Notes under the pieces: model-generated
What the model was told of the DNA's origin: nothing
Database searches by the model: none
Seen by the model: the letters and a program-made list of their open reading frames with translations, nothing else
Origin: Syntrophus sp. (in: bacteria)
GTDB lineage: Bacteria > Desulfobacterota > Syntrophorhabdia > Syntrophorhabdales > Syntrophorhabdaceae
NCBI GenBank assembly: GCA_013824645.1
Contig: PNOF01000013.1
Coordinates: 1-52,611 of the forward strand
Length of the DNA stretch: 52,611 nt
Direction of reading: 5' to 3'
Part shown: positions 1 to 52,611 of the stretch, one piece after another
Layout of the letters: each line of letters opens with the position of its first letter
How positions within the stretch are numbered: the stretch's first letter is position 1
Position numbers and translations under genes: made by a program

Positions 1-141
1 GATGGTTCCTCCATAATGTATCCAAATCGATAATAAATTATATCACACGGTTGTCGTCCACGTCGAGAAAAGGGCAAACCACTTATGAGATGGGAATGGG
101 AAATGGCATAGGTAAAAGCAACGCGGAACTCAAAACAAACC

Positions 142-408
142 CTATTTGTATACATTGCCCCTGAAATCTATTCTATCAATGAAAATTATATGTTTGTCAA
201 AATCAATTTTTAGTATCATTCTGATCTTGCCCACTCTAACTCTGTGATACCCCTTCCACGCCCCTTTCAGCTTCTTGACATCAAGATTCTCCGTCTGTCC
301 ATGTGCATAATTGATAATCTTCTTTACCAATGCAAGGACCTTATCGTCCGTTATCCGTTCTTGTTCGGCAAAGCTGGTTGCCTGTTTGCTGAGCTTAATC
401 TGCCACAC
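142..408 (-). CDS. RelE/ParE-family toxin of a type II toxin-antitoxin pair
   Basis: This 88-residue basic protein has the layout of RelE/ParE mRNA-interferase or gyrase toxins. A helical N-terminal half is followed by the block VKKLKGAWKGYHRVRVGKIR and a C-terminal strand pair ending RIDFRGNVYK. In the family, the conserved basic and aromatic residues near the C-terminus contact RNA or the target; here they are the R-x-R-x-G-K-I-R run and the final Arg and Tyr. The gene starts 4 bases after the stop of the antitoxin gene at 413-622, so the two are probably co-transcribed, antitoxin first. Which RelE or ParE activity it has cannot be told from the sequence. Confidence 0.8.
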   Translation of the reverse strand: MWQIKLSKQATSFAEQERITDDKVLALVKKIINYAHGQTENLDVKKLKGAWKGYHRVRVGKIRMILKIDFDKHIIFIDRIDFRGNVYK

Positions 409-412
409 GATA

Positions 413-622
413 TCACTCTTGCAGCATCAGTGTTTTTCCTATTTGTTTCGATGGTTTCTGATATGTTTTATCTATTTCTTTTTGTTCTTCATCGGAAACA
501 TATGGAGCTATTAGCAGGTAAAGTTTGGCCATTTCTTCTTCCATGGCATCCTTCACGGCATCCTTCACGGCATCCCTCACGATTTTCCTGAATTTGTTTT
601 CACTCAATGCTTCAAGGTTCAT
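413..622 (-). CDS. Small acidic/helical antitoxin partner of the upstream-transcribed pair
   Basis: This 69-residue protein lies directly before the RelE/ParE toxin gene and is assigned as its antitoxin by position and size. It begins MNLEALSENKFRKIV and then carries VKDA repeats (DAVKDAVKDAMEEEM) encoded by three tandem 12-bp units at 545-580. The C-terminal half is charged and probably unstructured until bound to toxin. I do not recognise a classical DNA-binding fold (RHH, AbrB or Phd), so autoregulation is not evident. The function is inferred from context rather than from a family match. Confidence 0.65.
   Translation of the reverse strand: MNLEALSENKFRKIVRDAVKDAVKDAMEEEMAKLYLLIAPYVSDEEQKEIDKTYQKPSKQIGKTLMLQE
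545..580. repeat. Three tandem 12-bp repeats inside the antitoxin gene
   Basis: The unit GGCATCCTTCAC occurs at 545-556 and 557-568, and with one change (GGCATCCCTCAC) at 569-580. On the coding (minus) strand each unit adds four residues (VKDA-type), so copy-number change would lengthen the antitoxin helix without breaking the frame. Confidence 0.9.
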
Positions 623-714
623 ATGGTTCCTCCTTGCTCATACATCAATATATAACATATCTCTGTTTAACCTGACACGAACAACTTCACGACTTCTTCT
701 ATCACGAATGGTTA

Positions 715-756
715 CAGGCTGCAGGTTGCAAGTTCCAGGTCACGGGTCTCAAGCCG
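715..756. repeat. Degenerate 7-bp-period repeat in an intergenic gap
   Basis: The stretch reads as successive heptamers caggctg, caggttg, caagttc, caggtca, cgggtct, caagccg, all starting CA or CG with GGT/GTT in the middle. It lies in the 225-base gap between the two toxin-antitoxin pairs. No gene is visible in this gap. Confidence 0.5.
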
Positions 757-847
757 GAAATTGAATAACGAGTAAGAGAAAACGCTAACTTTTCTTTGTC
801 ACAAACAGTTCGAGCCACTTAAGACCGGAAATTGTGAACAGAAAGGG

Positions 848-1117
848 TTAGTATACTTCCTCGTGACCGCCAATATCGATGAGCAATACTTCGTTCTCCT
901 CCAGAAATGCAAATATGATACGAACATCATAATCTACACTGAAGGCCCATAACCCCTGAAGTTTACCTGTTAATTTGTGTGTCCTCAACTGTTTATTAAA
1001 AGGATCTGCAGAAAATAGCTTCATTGACTTTACAAATTTCTTTTTGAGATCATTATCGTTTCTGAGCTTTTTACGATATGCTTTCTTGAAACCATTGTCC
1101 CAGACAATGTTAATCAT
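848..1117 (-). CDS. YafQ/RelE-like mRNA interferase toxin
   Basis: This 89-residue protein has the YafQ/RelE architecture. An N-terminal segment (WDNGFKKAYRKK) and two helices rich in Lys are followed by the conserved core LRTHKLTGKLQGLWAFSVDY, then DVRIIFAF and a C-terminal GGHEEVY. The family's catalytic His and basic residues are matched by H47 and K48 of the THKL motif, by R66 of DVRI and by H85 of GGHEE. The start codon lies inside the end of the antitoxin gene (8-base overlap with 1110-1325), which implies translational coupling. The fit to the YafQ subgroup is good. Confidence 0.85.
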   Translation of the reverse strand: MINIVWDNGFKKAYRKKLRNDNDLKKKFVKSMKLFSADPFNKQLRTHKLTGKLQGLWAFSVDYDVRIIFAFLEENEVLLIDIGGHEEVY

Positions 1118-1325
1118 TTTCGAGGTCCTTTAACAAATCCTCGCCTGACCCCTTTTTTGTCTTGCCTTTTTTGAGATTCGACACTGCCTCTTTCGCTCTA
1201 CCGACGATTCTTTCTCTTTTCGCTTCAATGAGTTGTTTCCGTATTAATTCGACAGCATATTCTCTATCCTCGAAAGGAAGCTCGTTAAAATCTTCGATTA
1301 ATCTATTTAATGATGTGGTTTCCAT
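1110..1325 (-). CDS. Antitoxin of the YafQ-like pair
   Basis: This 71-residue charged protein begins METTSLNRLIEDFNELPFEDREYAVELI, a helical dimerisation-type N-terminus common in antitoxins paired with YafQ/RelE toxins. It continues into a Lys-rich and acidic tail (KKGKTKKGSGEDLLKDLEND) likely to wrap the toxin. Its 3' end overlaps the toxin gene by 8 bases. A strong ribosome site (aaaggagg) lies about 12 bases before the ATG, separated from it by a perfect 12-bp palindrome. Antitoxin assignment rests on partner and layout. Confidence 0.75.
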   Translation of the reverse strand: METTSLNRLIEDFNELPFEDREYAVELIRKQLIEAKRERIVGRAKEAVSNLKKGKTKKGSGEDLLKDLEND

Positions 1326-1326
1326 T

Positions 1327-1338
1327 GTTTTATAAAAC
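1327..1338. promoter_or_regulatory. Perfect 12-bp palindrome between RBS and start of the antitoxin gene, possible operator
   Basis: GTTTTATAAAAC is a perfect palindrome placed between the GGAGG ribosome site and the ATG of the antitoxin gene. Type II antitoxins commonly bind palindromes at their own promoter or leader. This is a candidate operator only; AT-rich palindromes of this length also occur by chance. Confidence 0.35.
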
Positions 1339-1459
1339 CTCCTTTCATGTTTTCACTTCTAAGCATAGTTTAGCATAAAACGGAAATAGAGGGCACCGGA
1401 ACACACAAATTGCTTTTTGAGTTTCCTGCACACTTTGCGCTATGCACTGAGTGTGTAAT

Positions 1460-2758
1460 TTAAGCTCTGTATACGAGGGGGTGCTTTGCCGTTATGATAT
1501 GCCTCGTGTCAACTACCGGTATACCGAATGAGAGAAAGTCTACGGCACGGTATTCATCGTGCGCCGTGGCAATAAGGAGCATGTCAAATCCTTTTGTGAT
1601 TTCGACAGATTTCCGACCGGCAAACTTCGCATATTCCCTCGTCATCCTGACAATCGGGATATAGGGATCATTATAGGAAACGATGGCCCCCATCTCTTCA
1701 AGTTTATCCATGAGCCGGTAGGAGGGCGACTCTCTATCGTCATCTACATTAGCCTTGTAGGCAAGTCCTAACATAAGGATTTTAGTGCCCTTGACAGGTT
1801 TCCCGACCTCGTTCAGCGCCTCAGCCACTTTAGATACCACGTAGTCGGGCATGTTCGTATTGATCTCGCCGGCAAGCTCGATAAAGCGGGTAACAAAATC
1901 ATACTCGCGGGCCTTCCAGGTAAGGTAAAAGGGATCAATGGGAATGCAGTGACCTCCCAGGCCCGGTCCGGGATAGAATGCCTGAAAACCGAAAGGTTTT
2001 GTCTTCGCCGCTTCTATGACCTCCCAAACATCAATACCCATTTTATCGAACAATACTTTCAGCTCATTGACGAGGGCGATATTAACGGAGCGATAAATGT
2101 TTTCCAGAAGCTTCGTTGCCTCTGCCACCTTCGGGGAGGAGACGGGCACGGTCCTGTCCACCACCGTGTCGTAGAGGGCTTTTGCTGCCGCCAGACATCC
2201 TTCGGTATAGCCGCCAACAACCTTTGGTGTCGTTCTGAGGCTGAAGCTGCCATTATTGGGATCTTCTCTCTCCGGTGAAAAAGCGAGGTGGAAGTCTTTT
2301 CCCGCTTTGAAACCGGTCTTTTCGAGTACAGCCCTCATATCCTCATCGGTTGTCCCCGGATACGTCGTTGATTCAAGAATAACGAGCTGTCCTTTCTTTA
2401 AATACTGCGCGATTGTTTCTGTCGTCTTCATCACGTAGGAAAGGTCGGGCTCTCTGTACTTGTTGAGCGGTGTCGGCACGCAGATGAGGATACAATCCAT
2501 ATTTGTAAGGCCGGAAAAGTCTGTTGTTGCATGAAAGCGGGGTTGTGTCGCCGAAGCGGCAAAAAGGGGTGAGACATCAATATGCTTGATGTAGCCTTTT
2601 CCCTCGTTGAGGAGGCGGACCTTTTCGGGGTCGATATCAAAGCCCGTCACTGAAAATCCCTGTTTGTGAAACTCGATGATAAGCGGAAGGCCTACGTAAC
2701 CAAGGCCGATTACACCGATTGCGGCCATTCTTTTACTGATAGTGTCGATAAGGTTCAT
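1460..2758 (-). CDS. wbpA: UDP-N-acetyl-D-glucosamine 6-dehydrogenase-like nucleotide-sugar dehydrogenase
   Basis: This 432-residue protein belongs to the UDP-glucose/GDP-mannose dehydrogenase family. It carries the N-terminal NAD-binding motif GVIGLGYVGLPL, the central SFSPER-type segment (AFSPEREDPNN), the catalytic Cys block GPGLGGHCIPIDPFY and the C-terminal UDP-binding domain (LGLAYKANVDDDRESPS). The ILESTTYPGTT and SPEREDP segments are typical of the WbpA/TviB group, which oxidises UDP-GlcNAc (or GalNAc) to the uronic acid, rather than of UDP-glucose dehydrogenases. A good ribosome site (aaggaag) precedes the ATG. It is the last gene of the minus-strand polysaccharide cluster. Exact substrate is inferred. 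Confidence 0.85.
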   Translation of the reverse strand: MNLIDTISKRMAAIGVIGLGYVGLPLIIEFHKQGFSVTGFDIDPEKVRLLNEGKGYIKHIDVSPLFAASATQPRFHATTDFSGLTNMDCILICVPTPLNKYREPDLSYVMKTTETIAQYLKKGQLVILESTTYPGTTDEDMRAVLEKTGFKAGKDFHLAFSPEREDPNNGSFSLRTTPKVVGGYTEGCLAAAKALYDTVVDRTVPVSSPKVAEATKLLENIYRSVNIALVNELKVLFDKMGIDVWEVIEAAKTKPFGFQAFYPGPGLGGHCIPIDPFYLTWKAREYDFVTRFIELAGEINTNMPDYVVSKVAEALNEVGKPVKGTKILMLGLAYKANVDDDRESPSYRLMDKLEEMGAIVSYNDPYIPIVRMTREYAKFAGRKSVEITKGFDMLLIATAHDEYRAVDFLSFGIPVVDTRHIITAKHPLVYRA

Positions 2759-2829
2759 TTATTTCTTCCTTTTATGTTGATTGGTGTGCGATTCGGGCCT
2801 CGAGGGTCCCCTGTCTTTCTCGTCCGCGC

Positions 2830-3447
2830 TTACCTATAATTGTTTTGGGGAAAAAATCTGTAGACCATAAACCACGCTATTTTCAAATATTCTCCCGTAA
2901 CAAATTTCAAATCGCGGCCGTTGAGAAACCACAGACCGCCTTTATACTCTTCAAAACGGCTTGGAACAAAGGTTAACTGATAGTCATTCGTGCCAAATAC
3001 TTGTTTCGCGATAATGCTGATCCTTCTCATGTGATAGGGGGAACTCACAAATATTGCCGATTTGAACCCTGCTTTGTCTATCATCTTTTTCGCTTCCAAC
3101 ACCTCTATGTGAGTGTCCTCAAAGTATTTCGGATACTGCAGGGCACTGGCAGCGCCCCCGCGGGCTTTGGCTGTATCGGGCCGCAGTTTGGGCTCGCCCG
3201 GCTGACCTGTAAATAATCCCGCATCGGAAACCTTCCCATAAGCAGGGATAATCAGATACCGGGCGTATCCGTCTTCGATGAGCTTGAATGCTTCCTCTTT
3301 TCTGGGTGTAAATTTGGAACCTAAAAAGAGGACAATGGAATCAGATTTTACTGGCTTATGGGTATAAACAAGGTAGTGCGGCGCATAGAAGGCTATGGCG
3401 CCAATAATCATTATGAGTAAAATAGTCGGTAATATGAACCGTTTCAT
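2830..3447 (-). CDS. YdcF/ElyC/SanA-family (DUF218) membrane-anchored protein
   Basis: The ATG at 3447 gives a 205-residue protein that opens with a single hydrophobic anchor (MKRFILPTILLIMIIGAIAF). A DUF218 domain follows, with DSIVLFLGSKFTPRKEEAFKLIEDG, LIIPAYG and the late segment AIFVSSPYHMRRISIIAKQVF. Members of this family are linked to envelope and exopolysaccharide maintenance. A longer reading frame upstream (to 3549) exists but would add an unlikely N-terminus and overlap the neighbouring gene. It sits within the polysaccharide cluster, consistent with an envelope role. The biochemical activity is not known. Confidence 0.75.
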   Translation of the reverse strand: MKRFILPTILLIMIIGAIAFYAPHYLVYTHKPVKSDSIVLFLGSKFTPRKEEAFKLIEDGYARYLIIPAYGKVSDAGLFTGQPGEPKLRPDTAKARGGAASALQYPKYFEDTHIEVLEAKKMIDKAGFKSAIFVSSPYHMRRISIIAKQVFGTNDYQLTFVPSRFEEYKGGLWFLNGRDLKFVTGEYLKIAWFMVYRFFPQNNYR

Positions 3448-3508
3448 AGGGGTAATCGGGAATGGGTGATCGACTGCACGAGGGAAGAGGGAAGAACCTT
3501 TTTGATGC

Positions 3509-3964
3509 TTATATAGAAAAACGCCTGATTTCAGCTTTTTCGTTTGCAAAGTTTATTAAAAGACCGATTTTGTAACCCGTGGCCTTGAGGCAATTGATTA
3601 ATTGCGTTTCGCGTATTCTGTCCAGCTCGTCTACCATGGTGATATCGAGAATGATCTGGTCGTCAACAATGATGTGTGCGTAATATTCGCCCACCGAGGT
3701 ACCTTTGTACCAAACCTTCAAGCGTACATTGCTTCTTGCCTTCAATTTTTCTTCTTTCAGTTCGGCCATCAGCGCGTTTTGATAGACCGTTTCTATAAAC
3801 CCGCTTCCCAGTTCCCTGCTCACTTCGAATATGGCACGGTTGATCTTTCTGATAACATCACCGCTGGTATCTATTGTTTCTTCGGAAGACCCGGCAGCGT
3901 TCTTCGTCCGGGAGTTTATCTCGGCCAGTATCTCGTCGCCTGCATTAAATTGATTACGGTTCAT
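3509..3964 (-). CDS. GxxExxY-type protein
   Basis: This 151-residue protein contains the signature GSGFIETVYQNAL (GxGxxExxY) near residue 55 and the later run YYAHIIVDDQIILDI that marks the GxxExxY family (PF13366). These proteins are common single-copy genes in environmental bacteria, often lying inside surface-polysaccharide clusters. Their function is unsettled; a nuclease-like fold has been suggested. The first 35 residues are less conserved and the start may lie downstream. It lies between the GDP-fucose synthase gene and the YdcF-like gene on the same strand, consistent with co-transcription but not with a defined step in sugar synthesis. Confidence 0.75.
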   Translation of the reverse strand: MNRNQFNAGDEILAEINSRTKNAAGSSEETIDTSGDVIRKINRAIFEVSRELGSGFIETVYQNALMAELKEEKLKARSNVRLKVWYKGTSVGEYYAHIIVDDQIILDITMVDELDRIRETQLINCLKATGYKIGLLINFANEKAEIRRFSI

Positions 3965-4017
3965 AATATCTTTTAGCCTCCCGATTTCATCTTTCCTCTA
4001 ATCAGTATTCACTGTTT

Positions 4018-5124
4018 TTAATGGGCGTTGCAATACCATTCGATGGTCTTTTCGAGTCCTTCTTTCAGGGCCGTTTTTGCCTTGAAAGAAAATTCTTTAT
4101 AAGCCCTTGTCGTGTCGAGCATCCTACGGGGCTGACCATCCGGTTTTTCGGCATCAAAAAGAACTGTACCCCTAAACTCCATCAATTCTATAAGCAACTC
4201 AACGAGGTCTTTGATGGAAATCTCAAAACCGGCGCCGATGTTGACGGGCTCACTTTTGTTATATTTTTCGGTAGCCATGACTATCGCTTCTGCAGCATCC
4301 TCCACATAAAAAAACTCCCGCGTGGCCTTCCCTGTGCCCCAGATGGACACCACAACATCACTGGACAGTGATGTTGAATTTGAGATTTGAGATTTGAGAT
4401 TTGAGACCTTGAACGGTTTTTCATCGGCTTGAATACCAAAACCAGCCAGGTGCCGGTGGATTGCATCGACAGACCTTGAACTCTTTATGACATTTCCGAA
4501 AATCGCCAAATCACGAAGGATACCATCATAATCTCCCCGGGCAAGAAGCCCTGCAAGGTAAAACTTTCTGATTAACGCAGGGATTACGTGTGATGACCTG
4601 AAATCGAAATTATCACCGGGACCATAAAGGTTAACGGGGAGCAGGAAGATCGAATTGAATCCATACTGCTGCCGATAAGCCTGTGACTGGACAAGCATCA
4701 TCTTCTTCGCAAGCCCGTAGGGCGCGTTTGTTTCTTCGGGATAGCCATCCCATATCTGGTCCTCGTGGAAGGGAACGGGGGTAAATTTTGGATAGGCACA
4801 GATCGTCCCGAGAGCAACAAACTTGTCAATACCTTTTGCGTAGCCCTCATGGAGAAGCTGTGTTCCCATCATGGCATTTTCATAAAAAAGCGATGCCGGG
4901 TTCTCACTATTAAAACCGATACCGCCGACTTTTGCGGCAAGGTGGATTACAATATCCGGTTTTGTTTCCCGGTACATTTTTCTGACGTCGCCTAACCGGA
5001 CAAGGTTGTATTCCGGCAGATCGGCAATTGCGAGATTTTTACAACCACGCTTCTTGAGATTGTCGATAAGATGTTTACCAAGGAAGCCTTTTCCGCCTGT
5101 AATCGTAATCCTTTTATTTCGCAT
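4018..5124 (-). CDS. fcl: GDP-L-fucose synthase, long form with a repeat-derived insert
   Basis: This NADPH-dependent epimerase-reductase makes GDP-L-fucose from the keto-deoxy intermediate supplied by Gmd, encoded just upstream. It shows [11 protein letters not shown] (Rossmann loop), HLAAKVGGI, the catalytic YGLAKKM motif and [16 protein letters not shown]. The ATG at 5124 gives 368 residues; an in-frame GTG at 5148 is a second possible start. The usual length is about 310-320; the extra residues lie around positions 190-255. Part resembles an insert known in longer family members, and part ([13 protein letters not shown]) is encoded by the heptamer repeat at 4382-4402. The active-site segments on both sides remain in frame, so the enzyme is probably functional. 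Confidence 0.88.
4382..4402. repeat. Heptanucleotide repeat (GAGATTT)x3 inside the GDP-fucose synthase gene
   Basis: GAGATTT occurs three times head to tail (4382-4388, 4389-4395, 4396-4402), flanked by the partial units gaattt on the left and gagacct on the right. Three heptamers equal seven codons (NLKSQIS on the coding strand). Any copy change not in a multiple of three would frameshift the gene. Confidence 0.9.
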
Positions 5125-5204
5125 ATCCGAGCTCAAAGTAAACTCCACTCTCTCTGTATTTTTTTAAATAACCTATGAAGCCTTTTAAAAAAACTAGAAC
5201 ATCT

Positions 5205-6230
5205 TTATGCTATCCGGGCATCCACTGTATGCCCTGCATCAACAAGGGTTTTTTCTTTACGGGCAATCTCTCCGTCGGCTTCGATCATCATGTCAACAAG
5301 CTGCTCGAAACCAACTTTCGGGGTCCAACCGAGCGCTTTTTGGGCTTTCGAAGCATCGCCGAGAAGAACATCAACCTCTGTGGGGCGAAAATATTTTCGG
5401 TCAACATCAACATATTCTTTATAATCCAGGTCAAGTTTTTCAAAAACCTTCTCGGCGAACTCACGCACCGAATGGGTTTCTCCCGTTGCTATTACATAAT
5501 CATCCGGCTTTTCCTGCTGGAGCATAAGCCACATGGCTTCAACATAATCACCGGCAAACCCCCAGTCCCTCTTTGCGTCGAGGTTGCCAAGATAGAGCTT
5601 TTTCTGGAGCCCAAGTTTAATACGGGTTGCGGCCCGGGTAATCTTGCGCGTCACAAAAGTCTCACCGCGACGGGGAGATTCGTGGTTGAAAAGTATCCCG
5701 TTAGAGGCAAAGATGTTGTATGCCTGCCGGTAGTTCCTGGCTATAAAATAGGCGTAGACCTTGGCGGCCGCATAGGGGCTCTGTGGCTGGAAGGGAGTGG
5801 TCTCGCTTTGAGGAGGAGGCGCGGCCCCGAACATTTCACTTGAAGAAGCCTGATAAAATTTTGTTTTGATTCCTGTTTTGCGTATCGCTTCAAGGAGTCT
5901 AACAGTCCCGAGCCCCGTAACGTCTGCAGTATATTCAGGCATATCAAAACTGACCCTTACATGGCTCTGGGCGCCGAGGTGGTATATCTCTTCGGGCCTT
6001 ATGTCGTGGAGAAGGTCTGTCAGCTGTCCTGATACACTTAAATCACCAAAATATAAGAAGATTTTTGCGGCCGGGTCGTGGATATCACGGTAGAGGTGGT
6101 CTATTCTATCCGTATTGAAGGTGCTGGCACGACGGATAAGTCCGTGCACTTCGTAATCCTTGGACAGGAGAAGTTCCGCAAGATATGAACCATCCTGGCC
6201 GGTAATACCCGTAATCAATGCTTTTTTCAT
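5205..6230 (-). CDS. gmd: GDP-mannose 4,6-dehydratase
   Basis: This is the first step from GDP-mannose towards GDP-fucose and related deoxysugars. The ATG at 6230, preceded by aaggag, gives 341 residues beginning [20 protein letters not shown], the hallmark start of Gmd. Further motifs are [15 protein letters not shown] (GDP-mannose/NADP contact), [20 protein letters not shown], the catalytic [12 protein letters not shown] (Tyr-x3-Lys) and [16 protein letters not shown]. It lies directly upstream of the GDP-fucose synthase gene on the same strand, making a complete GDP-L-fucose branch. A frame extension upstream of 6230 has no support. Confidence 0.95.
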
Positions 6231-6348
6231 GATACTCTCCTTAGATAAAACAGTTCTACGTTCGATGTTACAATGGAGCGCGTCCCACGTATCATGCCCC
6301 ATGTCACATGGTTATTTCAACATTGTAACCTTAAACCTTGCACGGTCT

Positions 6349-7755
<1,407 letters not shown>

Positions 7756-8241
7756 ATGAAAAAGGATGTAACTATATGTTTTCGTACCAGTGAAGATCTC
7801 CGGGCTTCCTTAGATAAGGTAGCTGCTGGCGAGAGAAGATCGTTATCATCAATTATCGAAACGGTACTCTATGATTATTTGAAGGAAAAAAAAGAGCTGC
7901 GAAGCTTGAAAAGCGAGAAACGTATTTATGGGAGGAGAGAAGTTTCTCTCCCGGCCTTTGTTTACAAGAGAGGTTTAGGGGAATCGGCATTGCAGACCGG
8001 CACAATCCTGGATCTTTCGCTTGGCGGGCTGCGCGTCTCAGTCCCTCAGGAATACGATGTACAGCAAGAAGGTGAATTCGACACAATTTTCACCATACCA
8101 AATGAAAAAATGCCCGTCAAAATGAAGTGTTCCGTCAAAGGGGTCCTTGATGGAACGGACAATACAAGAGAAATACTTGCTGCCTTTGTTGACGGCGATT
8201 TTCTGGGGTACCAGAAATTACACGGGTATCTTAAGAATTAG
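7756..8241 (+). CDS. Ribbon-helix-helix / PilZ fusion protein
   Basis: The ATG at 7756 has a good ribosome site (gaggtg, 7 bases before) and gives 161 residues. Residues about 4-45 (VTICFRTSEDLRASLDKV, then RRSLSSIIETVLYDYLKEK) match a ribbon-helix-helix DNA-binding domain of the Arc/CopG type. Residues about 50-150 form a PilZ domain with the c-di-GMP-binding elements RIYGRREV (Arg-rich start) and DLSLGGLRVSV (D/N-x-S-x-x-G). No membrane segment is present. The combination predicts a transcription factor whose DNA binding responds to c-di-GMP; this is inference from domains. The gene stands alone, divergent from the polysaccharide cluster, which is a plausible target. Confidence 0.8.
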   Translation: MKKDVTICFRTSEDLRASLDKVAAGERRSLSSIIETVLYDYLKEKKELRSLKSEKRIYGRREVSLPAFVYKRGLGESALQTGTILDLSLGGLRVSVPQEYDVQQEGEFDTIFTIPNEKMPVKMKCSVKGVLDGTDNTREILAAFVDGDFLGYQKLHGYLKN

Positions 8242-8267
8242 GATATACGCCAAGCTTGTCTTAAGGG

Positions 8268-9593
8268 TTATCTCATTACGTCCCCAAGGTAGCGCTTTAA
8301 AAAGGTAAGCCGCTCTTCAGTAAAACCATCCCAGGCAAAGGGGAAAAGGGCGTTATTCTGGTAGAGGGCATCTTCCTTTATCGGGTATCGTGCGTCAAGG
8401 TAATACTTTTCAAACATGGCAGTATGGGGTATGGGTGTATATTCTGCAATATAAGGCCTTGCCCCTGATTGGAGCACATAATCGATAGTGTCTTTAATGT
8501 CCTCCCACTTCTGGGTCGGAAGTCCGGCCAGTATGTAAACATGGAGGTCATCTCTGCTGAAGCCTGCCTTTCTGAGGGACTTCAATGCCTTTCCAAAGCT
8601 TCCTGAATCTACTTTGCCCCCTGTTTCTTTCTGCACAGCAGGATTCATTGATTCAAGACCGATCCTCACCTCCCGAAAACCAGCGTTGACGAGCAATAGA
8701 GCTAGTTCGTCATCGATGAATGCGGCGTTGATGGCATTGGGATTGTATATATCCAACCGGAAGGGGAGCTGCCCGATGCTTTTTAAAAGGGGTTTGGCGT
8801 AGCGTTCTTTTTTGTATAAAAAGCTGTCGTCGTAGAGAACAAACTTCTCCACACCCCTGTTGTGCCAGAAGCAGATCTCATCAATGACGGATACCGGGCT
8901 TCTCCTTATGATCTCCGGATACATGTATGGTGTTGCACAATAGGTACACTTGAAGGCACATCCAAGAGAGGTGAGGATAGGAACAAAAGCCCTGTTATCA
9001 TATAAATCGTAACAGGGGTAGGGGATCGCATCGAGGTCGTCCATGGAAGGTTTGTATGAAAGTGAAATCGAAAAAGTCTCTTCTATAAAAGAATAAAACC
9101 GTACCATTTCATTGCTTTTCACAATTAAATCTGCTTTTTTGAGTGTTTCGCGGGCCAAATCCTCACAGAGGGTGGGGTATATGCCGCCTACAATAATCTT
9201 TGCCTGCGGAAAGGCTTCTTTCGCTATCTCAATAACCTCTCTTGTACCGGGATACCAGTATGTCATGATAGATGTAACAAGAACAAGGTCCGGTTTGTCC
9301 ATCTCTGAAAAACGGTTTTTTAACTCCTGTGGTGAAATACCATACCGCCTGAACTGTTTTTTGACGTCTTTCAGGGCAGCGGGTTTTGTCACTTTTTCTT
9401 TGAAAAATGGCGCCCTTCCGTCCTCTTTGCGTTTCTCTTCCCTTACCTTCATACAGTCAATAAGATCTACCTCAAACCCGTTCTTCCTGAGAATGCTTCC
9501 CACATAGAGAAGTCCCAGGGGGCTTGACCAGAAGCTGTATGCTGCAAAATCATATATGTAGGGATTGACGAGGAGGGTTTTTAACCGTTTCAT
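8268..9593 (-). CDS. Radical SAM protein with N-terminal B12-binding-like domain
   Basis: The ATG at 9593 overlaps the stop of the rhomboid gene by ATGA and gives 441 residues. Residues 1-170 resemble a cobalamin-binding Rossmann domain (TLLVNPYIYDF, VLVTSIMTYWYPG, IIVGGIYPTL) but lack the DxHxxG base-off histidine motif. The radical SAM core has the 4Fe-4S motif C212-x3-C216-x2-C219 (LGCAFKCTYC), then LYDDSFLY and RIGLESMNP. This class includes methyltransferases and enzymes acting on lipids, hopanoids or tetrapyrroles; the substrate here is unknown. Translational coupling to a rhomboid protease is its only functional context. Confidence 0.85.
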   Translation of the reverse strand: MKRLKTLLVNPYIYDFAAYSFWSSPLGLLYVGSILRKNGFEVDLIDCMKVREEKRKEDGRAPFFKEKVTKPAALKDVKKQFRRYGISPQELKNRFSEMDKPDLVLVTSIMTYWYPGTREVIEIAKEAFPQAKIIVGGIYPTLCEDLARETLKKADLIVKSNEMVRFYSFIEETFSISLSYKPSMDDLDAIPYPCYDLYDNRAFVPILTSLGCAFKCTYCATPYMYPEIIRRSPVSVIDEICFWHNRGVEKFVLYDDSFLYKKERYAKPLLKSIGQLPFRLDIYNPNAINAAFIDDELALLLVNAGFREVRIGLESMNPAVQKETGGKVDSGSFGKALKSLRKAGFSRDDLHVYILAGLPTQKWEDIKDTIDYVLQSGARPYIAEYTPIPHTAMFEKYYLDARYPIKEDALYQNNALFPFAWDGFTEERLTFLKRYLGDVMR

Positions 9594-10291
9594 AATCGTG
9601 TACGTGAGGGCTTTTTGACCCGCGGGGCCTTGCCGATTGATTTCCCGGCAAATACCTTCACCAGCAGAAGACCGAAAATAAACCCGCCTATATGGGCATA
9701 CCAGGCAACACCTTCCGTGCTCGTTGAATAAACAACCTGCATAAAAAACCATATGGTTAAAAGTAACATGGCCGGAAGTTCAACAATCTTGATGAATATA
9801 ATAATGATGAGGAGTGTTTTTATCCGCGCATAGGGGTACAGAACCAGGTAAGCGCCGAGCACGCCGGATATTGCCCCGCTTGCACCGATCATGGGTATAG
9901 TTGACAACGGATCGTAAAAAACCTGGAACCCGGCAGCTATAAGACCTGAAAACACATAAAAAAGAATAAACTTCGTGTGTCCCATGGCGTCTTCAACGTT
10001 GTTGCCAAAAATCCACAGGTAGAGCATGTTTCCGGCGAGGTGAAAAAAACCGCCATGGAGAAACATAGATGTAAAAAGCGTCATAATGTTATAGGGGAGA
10101 AGATTCCACCGGGTCATGACGGAAACCATGAATTCATGGGGTACAAATCCGTAATACCCGTAGAGAGCTTCACCCGCCTGACCTTGCAAGACAAGCCCTT
10201 GCCACAGAAAAATTAATATATTTACAAAGATAAGACTCACTGTTATAATTGGTAAAGTGCGTGTAGGGACATTATCTTTAAGCGGTATCAC
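9590..10291 (-). CDS. Rhomboid-family intramembrane serine protease
   Basis: This 233-residue membrane protein has about six transmembrane segments. The catalytic Ser lies in GASGAISG (S138) and the catalytic His in WYAHIGGF (H200). HLAGNMLYLWIFG near residues 84-96 supplies the conserved loop Asn. The N-terminus MIPLKDNVPTRTLP is typical of bacterial rhomboids. Such enzymes cleave transmembrane helices of substrate proteins within the inner membrane. Its stop overlaps the start of the radical SAM gene (ATGA), and only about 60 bases separate it from the divergent galT gene. Confidence 0.92.
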   Translation of the reverse strand: MIPLKDNVPTRTLPIITVSLIFVNILIFLWQGLVLQGQAGEALYGYYGFVPHEFMVSVMTRWNLLPYNIMTLFTSMFLHGGFFHLAGNMLYLWIFGNNVEDAMGHTKFILFYVFSGLIAAGFQVFYDPLSTIPMIGASGAISGVLGAYLVLYPYARIKTLLIIIIFIKIVELPAMLLLTIWFFMQVVYSTSTEGVAWYAHIGGFIFGLLLVKVFAGKSIGKAPRVKKPSRTRL

Positions 10292-10350
10292 GGAAATATT
10301 TCATATCATGCAAAGCAAGCCATGTCAAAACATCAAAGAGGTCGTCATAT

Positions 10351-11355
10351 ATGCCTGAACTGAGAAAAGATCCCATTATTGATCGGTGGGTTATTATTTC
10401 CACAGAACGGGGTAAAAGGCCGGTTTTTTTTATTGAAGAAACACCCCCGTCAAAGTCCACCGTATGCCCTTTGTGTCCCGGCAATGAAGGTATGACACCT
10501 CCTGAGGTATACGCAGTAAGACCGCCGCCAGGCCCGAATTCTACCACTTCTGACTGGACGCTTCGGGTTGTTCCCAATAAATTTCCCGCCCTGAGAATCG
10601 AGGGTGACCTTGATAAGGAAGGCCGGGGCTTGTACGACAAGATGAACGGCATCGGGGCACACGAAGTTATTGTCGAAACACCGCACCACGGCGAGACTTT
10701 ATGGGACCTGCCAGTGGAACGTATCCAGGACGTCTTCATCGCTTACAGGGAAAGGACCCTTGATCTTTCCAGAGACCGGCGATTTAAGTACATTATGGTT
10801 TTTAAGAATCACGGGTCTGTTGCCGGTGCATCATTGGATCATTCCCATTCCCAGCTTATTGCGCTGCCAATCGTTCCGAGGCGGGTTGTGGAGGAAATGA
10901 ACGGCGGGCTCACCTATTACAAGTTTAAAGACAGGTGCATCTTCTGCGATATTATTACCCAGGAAAAAGAAGATAGTGTCCGTGTAGTCTTTGAGAATGA
11001 ACAGTTTATCGCTCTCTCGCCCTATGCGGCACGTTTCCCCTTTGAAACGTGGATATTACCGAAAAAACATGAAGCTGTTTTTGCTGATCATGATAGAAGA
11101 GACAATTATCATTCCCTTGCCGAAACCGCTTCTACAATTCTCAAAAAGTATTTCAAGGTGCTTAATGCGCCGCCGTATAATTATGTTATCCATACTGCTC
11201 CCTCGGGAAGCGGGGAAATACCCCATTACCACTGGCATATTGAATTGATTCCTCGGTTAACCAAGATGGCTGGGTTCGAGTGGGGAACGGGTTTTTATAT
11301 TAATCCTACACCGCCAGAAGAAGCAACTGTGTACCTTAAGGAAACACAACTATAG
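10351..11355 (+). CDS. galT: Galactose-1-phosphate uridylyltransferase
   Basis: This HIT-superfamily enzyme transfers UMP between UDP-glucose and galactose-1-phosphate. The 334 residues show the zinc-type Cys pair CPLCPGN (C39, C42), NKFPAL, GAHEVIVETPHH, the nucleophile motif H164-S-H166-S-Q168 (LDHSHSQL), a second Cys pair CIFC (C196, C199) and the C-terminal PHYHWHIELIPR. It is followed 8 bases later by glgA, so both probably form one operon feeding hexose phosphates to glycogen. Some homologues in anaerobes act on ADP-sugars, so the exact sugar nucleotide is not certain. Confidence 0.9.
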   Translation: MPELRKDPIIDRWVIISTERGKRPVFFIEETPPSKSTVCPLCPGNEGMTPPEVYAVRPPPGPNSTTSDWTLRVVPNKFPALRIEGDLDKEGRGLYDKMNGIGAHEVIVETPHHGETLWDLPVERIQDVFIAYRERTLDLSRDRRFKYIMVFKNHGSVAGASLDHSHSQLIALPIVPRRVVEEMNGGLTYYKFKDRCIFCDIITQEKEDSVRVVFENEQFIALSPYAARFPFETWILPKKHEAVFADHDRRDNYHSLAETASTILKKYFKVLNAPPYNYVIHTAPSGSGEIPHYHWHIELIPRLTKMAGFEWGTGFYINPTPPEEATVYLKETQL

Positions 11356-11363
11356 GGGGTAAC

Positions 11364-12821
11364 ATGAAAGTATTGATTGCGTCTCCGGAAATTTATCCTT
11401 TCGTGAAAACAGGCGGTCTTGCCGATGTCACGGGGGTGCTTCCGAAGGCCTTAAAAAAACTTGGTATTGAAGCACGGGTGATCCTCCCGAAACATAAGGG
11501 CATAGAAGAGCTTGGCTTTCCCATGAAGTATAAAAATCATAAGATCACCTGCCAGATATCGCAATCCTTTGTTGACGCTGAAATCGTTGAAACCGAGTAC
11601 GACGGGATTACAGCCTATCTTGTCGAAAAAGATGAATATTACTACAGAGACTATCTTTACAGCACCCCTGATGGTGATTACCTCGACAACGCCGAACGGT
11701 TTATATTTTTTGCAAAAAGTATTCTGGAGGCAATGAAAGTAACCGGTTTTGTGCCTGATGTGCTTCACTGCAATGACTGGGAAACAGCCCTTTCGCCCGT
11801 GTTTCTCAAGACACTCTGCAAAGATGATCCTGAACTGCAAAAAGTCGCTACACTGCTCACTATTCACAACTTAGGGTATCAGGGCATCTTCTGGCATTAC
11901 GATATGCACCTTTTGAATGTGGGCTGGGAGTATTTTACCCCGGATTGTCTCGAATTTTTCGGTCATATAAACTTTCTGAAGGGCGGCATCGTCTTTTCGG
12001 ATATTCTTAATACCGTGAGCAGACAGTATGGTAACGAAATACAAACTCCGGAATTTGGTTGCGGTCTCGACGGCATCCTGCAGACAAGGAGAAAAGACCT
12101 CTTCGGTATTGTAAACGGCATCGATTATGAGGAATGGAACCCTGATAAAGATCAGCATCTTCCGGCACGGTATAATGCCGAAAAACCGGACGACAAGAAG
12201 ATATGCAAGAGTGCCCTCCAGGAAGCTTACGGGCTGCCGCGTCAGGAAAATACCCCGCTTATCGCTACAATATCGCGCCTTGCCGATCAGAAAGGCTTTG
12301 ATCTCATTGCTTCTTCTCTGGGAGAAATATTGTCGCAGGGTACGCAGTATGTTATCCTCGGTACCGGGGAAAGGAAATATCACGACCTTTTTACCCAGTT
12401 AGCGAAAGAATTCCCGAAATCATTTGCCGTTAAGATCGCCTATGATAACAAACTGGCGCACCTTATCGAAGCGGGCGCCGACATGTTTCTCATGCCTTCT
12501 CAATACGAGCCGTGCGGCCTCAATCAGCTATACAGCCTGAAATACGGCACAATACCCATTGTCAGGGGCGTGGGCGGCCTCGAAGATACGATTATTGACT
12601 ACACAAAGTCACCCGATACTGGTACGGGCTTTAAGTTTTATGCCTATTCAAAAGAAGCTATGCTTGATGCAATTAAGAGGGCTATTGTTGTATACCAAAA
12701 TCAGGGTGCATGGCAGATCCTGGTCAAAAGATGTATGATGGAAGACTTTTCCTGGGACAAATCGGCAAGGGAATACGCGGAACTTTATAATAAAGCAATT
12801 GCAAAGCATGAATCCCGTTGA
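11364..12821 (+). CDS. glgA: Glycogen (starch) synthase, GT5 family
   Basis: This enzyme uses ADP- or UDP-glucose to extend alpha-1,4-glucan. The 485 residues begin MKVLIASPEIYPFVKTGGLADVTG, with the ADP-glucose-binding KTGGL motif at about 15-19. They continue with LHCNDWETALSPV, TIHNLGYQG, GILNGIDY-like GIVNGIDYEEWNP, ISRLADQKGFDL and the C-terminal acceptor block MFLMPSQYEPCGLNQLYSLKYG, all diagnostic of bacterial GlgA. The length fits the family. The gene starts after a ggggg ribosome site just downstream of galT, and its end overlaps the start of a histidine kinase gene. Confidence 0.95.
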   Translation: MKVLIASPEIYPFVKTGGLADVTGVLPKALKKLGIEARVILPKHKGIEELGFPMKYKNHKITCQISQSFVDAEIVETEYDGITAYLVEKDEYYYRDYLYSTPDGDYLDNAERFIFFAKSILEAMKVTGFVPDVLHCNDWETALSPVFLKTLCKDDPELQKVATLLTIHNLGYQGIFWHYDMHLLNVGWEYFTPDCLEFFGHINFLKGGIVFSDILNTVSRQYGNEIQTPEFGCGLDGILQTRRKDLFGIVNGIDYEEWNPDKDQHLPARYNAEKPDDKKICKSALQEAYGLPRQENTPLIATISRLADQKGFDLIASSLGEILSQGTQYVILGTGERKYHDLFTQLAKEFPKSFAVKIAYDNKLAHLIEAGADMFLMPSQYEPCGLNQLYSLKYGTIPIVRGVGGLEDTIIDYTKSPDTGTGFKFYAYSKEAMLDAIKRAIVVYQNQGAWQILVKRCMMEDFSWDKSAREYAELYNKAIAKHESR

Positions 12822-14544
12822 TCTCCTCGGGAAGATTATTGAAATCTCCCACTCAAACCTGGACCTGTCTTCCCGGTTAAGTGCCATACTCAACATCATT
12901 TCGCAGGATATGCAATTTGAAGAAGTCCTTGTTTATACTCTCGACAAGGATAAAAGATTGACCTGCAGATTTATGAATCCAAAGAGCATACTCTTTAAGA
13001 TGCTCAATCAGTACCGGTGTCATGTCGGCGAAGGCATCATCGGAAGCGTGGCACAAAAAAGAACACCACAATATTTTTCAATAAAGGATATCTCTCCCAG
13101 ATTCGGGTGTCTTTTTTACCCCGAGCTGGACGGGCTCCTTGAAAACTACCGTACCTTTTCGTTCCTGCCTCTTGCAGACGATAGCTACATTTACGGAGTC
13201 CTTGTTCTCTGTTCAGTATCGAAGGAATCTCTTCAGGGTCCCGAAAGGATCCTCCTGTCCATTCTCTCCCGGGAGATAGGCGGAATACTTCGTTCTTTCG
13301 AGCTTCTTCTCTCATCAAAGAAAAGGATCAGCGAGCTGGCCATGCTCTCTGAGCTTGGTAAGGTCCTCATCTCCAACGTTGAACCCCATGAACTCATTAA
13401 AAACATTGCCCTTATCATAGCAAAATCACTGAACGCAACCTTTGTAACGATTAAACTCGAGTATGTCCTGCTTAAGCTTGATTCCCAGCGATTTACCTAT
13501 GGTATTATCGATTCCTCAATCCAGGATTATATCGAACAACTGGAGCAATCGGCAGTTAAACTTCTTCGGCCTGCGTCTCTGAGAAACTCCGCCCTCGACC
13601 AGTTTGAGGGCACGTTTAAATTCACCCTCTATTCGGCGCCCATAGCCTCAAAGAACCGGGTCCTGGGAACTATTACAATTTGCGGGGAAAAAACAACCCA
13701 ACCCCATATCCTCGAAGAAGACGGTCAATACATAATAAACACCATAGCAAACTATATTTCGAGCGGATTAGAAAATACTCTTCTGAACACAAGGCTGAGA
13801 GATGTTGTCAGGGAACTCACCGATGCCCAGAAACGGCTTATTGAACAGGAAAAATTCCGGAGTCTCGGCGAGATGACGGCCAATATTGCCCACGAGATAA
13901 AAAATCCTCTTGTCATCATCGGCGGGTTTACAAAACGACTTGCAAAACGGACACACCATGAGCCTACAGAAGATAAATATATTAACATCATCCTCAAGGA
14001 GGTGGACCGTCTCGAAACGATTCTGAATGAAATTCTCAACTATGTGAGGGAGAGCCCATCTTTAGCTGATGAATGCAACATAAGCGACTTTCTTGATGAA
14101 ATTCTTTATCTTCTTTCAACAGACAATTCCTGGGAACAGATTGAGATTGCTAAAGACTTTGACCCTACTCTGCCAGCAATACCATGCGACAGCCAGCAAT
14201 TAAAGCAGGTATTCATCAATATTCTTATGAATGCCCATGAGGCAATGCAGGGCCGCGGTAAAATAACAATAACGACAAAGCTGGTTTCTTATAACAACCA
14301 ACCATTTCTCAGTGTTTCGTTAACCGATACTGGTGGCGGTATCAGCCCTGGAATTCTCGACAATGTCTTCAATCCATTTTTTACAACAAAAGAGAAGGGG
14401 ACCGGCCTTGGATTAGCCATTTCTCACAAGATCATTGCGAATCACCACGGACATATAGATGTTGAAAATATACTAGGAAAAGGGGTAACATTTACCGTAT
14501 ATCTCCCCTTAAAAAATAACAGTACGAAAGAGGAGTTTTTATGA
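12808..14544 (+). CDS. Soluble GAF-domain sensor histidine kinase
   Basis: The protein has no membrane segments. Residues about 1-175 and 185-340 form two GAF-like sensor regions (first: SNLDLSSRLSAILNIISQDM; second: HELIKNIALIIAKSLNATFV). A coiled stretch leads to HisKA with the phospho-His at H362 (ANIAHEIKNPL), then HATPase_c with the N box (ILMNAHEAMQ), DTGGGI, FFTTKEKGTGLGL. ATG 12808 overlaps the end of glgA by 14 bases; an in-frame TTG at 12799 is an alternative start. Its stop overlaps the start of the receiver gene by ATGA, so kinase and receiver are a coupled pair. The signal is unknown, though linkage to glycogen synthase hints at energy or carbon state. Confidence 0.9.
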   Translation: MNPVDLLGKIIEISHSNLDLSSRLSAILNIISQDMQFEEVLVYTLDKDKRLTCRFMNPKSILFKMLNQYRCHVGEGIIGSVAQKRTPQYFSIKDISPRFGCLFYPELDGLLENYRTFSFLPLADDSYIYGVLVLCSVSKESLQGPERILLSILSREIGGILRSFELLLSSKKRISELAMLSELGKVLISNVEPHELIKNIALIIAKSLNATFVTIKLEYVLLKLDSQRFTYGIIDSSIQDYIEQLEQSAVKLLRPASLRNSALDQFEGTFKFTLYSAPIASKNRVLGTITICGEKTTQPHILEEDGQYIINTIANYISSGLENTLLNTRLRDVVRELTDAQKRLIEQEKFRSLGEMTANIAHEIKNPLVIIGGFTKRLAKRTHHEPTEDKYINIILKEVDRLETILNEILNYVRESPSLADECNISDFLDEILYLLSTDNSWEQIEIAKDFDPTLPAIPCDSQQLKQVFINILMNAHEAMQGRGKITITTKLVSYNNQPFLSVSLTDTGGGISPGILDNVFNPFFTTKEKGTGLGLAISHKIIANHHGHIDVENILGKGVTFTVYLPLKNNSTKEEFL

Positions 14545-14903
14545 AAAATCTAAGGGTTTTGGTAGTCGACGATGAGGAAAACATAAGGCTGCTTTTTAAA
14601 GAAGAACTTGAAGACGAAGGCTATGCGGTCGAAATCGCATCCAATGGTTTAGAAGCTCTGGAAAAGCTCAAAAACTCGAATTTTGACATCGTGGTGATGG
14701 ACATAAAGATGCCCGGAATGGATGGGATACAAACCCTCAATGCGATAAAAAACACAAACAAGGATCAGCCTGTAATCCTTTGTTCCGCATATGGGGAATT
14801 CAAGCAGGACTTTTCGAGTTGGGTGTCCGATGGATATGTTGTTAAATCGGCAGATACTCGAGAATTGAAGCAAACAATAAAAAATATCCTGCATCTCCAA
14901 TAG
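14541..14903 (+). CDS. Stand-alone response-regulator receiver (Spo0F/CheY-like)
   Basis: This 120-residue protein is a single receiver domain with no output domain. It has the acidic pair VDDEE near residues 10-12, the phospho-acceptor Asp in VVMDIKMPGMDG (about residue 53), and the conserved Lys in VVKSAD near residue 104. ATG 14541 overlaps the kinase stop, so it is almost certainly the kinase's partner. Receivers without an output domain act in phosphorelays or by protein contact; no histidine phosphotransfer protein is visible nearby. Confidence 0.92.
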   Translation: MKNLRVLVVDDEENIRLLFKEELEDEGYAVEIASNGLEALEKLKNSNFDIVVMDIKMPGMDGIQTLNAIKNTNKDQPVILCSAYGEFKQDFSSWVSDGYVVKSADTRELKQTIKNILHLQ

Positions 14904-15068
14904 TTTGTAACTTGTGGAACCTTACTCCTTGCTTCCCTATTAAAGATGGCAGTGAAGGAACCGCACTATGCCGGATGATAATAATCAGAGTTATGGTTGT
15001 TTGTGCTTTATCTCCCTGTTGAGCTATGAATCGGCTATTTGTATTGTCGGGAAGCCGCTATAAAATCC

Positions 15069-15097
15069 TTGATATTACGATGAACATGAAATACTAT
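15069..15097 (+). promoter_or_regulatory. Candidate promoter of the tRNA-Ala gene
   Basis: TTGATA at 15069-15074 and TACTAT at 15092-15097 are separated by 17 bases and lie 10 bases before the tRNA 5' end. Confidence 0.5.
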
Positions 15098-15107
15098 TAC
15101 GCATACT

Positions 15108-15182
15108 GGGGGTGTAGCTCAGCGGGAGAGCACCTCGTTCGCAACGAGGGGGCCACGGGTTCAATCCCCGTCACCTCCACCA
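15108..15182 (+). tRNA. tRNA-Ala (anticodon CGC), CCA encoded
   Basis: A full cloverleaf can be folded. The acceptor stem is GGGGGTG with CACCTCC (one G-T pair), the D arm carries TAGCTCAGCGGGAGAGC, and the anticodon stem CCTCG/CGAGG holds loop TTCGCAA with anticodon CGC at 15140-15142. The T arm is ACGGG-TTCAATC-CCCGT, and the discriminator A is followed by a genome-encoded CCA (15180-15182). It reads Ala GCG codons. It is the only tRNA gene I see in the window and stands alone between signalling genes and a lipoprotein gene. Confidence 0.96.
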
Positions 15183-15353
15183 CATCAAAACTGTTTTATT
15201 TCTTCTACAAACCATGAAATTGGACCCTTTCTGACACCAGCGAACAGTTTTTTCTCTATAATTATCCAGGAAAAATGGGCACATTGGAACACCGTTGAGG
15301 AGATGCCATAATTTCAGCAGGAACTCTGATTCCATAATAAATTCCTTAAATAT

Positions 15354-15383
15354 TTGACTTTTTTCGTATTCATATCTTATAAT
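15354..15383 (+). promoter_or_regulatory. Strong promoter-like pair directly abutting a lipoprotein start codon
   Basis: TTGACT at 15354-15359 and a perfect TATAAT at 15378-15383 are 18 bases apart. The ATG at 15390 is only 7 bases after the -10 box, so the transcript would begin at or next to the start codon (leaderless). Confidence 0.55.
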
Positions 15384-15389
15384 CACTGG

Positions 15390-16640
15390 ATGCGAAAAAT
15401 TACTATTATATTATTGGCCGCAATGGTTGTGTCGTCTTGCAGTTATATACCCTTTACCAAAAAGAAGGACGAGACTGAAAAGGCAGATCAGAAAGGCACT
15501 CAGAAAAAAACAGATAAGAAACAAGCAGTCAATATAGACGAAGTGAAAGACCCGAAACCGGGTGATATTAAGATTATAGATGGTGTGGAGTATATTTACA
15601 CCCGTAACAGAAAGTTTATGTTTACTCCTTATGAACCGGAAAACGTATGGATAAGGAAAGACCAGTATTCACCAGGAATTGTTGACTCTATTGTGGAAAG
15701 GGCTGCTGCCGGTAGTAAAAAAGAAAGAAGCGCAATGGAACAGAGGATCGCCAAGCTAGAAGAAGAGTTGAAGAAGAAGAATATTGCTCCACAAATGGCT
15801 TATCCGATCCAGCTGGGCTCCTCATCGTCAGGAATGGGTTATTTACAGGGAACTTCCGCCGTTGCATTCGACTACCCTTCTCCACGCATGAAAAGGCGTG
15901 TCATCGTCCTCCTTGCCGATGACCAGACAAATTACAAAAATGAACATCTCGGAGAGCTCGCAACGAGAAGGCTTATATCGCGGCTTGAAAATACGGGCAC
16001 AATTATCTGCGTTGATCCGACGACAACAAATATAAAGGGTTCAGTTACCGATCCTGCTAACATGAAAATACTCAATGAAGTTTTTGGTATTCAGGCTGTT
16101 TTGAAAAGCACACTTTCAGATGTTTATACAAGTACTTCCAGAATAGAAGGTAAGGACGAAAAAGAGGCTTCTTTTGCTATGTCTAAACTGAGCGTCGAGA
16201 TCCTTAACACCGAAACGGGTATTCTCCTGAAGCAGCTTTCCGGCAGAAACCCGGTGTTTCTTTCCAGAGAAAAAGGTGATCTCAGTACTGAAAAAGCAAA
16301 AAATAAAGCCATAGATCTTGCTATTGAGATGATAGCCGAAGACCTCTTAAGGTCTGTTCTGTCTTTAGATTGGCACGCGCGAATAGCTTCTATTGAAGAA
16401 GGAAAGATTTATATAAATGCAGGAAGGTTATCCGGTCTGGAAAAGGGGCGGGTCCTTGAAGTGTACTCTCAAGGAGAAAAGATTATCGATTCCAAGACAA
16501 AAGCACCAATGGGAACAACTAAGGGCGCCCTTAAGGGAGAACTTGAAGTCGTTGAACTTTTTGGGGTAGATGCAAGCTGGACCAAAACCAAAAAGGGTGG
16601 CAGCTTTTCCCCTACAGATCTCGTTTACGTTAAACAATAA
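15390..16640 (+). CDS. Outer-membrane-type lipoprotein with CsgG/FlgT-like C-terminal region
   Basis: The ATG at 15390 gives 416 residues with a lipoprotein signal (MRKITIILLAAMVVSSC, lipid-modified C17). A Lys-rich linker (residues about 20-50) and a short coiled coil (about 120-145) follow. The second half contains RRVIVLLADDQTNYKNEHLG, a CsgG/TolB-N-like stress fold (ATRRLISRLENTGTIICVD), and near the end IYINAGRLSGLEKGRVLEVYSQG, which resembles the FlgT C-terminal domain. This suggests a periplasm-facing lipoprotein of the outer membrane. No partner genes adjoin it. No ribosome site precedes the ATG. Function is not assigned. Confidence 0.75.
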   Translation: MRKITIILLAAMVVSSCSYIPFTKKKDETEKADQKGTQKKTDKKQAVNIDEVKDPKPGDIKIIDGVEYIYTRNRKFMFTPYEPENVWIRKDQYSPGIVDSIVERAAAGSKKERSAMEQRIAKLEEELKKKNIAPQMAYPIQLGSSSSGMGYLQGTSAVAFDYPSPRMKRRVIVLLADDQTNYKNEHLGELATRRLISRLENTGTIICVDPTTTNIKGSVTDPANMKILNEVFGIQAVLKSTLSDVYTSTSRIEGKDEKEASFAMSKLSVEILNTETGILLKQLSGRNPVFLSREKGDLSTEKAKNKAIDLAIEMIAEDLLRSVLSLDWHARIASIEEGKIYINAGRLSGLEKGRVLEVYSQGEKIIDSKTKAPMGTTKGALKGELEVVELFGVDASWTKTKKGGSFSPTDLVYVKQ

Positions 16641-16763
16641 TAACAACCAATAATCCATCGAATGGGTCCTCTTAATAAAACCAATACGCAATTAACGTAC
16701 CGTGATTAACCGGACCCCTGATTATGAGAATAATTTTAAATTAGGTGAAGATATATGTGTCTT

Positions 16764-17324
16764 TCATTTTACGAGAGGCAGAACCTTTTTAAATTCATCT
16801 GTGCCAGCTCTTTGTAATATCTCATACATAAACATCTCCGCAGAGGTTATGATTACGCCGGCATTCCGCATGCGATCAAGGGCCACCTTGTGATTTTCCA
16901 TAAGGCGTGAAGAGGTTGCGTCGCTTACCGCGTGCACCCCGTAGAAAGGTATAGCCTGTAAGGCTGTCTGAGCAACACAGATGTGTGCTTCGACACCTGC
17001 GAGAATGAGTGTTTTTTTTCCTGTTTTCTTGATTTCTGCATCAAAATCATCACAGTAGAAACAATTAAAGTGAACCTTATGGAAAGGTTCTACGCCCTGC
17101 AATTCGTTTTTCAATACCGCCACGGTACTTCCCAGTTTTTCCTGTTCTGTGATGACAACAGGAATTCCGGTGATGCGGCAAAACTGCACAAGCTTCACGG
17201 CATTCGATACTATTTTTTCCTTTTCAGCTATGGCGGGCATCAGTTTATCTTGAATATCAATAAGGATAAGGATGCATTCTTCCCGCGATAAAAGATCATA
17301 TTTCTTATCTTTCTGAACAACCAC
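16764..17324 (-). CDS. Isochorismatase-family cysteine hydrolase
   Basis: The chosen start is GTG 17324, which sits 6 bases after a perfect aggaggtg ribosome site and gives 186 residues. A longer frame to 17411 would start inside noncoding sequence. The protein has the alpha/beta isochorismatase core with catalytic Asp in LILIDIQDKL, and the catalytic Cys in LAGVEAHICVAQTAL with the preceding cis-peptide Val-Glu. The ITEQEKLGSTV segment is typical of the YcaC/nicotinamidase-like branch. The true substrate cannot be told from sequence. It faces the lipoprotein gene tail to tail and lies 287 bases after the TerC-like gene. Confidence 0.85.
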   Translation of the reverse strand: MVVQKDKKYDLLSREECILILIDIQDKLMPAIAEKEKIVSNAVKLVQFCRITGIPVVITEQEKLGSTVAVLKNELQGVEPFHKVHFNCFYCDDFDAEIKKTGKKTLILAGVEAHICVAQTALQAIPFYGVHAVSDATSSRLMENHKVALDRMRNAGVIITSAEMFMYEILQRAGTDEFKKVLPLVK

Positions 17325-17611
17325 AGACACCTCCTGAAATAGCCCCGGCCAATAGAATGATTTTGAAAATAATATAAACCATTCTGATGAAGGTCTGTCC
17401 AGTATAAACATATTCAGACAGTGTTTTCGTTAAAGAAGGGGTTAAGCGGGCTTTTTGCATACCGTAATGCCTATGCAGCATACCAAACACCTAGGTTGTT
17501 CAGGAAATACAACAAGTTGGAAGCACTACAACGTTAACTACAGAAAAACTGGTTTCCGTACAATAAGTAAATTCTTGATTTCATTCTCTAAATCCCAACA
17601 AAACCCTTCCA

Positions 17612-18373
17612 TTACAGGATATCCCACCCGTCTACATAGAAGGGGCCTTCCGGTAATTGCTCCCCAAGAATTGGTTTTTTTGATGCTTTCCATCTCGCTA
17701 AAAGCATCCCGAAACCCAAAACGCCTGCCGCACAGAGTATCTGTATGCCATATGCTGTAAAATGACCCGGCTGTCCCAATAGTTTAATTATATAGGGATC
17801 GGCCGCTATCATCTCTCCCGCTACCCTTCCAAGGACAGCGGCGCCTATAAATAGTACAACGGGGAACCGTTCCATAAGCTTTGAAATTATACTGCTGGCA
17901 AAAATAATAATGGGTATGCTCGTGCCAAGGCCTAATACTAAAAGGGCCAGGCTACCATTGCTCGCTCCTGCAACGGCAAGCACGTTATCAACGCTCATGA
18001 TCAGGTCTGCCATGAGGATTGTCGTAATTGCTTTCCAGACGTTTACCGGTTCTCTGTTGGCATCTTTTCCTGAATCGTCTTCCATGAAAAGCTTAACGGC
18101 AATCCAGAGAATCAATATACCGCCTATAAACTTCATCAGGGGAATGTTTAGCAGTTGCGCTGCAAAAAAAGTAAGAGCGATACGAAGAAAGACGGCCATT
18201 ATGGTTCCAAAGAGTATTCCCTTTTTTTTCTGTTTCTCCGGCAGCGAGCGCACCGCCATAGCAATAACAATGGCGTTGTCTCCCGAAAGAATAATATTCA
18301 CAAAAACTATCGTAAGGAGGTTTACGATAAAATCTCCGCCGAATGACATGTTCATAATATTTGCAATCCCCAC
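17612..18373 (-). CDS. TerC/YjbE-family integral membrane protein
   Basis: This 253-residue protein has about seven transmembrane segments. The start is GTG 18373 after an aggagg site. The conserved acidic intramembrane motifs of the family are present: NIILSGDNAIVIAMAV and LIMSVDNVLAVAGAS. TerC/YjbE/Alx proteins are linked to manganese or other metal export and to tellurium resistance operons. No ter genes are nearby. A manganese-related role is the usual inference, and nothing in this window tests it. The protein ends in a hydrophilic tail (PEGPFYVDGWDIL). Confidence 0.9.
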   Translation of the reverse strand: MGIANIMNMSFGGDFIVNLLTIVFVNIILSGDNAIVIAMAVRSLPEKQKKKGILFGTIMAVFLRIALTFFAAQLLNIPLMKFIGGILILWIAVKLFMEDDSGKDANREPVNVWKAITTILMADLIMSVDNVLAVAGASNGSLALLVLGLGTSIPIIIFASSIISKLMERFPVVLFIGAAVLGRVAGEMIAADPYIIKLLGQPGHFTAYGIQILCAAGVLGFGMLLARWKASKKPILGEQLPEGPFYVDGWDIL

Positions 18374-18540
18374 AAAAACCTCCTGTTATACCTTCATCAA
18401 AATCGTATTGGTAATTATCTTGGAAAGAGTGTACCGGACCACGGGCACAAAAGGAATCAGGGATATCCTGAATTTATTGCTCTTTTTTCCTGAAATAAAA
18501 GGCGTAGAGGTAGTTTTATCGGGGAATAAACCCGAAGGAA

Positions 18541-19194
18541 TTAATCATCGAGGGAGGTAAGGCCTTCTCTGATGGCATACTTGGTGAGTTCAGCAATACT
18601 GTGTACTCCCACTTTTTCCATAACCTGCTGTCGATGCGTCTCGATGGTTTTTACGCTTATATTAAGAACTAAGGCTATCTGTTTTGTGCTTTTGCCTTCG
18701 GCAAGTAACTGGAGCACTTCCCGTTCGCGGGCAGTAAGGATCGAAAAAACAGTAGATTCGTTTTTGGAAAGGTTATGGAGGTATTCCTTGACCACCACGT
18801 CGGTTACCCTCGGACTTAGGTAGGGCTGTTTTGTCATAATTGTGTGGATGGCAACAACAAGTTCTTCAAAGGCGCTGTCCTTGAGAAGGTACCCTGAAGC
18901 GCCGGCCTTAAGCATCTGCAGGACAAATCTCCTGTCGGAATGCATCGATAATGCTATAACCTTAATATTATGAGCTTCCGCAACTATTTGACGTGTAGCA
19001 TCAATACCGTTCATTCCCGGCATCCCTATATCCATAATAACAATATCCGGGGATAATTTGAGGGCAAGCTTTACCGTTTCCAAACCATCCTGTGCTTCTG
19101 CGGCAACTTCCATATCTGATTGTTTCTCGATGAGGGCGCGGAGGCCCTCCCGAATGATTTTGTGGTCATCGGCAAGAAGTATTTTTATCTTCAT
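18541..19194 (-). CDS. NarL/FixJ-type response regulator
   Basis: This 217-residue two-domain regulator has an N-terminal receiver (ILLADDHKIIREGL, acidic pair; phospho-Asp in IVIMDIGMPGMNG near residue 54; Lys in YLLKDSA). It is followed by a LuxR-type helix-turn-helix (LTAREREVLQLLAEGKSTKQ, then ISVKTIETHRQQVMEK). Its ATG overlaps the stop of the kinase gene by ATGA, so the two are a coupled two-component pair transcribed on the minus strand. The signal and target genes are unknown. Confidence 0.95.
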   Translation of the reverse strand: MKIKILLADDHKIIREGLRALIEKQSDMEVAAEAQDGLETVKLALKLSPDIVIMDIGMPGMNGIDATRQIVAEAHNIKVIALSMHSDRRFVLQMLKAGASGYLLKDSAFEELVVAIHTIMTKQPYLSPRVTDVVVKEYLHNLSKNESTVFSILTAREREVLQLLAEGKSTKQIALVLNISVKTIETHRQQVMEKVGVHSIAELTKYAIREGLTSLDD

Positions 19195-21269
19195 ATCGTC
19201 TTGCTCCCTTTTGTTTCGTGTTCATTTTTAAGGGGTGCTGTAAGGGCAATTCTTGTTCCCCGACTCTTCTGCGATCTTACCTCCACGTGCCCTCCAAGAT
19301 GGTGTAACCGTTCACGTATACTAAATAACCCAAATCCTTTATTTTCATCAACATAGGGGCTTTTCTTCGATACACAAAACCCTACCCCGTCATCGGCAAC
19401 ATGGATAGAAATCGTCTCGCCGGAGCGTCTCACTGTGACTTTTACCCTTTGAGCACGAGCATGCTTAGCAACATTGACAAGAAGTTCACGAACAGCAGTG
19501 AATAAAAACACGCGAAGTTCCTCGTTTAATGGTTTCTCGCTGCCATCATTTTCAAATTCACACCGGATACCATGCTGTTCCTCTATCTGCTCCGCAAGCC
19601 ATTCCAGGGCAGGTTCAAGGCCCAGTTCATAGAGTATTGGGGGGCTTAGCTTAAGGGTAAGCGAACGGGTATACTTAATCGCCTGCTCAATGTGCTCCCG
19701 CACCTCGCTGAGATTTTCTCTAAAAATACCTGTTTTTGCGCGTTCCAGTAAAGCGCCAAGTTTTATCTTTGAAATAGCAAGAATTTGCCCGATGTGGTCG
19801 TGGAGAAGTGTTGCTATACGGCGTCTTTCGCGCTCTTCGGCAAGGGAAAGTTCGGAGGCAAGGGACCTGAGTTGTTTCTGGTGCTGCTGAATCTTTTCCT
19901 CTGCTTTTTTTCGCTCACTGATATCCTCGACAGTACCTTCATAATACTGGGTTTTCCCATCAACGGTTTTTATCGCTTTTGCGTTTTCCCGAACATACAT
20001 GATTGACGTATCCGGCAATTTCCATACTGCTTCAAAACCTCTTACCCTTCCCTCCCGTTCAAGGCGGTCTTTGATTTTTTTACTGAGATACGTCGGCTCA
20101 AAGCCTTTTGCTTTTTTTCTGCCTCTATTCAGTTCATCAAAAGAGGAATATCCCATCATGCGAATTAAAGTCGGATTTGCCATGAGGATAAGCCCCGCAG
20201 GGTTTATACGATAAATACCGATAGGAGAATTTTCAAAAAGATTTTTATATCGCTCTGCGCCCATGCGCAGCATATCCTCTATTTGCTTGCGTCTGTTCAA
20301 CTCTTGCGTTAATCGGACATTTGCTTCCTGTAATTCCTTTGTCCTTTCGGTCACCCGCACTTCAAGTTCGTCTTTTGTTTTCTGGAGAGCAGTTTCTGCC
20401 TTCTTCCGCTCCGTAATATCATTATTTATTTCCATAATTGCAATCGGCTTGCCCTTCTTGTCCTTTCTCAGTGTCCATTTGCTTTCTACCACAATGTGCT
20501 GACCATCTTTGTTTGTATGGACAAGCTCACCATCCCAGTGCCCTTTTTTCAAAAACTCCTTTCTAATTTCTTTGGATGAATGAGGAAACTTTGTTTTTAA
20601 GAGATGATGGGTGACCATTCCTGACGCTTCCCCTGATGTCCAGCCGAATTTTTTTTCCGCTCCGCAATTCCAGAAGACAATCCGGTCCTTCATATTACGC
20701 ACAATGATTGCATCTTCTGCTATATCAAGGAGTTCCGCCTGTTCCCTCAGTATTGCTGACTGCTGGGCCAATTCATTTTCTGACTTTTTTCTCTCCGTAA
20801 CATCCCGGACGTTAACCATCACAACATGGGCATCACCATAATTGACCACTGTGGAATTAATTTCTACGTCTATAAATCTTCCATCTTTCTGCCGGTATTT
20901 TCGAAGCCCGAAGACATACTGTTTATCCTGGAGGACCTTTTTGGTATTATAATTTATATTCTTTTTACTGAGCATCACGATGTCGTATAGCGTCAGCCTT
21001 GTTATTTCCTTTTCGCTGTAACCAAGCATTTTAAGGAACTGTGTATTTGCTTCAATAATGCGGCCTGTTTTCGGATCAATGAGATAAACACCGTCTGATG
21101 ATTGTTTTACAAGGGACCGGTATCGTTGTTCGCTTTCCCGAAGGGCCCCCTCCATCTGCTTGAATTTTGATCGCGAGGCTTCAAGGCTTGCAATGGTGCG
21201 CCGAAGGCGTGAAAGCTCTTTGGTGAGCGCTGCATTTGTTTCTTCTTCATTGTTCGGGCGCTGCCTCAC
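19191..21269 (-). CDS. Multi-PAS NarL-partner histidine kinase (HisKA_3)
   Basis: This soluble 692-residue sensor has an N-terminal coiled coil (ELSRLRRTIASLEASRSKF) and three PAS regions at about 45-160, 170-290 and 335-455, each ending in a PAC-like NDITERKK, VRDVTERKK or VEDISERKK motif. The HisKA_3 dimerisation/phospho-acceptor segment follows with H490 in RIATLLHDHIGQIL, then a HATPase domain (VRELLVNVAKHA, VADDGVGF, GFGLFSIRERL). The lack of membrane segments implies a cytosolic signal, perhaps redox or a small ligand. It is translationally coupled to the NarL-type regulator. Confidence 0.93.
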   Translation of the reverse strand: MRQRPNNEEETNAALTKELSRLRRTIASLEASRSKFKQMEGALRESEQRYRSLVKQSSDGVYLIDPKTGRIIEANTQFLKMLGYSEKEITRLTLYDIVMLSKKNINYNTKKVLQDKQYVFGLRKYRQKDGRFIDVEINSTVVNYGDAHVVMVNVRDVTERKKSENELAQQSAILREQAELLDIAEDAIIVRNMKDRIVFWNCGAEKKFGWTSGEASGMVTHHLLKTKFPHSSKEIRKEFLKKGHWDGELVHTNKDGQHIVVESKWTLRKDKKGKPIAIMEINNDITERKKAETALQKTKDELEVRVTERTKELQEANVRLTQELNRRKQIEDMLRMGAERYKNLFENSPIGIYRINPAGLILMANPTLIRMMGYSSFDELNRGRKKAKGFEPTYLSKKIKDRLEREGRVRGFEAVWKLPDTSIMYVRENAKAIKTVDGKTQYYEGTVEDISERKKAEEKIQQHQKQLRSLASELSLAEERERRRIATLLHDHIGQILAISKIKLGALLERAKTGIFRENLSEVREHIEQAIKYTRSLTLKLSPPILYELGLEPALEWLAEQIEEQHGIRCEFENDGSEKPLNEELRVFLFTAVRELLVNVAKHARAQRVKVTVRRSGETISIHVADDGVGFCVSKKSPYVDENKGFGLFSIRERLHHLGGHVEVRSQKSRGTRIALTAPLKNEHETKGSKTI

Positions 21270-21655
21270 CGTGGTTACCCTCCCCTTTTTTCTTCTGGTA
21301 TAAAACCCTGTTTCACGTGAAACTTTTTAGAAATAATGTTTTTTAACTAATATTTTATTCGCCTCAATCTATTGAGCTTACAAATATGACCAAAGCTCTT
21401 TCCTCTTGGAACACACACTTAATACAATTACGTTTTGCGCAACCAAACTACAATTTTCTTTTTATCGCGGTTACACCCTGGTATTCTCCGGCTTGCTTTA
21501 CGTCTGAGGGTAAGCTGTATTGTCAAATTCAACAATGCGTGTCCTTCGTAAAATACCGACCGTTAAAACCTTTGTGACCCATTTTTAATGCGTATAGCCG
21601 ATAAGGGGTGATCTGAATTGGTATATTAGATAATAATATCAAAATGTTACCTGCA
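21270..21655. other. Intergenic region with a parS-like site
   Basis: Between the PAS kinase start and the hpt end I see no gene. The segment is AT-rich and contains the near-perfect parS 16-mer at 21309-21324. No clear terminator for hpt is visible. Confidence 0.6.
21309..21324. promoter_or_regulatory. parS-like centromere site (15/16)
   Basis: TGTTTCACGTGAAACT matches the conserved chromosomal ParB-binding site TGTTTCACGTGAAACA at 15 of 16 positions (last base differs). It lies 40 bases upstream of the PAS kinase start. Confidence 0.85.
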
Positions 21656-22186
21656 TTAATGCTTTTCGTTTCTATTTTCCTCGACGACATATATCTCGGG
21701 GTAATTCCTGTACTGTTCCGCATAATCAATCCCATAGCCCACGACAAAACCGTCTTCTATGGTAAAGCCCACATAGTCTCCCTCAACGTCTACTTCTCTT
21801 CTCACCTTTTTATCGATGAGCGCACAAATTTTAAAAGTCTTGGGGTTTCTGCTCTTTAGCATATCGCTTATTGATTTTAAAGTAAGGCCGGAATCAATGA
21901 TATCTTCGACAACAATAATATTTTTTCCCTCGACATCTTCTTCCAGGTCTTTCGTGACCGTTATCTTCCCTCCGGACTTCATCGCCTTCCCGTATGACGA
22001 CACCCTCATGAAATCAATCTTGGAAGGGTTCCGTATGTTTCTCACAAGATCCGATGTAAACATAAAAGAACCCTTAAGAAGACAGACAAACAGTATCTCT
22101 TCTCCGGGGAAATCCCTTTCTATCGATCGTGCCAGACGCTTCACTGCCCCTGCTATATCTTTCTTTGTGTAGAGTTTCCTCAGCAT
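21656..22186 (-). CDS. hpt: Hypoxanthine phosphoribosyltransferase
   Basis: This purine salvage enzyme transfers phosphoribose from PRPP to hypoxanthine or guanine. The 176 residues carry the PRPP motif VVEDIIDSGLTLKSI (family VxxDIxDTG), the early loop LLKGSFMF, DFMRVSSYG, and the purine-binding KICALIDKK, followed by VGFTIEDGFVVGYGIDYAEQYRN. Length and motif order fit Hpt of bacteria. The gene starts 26 bases downstream of the metallo-beta-lactamase-fold gene on the same strand, suggesting co-transcription. Confidence 0.95.
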   Translation of the reverse strand: MLRKLYTKKDIAGAVKRLARSIERDFPGEEILFVCLLKGSFMFTSDLVRNIRNPSKIDFMRVSSYGKAMKSGGKITVTKDLEEDVEGKNIIVVEDIIDSGLTLKSISDMLKSRNPKTFKICALIDKKVRREVDVEGDYVGFTIEDGFVVGYGIDYAEQYRNYPEIYVVEENRNEKH

Positions 22187-22212
22187 AAAAGGTTTCTCAT
22201 TTCTTTGTCTCC

Positions 22213-22869
22213 TTATAGGGCATGTTTCATGACGATTATTTCTTCTGTTTCCGGTAATGTCGCCTTTGTAATAACAATCTCGGGGGTATTTGCCTGCCTT
22301 ACTTTATTTTTATCTTTTATGAATTCATCCACATAACCAATTGGCAGACCGCACTTATCCGTTTTAAAGTGCATTGGTATTATGAGGGCAGGCCTTAAGT
22401 CACTCATTACCTTTGTGGCCTCTTTCGCGCCAATGGTATAAAAACCCCCAACGGGTAGCATCAGAATATCAATTTTGCCGATGTCTTGGAGTGTGCCGTC
22501 CTCTAGTATATGTCCCAAATCTCCGAGGTGTGCTACGGTTATATCGTCTGCAGTAATAAGAAAAATAAGGTTTTTTCCTCTTTCCTGTCCTCCTGATGTA
22601 TCGTGGAAAGTTTCTATAGCCCTTATTTTTACACCCTTTTCTTCATAGGTTCCCTTTTCTTTAATATGAACAAATTTCCCCTTTATATCCGCTGTGTAGC
22701 TATGGTCGTCATGTTCATGGCTTGTAAGAACAAGGTCTGCCTCGTCTGTTATTCTTCCATAAGCAATTGCTCCTCCAAATGCCCCCGGCTCATAAGGATC
22801 GATAATTATCCTGACACCACTGTCGGTTGCTAAATAAAACGCTGAATGACCATACCATTTTATTTTCAT
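22213..22869 (-). CDS. UPF0173-type metal-dependent hydrolase (metallo-beta-lactamase fold)
   Basis: The ATG at 22869 gives 218 residues beginning MKIKWYGHSAFYL, the standard start of the UPF0173/YtkL group. The metal-binding motif is LTSHEHDDHS, with further ligands in TFHDTSGG, HLGDLGH and ALIIPMHFKTD. Members are broadly distributed putative hydrolases of unknown substrate. A ggggg-type ribosome site precedes the start; an upstream in-frame extension to 22905 is less likely. It leads hpt on the same strand. Confidence 0.88.
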   Translation of the reverse strand: MKIKWYGHSAFYLATDSGVRIIIDPYEPGAFGGAIAYGRITDEADLVLTSHEHDDHSYTADIKGKFVHIKEKGTYEEKGVKIRAIETFHDTSGGQERGKNLIFLITADDITVAHLGDLGHILEDGTLQDIGKIDILMLPVGGFYTIGAKEATKVMSDLRPALIIPMHFKTDKCGLPIGYVDEFIKDKNKVRQANTPEIVITKATLPETEEIIVMKHAL

Positions 22870-23337
22870 GGGCAGCACCCCCCTTATGTTTTCTTGATAA
22901 TACAATGTAGCTCCTATCCTGTCAAGAGCGGGGTTGTCTGGAGTTTCCCCGGTTTTTCAATAACATCGAAATTATCCAGAAATACCAACCCGTTACGGTG
23001 AATCACAACTCGGCCATAATATTCTGCGGTTATGAAGAACCTTGCGGCCCTCACTGGGGTCGCCGGAAAGCATTTTGAGTCGATAGTTGGTAATGGAGCA
23101 CAGCTTAAGCAGCGAGAGAAACAGCGTTCCGGTGGCATAGAAGAAGAAAAATTAGGAAACTCCAGTGGAGTTGTGTAATAGAACACAATAAACTGGTTGT
23201 TTGGAATCTTTAGCGCGCACCCATAAGCATTTTCTCAAAATATCGTCCGGAAAAATCTTGATAAAATTGCTCATGCATTTTACATTCTTTCAGGGCATTG
23301 AATTTATTTGCTTTATACTATAAAAAAGGATTTTTTC
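22870..23337. other. Divergent intergenic region, no gene supported
   Basis: This 468-base stretch between two divergent metallo-beta-lactamase-fold genes has short open frames on both strands (one of 90 codons on the minus strand at 22914-23186), but none has a ribosome site or family-like motifs. A good ribosome site (aaagga) belongs to the right-hand gene. Confidence 0.5.
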
Positions 23338-24018
23338 ATGAAACCGAAAGAGCTTGCGAAAGACATTTATATTGTTGGAAATTCCGACATGACAGATCCG
23401 AAGGATTGTTCTGTGTACATTCTCGACCTCGGTGAGCTCGTGCTTATCGATACGGGTGCAGGGTCAAGCGTCAACGCCATCATAAAAAATATCGAAGGAT
23501 TGGGGCTTGCTCCTGAAAGACTCTCTACAATAATCCTCACCCACCGCCATATCGACCATGTTGGCGGGGCCTGCGAATTCCGAAAACGCTACGGTGCCCG
23601 TATTATCATCCACAGCCTTGATGCTGATGCAGTAGAAAGTGGCGACACAAGCTCAACGGGGGCTTCCTGGTATGGGGTTCCCTTCGCACCCCTTCCCGTT
23701 GATCAAAAATTGATCGATGAAAAAGCATCGTTTCAATTTGGCCCCCATTGGGTTGTTTGTTTACATACCCCCGGTCACACACCGGGCTCTATCTCTGTTT
23801 ATCTGGATAAAGACAGTAAACGAGTCCTTTTTGGTCAGGACATCCACGGTCCTTTTCTTGCCGAGTCCGGCGCAAACGTGTCTCACTGGCAACAGTCGAT
23901 GGAAAAACTTCTTGCGCTGAACGCTGACGTTCTCTGCGAAGGACACTTTGGCGTCTATCAACCCGCGGGTAAAGTTGCCGGATACATTGAGCGCTATCTT
24001 GATGAATATGGCATGTAG
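23338..24018 (+). CDS. Metallo-beta-lactamase-fold hydrolase (glyoxalase II-like group)
   Basis: The ATG at 23338 (ribosome site aaagga) gives 226 residues. The zinc motif THRHIDH is at H69, H71, D73, H74, followed by further ligands in HTPGHTPGSISVYL, LFGQDIHGP and CEGHFGVY. The protein thus has all seven expected ligand positions of a binuclear hydrolase. Substrates of this group include thioesters, lactones and sulfur compounds. No neighbouring gene on the same strand helps to assign it. Confidence 0.88.
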   Translation: MKPKELAKDIYIVGNSDMTDPKDCSVYILDLGELVLIDTGAGSSVNAIIKNIEGLGLAPERLSTIILTHRHIDHVGGACEFRKRYGARIIIHSLDADAVESGDTSSTGASWYGVPFAPLPVDQKLIDEKASFQFGPHWVVCLHTPGHTPGSISVYLDKDSKRVLFGQDIHGPFLAESGANVSHWQQSMEKLLALNADVLCEGHFGVYQPAGKVAGYIERYLDEYGM

Positions 24019-24046
24019 TCTTATAACGGCTGTTTTGTATGAGCAA

Positions 24047-24090
24047 CACTACGATGCATGAGGGAAAGGTCCCCCTCATGCATCGTAGTG
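24047..24090. terminator. 18-bp perfect inverted repeat, terminator-like but without T-tract
   Basis: The arms at 24047-24064 (CACTACGATGCATGAGGG) and 24073-24090 are exact reverse complements around an 8-base loop. The repeat lies 28 bases after the stop of the metallo-beta-lactamase-fold gene, where a terminator is expected, but it is followed by cctttgtgg rather than a T-run. Confidence 0.55.
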
Positions 24091-24403
24091 CCTTTGTGGA
24101 TATTTCGGCCCGCATAGTCGGAGACGTAATATCGGAAGACACATCGCAATTAGACTGTGTCGCTATCGAAACCCCCGAGAGTTAGCCCGTTGTAATAGAG
24201 TCGGACTCTCTTTTAAGCCACGGGGCAATTATTCACGGGTAAACCATAAACACAAATACGCTTTTCGGAATTCGGTGCGATCATCCTTGATGAAGTTACC
24301 ATTTCACGGGGTTCCATTGTGGGGACATTACGGTGGGTACCATAATACCCGAGGTGATCTTATCATGATTGCACGTTGGAAATAATCGTATTGATAACGT
24401 GTT

Positions 24404-24419
24404 TGTTTCACGTGAAACA
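24404..24419. promoter_or_regulatory. parS centromere site (perfect 16-mer)
   Basis: TGTTTCACGTGAAACA is an exact match to the conserved bacterial ParB-binding site. It is in an intergenic region between convergent genes, about 15 kb left of dnaA. Confidence 0.93.
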
Positions 24420-24469
24420 TCCGGAATGTTTATTCTATAACGTGCGCTTACCTGGCCACTGTAAGCGCT

Positions 24470-25153
24470 TTACGTTGTCATGTGGTCTATCTCTTTGTAG
24501 CGAAGGTCTCTTTCAACATCACGAATCTTTCTTCCAAGCTCGTTTTTGATGTGCCCATCGACATTGAGAAATTGTATAGATACAAATTCGAGGCTTTTTT
24601 TCACCTTTTCGTTTTCTGGCTCATGAATTCGGACCACCCTTGAGTCTATTTGATAAATTCTTTCACCAACCACAAGGACGATTTTTACCTCTTCATTTTC
24701 CTTAAAGTGATGGGTCTTGTTGTGACTGAAACGGGCTCCACCAATAGAAACATCCAGGATAGTCACTTTGTTCCCTTCTACAAAAATATCGATACCGCAA
24801 TTACCGGGCGGTTCCAGCCGGTAAAACATCCTTAAGTTATAGGGCTCCGGTCTGCTCTCTTTAAACAACTCTATCGCCTGGGTTGTCTGTTGTGATGCAA
24901 GCTCATAATCTTTTATAAAATCCATTATTTTTGCCGAAAATCCGTACCTTACGGGCTTCCCTTGTTCTTTTTCGAGGTATGTTACGTAGACATTTTCTTT
25001 TATGTGGGTTCTCGAGATAGGCGGGTCGGGTTGAGCCACTATTATCCTTTTTTCTATGATATCGTGAATAATTGAATTTTTTGTTTCGACTATTTCTTTG
25101 CGATAATCGATATTGATAACAATATTAACAGTAAGTCCCGGTTTAATTTCCAT
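24470..25153 (-). CDS. PilZ-domain protein, YcgR-like two-domain layout
   Basis: This 227-residue soluble protein has an N-terminal YcgR-N-like beta-barrel region (residues about 1-100, including VNIVINIDYRKEIVETKN and VTYLEKEQGKPVRYGFSA). A C-terminal PilZ domain follows with the c-di-GMP motif RMFYRLEPP (RxxxR) and DVSIGGARFSH (DxSxxGxxF). YcgR proteins act on flagellar motors or on other c-di-GMP targets. No flagellar genes lie nearby. No clear ribosome site precedes the ATG, although TATAGT lies 14 bases upstream. Confidence 0.85.
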   Translation of the reverse strand: MEIKPGLTVNIVINIDYRKEIVETKNSIIHDIIEKRIIVAQPDPPISRTHIKENVYVTYLEKEQGKPVRYGFSAKIMDFIKDYELASQQTTQAIELFKESRPEPYNLRMFYRLEPPGNCGIDIFVEGNKVTILDVSIGGARFSHNKTHHFKENEEVKIVLVVGERIYQIDSRVVRIHEPENEKVKKSLEFVSIQFLNVDGHIKNELGRKIRDVERDLRYKEIDHMTT

Positions 25154-25257
25154 GGTATGATTGCACTATACGGGGTCGCTCTAAAAACGACCGTCTCTTC
25201 TCCTTTATGTATATGTTTTCGTCTGTTTCATTCCCTTCTTAACTATGTCCTTAATCT

Positions 25258-25596
25258 TTATGGGTAAGCCGCCACCACCAAGATGAAGGTTTCTTCATTG
25301 CCCGTGTTTTCAAGGCTGTGCGGCTCTCCAACGGGTATCCAGACTGCGTCTCCTTCCTTGACTTCACTCGTTTCTTCCCCCACTTTCATGAGACCGCTCC
25401 CCCTGAAAATGATATAAATCTCCTCAACGGGGTCAATGTGCTCTTCTATGGTGTTTCCTGGCGGCAGTATGGCATAAGCCAGAAATTCAATCGCCTTCAT
25501 AAACTGGCTTGTCAGAACCATTCTTGCGACGGCCCCTCTATGGGCTATATACGTTGTCTCAAGGACTTCCTTATCATTAAAGTTGCGCACGATCAT
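25258..25596 (-). CDS. Single-domain cupin protein
   Basis: This 112-residue cupin has the two conserved metal-binding motifs. The first is around residues 50-72 (PPGNTIEEHIDPVEEIYIIF, with His and Glu ligands) and the second around 85-100 (DAVWIPVGEPHSLENTG). Stand-alone small cupins of this type bind a metal and often act as isomerases, dioxygenases or ligand sensors; the substrate is not evident. It is transcribed on the minus strand, separated by about 100 bases from the PilZ gene. Confidence 0.85.
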   Translation of the reverse strand: MIVRNFNDKEVLETTYIAHRGAVARMVLTSQFMKAIEFLAYAILPPGNTIEEHIDPVEEIYIIFRGSGLMKVGEETSEVKEGDAVWIPVGEPHSLENTGNEETFILVVAAYP

Positions 25597-25822
25597 AAGA
25601 ATATTGCCTCTATTTTATTTTAAAGAAATGTTCTTCTTAAATTTTTTCCTGCAATACGTATTTGTTTGTAAACCTTGCACCTTTTCCATCACGTGAGTTG
25701 ATTTCATTATTTGCGTTCTTGTCCCCTGCTCTCTCTGCGATCAGGAAAAAATTCTTTTTAAATTATGAACATATATGCTTTATTAAGTCAACGATTTTTC
25801 CCTCCTTTCCTTTTCTCCCGCA

Positions 25823-25850
25823 TTGACAGGTATGGTTTATTCTGATACAT
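25823..25850 (+). promoter_or_regulatory. Candidate promoter of the aminotransferase gene
   Basis: A consensus TTGACA at 25823-25828 is followed after 16 bases by ATACAT at 25845-25850 (or 15 bases by GATACA), about 45 bases before the start codon. The 297-base gap upstream contains no gene. Confidence 0.4.
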
Positions 25851-25893
25851 TTGCCGAAGATGGTGGTGTCGGCTTTGTATTGAGGGAATTGTA

Positions 25894-27045
25894 ATGAAAC
25901 TTTCACAAAGGGCTCAAGATATTTCTCCTTTTTATGTCATGGAACTCCTTGAAAAATCCCGCGCGCTGGAAGCACAGGGGGAAGACGTTGTCCATATGGA
26001 GGTAGGTGAACCCACTTTTCCGGCTCCATCATGCGTAAAAGATGAAGCCGTGCGGGCCGTTAAAGATAATCGCACGTTTTACACCCACAGCCTTGGCATA
26101 CCCGAACTGAGGGCAAAGCTGGCACAACACTATCTCAACACAGAAGGGGTCAACATTCCTCCTGAGCGCATTATTATTACAAATGGTACATCGGGTGCCT
26201 TTCTTCTGTTATTCGGAATACTTCTTGAGCGCGGCAGCCTTCTCGCCGTTGCCGACCCCGGGTATCCCTGCTACAAAAACATTGCCCTTTTCATGGATGC
26301 TGAAATCCTGCAAATTCCCGTTTCAGAAGACTCTCGTTTCGAAATAACAGTTGAAAACCTGCAGCACACAGAGAAGCTGCCGGACGTGCTTGTCCTTGCC
26401 AATCCCTCTAATCCGACAGGTATTATTTACCGGGAAGAGACCCTATTCTCTCTTTATGAATACCTCTCTTCCCGCGACCGGGTTTTTGTTGTTGACGAAA
26501 TATATTCGGGGCTATTCCACAACAAGAAGCCAAGAACAGCCCTTTCTATTTCCGATAACATCATCGTGATAAACGGTTTCTCGAAAACTTACGCCATGAC
26601 GGGCTTCAGGCTCGGCTGGATGGTCATACCCGAAAACCTTATCAGGCCTGTCCAGAAATGCGCTCAAAATCTATTCATTTCTCCTCCTTCTCTATCGCAG
26701 TATTCTGCTCTTTCGGCCTTTGATAACGCCGGAGAGATTGATGCCATGAGAAAAGCTTATAAAGAAAGGCGTGATTTTATAGTGCCCCGCTTAAGAAATA
26801 TTGGTTTTTCTATTCCTATTTACCCCGACGGGGCCTTCTATGTCTACGCAGGCATTGAGCGGTGGGGGATTGATAGTATGGATTTTGTAGAAAGGGCATT
26901 AGTAGAAGCAGGGGTCGCACTTACGCCCGGTTACGATTTTGGTGTATTCGGGGCCAGCACTCATATTCGTTTTTCCTATACCAATAGCATGGAAAGACTA
27001 AAAATTGGCTGTGATAGGCTTGAAGATTGGCTAAAAACACTATAG
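25894..27045 (+). CDS. Class I/II pyridoxal-phosphate aminotransferase
   Basis: This 383-residue fold-type I aminotransferase is of the aspartate aminotransferase-like group. It shows VVHMEVGEPTFPAP, ITNGTSGAFLLLF, DPGYPCYKNI, LANPSNPTGIIY (Asn binding PLP), VVDEIYSGL, the Schiff-base Lys K231 in NGFSKTYAMTGFRLGW, and the C-terminal Arg that binds the substrate carboxylate in STHIRFSYTNS. The amino acid specificity (aspartate, alanine, aromatic or LL-DAP type) cannot be fixed from sequence. It ends at a Rho-independent terminator, so it is monocistronic. Confidence 0.92.
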   Translation: MKLSQRAQDISPFYVMELLEKSRALEAQGEDVVHMEVGEPTFPAPSCVKDEAVRAVKDNRTFYTHSLGIPELRAKLAQHYLNTEGVNIPPERIIITNGTSGAFLLLFGILLERGSLLAVADPGYPCYKNIALFMDAEILQIPVSEDSRFEITVENLQHTEKLPDVLVLANPSNPTGIIYREETLFSLYEYLSSRDRVFVVDEIYSGLFHNKKPRTALSISDNIIVINGFSKTYAMTGFRLGWMVIPENLIRPVQKCAQNLFISPPSLSQYSALSAFDNAGEIDAMRKAYKERRDFIVPRLRNIGFSIPIYPDGAFYVYAGIERWGIDSMDFVERALVEAGVALTPGYDFGVFGASTHIRFSYTNSMERLKIGCDRLEDWLKTL

Positions 27046-27083
27046 GTTACACAAGCAGAAACACCACTTGTGTAATGTTTTTT
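27046..27083 (+). terminator. Rho-independent terminator after the aminotransferase gene
   Basis: The arms TTACACAAG (27047-27055) and CTTGTGTAA (27067-27075) form a 9-bp stem, extended by one G-T pair, around an 11-base loop. It is followed by TGTTTTTT. It starts immediately after the stop codon. Confidence 0.8.
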
Positions 27084-27119
27084 CAATATTGTCCGATATA
27101 TACTTAAGGAAGTGTTATT

Positions 27120-27416
27120 TTGTCGAAAATCGCTATTGATAAGCTTGAGCCGGGCATGAGGCTTGCCAAGCCCGTTGAGAATGCAAGCGGTATGGTGCTC
27201 ATAGGTGAAAATACAGAGCTCACCGATGACCTTATTTCCAGAATAAAAGGTATGGATGTTGATAGTGTCTACATACAGGGCATGTCAAAACCCTCTGTGC
27301 CCATTGAAGTAATGCTGGCTGCCCTCGATGAACGCTTTAAGATGGCAGAAAACGAGCCCCATATGGATATTTTGAAGAAAATATTCAGAGAGCATATTGA
27401 AGGTCTTTATGGGTAA
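27120..27416 (+). CDS. Small protein related to the N-terminal region of HD-GYP-type signalling proteins
   Basis: This 98-residue protein starts at TTG 27120 after an aaggaag ribosome site. It contains IAIDKLEPGMRLAKPVENASG, then VLIGENTELTDDLISRIKGM and VDSVYIQG, the pattern seen N-terminal to HD-GYP or HDOD domains (GMxLAxxVxxxxGxxLLxxGxxLT). Here it is encoded alone, without a catalytic domain, and overlaps the start of the HDOD gene by 8 bases. It may act with that protein as the missing part of a split architecture. This is inference from order and similarity. Confidence 0.7.
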   Translation: MSKIAIDKLEPGMRLAKPVENASGMVLIGENTELTDDLISRIKGMDVDSVYIQGMSKPSVPIEVMLAALDERFKMAENEPHMDILKKIFREHIEGLYG

Positions 27417-28245
27417 TATCGACGTTCGCGTTCTCAGAGAAAAAATTGAAAATATCAACGCCCTTCCGACAATTCCGAAGGTGCTCAAAAAACTTCTAGT
27501 CGTAATTGAAAACCCGAGGGTCTCCCTCAACGAGATCAGCAATTTTATATCCAGTGATCCCGCTCTCACGATAAAGGTTCTTAAAATGGTCAACTCCCCT
27601 GTTTACGGGTTTCCGGGAAGAATATCGTCAGTGAACCAGGCGGTCATTCTCCTTGGGCTTACCGTTGTAAGGGGTCTCCTTCTCGGCGTCTCTGTTTTTG
27701 AATTGATGCAGAAAACAATGCTCGGCCTCTGGGAGCACTCCCTGGGAACAGCAATCGTATCACGGCTTATTGCGGTTAAAAAGGGCCTCAAGGAACCCGA
27801 CGAGCTTTCCGTGGACGGGCTTCTCCATGATATTGGAAAAGTGCTGCTTATCCTTCAATACCCGGAAGAATATCAAAAGACCATGAACGAAACTGATATA
27901 AATAGCATTACCATTTACGAGTCGGAAAGGGTTCACTTTAACACTACTCACGCCAGCGTTGGGGCCTGGATGGCCCAAAAATGGAGGTTCCCCCCCAACC
28001 TTATTGACATTATAGAATATCATCACAAACCGCATCTTTCAAAAAGAGCGCCATTAGGGGCCGCAATTGTTCATCTTGCAGATATCCTTGTTAAGGCCCG
28101 CGGGTTCGGATTCGCCGGCGACCGTTTCCTCGTGTCTGTAAGTCCTGAGGCTTGGGACATGCTTTCTCTTTCTGAGTCTGACTTAAAGGAAATTTTAATT
28201 GAGGCTGAGGATTCTTTCCAAATGACTGAAGATCTTTCTCTATGA
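27409..28245 (+). CDS. HDOD-domain protein
   Basis: The ATG at 27409 (ribosome site gaagg) gives 278 residues, with an HDOD domain across about 10-210: LPTIPKVLKKLL, DPALTIKVLKMVNSPVYGFP, VNQAVILLGL, then LLHDIGKVLLILQYPEEY. HDOD is related to HD phosphodiesterases but is usually non-catalytic and serves in signalling. The gene is the middle of a three-gene overlapping operon with the small HD-GYP-N-like protein before it and a GGDEF protein after it (ATGA). An in-frame TTG at 27397 is an alternative start. Confidence 0.9.
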   Translation: MGNIDVRVLREKIENINALPTIPKVLKKLLVVIENPRVSLNEISNFISSDPALTIKVLKMVNSPVYGFPGRISSVNQAVILLGLTVVRGLLLGVSVFELMQKTMLGLWEHSLGTAIVSRLIAVKKGLKEPDELSVDGLLHDIGKVLLILQYPEEYQKTMNETDINSITIYESERVHFNTTHASVGAWMAQKWRFPPNLIDIIEYHHKPHLSKRAPLGAAIVHLADILVKARGFGFAGDRFLVSVSPEAWDMLSLSESDLKEILIEAEDSFQMTEDLSL

Positions 28246-29171
28246 ACGAAAAAACCATTGTTGTAATTTCTCAAGACGCCGCATTATCAAGCATAATTGA
28301 ACGAACCCTCAACACAACTTACAGAATTCTTTCTTTTCATAATATCCAGTCTGCTATAGATTATATTTACAACTCCATTCCAGATCTTGTCATTATCGAT
28401 ATTAATGAGGGGGATTCTTTTACTATCAGCGTATTGAATAATCTTAAGGGCGATCCTATTTTTCATCAGCTCCCCGTTCTCATGGTTATTGACGATACCC
28501 AGGACATTCCCCGGTGGGAAACCCTTCTCGTTGAGGACTATATAAAAAAATCGGATTTCGAAAAAGAAGGTCCTTCTCGCGTTGCCCTCTCTATTCTCAG
28601 GGCTGAAAGGTCTGTTGAGGTTAATCCGCTCACAAAACTTCCCGGCAACACTTCCATTAACAAACAGATTCAGGATAGGATAGATCGGGGCGAGATCTTT
28701 GCTCTTGCCTATGCAGATCTTGACCATTTTAAGCCATTTAACGACCATTACGGGTTTACCCGTGGCGATGAGGTGATCCGGATAGCTGGTAGATTAATCC
28801 TCAATATCGTAAAAAACAAACAACCAACCGATAGTTTTATAGGTCATATAGGCGGTGATGACTTTATTTTTATTGTCTCTGTTAATCTCGTTGAGGATAC
28901 AGCAAAAGAGATTATCGACGCTTTCGACCGGATTATCCCGACGTTATACGAAGCTGACGATAGAGAACGGGGCCACATTGAATCTCTTGACCGTCAGGGC
29001 AACACGAAAAAGTTTCCCGTAGTTTCAGTGTCTATCGGCATCACTAGCAACTCGCAGCGTTCTTTTACCCACTATGGTGAAGTCACAGAAATTGCCTCTG
29101 GAATGAAAAGCCAGGCAAAGCGTAGCCGTGGAAGCTGCTACAGGGTTGATAAAAGGCAAGTGCTCACGTAG
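28242..29171 (+). CDS. Receiver-like / GGDEF protein with GGDDF active-site variant
   Basis: Residues 1-120 form a receiver-like domain (TIVVISQDAALSSIIERTL, LVIIDINEGDS) whose acidic pocket is incomplete. Residues about 135-300 form a GGDEF domain with AYADLDHFKPFNDHYGF and the signature GHIGGDDFIFI. The fourth signature residue, normally Glu and catalytic, is Asp here, so diguanylate cyclase activity is uncertain; it could act as a c-di-GMP or GTP receptor. The gene overlaps the HDOD gene by ATGA. No EAL domain is visible in the window. Confidence 0.88.
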   Translation: MNEKTIVVISQDAALSSIIERTLNTTYRILSFHNIQSAIDYIYNSIPDLVIIDINEGDSFTISVLNNLKGDPIFHQLPVLMVIDDTQDIPRWETLLVEDYIKKSDFEKEGPSRVALSILRAERSVEVNPLTKLPGNTSINKQIQDRIDRGEIFALAYADLDHFKPFNDHYGFTRGDEVIRIAGRLILNIVKNKQPTDSFIGHIGGDDFIFIVSVNLVEDTAKEIIDAFDRIIPTLYEADDRERGHIESLDRQGNTKKFPVVSVSIGITSNSQRSFTHYGEVTEIASGMKSQAKRSRGSCYRVDKRQVLT

Positions 29172-29229
29172 TTTATTTATTGTTCGCAGACCTCGAGTCA
29201 TCGTTCATGTTCCAAATTTTCAATAAACC

Positions 29230-29254
29230 TCCCCGCAGCAAAGCTGCGAGGTAT
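29230..29254 (+). terminator. Weak hairpin after the GGDEF gene
   Basis: CGCAGC and GCTGCG form a 6-bp stem around AAA within cctccccgcagcaaagctgc, with further C-G pairs beyond one mismatch. No T-run follows. It lies about 60 bases after the stop codon, so it is a possible terminator or pause site. Confidence 0.35.
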
Positions 29255-29300
29255 CGCCAGATTGAACTGCGCCCCAGCCGAATGATCTTTTTCAAAAACA

Positions 29301-29316
29301 TGTTCCACGTGAAACA
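29301..29316. promoter_or_regulatory. parS-like centromere site (15/16)
   Basis: TGTTCCACGTGAAACA differs from the consensus TGTTTCACGTGAAACA only at the fifth base. It lies in the gap between the GGDEF operon and the HDAC-like gene, about 10 kb left of dnaA. Confidence 0.85.
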
Positions 29317-29387
29317 TTTTGCTCTTTCTTGCTTCTTTCTTTAAGTTATTCCAATTTAATTATTATTTTCTTCATCAAATACATCTC

Positions 29388-29416
29388 TTGATTTTTTGTT
29401 CAAAAATCACTATTCT
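29388..29416 (+). promoter_or_regulatory. Promoter of the HDAC-like gene with an embedded inverted repeat
   Basis: TTGATT (29388-29393) and TATTCT (29411-29416) are 17 bases apart. Between them lies a perfect 8-bp inverted repeat TGATTTTT (29389-29396) and AAAAATCA (29402-29409) with a 5-base centre, well placed for a repressor. A gaggag ribosome site precedes the ATG at 29436. Confidence 0.5.
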
Positions 29417-29435
29417 CTAAGAACGAGGAGAACTT

Positions 29436-30470
29436 ATGACTGTTGGCATCGTGAAAGACAACATATACCTGGAACACATTACCGACGACTATCACCCGGA
29501 AAATCCTAAAAGGCTTGTACATATTTATGAAATGCTCAAACACCTTGATCAGGAAGGTCTTGCCTACATACCACCCCGGATGGCAACGCATGAAGAGATC
29601 GCCCTTATTCACGAACATTCTTATATAGATTCCATAGCACGAACGAGCGGTAAGGCACACACGGATCTTGACGGTGACACTGCAACGTCTGCCAAAACAT
29701 ACGAAGCGGCCTGCATGGCTGTAGGGGGGGTTTTGGAGCTTGCCGATGCTCTTCAATCTTCGCGGATAGACAACGGATTTGCTCTTGTTAGGCCCCCGGG
29801 GCATCACGCTGAACGGTCAGGCGCCATGGGTTTCTGTATTTTCAATAATATTGCCATTGCCGCCAGATATCTTCAACAGAAGCATCACCTGAAAAATATT
29901 CTAGTTGTCGATTTCGATATCCACCACGGCAACGGCACACAGCATAGCTTCTATGCAGACAAATCCGTCCTTTACTTTTCCACCCACCTCTATCCGCATT
30001 ATCCCGGAACAGGATGGTTTGAAGAGATCGGAAGGGGGGACGGGGTCGGGTATACCGTTAACATTCCTATGAGTCACAGTATGGGTGATGAGGACTATCT
30101 TTACGCCTTCAGGGACGTTCTGCTGCCCATCTCGGACATCTTTGCGCCGGAAATGGTGCTCGTCTCTGCCGGTTTCGACGCCCACCACATGGATCCTCTT
30201 GGTGGAATGGCCCTTACTGAAAGCGGTTATTCAGCCATGACACGGGTGCTTCTCAACATTGCCGAAAAGCATTGCAACGGCAAAGCGCTTTTTGTTCTCG
30301 AAGGGGGCTATGATTTAAAGAGTCTTACCGACTCGGTAAAGACGGTTATCATGGAATTGAAAAAACAACCTCTCTATCCCCATACAAAAACCGGGGAACC
30401 CGCGGCCTCTGTTGTCCAGATGACAGCAGCCTTGAAACGCTTGTTAATTCCTTACTGGGGACACTTTTAA
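29436..30470 (+). CDS. Histone-deacetylase-family amidohydrolase (AcuC/HDAC-like)
   Basis: This 344-residue member of the arginase/deacetylase superfamily has the charge-relay His pair in RPPGHHAERSGAMGF, zinc ligands Asp and His in VVDFDIHHGNG and a third Asp in SAGFDAHHMDP, plus the transition-state Tyr in LEGGYDL. All catalytic residues of class I/II deacetylases are therefore present. Bacterial members remove acyl groups from polyamines, acetoin-linked proteins or other amides; the target here is unknown. Its stop codon and that of the convergent IHF gene share TTAA (29436-30470 versus 30467-30760). It does not join the GGDEF operon, since it has its own promoter-like site. Confidence 0.93.
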   Translation: MTVGIVKDNIYLEHITDDYHPENPKRLVHIYEMLKHLDQEGLAYIPPRMATHEEIALIHEHSYIDSIARTSGKAHTDLDGDTATSAKTYEAACMAVGGVLELADALQSSRIDNGFALVRPPGHHAERSGAMGFCIFNNIAIAARYLQQKHHLKNILVVDFDIHHGNGTQHSFYADKSVLYFSTHLYPHYPGTGWFEEIGRGDGVGYTVNIPMSHSMGDEDYLYAFRDVLLPISDIFAPEMVLVSAGFDAHHMDPLGGMALTESGYSAMTRVLLNIAEKHCNGKALFVLEGGYDLKSLTDSVKTVIMELKKQPLYPHTKTGEPAASVVQMTAALKRLLIPYWGHF

Positions 30471-30760
30471 CTATTTTCCGGTCCTTCTTTCCAGATCATT
30501 TCTTTTAATTCTTTTCCAACCTTAAAGTAGGGCAGCTTTTTTGGTTCAACATTTACCGTTTCACCGCTTTTCGGGTTTCTCCCCCTGTAAGCCTTGTATT
30601 CTCTGAGAGTAAAGCTTCCGAATCCCCGTATTTCAACCCGTTCATCCTTTGTAATAGCCCTTTTTATGCTGTCAATGATGGTGTCTACGGCTATCTTTGC
30701 GATCTTTTGATTGACGTTTATATCGGATGCGAGCTTGTTTATTATATCCATCTTATTCAT
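30467..30760 (-). CDS. HU/IHF-family DNA-binding protein
   Basis: This 97-residue protein begins MNKMDIINKLASDINVNQ and includes the DNA-bending arm with the conserved RGFGSFTLREYKAYRGRNPK and PKTGE-like PKSGETVNVEPKKLPYFKVG, typical of the IHF beta / HU group. The ATG at 30760 is preceded by aggaggg. A one-base overlap (TGATG) links it to the stop of purQ, so it is the last gene of a minus-strand operon. IHF-like proteins assist DNA bending in replication initiation and transcription, relevant so close to dnaA, though this link is speculative. Confidence 0.93.
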   Translation of the reverse strand: MNKMDIINKLASDINVNQKIAKIAVDTIIDSIKRAITKDERVEIRGFGSFTLREYKAYRGRNPKSGETVNVEPKKLPYFKVGKELKEMIWKEGPENS

Positions 30761-31593
30761 CAAAACCCTCCTGTTTCGTTTTCTAAAATATATTTATATG
30801 CATTATTAAATAGCTTCAGGCCATCGCCCTCAACCCCAAGGGCTTCTCTTGTCCATCTTGGGTGCTGTGTGTAATGAACAAAGGCCTCGGGGTGCGGCAT
30901 AAGGCCAAATATTCTCCCTGTTTCGTCGCACAGCCCCGCCACTGAATCGATTGAACCGTTCGGATTGTCCGGGTACGCCTCAGTAACAGCACCAGCTTCA
31001 TCGGCATATTGCATTACTATGTGACCCCCATCAATCATGCGGGCCCTGTTATCTGTCGTATCAACAACACACTTTCCCTCGCCATGCCGTACAGGAAGAT
31101 AAATCTTATCCATATCCTTTGTAAATATGCAATGAGAGCCTTGATTAACCCTCAAGGTCACCCACCTGTCTTCAAACCTTCCCGAATCGTTTGCGGTAAG
31201 GGTCGTTGTCTGTTTTTCATGTTCGCCGCCTATCCCCGGCAAAAGCCCCGTTTTTACCAAAAGCTGGAAACCGTTGCATATACCGATGATAATTTTGCCG
31301 TGAGAAATGAACTTTATAAGCTCATCAAGGAATCTTCCACCCGAGCCCTCTATTGACTGATACTTCCACTTCACGGCCTGCGCCTTGGCAGAACCGAGGT
31401 CATCGCCGTCGAGAAAACCGCCGGGAAAATTTATGAAGGCATACCGGTGTATACTTTTCGGGTGTTTCATCATCTCATCAACATGCACAATATCAGCCTC
31501 AAACCCTGCAAGTTTGTTCGCGTAAGCGGTTTCGTGCTCGCAGTTTATACCGTTTCCGAAGAGGACCAGGCTTTTTATTTTTTTCTTTCTCAT
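30760..31593 (-). CDS. purQ: Phosphoribosylformylglycinamidine synthase, glutamine amidotransferase subunit, long form
   Basis: The ATG at 31593 overlaps the ccsA stop (ATGA) and gives 277 residues. It is a class I glutamine amidotransferase with the nucleophile Cys in IIGICNGFQLLVKTG and the His/Glu pair in LMPHPEAFVHYTQHP. The segment LVLFGNGINCEHET and FPGGFLDGDDL match PurQ, which supplies ammonia to PurL for formylglycinamidine ribonucleotide. It is about 45 residues longer than the compact PurQ of Gram-positives, as in several deltaproteobacterial and archaeal forms. A longer frame to 31812 is not supported. No purL or purS is visible nearby. Confidence 0.9.
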   Translation of the reverse strand: MRKKKIKSLVLFGNGINCEHETAYANKLAGFEADIVHVDEMMKHPKSIHRYAFINFPGGFLDGDDLGSAKAQAVKWKYQSIEGSGGRFLDELIKFISHGKIIIGICNGFQLLVKTGLLPGIGGEHEKQTTTLTANDSGRFEDRWVTLRVNQGSHCIFTKDMDKIYLPVRHGEGKCVVDTTDNRARMIDGGHIVMQYADEAGAVTEAYPDNPNGSIDSVAGLCDETGRIFGLMPHPEAFVHYTQHPRWTREALGVEGDGLKLFNNAYKYILENETGGF

Positions 31594-32405
31594 GTTGCGT
31601 AACTGTGTAATCCCGATAATATAAAATTTACCACAAAATAGGTAACCATAACGCTCACAAACCCCACAACAGATATAATGGCAGTTGCCTTGCCCTTCCA
31701 TCCCCTTGTCGTTCTTGCATGAAGAAAAAGGGCATATATGATCCACGTTATAAGCGACCAAGTCTCTTTGGGGTCCCAACTCCAGTAAGAACCCCACGCA
31801 TAATTGGCCCATACAGCCCCCGTAAGTATACCAGAAGTAAGCATGGGAAAGCCAATAATTATGCTCTTATAATTTATTTCCTCCAGTGTTTCCTTCGTGG
31901 GCATTATTCGCTTTTGCCCTACTAAATAAAACATCCCGGCAATAAAAGATATTGCAAGGGCTGCGTATGCGATAAAACAGGTGGCCACATGAATGTGGAG
32001 CCAATTGCTTTGCAGGGCCGGTACAAGAGGCTCTATGTTTTTCTGTACTGATGGGGAAATTGATGCAAAGCCCATGAGCAAAAGGGCAATAAGCGACGCG
32101 CAAAAGGTTATGTTTGTGTGGGCAAGCCTTTTCCTCAGCAGTATCAACAAACCGATAATGCACCACGCATAGAATATGAGCGACTCATAAAAGTTCGATA
32201 GCGGCACATGTCCAATGTTTAACCTGTATGATTCAATCCATCGCAAGGCGATGCCCACTGTGTGCAGTCCAAAAGCTATATAGAGGGCGCCCCGCATAAG
32301 CGAAAGAACCTTTTCCTTCCTCCATGCAAAATAGATGGTGTGCATGAAAAAGAGCAAAAGATAGAGCAGGGTAACAATACCAAGTATTTTATGGTGTGCT
32401 GCCAT
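31590..32405 (-). CDS. ccsA: System II cytochrome c biogenesis protein CcsA/CcsB (ResC-type)
   Basis: This 271-residue membrane protein has about eight transmembrane segments and the haem-handling WWD motif WGSYWSWDPKETWSLITW. Conserved His residues lie in LHIHVATCF and ALFLHAR. Together with ResB it carries haem across the membrane and attaches it to CxxCH apocytochromes. Its start lies inside the end of the ResB gene (17-base overlap with 32389-33705), and its stop overlaps purQ by ATGA. The tetrahaem cytochrome at the head of the operon is the obvious substrate. Confidence 0.93.
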   Translation of the reverse strand: MAAHHKILGIVTLLYLLLFFMHTIYFAWRKEKVLSLMRGALYIAFGLHTVGIALRWIESYRLNIGHVPLSNFYESLIFYAWCIIGLLILLRKRLAHTNITFCASLIALLLMGFASISPSVQKNIEPLVPALQSNWLHIHVATCFIAYAALAISFIAGMFYLVGQKRIMPTKETLEEINYKSIIIGFPMLTSGILTGAVWANYAWGSYWSWDPKETWSLITWIIYALFLHARTTRGWKGKATAIISVVGFVSVMVTYFVVNFILSGLHSYAT

Positions 32406-33705
32406 ATATGTCCTCTTTTAGTTTTTCAAACTCTTTTTTAAAAGCTTCCTTGTTTTTCAACGCATATCCCGCAACGATAATGCCATCGGCAGCACTAACC
32501 ACGTAAACTCTCCGGTAATAGGTAAAGAAATTCACATATAGTCCCAAAAGCATCAACGCAAATCCTGTCCAAACGACAAATACGCCTGGATCCCGGGCCA
32601 CTTCAATGCCCGTATAGGACTCCTCCCGTATTTCATCAAACCGCACAGCAACACCACCGATTACCTGTGATTTCATTTTTTCTACATTCAAAAGAAACCA
32701 TCTCGACTGTGGCCTGTCTCCTTCGAGGTAAGCAATTTGAACGCCAGGCCCAAGGTTGTGTATTTCTTCCGCAAACCTGACCACCATGAGGGCCAACCCT
32801 TTTTTCTGAAAAGGTTCCTGTTCTGTAAGCGCCACCGCTTCATCGGCAACATGAAACAAAAAAGAGGTTTTTTTACCATAACTTGATTGATAAAAACGTA
32901 TACCCTTATGGTAAAGGGGGTCGTTTACCCGTATATCTTTTTCTTTCACTATTGTTCCACCTTCTATTACTTCTACGGTGCTTACATAATCTTTTGGTTG
33001 TCCTTCCGGATAATAACTCGCCTTAAAATCCTTGCACTTAAGGGCAAAACCGAGGGTTATCATGTCCTGGTGCCCCCCTCTTGCAGTCACATGATCTTTT
33101 GTTTCGCCTACCCGCAGTATAAGAAAACCCTTGAATCCGAAAACAAGCCCGATAAAACTGCCAACAAGAACAGTAATGATACTTCCATGGATAATGAACA
33201 CACCCAACCGGGAAGGTATTCCTTTTTCCAGTATGAGGCCCCGATTTTCATCCCTTATAAGCCTGTAAAACTTTTTCAGTACGCCTATGGCTTTTTCTTT
33301 TCTTTCGTTATCCACCCGGAGGTTAAGCTCCATTTTTGATAATCTATCAAATTCGGGTATATCGGTTTGGCGTTTTTCTTTGATGAAGCGAATAAGCCCC
33401 TGCGCGGTGCAGAGCGTGAGGTTTATGGCAAAAAGCACGATAAGGGCTTTGAACCAGAGAGAATGATAAGCATCGTCTAAACCAAAAATATTGATGATTC
33501 TGTATGTTGCTTCAGAATAGACAGTAAGGTATTCGCTCTCGTTGGCGCCCTGCTTTATGATGGTTCCAAGGATAGATCCTGCGGCAATAAGCGCGAGAAT
33601 GAGCATGGAAAGGCGTTTGGAGATGAAAAGATCAAAGAGCGTCTCCGCTATTCCCTTTTTCTGTTTAGGTTCTGTGGTTTTTCTATTATTTTTTATGACA
33701 TTCAT
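32389..33705 (-). CDS. resB: System II cytochrome c biogenesis protein ResB/Ccs1
   Basis: The ATG at 33705 overlaps the end of the cytochrome gene by 20 bases and gives 438 residues. The protein shows the Ccs1 layout: three N-terminal membrane segments (LSMLILALIAAGSILGTIIK; FKALIVLFAINLTLC; VFIIHGSIITVLVGSFIGLV), a large periplasmic domain (about residues 195-390) and a final membrane segment (VVWTGFALMLLGLYVNFF). An upstream in-frame extension to 33771 would lie wholly within the cytochrome gene. It forms the haem ligation complex with CcsA. Confidence 0.92.
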   Translation of the reverse strand: MNVIKNNRKTTEPKQKKGIAETLFDLFISKRLSMLILALIAAGSILGTIIKQGANESEYLTVYSEATYRIINIFGLDDAYHSLWFKALIVLFAINLTLCTAQGLIRFIKEKRQTDIPEFDRLSKMELNLRVDNERKEKAIGVLKKFYRLIRDENRGLILEKGIPSRLGVFIIHGSIITVLVGSFIGLVFGFKGFLILRVGETKDHVTARGGHQDMITLGFALKCKDFKASYYPEGQPKDYVSTVEVIEGGTIVKEKDIRVNDPLYHKGIRFYQSSYGKKTSFLFHVADEAVALTEQEPFQKKGLALMVVRFAEEIHNLGPGVQIAYLEGDRPQSRWFLLNVEKMKSQVIGGVAVRFDEIREESYTGIEVARDPGVFVVWTGFALMLLGLYVNFFTYYRRVYVVSAADGIIVAGYALKNKEAFKKEFEKLKEDIYGSTP

Positions 33706-34066
33706 TACATTTAATTGGAGCGCTTCCTCCTTTTGCAACATTTTCTTTGTGACAGGCTTGACACTTGGCATGAAAAGCGTCTTTTGCGGGCTGAGCTTTT
33801 TCTTTTATTTCTTTTAACAGATGGCAGGTTTCACACTTGTCCGGTTCTTTTGGGTTTTTGTCTTTATGATGACACACCGCACAGTCGATCTTTGCCTTCT
33901 CAATATGGGTAATGTGAGAGAACGTTACCGGGCCCATTTTGGCGGCTTCAAGTTTCAGTATCGTCGTTTCGGGCATTTTCTTTTCCGCCCCCGCAACACC
34001 TGTTGCAAAAACACAAAAAAAGACCAAAAGCAGTGTGGCGATCAAAACGTGTAATTCCTGTCTCAT
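33686..34066 (-). CDS. Periplasmic four-haem class III (c3/c7-type) cytochrome c
   Basis: This 126-residue precursor has a Sec signal peptide (MRQELHVLIATLLLVFFCVF, cleavage probably after ATGVAGA). It carries four CxxCH haem sites: C62-C65-H66, C78-C81-H82, C102-C105-H106 and C120-C123-H124. Candidate axial His residues are H51, H54, H67 and H99. Size and spacing fit small class III cytochromes, which shuttle electrons between hydrogenases, formate dehydrogenases and terminal reductases in anaerobes. It has a gaggtg ribosome site and heads the operon with ResB and CcsA. Confidence 0.93.
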   Translation of the reverse strand: MRQELHVLIATLLLVFFCVFATGVAGAEKKMPETTILKLEAAKMGPVTFSHITHIEKAKIDCAVCHHKDKNPKEPDKCETCHLLKEIKEKAQPAKDAFHAKCQACHKENVAKGGSAPIKCNECHKK

Positions 34067-34167
34067 GGCACACCTCGAAAAGTTTTTTCATGTTGTCTTA
34101 AAAATGACCAAGTCGGGGGCTCCTTTGTCAAGGGTGTAGGGCGTGTTGCGTAAAACACCATCCTGCG

Positions 34168-35193
34168 TCACGCTTTTCCCTGTTTCCTTGCAGCCCGCGT
34201 GTATCCTGTTACCGCATAATAGGCCGCCTTATCAAAAAAATATACAAGCCTTTCGCCGAGCTCAAACATCCGGTAGATATCGACAGCCTTTTCCCAAACA
34301 CCAAAAGAATAGGTAAACATCCATATGTGCTTCTTGAGGAGGCTTAAAGAACTTATAAGATCTTCGAGGAGAACCCTATCTTCTCTGCGTTTGTTTCCAA
34401 GATTAACGTAAAAAGATTTAAATTCGTTTTCTCCTTTTTCTCCTTTTAGCCAGGCCTTAAAGTCTCCGATTATAGACATTGCTCTTTCAAAAAGCTCTTT
34501 CCGGTCAAAGGCGTGATAAGACCCTGTCGATGGGTTTGTCATAATATCGTCGAGCCATAACCGTATAATCTTTTTTGAGTTGTTCTCAACGGCCATAATA
34601 AGTTCATCGGAAAGGAGGCTTCCCGGATAGGCAATTTTATCTCTAAGGGCACCCCCAACAAAAGTTTCAAAAGAATCGCGGATGCTCCAGAGGTCTCTTT
34701 TGAGCTCTCTGTATTTCTGTATGGCCCTTTCCTGAGAATCAAAGGCAAGTTTGGGCAAATTCATAATGGGGAAATATCTGCACTCCGAGGCATCATCTCC
34801 TGCCATCTCTACGCCTGCCACCCGCTCTGCTTCAAAGGTTATGATGAGAAGTTCACCGTAGAAATGATTTAAATGGGAACCCACATCGACAAGCTGTACA
34901 ATCTTTCCCGTGAGGGACGTTTCCTCTTCAAGCTCTCTCAGGGCAGCATCTTCTATGCTCTCGCCTGTTTCTGCAAAGCCGATGGGGAAGCACCACATCC
35001 CCTGAAATGGCTCTCTGGCTCTTTTTACGAGCAGAACCTCCCTGTCTCTGTTCGAGAGTATTACCGATGCAACGGGCAGGGGGTTCTCGTAATATACTGC
35101 CTTACAGCCCGGACAAATCTGTCTTTTTTTACCATCAAGAAGGTCTGTGTCAAGTTCTTTTCCACAAAAATTACAAAATATTTTTATTTTCAT
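34168..35193 (-). CDS. Zinc-ribbon NUDIX hydrolase fused to an RsbRD-N-like domain
   Basis: In this 341-residue protein, residues 1-35 form a zinc ribbon (C7, C10, C27, C30). Residues 36-150 are a NUDIX domain with an intact box G72-x5-E78-x7-R86-E87-x2-E90-E91 (GFAETGESIEDAALRELEEE), as in NudC/ADP-ribose-type pyrophosphatases. Residues about 165-335 resemble the RsbRD N-terminal domain (LIMAVENNSKKIIRLWLDDI, then FERAMSIIGDFKAWLKGEKG). That domain is normally a stand-alone or kinase/STAS-linked sensor in deltaproteobacteria. The fusion suggests a nucleotide-dependent sensor, but this is inference. Its start overlaps the stop of the methyltransferase gene by ATGA. Confidence 0.8.
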   Translation of the reverse strand: MKIKIFCNFCGKELDTDLLDGKKRQICPGCKAVYYENPLPVASVILSNRDREVLLVKRAREPFQGMWCFPIGFAETGESIEDAALRELEEETSLTGKIVQLVDVGSHLNHFYGELLIITFEAERVAGVEMAGDDASECRYFPIMNLPKLAFDSQERAIQKYRELKRDLWSIRDSFETFVGGALRDKIAYPGSLLSDELIMAVENNSKKIIRLWLDDIMTNPSTGSYHAFDRKELFERAMSIIGDFKAWLKGEKGENEFKSFYVNLGNKRREDRVLLEDLISSLSLLKKHIWMFTYSFGVWEKAVDIYRMFELGERLVYFFDKAAYYAVTGYTRAARKQGKA

Positions 35194-35960
35194 TTTCTCG
35201 CCAGAAAGATTCTGTCGTTCTTATTGAAGCAAACCTCCCCTTTTCTCAAAAGCTCTCGGAGCATCGTTTCTTTTACAAGATCGGGGTCTACATCTTCTCT
35301 GATAAATTCCCGCTTGAAATCTATGTATAACTTCAGTTCTTCCTCGTTGCCCCGCCGAAACAAGAGGCTGTTTTGATAATCAACAAAGTTTACCCTGCTG
35401 AAATATTTTTTTAGTATATCCCCTCCGTTTTCTGCGGAGAAATTTTCGATGACTTTTCTTAGGTTTTTAAAATTAAAGTATTTCTCTCCTTCTTCCAGCA
35501 TGGTTTCACTGTGCGTAATAACCACAAAAAGTCCTTCGTTTTGAAGAAGTCTTCTTGCATCCGACAGAACCCCGGGGAAAAAATAAAGAGAATAGGCAGA
35601 CACAATAAGATCAAAGCTGTCTGAGGAAAAATCAATGGGCGCCGGCAGCGTAATCATTTTAAAGACCGCATCCCGCGTTACCCTCTTGGCAGACCCGACA
35701 AAGGGGGGGCCGTTTTCTTTAAGACTGTCAATGCCGGCAATGAAGTCAATTTTTATTTCGAGGGCATCTTCGAACCAGCCGTATCCACATCCGAGGTCAA
35801 GCATGCGCCTTGTCTTGTCCCACTCAATCATGTTTTTTACTATATCCCGTACATCTCTTTTGTTTTCTGATCGGTTCCTTAGGATTTTGCTTATCTCCCT
35901 GTGGAGCCGGTAGTCGGAATAGCTTTTTGCGTTGTCCATCACGTTGCAGTTATATATCAA
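35190..35960 (-). CDS. SAM-dependent class I methyltransferase
   Basis: This roughly 256-residue protein has the motif I glycine loop MLDLGCGYGWFED, motif II-like IAGIDSLKE, and FDLIVSAYSLYFFPGVLSDA followed by LLQNEGLFVVITHSE, typical of small-molecule methyltransferases. Three starts are possible. TTG 35960 has an aaaggag site five bases upstream and is preferred; ATG 35939 (MDNAKSYSDYR) has none; a TTG at 35981 is also in frame. The C-terminal 60 residues are not family-like. The gene is translationally coupled to the NUDIX-RsbRD gene, suggesting a shared pathway. Confidence 0.85.
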   Translation of the reverse strand: MIYNCNVMDNAKSYSDYRLHREISKILRNRSENKRDVRDIVKNMIEWDKTRRMLDLGCGYGWFEDALEIKIDFIAGIDSLKENGPPFVGSAKRVTRDAVFKMITLPAPIDFSSDSFDLIVSAYSLYFFPGVLSDARRLLQNEGLFVVITHSETMLEEGEKYFNFKNLRKVIENFSAENGGDILKKYFSRVNFVDYQNSLLFRRGNEEELKLYIDFKREFIREDVDPDLVKETMLRELLRKGEVCFNKNDRIFLARK

Positions 35961-35998
35961 AGATGCTCCTTTGTAAACCAAAAAAGAGAGCCAAACAC

Positions 35999-36028
35999 TT
36001 GAAAGCCTTAAGCTTTAATGGTTATAAT
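35999..36028 (+). promoter_or_regulatory. Promoter of the FmdB-like gene
   Basis: TTGAAA (35999-36004) and a perfect TATAAT (36023-36028) are 18 bases apart. They would start transcription near 36035, about 33 bases before the GTG start at 36068, which has a gggggg ribosome site. Confidence 0.65.
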
Positions 36029-36067
36029 CAAAGAAATTATTCAAACACGTTTTAACGGGGGGCGCCA

Positions 36068-36457
36068 GTGCCTATCTATGAATATTTCTGCAATCTGTGT
36101 CAAAGCGGGTCTTCCTTTCTTCTGCTCCGGATCTCTGAACCCGTTGAACCCTATTGTAAACACTGCGGAAACAGAAACGTAGAAGGGGTTGTCTCGCCGG
36201 TAGTTGTCGTGAGAAGCGTCGAGAAGCGCATGGAAAGTATATTTGATTCGTCAAGTCTTTCAGCCCTTGATGAGACAGATCCGCGAAGCATCGAGCGTTT
36301 TATGAAAAAATGGGGGACGAGATGGGGGATGATTTTAGAGAAGCCACAGAAGGTGCTGTCAGTGATTCTCCTGGTCCCGGCGAAAACGTTCTGTAAAAAG
36401 GCCCTTACCTTCCCGCAGCACCTCGGCCACATCATCAACAAGGCGAACCACCGTTGA
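36068..36457 (+). pseudogene. FmdB-family zinc-ribbon regulator-like gene with a 3' frameshift
   Basis: The protein starts at GTG 36068 with the FmdB zinc ribbon (MPIYEYFCNLCQ, then PYCKHCGNRNVEGVVSP, four Cys). It then shows the family-typical run DETDPRSIERFMKK. After the A-run at 36305-36310 the frame departs from the family. The -1 frame instead reads MGDEMGDDFREATEGA and stops at 36396, exactly the tail expected. One base appears missing (A6 for A7). It could be a sequencing error, a real mutation, or slippage. As read, the altered tail runs to 36457 and overlaps the convergent YciO-like gene. FmdB proteins are small putative regulators of uncertain role. Confidence 0.75.
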
Positions 36458-36988
36458 GGGTTCGCTTATTATAATGCCGCCGTCAATTATAACATCGATA
36501 TTTCCCTTGAAAGTTTTTTCTATATGTCTGGGGTCTATAAAGGCTTCCTCTCCAGAGATTTTTGCGCTTGTATTAATGATCGGCCTTTCTGCGAGCGCCG
36601 CTATGGCTACGGGCGCCGGGTGTGCCGGTATTCTTATCCCTACTTCTTTTCTGTCCGTCATGAGGAGTTTGGGGATTATCCTGTTCGCTTTGAGTACAAA
36701 CGTATAGGGGCCTGGCAGATATCTTTTCAGAATTTCGAAGGAAAAATTGCTCATGACCGCGTAGTTGCTCACGTCCTTTAAGTTCCTGCAAATAATGCTC
36801 AAGGCCCTTTTGTTGTCAAGTCTTTTCATGGCGTAAAGTTTTCTGATTGCTTTTATGTTGAGGAGGTCACAGCCCATTCCGTAATGGGTGTCGGTGGGAT
36901 AAGCAATGATGCCCCCTTCGTTGAGGGTTTTTACGATAAGTTCTGTTATCTTTTTCCTCGGTCTTTCTGCGTTCCACTCTACAATCAT
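36359..36988 (-). CDS. Sua5/YciO/YrdC-family protein (threonylcarbamoyl-AMP synthase-like)
   Basis: This 209-residue protein shows the YrdC/Sua5 core: GGIIAYPTDTHYGMGCDL, the basic KRLDNKRALSIICRNL, YLPGPYTFVLKAN, VGIRIPAHP and INTSAKISGEEA. These residues bind threonine, ATP and bicarbonate in TsaC/Sua5 enzymes, which make the t6A precursor for tRNA. Its length and the LSIICRN segment resemble the YciO branch, whose function is less certain. The start overlaps the end of the split methyltransferase gene (ATGA), so they are co-translated. Confidence 0.9.
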   Translation of the reverse strand: MIVEWNAERPRKKITELIVKTLNEGGIIAYPTDTHYGMGCDLLNIKAIRKLYAMKRLDNKRALSIICRNLKDVSNYAVMSNFSFEILKRYLPGPYTFVLKANRIIPKLLMTDRKEVGIRIPAHPAPVAIAALAERPIINTSAKISGEEAFIDPRHIEKTFKGNIDVIIDGGIIISEPSTVVRLVDDVAEVLREGKGLFTERFRRDQENH

Positions 36989-37484
36989 TTCTTTCTTCCC
37001 GCGGCCCTTGCCAGAACTCTTCTTTTGTCAGCAGCGTTGATTGTGGTCTCCTCATAAAGTAAGATTTCAAAACCGTCAAAATAGCCGATCAGCTCTCCGT
37101 CGTCCAATAGATGGTCCTCGTTTCTGGGCGTGTCAATCCTGTTCCGTCGCTTCATAAGGTTTCGTAAATGAGTATACCATCTTTTTTTAAAAGGGCCTTC
37201 ACTTCTTTTATAATTTCTCTTGCTGAAAAATAAAAGATTATTGCGCCGTCGAGGGAATTCTTTCTGTATGACAAGCGTGCTGCATCGCCCAAAACAGGCC
37301 ATATGAGCGGGTTCCTTTCTGCTATGGTATTTTTCGCTGTCTTTATAGCCTCTGCAGACCTCTCCAACCCGACAACAGAATAGTCTTGTTCGGCCAAAAA
37401 GGGGGCGTTTCTGCCATTACCCATAGCAATATCAAGCACGCGCCCGCCCGGTATCGTCTGTCCCAATCTACCATATCTGCGCAC
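36985..37484 (-). pseudogene. Class I SAM methyltransferase split by a frameshift (two overlapping reading frames)
   Basis: The first frame (37484 to 37152, GTG start) has the SAM motif I as VLDIAMGNGRNAPFLAEQ and ends at TGA just after DGILIYETL. The second frame (ATG 37155 to 36985) continues RNRIDTPRNEDHLLDDGELI, then FDGFEILLYEETTI, exactly the C-terminal block of TehB/YtxC-like methyltransferases. The two overlap by ATGA. A single missing base at the junction would restore one protein of about 167 residues. Either the gene is broken, the sequence has an error, or the halves are made by stop-start coupling. The N-terminus is also short for the family. Confidence 0.75.
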
Positions 37485-37548
37485 AGTATAATCTATGGGT
37501 AAGCCTTAAAAAAATAGATTTTTTCACTGGTTGATGATATAAAAGCTC

Positions 37549-38187
37549 ATGCCCATAAAGGTTGTCTTTCTTGACTGTGACGGCACATTAACAAAAATAA
37601 CGAGCAGTTGGGAATATCTCCATCGCAGGCTTGACCTCTGGACGGCAAATGCCGACGCTTATCAAACGCTTTTTCAGGAAGGAAAAATAGATTACTACGA
37701 ATTCTGCAGGAGGGATGCTCTTCTCTGGAGGGGGTTGCCCGTTTCCAGGATTAATGAGATAGTAAATGAAATCCCCTATCGTGATGGGGTTGCGGAGGCC
37801 ATCGCCCTCTTGAAAAAATTAGGGGTCTTTACGGTAATTATATCGAGCGGTCTTTCTTTTCTTGTGAATCGTGTCAGGGAAGATCTGTCTATCGACATGG
37901 CGATCTCTAACGAGCTTACCTCACAAGCGGGCCTTCTCACGGGTGGTGTAAAAATTAACGTTGAGTACAATCAAAAGGATTGTATTGTCAGGAACATCCT
38001 CCGGGACCTTGGTTTTGAAAAAAAAGAGTCTTCCGCTGTTGGTGATGGAGATGGCGACAGGGGCATGTTTGACGAGGTTGGTCTACCTATCGGCCTTTGC
38101 CTTGGCGGAGAGTCGTGTTCCTGCCACGAGGGCACCACCCGGGCAGGAACGTTTGCTGATGTTGTAGAAATTATCCGGAGGCTCTAG
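37549..38187 (+). CDS. HAD-superfamily phosphatase (phosphoserine phosphatase-like, HAD-IB)
   Basis: This 212-residue protein has the HAD motif I VVFLDCDGTLT (nucleophile D9, acid D11), a helical cap region (residues about 15-80), motif II VIISSGLSFL, motif III Lys near KDCIVRNIL and motif IV AVGDGDGDRGMFDEVG. The layout resembles phosphoserine phosphatase and related HAD-IB enzymes. Substrate is not fixed by sequence. It is close upstream of the NlpC/P60 lipoprotein gene (11-base gap), so the two are probably co-transcribed. Confidence 0.88.
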   Translation: MPIKVVFLDCDGTLTKITSSWEYLHRRLDLWTANADAYQTLFQEGKIDYYEFCRRDALLWRGLPVSRINEIVNEIPYRDGVAEAIALLKKLGVFTVIISSGLSFLVNRVREDLSIDMAISNELTSQAGLLTGGVKINVEYNQKDCIVRNILRDLGFEKKESSAVGDGDGDRGMFDEVGLPIGLCLGGESCSCHEGTTRAGTFADVVEIIRRL

Positions 38188-38198
38188 CTGATACCGTT

Positions 38199-38660
38199 AT
38201 GAAAAGAACTGTCTCGCTCGCGATGTTTGTCCTTTCCCTTTCCCTTTTTATCCTTATTGCTTGTGCCCCAAAAGGGGTGCGCCTTTACGAAACGGCCGAC
38301 ACGGTGCGCGGTGACATAGCGTTGACCGCCCTTAGCCTGCAGGGAAAACCTTACAGGAATGGCGCAAGGGGGCCGGATTTTTTTGATTGCAGCGGGTTCG
38401 TTTATTTTGTTTTTAAGCAACACCGCGTTTCGCTTCCACTCACCGCAGAGGGTCAGGGCGGGGTTGGCTATGATATTCCTCGTGACGGTGTCCAGCCTGG
38501 CGACCTTGTTTTTTTCAAGATAGACAGGGGTTGGCATGTTGGCATCACGCTTAACAGAAATGAGTTTGTTCACGCCTCTAAGTCACGCGGCATAGTGGTG
38601 GACAGCGTAGATGCACGTTATTGGCGGAAACGGTTCCTCTTTTTCCGGTCTGTTTTATAA
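38199..38660 (+). CDS. NlpC/P60-family lipoprotein (peptidoglycan endopeptidase)
   Basis: This 153-residue lipoprotein has the signal MKRTVSLAMFVLSLSLFILIAC (lipid-modified C22). The NlpC/P60 domain follows, with catalytic Cys C64 in FFDCSGFVYFVF, His H113 in RGWHVGI and the third polar residue in FVHASKSRG. These enzymes cleave gamma-D-Glu-diaminopimelate bonds in wall peptides or related amides. It is outer-membrane or periplasm facing. It is the last gene left of the replication-origin region. Confidence 0.92.
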   Translation: MKRTVSLAMFVLSLSLFILIACAPKGVRLYETADTVRGDIALTALSLQGKPYRNGARGPDFFDCSGFVYFVFKQHRVSLPLTAEGQGGVGYDIPRDGVQPGDLVFFKIDRGWHVGITLNRNEFVHASKSRGIVVDSVDARYWRKRFLFFRSVL

Positions 38661-38672
38661 ATTTCTCCCGTG

Positions 38673-38846
38673 CTACCCGTTGCTTCGCAGTAAGAGCGCC
38701 TTACTAAAAAAATAGACCACCATTGTCTTCTCCTCTTTTCTTGCTTTTCTCTTCCCTTCCGGCATTGGGTCTGCGCGGGTGGTGGTTACACAACCAAAAC
38801 AGAGTACCGCATCTAGGAGTATGAATGCGATTATCGTTTTTTGCAC
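38673..38846 (-). CDS. Possible small lipoprotein, low confidence
   Basis: A 57-codon frame from GTG 38846 encodes VQKTIIAFILLDAVLCFGC, then VTTTRADPMPEGKRKARKEE and a hydrophobic-ended tail. The hydrophobic stretch followed by FGC resembles a lipoprotein signal with lipid-modified C19, although it contains an Asp. There is no good ribosome site, and codon evidence is too short to judge. The frame stays open farther upstream. It lies convergent to the NlpC lipoprotein gene. Confidence 0.25.
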   Translation of the reverse strand: MQKTIIAFILLDAVLCFGCVTTTRADPMPEGKRKARKEEKTMVVYFFSKALLLRSNG

Positions 38847-38950
38847 AGATCGTTGTGCCCAATTTATTTTATCGACAACATAACTTTTATGTGCCTTGAC
38901 TTCTTTCTCTTTCTCCAGTACACTTGTAATTGTTAACCAGTAAAAAACAG

Positions 38951-38979
38951 TTGAATTATTTTACCTGTTATATTATTAT
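38951..38979 (+). promoter_or_regulatory. Candidate promoter of dnaA
   Basis: TTGAAT (38951-38956) and TATTAT (38974-38979) are 17 bases apart, placing a transcription start near 38986. The DnaA-box-like site at 39013 would then lie in the leader, suitable for autoregulation. Confidence 0.45.
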
Positions 38980-39012
38980 CAGATTTTAAACCTAATCTAA
39001 GGACACGATAAG

Positions 39013-39021
39013 TTTTCCACA
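39013..39021 (+). promoter_or_regulatory. DnaA-box-like 9-mer upstream of dnaA
   Basis: TTTTCCACA differs from the consensus TTATCCACA at one base. It lies about 30 bases before the dnaA start codon and is followed by TATGTTAA, a sequence closely echoed at the second copy before dnaN. Confidence 0.5.
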
Positions 39022-39052
39022 TATGTTAAAAAATTGTTGAAATCTCTAGAAC

Positions 39053-40381
39053 ATGCTTGATATCCTTACACAAATAAAACCAAAGATCGCCAGCATTATC
39101 AGCGAGGATAGCTATAAAACGTGGATCGAGCCGCTTAAATTTCTCGAATTTAAAAACAATACCTGTGTTGTTGTGGTTCCAAACGCTTTTTTTAAAGATT
39201 GGGTGGCAGAGAATTTTGAATCCATAATGGTTGCCCTTATGAAAGACATTACAAAAGAAGCCTTAAAAATAGAATATATCCTTCAAAAGGAAGAAATAAA
39301 AAACGTTGTCGCCGATAACAAGAAAAGCGTTGTCGTGAAAAAACAATCTTCATATAATCAGTTCAACCCGAAATATACCTTTGAAAATTTTGTTGTCGGT
39401 TCAAGTAATCAGTTTGCCAACGCTGCTTGTCTTGCCGTTTCTACAAACCCGGGGAAGACTTACAACCCGCTCTTTATATACGGCGGTGTTGGTCTTGGCA
39501 AAACACACCTTCTCAATGCTATTGGAAATTTTCTTATTAAGCACGGAAATGTTAATCCTGACCGTATTTGTTATATAACTGCGGAAACCTTTACAAATGA
39601 ACTTATTAATTCCATCCGTTTCCAAAAAATGGAAGAATTTAGAAATAAGTTTAGAAAAATGGATATTCTTCTTATTGATGATATACAGTTTATTGCCGGT
39701 AAAGAAAGAACACAGGCGGAATTTTTTCATACTTTTAATACCCTTTACGACAACATGAAACAAATTGTTGTAACCAGCGACAAGTTTCCCAGGGATATTG
39801 AAAATTTTGAAGAACGTTTAAAGTCCAGGTTTGAGTGGGGGCTCGTTGCCGATATACAGTTGCCCGATATTGAAACAAAGGTGGCTATTCTTAATAAAAA
39901 AGCAGAGAGTGAACATATTGATCTTCCTCTTGATGTTGCCTTTTTTATTGCCTCAAATTCCGAGGACAGTATTCGTTCCCTTGAGGGTACCCTTATCCGC
40001 GTCGGCGCCTATTCTTCTCTAAATGGTTCCAGTATTACCATGGATCTTATAAAAAATGTTATGGGTCATATTATAAAAGAACGTGAAAAAGAAATCACCG
40101 TTGACATGATTTTAAAAGAAGTTTCTGCGCATTACGGAATAAATATTTCGGATATAAAGTCTGAAAAGCGCGTTCGTTCCATTATGGTTCCCCGGCAGGT
40201 TGCAATTTTTCTTTCGAGAAAATATACAGGCCTTTCCCTTGTAGGTATTGGAGAAAAGTTTGGGGGAAAGGACCACGCCACCATTCTTCATTCCATTAAA
40301 AAGGTTACCGGCGACATGAAAATTAAGGCAGAGTTGAAAAGTGCTGTTGAAAAGATAGAACAGAGGATAAAGTTAACATGA
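39053..40381 (+). CDS. dnaA: Chromosomal replication initiator protein DnaA
   Basis: This 442-residue initiator has all domains: an N-terminal interaction domain (residues 1-80), a short linker, the AAA+ domain with Walker A GGVGLGKTH (144-152), DDIQFIAGKERTQ (Walker B region) and arginine-containing RLKSRFEWGL. The C-terminal helix-turn-helix follows with the DNA-box signature VGIGEKFGGKDHATILHSI. It binds DnaA boxes and opens the origin. Third codon positions are T-rich, unlike the next genes. The start lacks a strong ribosome site. dnaN follows after 117 bases. Confidence 0.97.
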   Translation: MLDILTQIKPKIASIISEDSYKTWIEPLKFLEFKNNTCVVVVPNAFFKDWVAENFESIMVALMKDITKEALKIEYILQKEEIKNVVADNKKSVVVKKQSSYNQFNPKYTFENFVVGSSNQFANAACLAVSTNPGKTYNPLFIYGGVGLGKTHLLNAIGNFLIKHGNVNPDRICYITAETFTNELINSIRFQKMEEFRNKFRKMDILLIDDIQFIAGKERTQAEFFHTFNTLYDNMKQIVVTSDKFPRDIENFEERLKSRFEWGLVADIQLPDIETKVAILNKKAESEHIDLPLDVAFFIASNSEDSIRSLEGTLIRVGAYSSLNGSSITMDLIKNVMGHIIKEREKEITVDMILKEVSAHYGINISDIKSEKRVRSIMVPRQVAIFLSRKYTGLSLVGIGEKFGGKDHATILHSIKKVTGDMKIKAELKSAVEKIEQRIKLT

Positions 40382-40453
40382 GTCTACACCTGTTTATTGT
40401 TTTTAAACAACCCCGCTCTTATTTTTCTTTTTTTGTTTCAGCTATTTATGATC

Positions 40454-40462
40454 TTTTCCACA
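40454..40462 (+). promoter_or_regulatory. DnaA-box-like 9-mer between dnaA and dnaN
   Basis: TTTTCCACA again, followed by TGTTAACA. It lies in the 117-base dnaA-dnaN gap, 37 bases before the dnaN start. The gap also has a palindrome TTGTTTTTAAACAA at 40397-40410. Confidence 0.5.
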
Positions 40463-40498
40463 TGTTAACAATGCTTATTATTAATAAGGAGTTACTAT

Positions 40499-44560
<4,062 letters not shown>

Positions 44561-44579
<19 letters not shown>

Positions 44580-45814
44580 AGAGCAAAAAAATAGGAGAGC
44601 TGACCCACATGGCGCGTGACCTTAACGTGGAGAACGCCTCGGGACTGCGAAAGCAAGAACTTATATTTTCTATACTACAGGCCTATATGGACAAGAACGA
44701 ATCGGTATATGGAGAGGGAGTTCTTGAAATCCTCTCCGAAGGATTCGGGTTTCTAAGATCCACAGACTCGAATTACCTGCCCGGTCCTGACGACATATAT
44801 GTCTCGCCATCGCAGATTAAAAAATTCGGGCTGAGAACGGGCGATACAACGTCCGGGCAGATAAGACCACCCAAGGACAACGAGAAGTACTTCGCGCTTC
44901 TCAAGGTAGAGTCCATCAACTATGACGACCCAAGCGTCGTGAGGGACAAGATCATATTTGATAACTTGACCCCTATTTACCCCGACGAACGGGTCATTCT
45001 TGAAACAACACATAGCGGCCTCTCAACGAGAGTTATGGACCTTTTTACTCCCATTGGAAAGGGCCAAAGAGCACTCATAGTGGCGCCCCCAAGAACGGGC
45101 AAGACAATGCTCCTTCAGTCCATCGCGAACAGCATCACCGAGAACCACAAAGAGGTGTTTCTTATTGTGCTTCTCATCGACGAACGCCCCGAAGAAGTGA
45201 CAGACATGACGAGGTCCGTAAAGGGAGAGGTTATAAGCTCCACCTTTGATGAGCCGGCAACGAGGCACGTACAGGTGGCGGAGATTGTCATAGAAAAAGC
45301 AAAAAGGCTTGTGGAACACAAGAAAGACGTCGTTATTCTCCTCGACAGCATAACAAGGCTTGCCAGGGCATACAATACGGTTGTGCCATCAAGCGGAAAG
45401 ATTCTCTCCGGCGGCATTGATGCATCGGCCATGCAAAAACCGAGAAGATTTTTTGGTGCTGCCAAGAACATAGAAGAAGGGGGAAGCCTTACAATCATCG
45501 CAACGGCTCTTATTGATACGGGCAGCAGGATGGACGAGGTGATTTTTGAAGAATTTAAGGGCACAGGCAACTCAGAGATTTATCTCGATAGAAAGCTTGC
45601 AGAGAAGAGGGTCTTCCCGGCCATAGATATCAACAAATCTGGCACAAGAAAGGAGGAGCTGATTCTTGATAGCGGCGAGCTCTCAAGAATATGGCTTTTA
45701 AGAAAAGTATTACAGCCCATGAACCCGGTGGAATCCATGGAGTTTCTCTTGGAAAAGTTGTCAGATACCGAATCAAATAAAGATTTTCTCTATTCAATGA
45801 GCAAAGGAGGCTGA
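44561..45814 (+). CDS. rho: Transcription termination factor Rho
   Basis: The ATG at 44561 gives 417 residues starting [18 protein letters not shown], the typical Rho N-terminus; the longer frame from 44525 is unlikely. The cold-shock-like RNA-binding domain has [15 protein letters not shown], and the ATPase has [15 protein letters not shown] (Walker A), [16 protein letters not shown] and [11 protein letters not shown] (Walker B) with [11 protein letters not shown]. The motor releases RNA polymerase at C-rich sites. It overlaps the end of coaE by 19 bases and is followed one base later by rpmE. Confidence 0.97.
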
Positions 45815-45815
45815 A

Positions 45816-46022
45816 ATGAAAAAAGGTATTCATCCGGAATTAAAGAAAGCAACGGTAAAGTGTTCCTGCGGGAACACATTTGAAACTCTCTCGGTGAGAG
45901 ACAAGATCAGCGTAGAAATCTGCGCAAAATGCCACCCGGTCTTCACCGGCAAAGCGAAACGCCTTGACTCTGCCGGCCAGGTAGAAAAATTTGAGAAAAG
46001 GTACGGCAAAAAGACACAGTAA
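45816..46022 (+). CDS. rpmE: Ribosomal protein L31 (zinc-binding type)
   Basis: This 68-residue ribosomal protein begins [20 protein letters not shown]. The four-Cys zinc set is C16, C18, C36 and C39, so this is the zinc-containing C+ form rather than the YkgM C- form. The tail [21 protein letters not shown] is typical. A one-base gap separates it from rho, and its stop overlaps the prfA start (TAATG). The rho-rpmE-prfA-prmC order is widely conserved in bacteria. Confidence 0.97.
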
Positions 46023-47086
46023 TGTTTGAAAGACTGGCCGAAATTGAGAAAAGGTACGACGAAATTGAGTCTGAAATGGCAAGGCCGGAGACGCTCGCCA
46101 ACATGGAAGAGTATAAAAAATTTGCCAAGGAGCGGGCAGAACACAAAGAAGTAGTAGACCTTTATAGGGGTTGGAAAAAAAAGAAGGAAGAGTGCGATAA
46201 AACCAAGGATCTCCTCGGGCCTGAGCAGGACGAAGAAATGAAAGGCCTCGTGCGAGAAGAAGTGGCGATCATAGAGGAAGAGACTGGCGCACTGGAGTTG
46301 CTGCTCCGGGACAAGCTCCTTAAAAAGCACGAAAAGCAGGCAAAAAGCATATTTCTCGAAATCAGAGCCGGCACAGGCGGTGAAGAGGCAGCCCTGTTTG
46401 CAAGGGACCTGTTTACCATGTATATGAGATACGCCGAGACCATGCGATGGAAGACAGAGCTTATGAGCTCAAGCTTGTCGGATTTTGGTGGTTTTCGGGA
46501 AATTATTGTGGTCATAGAGGGGAAAGAAGCCTACAACATGCTCCAATACGAAAGCGGCGTGCACCGGGTGCAGCGGGTTCCCGATACCGAGGCGCAGGGA
46601 CGGATTCACACATCGACAGTAACCGTAGCGGTACTGCCCGAACCCGAAGAGCTTGAGCTTTCCATAAACCCCGACGAAATCCGCATCGATGTTTTTCGCA
46701 GCAGCGGACCCGGTGGACAGCACGTAAATACGACAGACTCAGCGGTACGCATTACCCACATACCAACGGGAACGGTCGTTACCTGTCAGGACGAAAAATC
46801 ACAACACAAAAACAAGGCAACGGCCATGAGGGTTCTTCGGGCCCGCCTGAAAGAAAAGATGGAAAGCGAAAAAGAACAGGAAATATCCGACGAGAGAAGA
46901 AAACAGGTGGGTACCGGCGATCGCAGCGAGCGCATCAGAACATATAATTTTCCTCAGGGGCGGGTGACAGAACACCGGACGGGGCTCACCCTCTATAAAT
47001 TGCAAGATATACTTAACGGCAACCTAAGCGATATTGTATCCCCTCTTATTACCCACTTTCAATCCGAGTCGCTGAAGAAAGGATAA
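46022..47086 (+). CDS. prfA: Peptide chain release factor 1
   Basis: This 354-residue class I release factor has the catalytic GGQ at 231-233 (SSGPGGQHVNTTDS) and the stop-codon recognition tripeptide at 187-189, PDT (RVPDTEAQGRIHTS). That is the RF1 position (usual PxT) rather than RF2's SPF, so it reads UAA and UAG. The N-terminal helical domain is about 110 residues. It is followed by prmC, which methylates the GGQ Gln, three bases downstream. Confidence 0.96.
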   Translation: MFERLAEIEKRYDEIESEMARPETLANMEEYKKFAKERAEHKEVVDLYRGWKKKKEECDKTKDLLGPEQDEEMKGLVREEVAIIEEETGALELLLRDKLLKKHEKQAKSIFLEIRAGTGGEEAALFARDLFTMYMRYAETMRWKTELMSSSLSDFGGFREIIVVIEGKEAYNMLQYESGVHRVQRVPDTEAQGRIHTSTVTVAVLPEPEELELSINPDEIRIDVFRSSGPGGQHVNTTDSAVRITHIPTGTVVTCQDEKSQHKNKATAMRVLRARLKEKMESEKEQEISDERRKQVGTGDRSERIRTYNFPQGRVTEHRTGLTLYKLQDILNGNLSDIVSPLITHFQSESLKKG

Positions 47087-47089
47087 CCA

Positions 47090-47923
47090 TTGAACGTCAG
47101 GGAGATCATTTTACGGGAAAGGCAAATTTCCATGACAGACGTGCTCAGCATCATCTCCTTTGTCTGTGCAACAAGCAAGGAACAGACCCTTGCCAGTATG
47201 ACGAAAGAGATAGACGACACAAGATTCCGGGACATAGAAAGCTGTATTGATGAGAGAAAACGCGGAAAGCCCCTGGCATATATTACGGAGAAGAAAGAAT
47301 TTTATTCACAGGAATTTTATGTAGACGGAAATGTTCTTGTTCCAAGACCGGAGACAGAAATTCTTGTTGAAGAGGCACTGAGTATCCTTGGACAACAAAA
47401 GAACATTACGGGCATCCTTGATATGGGCACCGGCTCCGGCGCAATAGGCTTAACGATTGCACAGAGAGCAGAGAAACGCGTTGTCTGTGCCGACGTCTCC
47501 TGGGAGGCCCTTGTAGTGGCCAAAAAAAATGCCCGGATGCTGGGGGTGCTCGAAAGGGTATCGTTTCTCTGTTCAAACCTTTTTGGGGGCGTAAAAGAAG
47601 GGACAAAGTTTGATATGATCCTTGCTAACCTCCCCTATATTGGAAGTGAGGAGTGGGACGCGCTCATGCCGGATGTAAAGAATTTTGAGCCGAGAAAGGC
47701 TCTCTATGGGGGGAAAGACGGTGTTGAGATTTATCGGGCATTCTTGCAGAAAGCACACCTTTACTTACGAAATAAAGGATATCTACTCTGTGAAATAGGC
47801 GGGGCAAGGCAGGCAAATCTAGTAAAAAATATCCTTGAATCAGCAGGGTTCGAGGTGGCCATAAAAAATGACTATTCTGGAGAGGAAAGGGTTCTTATCG
47901 GATCATGGATAAATTTGTCATAG
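47090..47923 (+). CDS. prmC: Release factor glutamine methyltransferase PrmC/HemK with NLPY variant
   Basis: This 277-residue N5-glutamine methyltransferase starts at TTG 47090 after an aaagga site. It has the helical N-terminal domain with GKPLAYITEKKEFYSQEFYV (RF-binding and substrate side), then VLVPRPETEILVEEAL, the SAM motif DMGTGSGAIGL and the active-site segment AN180-L-P-Y183-IG. The family almost always has NPPY; Leu in place of the first Pro is a notable variant, though the Asn and Tyr are kept. It is placed next to its substrate gene prfA and overlaps the murA start by 19 bases. Confidence 0.93.
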   Translation: MNVREIILRERQISMTDVLSIISFVCATSKEQTLASMTKEIDDTRFRDIESCIDERKRGKPLAYITEKKEFYSQEFYVDGNVLVPRPETEILVEEALSILGQQKNITGILDMGTGSGAIGLTIAQRAEKRVVCADVSWEALVVAKKNARMLGVLERVSFLCSNLFGGVKEGTKFDMILANLPYIGSEEWDALMPDVKNFEPRKALYGGKDGVEIYRAFLQKAHLYLRNKGYLLCEIGGARQANLVKNILESAGFEVAIKNDYSGEERVLIGSWINLS

Positions 47924-49179
47924 AGGGCGGAGAAAGGCTTAAGGGTACGGTTAAAATAAGTGGTTCAAAGAATGCCGCCCTGCCCCTCATTGCTGCCACC
48001 ATTCTGCAAAAAGGCCAATATACAATAAGCAACATTCCCCGGTTGAGAGATGTTACAACCATGATAAAGCTCCTCAGCATACTGGGCGGAAAAATTGAGT
48101 GGACCGGCCAGGGTACTCTACTCATAGACACAACGGGCGTAGAGAACCACATCGCCCCCTATGAACTGGTAAAAGAGATGCGAGCATCTCAACTGGTTTT
48201 AGGCTCCCTCACCGGCAGACTTAAGCGGGCAACGGTTTCTTATCCCGGCGGTTGCGCCATCGGAGAGAGGCCCATCGATTTACACCTGAAGGGGCTTGTA
48301 GCGCTCGGTTGCGACGTGAAAATTCGGGAAGGATATGTCGAGGTTACGGCAAAGGCACTCAAGGGCGGAAGAATAACCTTTGAAACGGTGACGGTGGGAG
48401 GAACGGAGAACATGCTCATGGCCGCCGCGCTCGCGAAAGGCGAAACGATTATTAAAAATGCTGCCCGCGAGCCGGAGGTTGTTGACCTTGCGCGGATGTT
48501 AAAAAAAATGGGCGCCGCCATCGACGGGGAAGGAACGGAAATTATTAGAATACGGGGCGTAAAGGATCTAAGGCCCTGTTCTTACGAGGTTATCCCCGAC
48601 AGGATTGAGGCCGGGACTTTTCTTGCCGCCTGTTGTATAACACGGGGCAACATAACCATAGAGGGCTGTATGCCCGAACACATAGGGGCCGTCATAGACA
48701 AGTTTAGGGAAACAGGCATGGAAATTATCTGTGATGGGAGCACCGTAAGGGCGTCGATGACAAAAAGACGCCCCCTGTCTGTGGATGTGAAAACAATCCC
48801 TTATCCGGGTTTTCCCACTGACATGCAGGCCCAGATAATGGCCCCCATGACCATTTCAAAAGGGGTCAGCGCTATAACAGAAACCATATTTGAAAACAGA
48901 ATGATGCACGTGGCGGAACTCAGAAGAATGGGCGCCGATATACGGGTAATAGGCAATACGGCCATTGTGAAAGGCATCGAAACTCTCTCCGGGGCCAAGG
49001 TGATGGCAACGGACTTACGTGCCGGCGCATCCCTCATCGTGGCCGGTCTTGCAGCATATGGCACTACAGAGGTTTCGAGAATATACCATATAGACCGGGG
49101 TTATGAGAAAATAGAAGAGAAGCTCCGGGGATTAGGCGCAAAGATCACAAGGAGGAGAGATGAGAATCTGGGACCTTGA
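47905..49179 (+). CDS. murA: UDP-N-acetylglucosamine 1-carboxyvinyltransferase
   Basis: This 424-residue enzyme catalyses the first committed step of peptidoglycan synthesis, adding enolpyruvate to UDP-GlcNAc. It has the catalytic Lys K22 in ISGSKNAALPL, the PEP-binding active Cys C117 in SYPGGCAIGERPID, and the domain repeats typical of the EPSP/MurA fold (TVTVGGTENMLMAAAL, FPTDMQAQIMAPM). Because C117 is present, fosfomycin sensitivity of the enzyme is expected. It overlaps prmC and hisD at its two ends. Confidence 0.97.
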   Translation: MDKFVIEGGERLKGTVKISGSKNAALPLIAATILQKGQYTISNIPRLRDVTTMIKLLSILGGKIEWTGQGTLLIDTTGVENHIAPYELVKEMRASQLVLGSLTGRLKRATVSYPGGCAIGERPIDLHLKGLVALGCDVKIREGYVEVTAKALKGGRITFETVTVGGTENMLMAAALAKGETIIKNAAREPEVVDLARMLKKMGAAIDGEGTEIIRIRGVKDLRPCSYEVIPDRIEAGTFLAACCITRGNITIEGCMPEHIGAVIDKFRETGMEIICDGSTVRASMTKRRPLSVDVKTIPYPGFPTDMQAQIMAPMTISKGVSAITETIFENRMMHVAELRRMGADIRVIGNTAIVKGIETLSGAKVMATDLRAGASLIVAGLAAYGTTEVSRIYHIDRGYEKIEEKLRGLGAKITRRRDENLGP

Positions 49180-50434
49180 GAAAGAATACGATGCCTTTGT
49201 CTCCTACATTCTTGAAGGAAGAGAAAAAAAGAAACAGAACGTCCGTGGCGCAACAGAAACAATCAAAAAGAAGCTTTTATTGAAAAAAGACAAGGCCCTC
49301 CTTGAGTTTTCCCGAAAATGGGACGGGTGGGAAGACGATTATCCCCTTAAGCTCTCTGCGAAAGAAATCCGCGCGAGCGCATCTCGGGTGGCAAATACGG
49401 ACCTCAGGGTTCTTAAGGGGATGATAAGCAATGTTACCTCCTATCATAAGCACCAGAAAGGCAACAATAGGGTTTTTAAAAGAAAAGGACTCGTTGTAAG
49501 AGAAGAGTTTATCCCCCTTGAACGGGCCATGGTCTATGTGCCCGGCGGGACAGCAGTGTACCCCTCGTCGCTTATTATGGGTGTAGTGCCGGCCCGGCTT
49601 GCAGGAGTAAAAGAAATATTCGTGGCTACCCCCGCAGCGGGTGGCAAGATAAATCCGTACATAGCCGCGGCGGCCACTCTTCTTGGCATTAAAAATGTAT
49701 ATCGCCTGGGAGGGGCGCAGGCGATATATGCATTTGCCTATGGCATCGGCTCAATACCGAAAGTTGATATCATCGTAGGGCCCGGCAACGCCTATGTGGA
49801 AGAAGCAAAACGGGATGTCTACGGAAGCGTGGGGATAGACATGCTTGCGGGGCCCACGGAGCTTATTATTCTCTGCACAAAGCCCTTCTCGCCGGAGGCG
49901 CTCTCGTGGGACATGTTTTCCCAGGCAGAACACGATGAACTGGCAATGGTTGGCCTCTTTTCGCCATCGAGAGACCACCTTAAAGAGGTGGAGGGCTCGA
50001 TTAAGCGGTTAATTTCTCAAAACGAGCGAAAAAATGTTATTGAAAAGGCCCTTGCAAATAACGGGTTTTTGGTGCACTATAAAAGCACACAGAAAGCAAT
50101 AGATACCATCAACTTCATTGGGCCCGAGCACATGGAGCTTGTAGGTAATGAGAAGGAAGCGGAAAAACTATACTATCCCGGGATCATTTATGTTGGCCCC
50201 TACACAACCGTAGCCATGGGGGACTACTATATCGGCACAAATCATGTATTGCCAACCGGCGGTGCGGGAAGGTTTACCGGTGGCCTTTCTGTTGAACGGT
50301 TTACAAAGAGGAAGGTAGTTGTTAAAATAGAAAAAGCATTTGTTGAAAAATATGGCGATAGCGCCATACGACTCTCTCAGATCGAAGGTCTTTTCGCACA
50401 CGGTGAAGCGATCAAGGCAAGAAAGGAGCTCTAA
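49160..50434 (+). CDS. hisD: Histidinol dehydrogenase
   Basis: This enzyme performs the last two steps of histidine synthesis, oxidising histidinol to histidine with NAD and zinc. The 424 residues show [36 protein letters not shown], the NAD-binding [31 protein letters not shown], and the zinc/acid-base region AQAEHDELA-like [11 protein letters not shown], then [10 protein letters not shown] and [15 protein letters not shown] 49160 lies inside the end of murA (20-base overlap). hisG follows after one base. Confidence 0.96.
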
Positions 50435-50435
50435 G

Positions 50436-51305
50436 ATGAAGTTGAAAATCGGACTACCAAAGGGGAGCTTGCAGGAAACAACCTTCAAGCTTTTTAAGAA
50501 CGCAGGCTACAACATAAAGCTCTTAGAGCGATCGTATGTTCCTTCGATAGACGACCCCGAGCTGGAAGGGCTTGTTATAAGGGCCCAAGAAATGGCACGA
50601 TATGTCGAAGACGGCATTCTCGATATGGGAATTACCGGGTGGGACTGGGTACTCGAGCAGGACGCAAAGGTGGTAGAGCTGGCGAGGCTGAAATACGGCA
50701 AGGTCGGCTTCAGGGGGGTCAAATGGGTTGTGGCAGTGCCCATGAACTCGAAGATTAAGCGGGTAGAAGACCTGAAGGGGAAAAAGATTGCCACCGAACT
50801 CGTTGGCTTTACGAAGCGATACCTTAAAAAGAAGGGCATAGAGGCCTCCATAGAATTTTCCTGGGGCGCAACAGAGGTGAAGCCGCCGCTGCTTGCTGAC
50901 GCCATTGTTGAAGTAACGGAAACGGGTGCATCGATTAAGGCCAACAACCTGAGAATCATAGATACAATCCTTGAGTCTGAAACGGTTTTGATAGCAAACA
51001 AAAAAGCCTGGAAGGACCCCTGGAAAAGACGAAAGATGGAGAATATCGTTATTCTATTAAAAGGCGCCCTCATTGCAGAAGAAAAGGTGGGCCTTAAAAT
51101 GAACGTGCCCGCCAAGATGCTTGAGGAGGTAACAAAAATTCTTCCATCACTCCATACACCGACAGTTTCCAGTCTCTCCGATAAAAACTGGGTGGCCATC
51201 GAGGTCATCCTGGACGAGAAGGTCGTAAGGGATATTATACCCGATCTGAAAAGAGCCGGCGCACAGGGTATTGTAGAGTACCCGCTGAACAAGGTCATTA
51301 TGTAG
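50436..51305 (+). CDS. hisG: ATP phosphoribosyltransferase, long form
   Basis: This is the first enzyme of histidine synthesis. The ATG at 50436, one base after the hisD stop, gives 289 residues that start [20 protein letters not shown]. The catalytic domain has [12 protein letters not shown] and [14 protein letters not shown], then [17 protein letters not shown], the PRPP-binding loop. The C-terminal 75 residues ([20 protein letters not shown] onward) form the regulatory domain of the long HisG type, so no HisZ partner is needed and feedback by histidine is expected. Confidence 0.96.
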
Positions 51306-51313
51306 GGGGGGCA

Positions 51314-51898
51314 ATGGAAAGAAAAGCTAAGGTGGAAAGAAAAACAAAAGAAACAGCCATAAAGGTAAAATGGGCCCTCGACGGTGACGGAACCTACACC
51401 ATATCAACGGGAATCCCCTTCTTTGACCACATGCTGAGCCTCTTTGCAAAACACGGGCTTTTCAACCTCGAAGTACACGCAAAGGGAGACCTTGAAATAG
51501 ATTCTCACCATACCGTTGAGGATGTAGGAATTGCAATGGGTAAGGCGTTGAGAGAGGCATTACAGGATTTTGGCGGCATTAAGCGCTACGGTTATGCCGT
51601 TATCCCCATGGACGAATCTTTGTGTATCTTTGCTTGTGATCTGGGCGGACGGCCGACCCTTGTGTGGAAAGGGAAACTTACCGGAAGCACCGGTGGTTTC
51701 GATGCCGATGTAGTAAAAGAATTTTTCCAGGGTTTTGTCAATGAAGCTAAAGTGTGTCTCCACATAAACCTCCTTTACGGCAGTAACCTGCACCACAAAG
51801 TAGAGGCCGTGTTTAAAGCCTTCGGGCGGGCACTCAGAGAAGCTGTTACAAAAGACGAGCGCATCAAAGGGGTGCTGTCTACAAAGGGTGTACTCTAA
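51314..51898 (+). CDS. hisB: Imidazoleglycerol-phosphate dehydratase
   Basis: This 194-residue single-domain dehydratase shows the two conserved metal-binding repeats: FFDHMLSLFAKHGLFNLEVH with DSHHTVEDVGIAMG, and FFQGFVNEAKVCLHINLLYG with NLHHKVEAVFKAFGRAL. There is no fused histidinol-phosphatase domain. The start follows a gggggg site and lies 8 bases after hisG. hisH starts about 40 bases downstream. Confidence 0.96.
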   Translation: MERKAKVERKTKETAIKVKWALDGDGTYTISTGIPFFDHMLSLFAKHGLFNLEVHAKGDLEIDSHHTVEDVGIAMGKALREALQDFGGIKRYGYAVIPMDESLCIFACDLGGRPTLVWKGKLTGSTGGFDADVVKEFFQGFVNEAKVCLHINLLYGSNLHHKVEAVFKAFGRALREAVTKDERIKGVLSTKGVL

Positions 51899-51939
51899 GA
51901 ATTCAGAATGAAAGGCAAAAGTAAACAGCAGGCGATATT

Positions 51940-52545
51940 GTGATAGCAATAATAGATTATGGTATGGGAAATTTAAGAAGTGTTACCAATGCTCTTGCAC
52001 GGCTTGGGGCAGATACGGTTGTTACGAGGGACAAGAAGACCATAGAAAGATCAGGGGCAATCATCCTTCCCGGTGTCGGTGCCTTTGGCAAGTGCATAGA
52101 AAACCTTGAAAAATACGAGCTCCTTTCTTTTATCAGAGAAACAATTCTTAGCGGAAAACAATACCTCGGTATTTGCCTCGGCATGCAGGTGCTCTTTGAA
52201 TCGAGCGAGGAAGCACCGGGAGTGGCCGGTATGGGTATTATAAAAGGAACGGTGCCGCGATTCACTGGTGCTGTGAAGGTGCCCCACATGGGATGGAACA
52301 GCCTTGAGATCGTAAAAGAAAGCAAAATCCTGCGTGGTATCGGAAGCGGCGAATACTTTTATTTTGTCCATTCATACTACTGTCTGCCCAGAGAAGAAGG
52401 AGTTGTGGCAACGAGGACACAATATGGAAGCAACTTTGTTTCTTCTATAGAGAAAGAAAATGTTTTTGCCTGCCAGTTCCACCCGGAAAAAAGCCAGAGC
52501 ATAGGGTTGAAGCTCCTGCAGAATTTTATTAACCTCACCTCCTGA
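51940..52545 (+). CDS. hisH: Imidazole glycerol phosphate synthase glutaminase subunit
   Basis: This 201-residue class I glutamine amidotransferase has nucleophile C79 in YLGICLGMQVLFESSEEAPG, the HisH-specific PHMGWNSLEIV, and the His/Glu pair in CQFHPEKSQSIG. It releases ammonia for HisF. The start codon is GTG 51940. hisF and hisA are not in the window; either they lie beyond the right edge or elsewhere, since a strong hairpin follows immediately. Confidence 0.95.
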   Translation: MIAIIDYGMGNLRSVTNALARLGADTVVTRDKKTIERSGAIILPGVGAFGKCIENLEKYELLSFIRETILSGKQYLGICLGMQVLFESSEEAPGVAGMGIIKGTVPRFTGAVKVPHMGWNSLEIVKESKILRGIGSGEYFYFVHSYYCLPREEGVVATRTQYGSNFVSSIEKENVFACQFHPEKSQSIGLKLLQNFINLTS

Positions 52546-52565
52546 TCGACTGTTTCTAAAAAAAG

Positions 52566-52593
52566 AAAGGGGGGCCCTATGGGGTCCCCCTTT
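52566..52593 (+). terminator. Strong hairpin after hisH, terminator candidate
   Basis: The sequence AAAGGGGGGCCC-TATG-GGGTCCCCCTTT folds into a 12-bp stem (one G-T pair) with a 4-base loop. An A-rich run precedes it and TTT ends it. It begins 20 bases after the hisH stop, so it may end the long plus-strand operon or separate it from the next genes; the T-tract is short. Confidence 0.6.
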
Positions 52594-52611
52594 GTACCCT
52601 TAAATAGACAT

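Follow-up and report, generated by a model that had tools for sequence, protein, structure and literature searches.

A predicted ribbon-helix-helix-PilZ fusion protein encoded beside nucleotide-sugar genes in a Syntrophus sp. genome

RESULTS

Gene organization at the locus

The window analyzed here is a single contig of 52,611 nucleotides from a Syntrophus sp. genome of 2.63 Mb that is 88% complete. It encodes a protein in which a predicted N-terminal ribbon-helix-helix (RHH) domain is followed by a PilZ domain, and which we refer to as RHH-PilZ. The gene lies between a divergent GalE/GDP-sugar cluster and a convergent radical SAM gene (Table 1). Its start codon is immediately preceded by an AGAGGTG ribosome-binding site, and the methionine at 7756 is common to the homologues; a longer frame from a TTG at 7705 was disfavored on both grounds. 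Inside the nucleotide-sugar cluster there is also a gene for a GxxExxY/PDDEXK_3 protein (3509 to 3964, minus strand), which is found there in relatives L034 and L088 as well.

Because the genome contains eight GGDEF matches over the cut-off and only three PilZ proteins, its gene content suggests that the host likely makes c-di-GMP and that RHH-PilZ is one of few PilZ receptors for it. A second PilZ protein in the window (24470 to 25153, minus strand; 227 residues) has a YcgR-like layout with an N-terminal extension. The window also encodes a receiver-GGDEF protein (28242 to 29171, plus strand) with the active-site motif GGDDF, perhaps a degenerate cyclase or a receptor.

Table 1. Features of the RHH-PilZ locus, in window coordinates
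Feature	Position	Strand	Basis or remark
RHH-PilZ protein, 161 aa	7756..8241	+	ORF translation, Pfam, homologues, AlphaFold2
RHH DNA-binding domain (predicted), residues 2-50	7759..7905	+	AlphaFold2, structural matches, conservation
RHH strand, residues ~5-11 (T6, C8, R10 predicted DNA-facing); helix A, 13-26; helix B, 30-44		+	AlphaFold2
Hinge, residues 45-55, between helix B and the c-di-GMP RxxxR loop	7888..7920	+	AlphaFold2; block pLDDT 63-65
PilZ domain, residues 54-161	7915..8238	+	Pfam PF07238, structural matches, motif invariance
TGTTATACT, putative extended -10 of the RHH-PilZ promoter	7673..7681	+	Consensus match
Tandem direct repeat AATAAAACTA x2, 11-bp period	7634..7654	.	Just upstream of the putative promoter
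GalE-type UDP-glucose 4-epimerase, divergent neighbor, foremost candidate target	6349..7317	-	NCBIfam TIGR01179, 461 bits (cut-off 262)
GDP-mannose 4,6-dehydratase, GalE/GDP-sugar cluster	5205..6302	-	TIGR01472, 523 bits (cut-off 415)
GDP-L-fucose-synthase-like NAD-dependent epimerase, GalE/GDP-sugar cluster	4018..5148	-	Family-model score below cut-off
Nucleotide-sugar dehydrogenase, GalE/GDP-sugar cluster	1460..2758	-	TIGR03026, 430 bits (cut-off 190)
B12-binding radical SAM protein, convergent neighbor	8268..9752	-	Retained in relatives without RHH-PilZ

The region upstream of RHH-PilZ

In 12 of 12 orthologues from two genera, the element TGTTATACT lies 55 to 84 nt 5' of the start codon, in one case with a single mismatch; in genus g5, conservation past the element extends into TGTAT(C/T)GCA. 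Its consensus makes it a plausible extended -10. It was also considered as a binding site, since a third genus has it in the opposite orientation. This was rejected and the element is read as a promoter only, because it fits an extended -10, occurs at about 0.1 per shuffled 350-nt region, and has genome-wide matches that are outnumbered by those of the reversed control pattern. An autoregulatory site perhaps overlaps it.

The spacing of the AATAAAACTA repeat has a chance probability of about 0.003, for a spacing that was picked after the fact. At an equal distance, a relative in the same genus also carries an 11-bp repeat, of different sequence, but the other genus has none. We regard the repeat as a weak operator candidate, one whose sequence is not conserved in relatives. 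A conserved operator upstream of the RHH-PilZ orthologues was looked for and not found. No riboswitch was detected near the locus, a single tRNA being the only such match in the window. The intergenic region further contains a near-perfect inverted repeat, ATGCAATGC/GCATTGCAT (7408 to 7437), which was terminator-like by scan.

The N-terminal half is predicted to adopt an RHH fold

The AlphaFold2 model of the whole protein had a mean pLDDT of 84.7, and that of residues 1 to 53 alone had a mean of 87.5; both show two RHH helices. The predicted strand-helix-helix fold of about 45 residues is that of the MetJ/Arc superfamily. A structural search with the model of residues 1 to 53 matched Arc (1myk) with a Z score of 7.2 and a root mean square deviation (rmsd) of 1.1 Å over 47 of 47 residues, followed by PutA, CopG, KacA, TacA1, AmrZ, NikR, and CdbA; nearly all of the matches were RHH proteins. 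A Z score of about 7 is middling in general and near the ceiling for a domain of 45 residues. A preliminary description of this DNA had proposed an Arc/CopG-like domain at about residues 4 to 45, to be given up should the N-terminal 45 residues fail to model as RHH. They did model as RHH, both within the whole protein and in residues 1 to 53 alone, and the domain is now placed at about residues 2 to 50.

A Pfam scan of the window protein alone returned no match for the RHH half. Among the 25 homologues of alignment A1, modest matches (best E value, 5e-4) were obtained to DUF6290 (10 of 25), RHH_5 (6), Arc (4), and RHH_1 (4). Short, divergent RHH domains often escape the Pfam RHH sequence models, which aid detection and do not define the fold. 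When the PDB was searched with the single RHH-PilZ sequence, no match was found; a profile of residues 1 to 53 ranked two RHH proteins, HP0222 and CopG, among its leading matches (E values, 0.04 to 0.4).

The alignment with Arc is ungapped, with an offset of 3, and places T6, C8, and R10 on Arc Q9, N11, and R13, the residues of Arc that contact operator bases. The strand positions that this alignment marks as DNA facing carry conserved polar or basic residues: R10 is present in 37 of 38 homologues, and position 8 holds either C or S in 36. Where helix B begins, R28, S31, and S32 are each kept in 35 of the 38. Because a strand that served pairing alone would vary at its outward positions, their conservation argues that DNA recognition, beyond pairing, is under selection in the RHH half. 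As in the MetJ/Arc superfamily, this domain would be expected to read DNA as a dimer with an intermolecular β ribbon.

These residues bear on a different proposal, in which the RHH domain only pairs or tetramerizes the PilZ domains and the target is another protein, for instance a synthase or a pilus or motor part. Most characterized PilZ proteins do target proteins, and RHH domains dimerize strongly, but R10, which is predicted to point outward, equals the core in conservation, and the restriction of position 8 and the retention of R28, S31, and S32 likewise speak against a role in pairing only. Moreover, the genome has only three PilZ proteins, and no protein partner is conserved across families. 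We consider this proposal improbable.

The PilZ domain carries an intact c-di-GMP motif

The window protein scored 25.6 bits against Pfam PF07238 (gathering cut-off, 22.5), and PilZ was matched in all 25 members of alignment A1, with a best E value of 8e-15. AlphaFold2 predicted a β barrel (about residues 61 to 144) with a C-terminal helix at 149 to 160, and the model resembles c-di-GMP-bound PilZ structures. The top VIA-align matches were MotI/DgrA (Z score, 14.4; rmsd, 2.2; 103 residues), MapZ (13.8; 2.8; 101 residues), and BcsA (Z score, 12 to 13); YcgR gave a Z score of 11.6.

The alignment shows that the RxxxR motif (R56-I-Y-G-R60) and the DxSxxG motif (D86-L-S-L-G-G91) are intact, as the preliminary description had stated, with R56, R60, S88, and G91 invariant in 38 of 38 homologues. 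At column 86, 35 homologues have D (31) or N (4), and the other 3 have S (2) or E (1). From these motifs we infer that the PilZ domain binds c-di-GMP via R56xxxR60 and D86xSxxG91. The RHH domain had also been described as lying directly before the PilZ domain. The order is right, but "directly" is approximate, since a lower-confidence hinge of about 10 residues separates the two. C125 (8128 to 8130), a barrel cysteine outside the known c-di-GMP motif, was unexpectedly invariant in 38 of 38 homologues.

Alternatively, c-di-GMP might be sensed by the RHH domain, as in CdbA, or the PilZ domain might bind another ligand or none. CdbA binds c-di-GMP by RHH residues K8/S10 and R27/R30, and R10 and R27/R28 of RHH-PilZ lie in similar elements; a PilZ motif that is invariant in 38 homologues is nevertheless hard to reconcile with a vestigial domain, and we regard this alternative as very improbable.

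Distribution of the fusion

Full-length homologues of RHH-PilZ were present in 25 of 60 relatives (E values down to 4e-71), and PilZ was fused behind RHH in every full-length homologue. Among 395 genomes sampled evenly across the phylum, about 15 carried the fusion, and these belonged to families f1, f32, f42, f92, f96, and f106; the search of the 60 relatives added family f2, so that the fusion occurs in at least seven families. A scan of contigs from all phyla with one peptide pattern returned delta-type MAGs only; the whole-genome search covered this phylum, and a wider spread is possible. Because R56, R60, S88, and G91 are kept in all 38 homologues and R10 in 37, across at least seven families, the alignments indicate that the fusion is old and under selection rather than a chance ORF.

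A mobile or viral origin was rejected: viral contigs yielded no relative, and the plasmid matches covered only a PilZ part, in Nitratidesulfovibrio, and the N terminus there is not recognizably RHH. A peat Syntrophaceae MAG, bog_1155, has about eight RHH-PilZ paralogues (at L045, L047, L048, L051, and L052), some of them RHH only or PilZ only, as if the modules were being separated or remodeled. In a separate genome, a 67-residue RHH relative stands alone (L072).

Conservation of the gene neighborhood

In the three closest genera (g1, g5, and g9), one gene order was seen at every locus long enough to display it: GalE is divergent from RHH-PilZ, which is followed by radical SAM/B12 and rhomboid genes on the opposite strand and then by GalT, GlgA, histidine kinase, and response regulator genes on its own strand. 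GalE adjoins RHH-PilZ in this divergent arrangement in 17 of 17 testable loci. Beyond GalE there is a variable set comprising GDP-mannose 4,6-dehydratase, the fucose-synthase-like epimerase, the nucleotide-sugar dehydrogenase, and a DUF218 protein. An apparent plus-strand neighbor at some loci ("c14") was rejected as a shadow ORF over GalE. The block from GalT to the response regulator (10351 to 14903, plus strand, in the window) keeps its strict order beside RHH-PilZ in the carriers of these genera.

In 14 same-family relatives that lack RHH-PilZ, the radical SAM gene is retained, with the rhomboid and GalT genes alongside in 11, and neither GalE nor RHH-PilZ lies within 1.5 kb beyond it. GalE of this type is absent genome-wide from 13 of the 14. 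The co-presence of GalE and RHH-PilZ (19/3 against 1/13) gave a Fisher P value of 3e-6, or 0.005 by genus, both uncorrected for kinship. An alternative cause of the joint absence could be that small genomes do not have the pathway at all. Three carriers (G010, G011, and G015) lack a GalE gene, and two (G004 and G019) have GalE away from RHH-PilZ.

The contexts vary among families. In f106, four genes of the GalE/GDP-sugar cluster lie about 3 kb from RHH-PilZ, and in f92 a dTDP-glucose 4,6-dehydratase gene lies about 2 kb away, next to that of a PEP-CTERM protein. In f32, RHH-PilZ is part of a Csu-like chaperone-usher pilus operon and is co-directional with its genes for spore-coat-U-type subunits, a PapD-type chaperone, and an usher. 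The neighbors in f42 and in f1 genera g4 and g11 include phosphatase, PAS-LuxR, and kinase genes. Because of this variation, and because some carriers lack GalE, the link to surface polymers is not universal, but it is real in several lineages. At L082 and L083, which have the Csu-like operon, RHH-PilZ is preceded by a gene that joins DUF4388-like repeats to a pilus-subunit-like C-terminal domain.

The same variation, together with the carriers that lack the GalE cluster, would suit a protein that is a c-di-GMP-regulated global DNA binder (nucleoid associated-like, compare CdbA) or mainly an autoregulator, with the sugar genes as no special target. We think this unlikely, given the strict adjacency to GalE and the joint absence of the two genes within the family; in addition, the fusion is found in just 25 of the 60 relatives, unlike an essential chromosome organizer. 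The preliminary description had named the polysaccharide cluster as a natural target. Conserved adjacency and co-absence support the cluster as a candidate target, while the other contexts elsewhere and the failure to find a conserved operator do not. The homologues beside polysaccharide operons that it proposed to look for occur in several lineages; other families have different contexts, such as the chaperone-usher pilus operon.

DISCUSSION

A model for RHH-PilZ

We put at about 0.6 the probability that RHH-PilZ is a one-component c-di-GMP transcription factor whose domains are coupled through the hinge, with its own promoter and the GalE/GDP-sugar cluster as the likeliest targets. Two chains would pair by their N-terminal strands, giving an Arc-type RHH unit that reads DNA; the fold of this unit is predicted, and the dimer is suggested by analogy. 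The C-terminal PilZ domain, judging from its motif, would take up c-di-GMP via R56xxxR60 and D86xSxxG91. Known PilZ proteins wrap the RxxxR loop around c-di-GMP. Here the loop, from residue 56, would close on the ligand next to the flexible hinge and so re-orient the PilZ pair against the RHH dimer. Because the RxxxR loop directly follows the hinge, ligand binding should change how the RHH units are presented. Such re-orientation may alter their presentation or clustering, and with it cooperative DNA binding, for which the ligand domain of NikR offers a parallel. Regulation of its own promoter and of the divergent cluster, as adjacency suggests, would tie the supply of exopolysaccharide precursors to the sessile state.

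RHH-PilZ is probably an undescribed type of switch that couples gene expression to the decision to attach to a surface. The chances are about even that it represents an undescribed family of one-component c-di-GMP transcription factors, spread over several families of Thermodesulfobacteriota, in which a modular Arc-type head switched by a canonical PilZ domain controls surface polysaccharide or chaperone-usher pili according to lineage. If the model is true, a fusion of only 161 residues, in which the simplest DNA-binding fold is joined to the commonest c-di-GMP receptor, would make a clean model for the route from c-di-GMP to promoters. It would also hint at the way in which aggregation is controlled in syntrophic anaerobes that are hard to culture, and RHH-PilZ could be used as a compact c-di-GMP-responsive regulator in laboratory circuits.

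Relationship to known systems

A genuine PilZ domain is found in few transcription factors, with MrkH being the usual example. An RHH-PilZ fusion was not found in the open-access literature, to which the search was confined, and its apparent novelty is provisional. Two c-di-GMP receptor reviews list CdbA and MrkH, and their relevant passages do not name RHH-PilZ. MotI/DgrA, MapZ, and YcgR share the PilZ fold and motif with RHH-PilZ, but they target proteins and have no DNA-binding head. Like RHH-PilZ, NikR has an RHH head controlled by a fused ligand-binding domain, which in NikR is an ACT domain for nickel and not PilZ. A 2025 review counts PilZ domains with ill-defined partner domains among the candidates still open (PMC12564702).

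AmrZ of Pseudomonas is, like the model proposed here, an RHH regulator of exopolysaccharide and c-di-GMP-linked genes, but it lacks a PilZ domain and is reported not to bind c-di-GMP (PMC7156744). CdbA of Myxococcus xanthus resembles RHH-PilZ in being an RHH DNA-binding protein with c-di-GMP-responsive DNA binding (PMC7156744). It is a stand-alone RHH protein with no further ligand domain and takes the ligand on the RHH domain itself, whereas RHH-PilZ has a separate, canonical PilZ domain. In MrkH of Klebsiella pneumoniae, as proposed for RHH-PilZ, a PilZ domain is part of a c-di-GMP-dependent transcription factor, there for adhesion genes. MrkH, however, has a PilZ-like N-terminal domain, described as having a novel DNA-binding fold (PMC12564702, PMC7288161), and no RHH, whereas the N terminus of RHH-PilZ is predicted to be an RHH domain.
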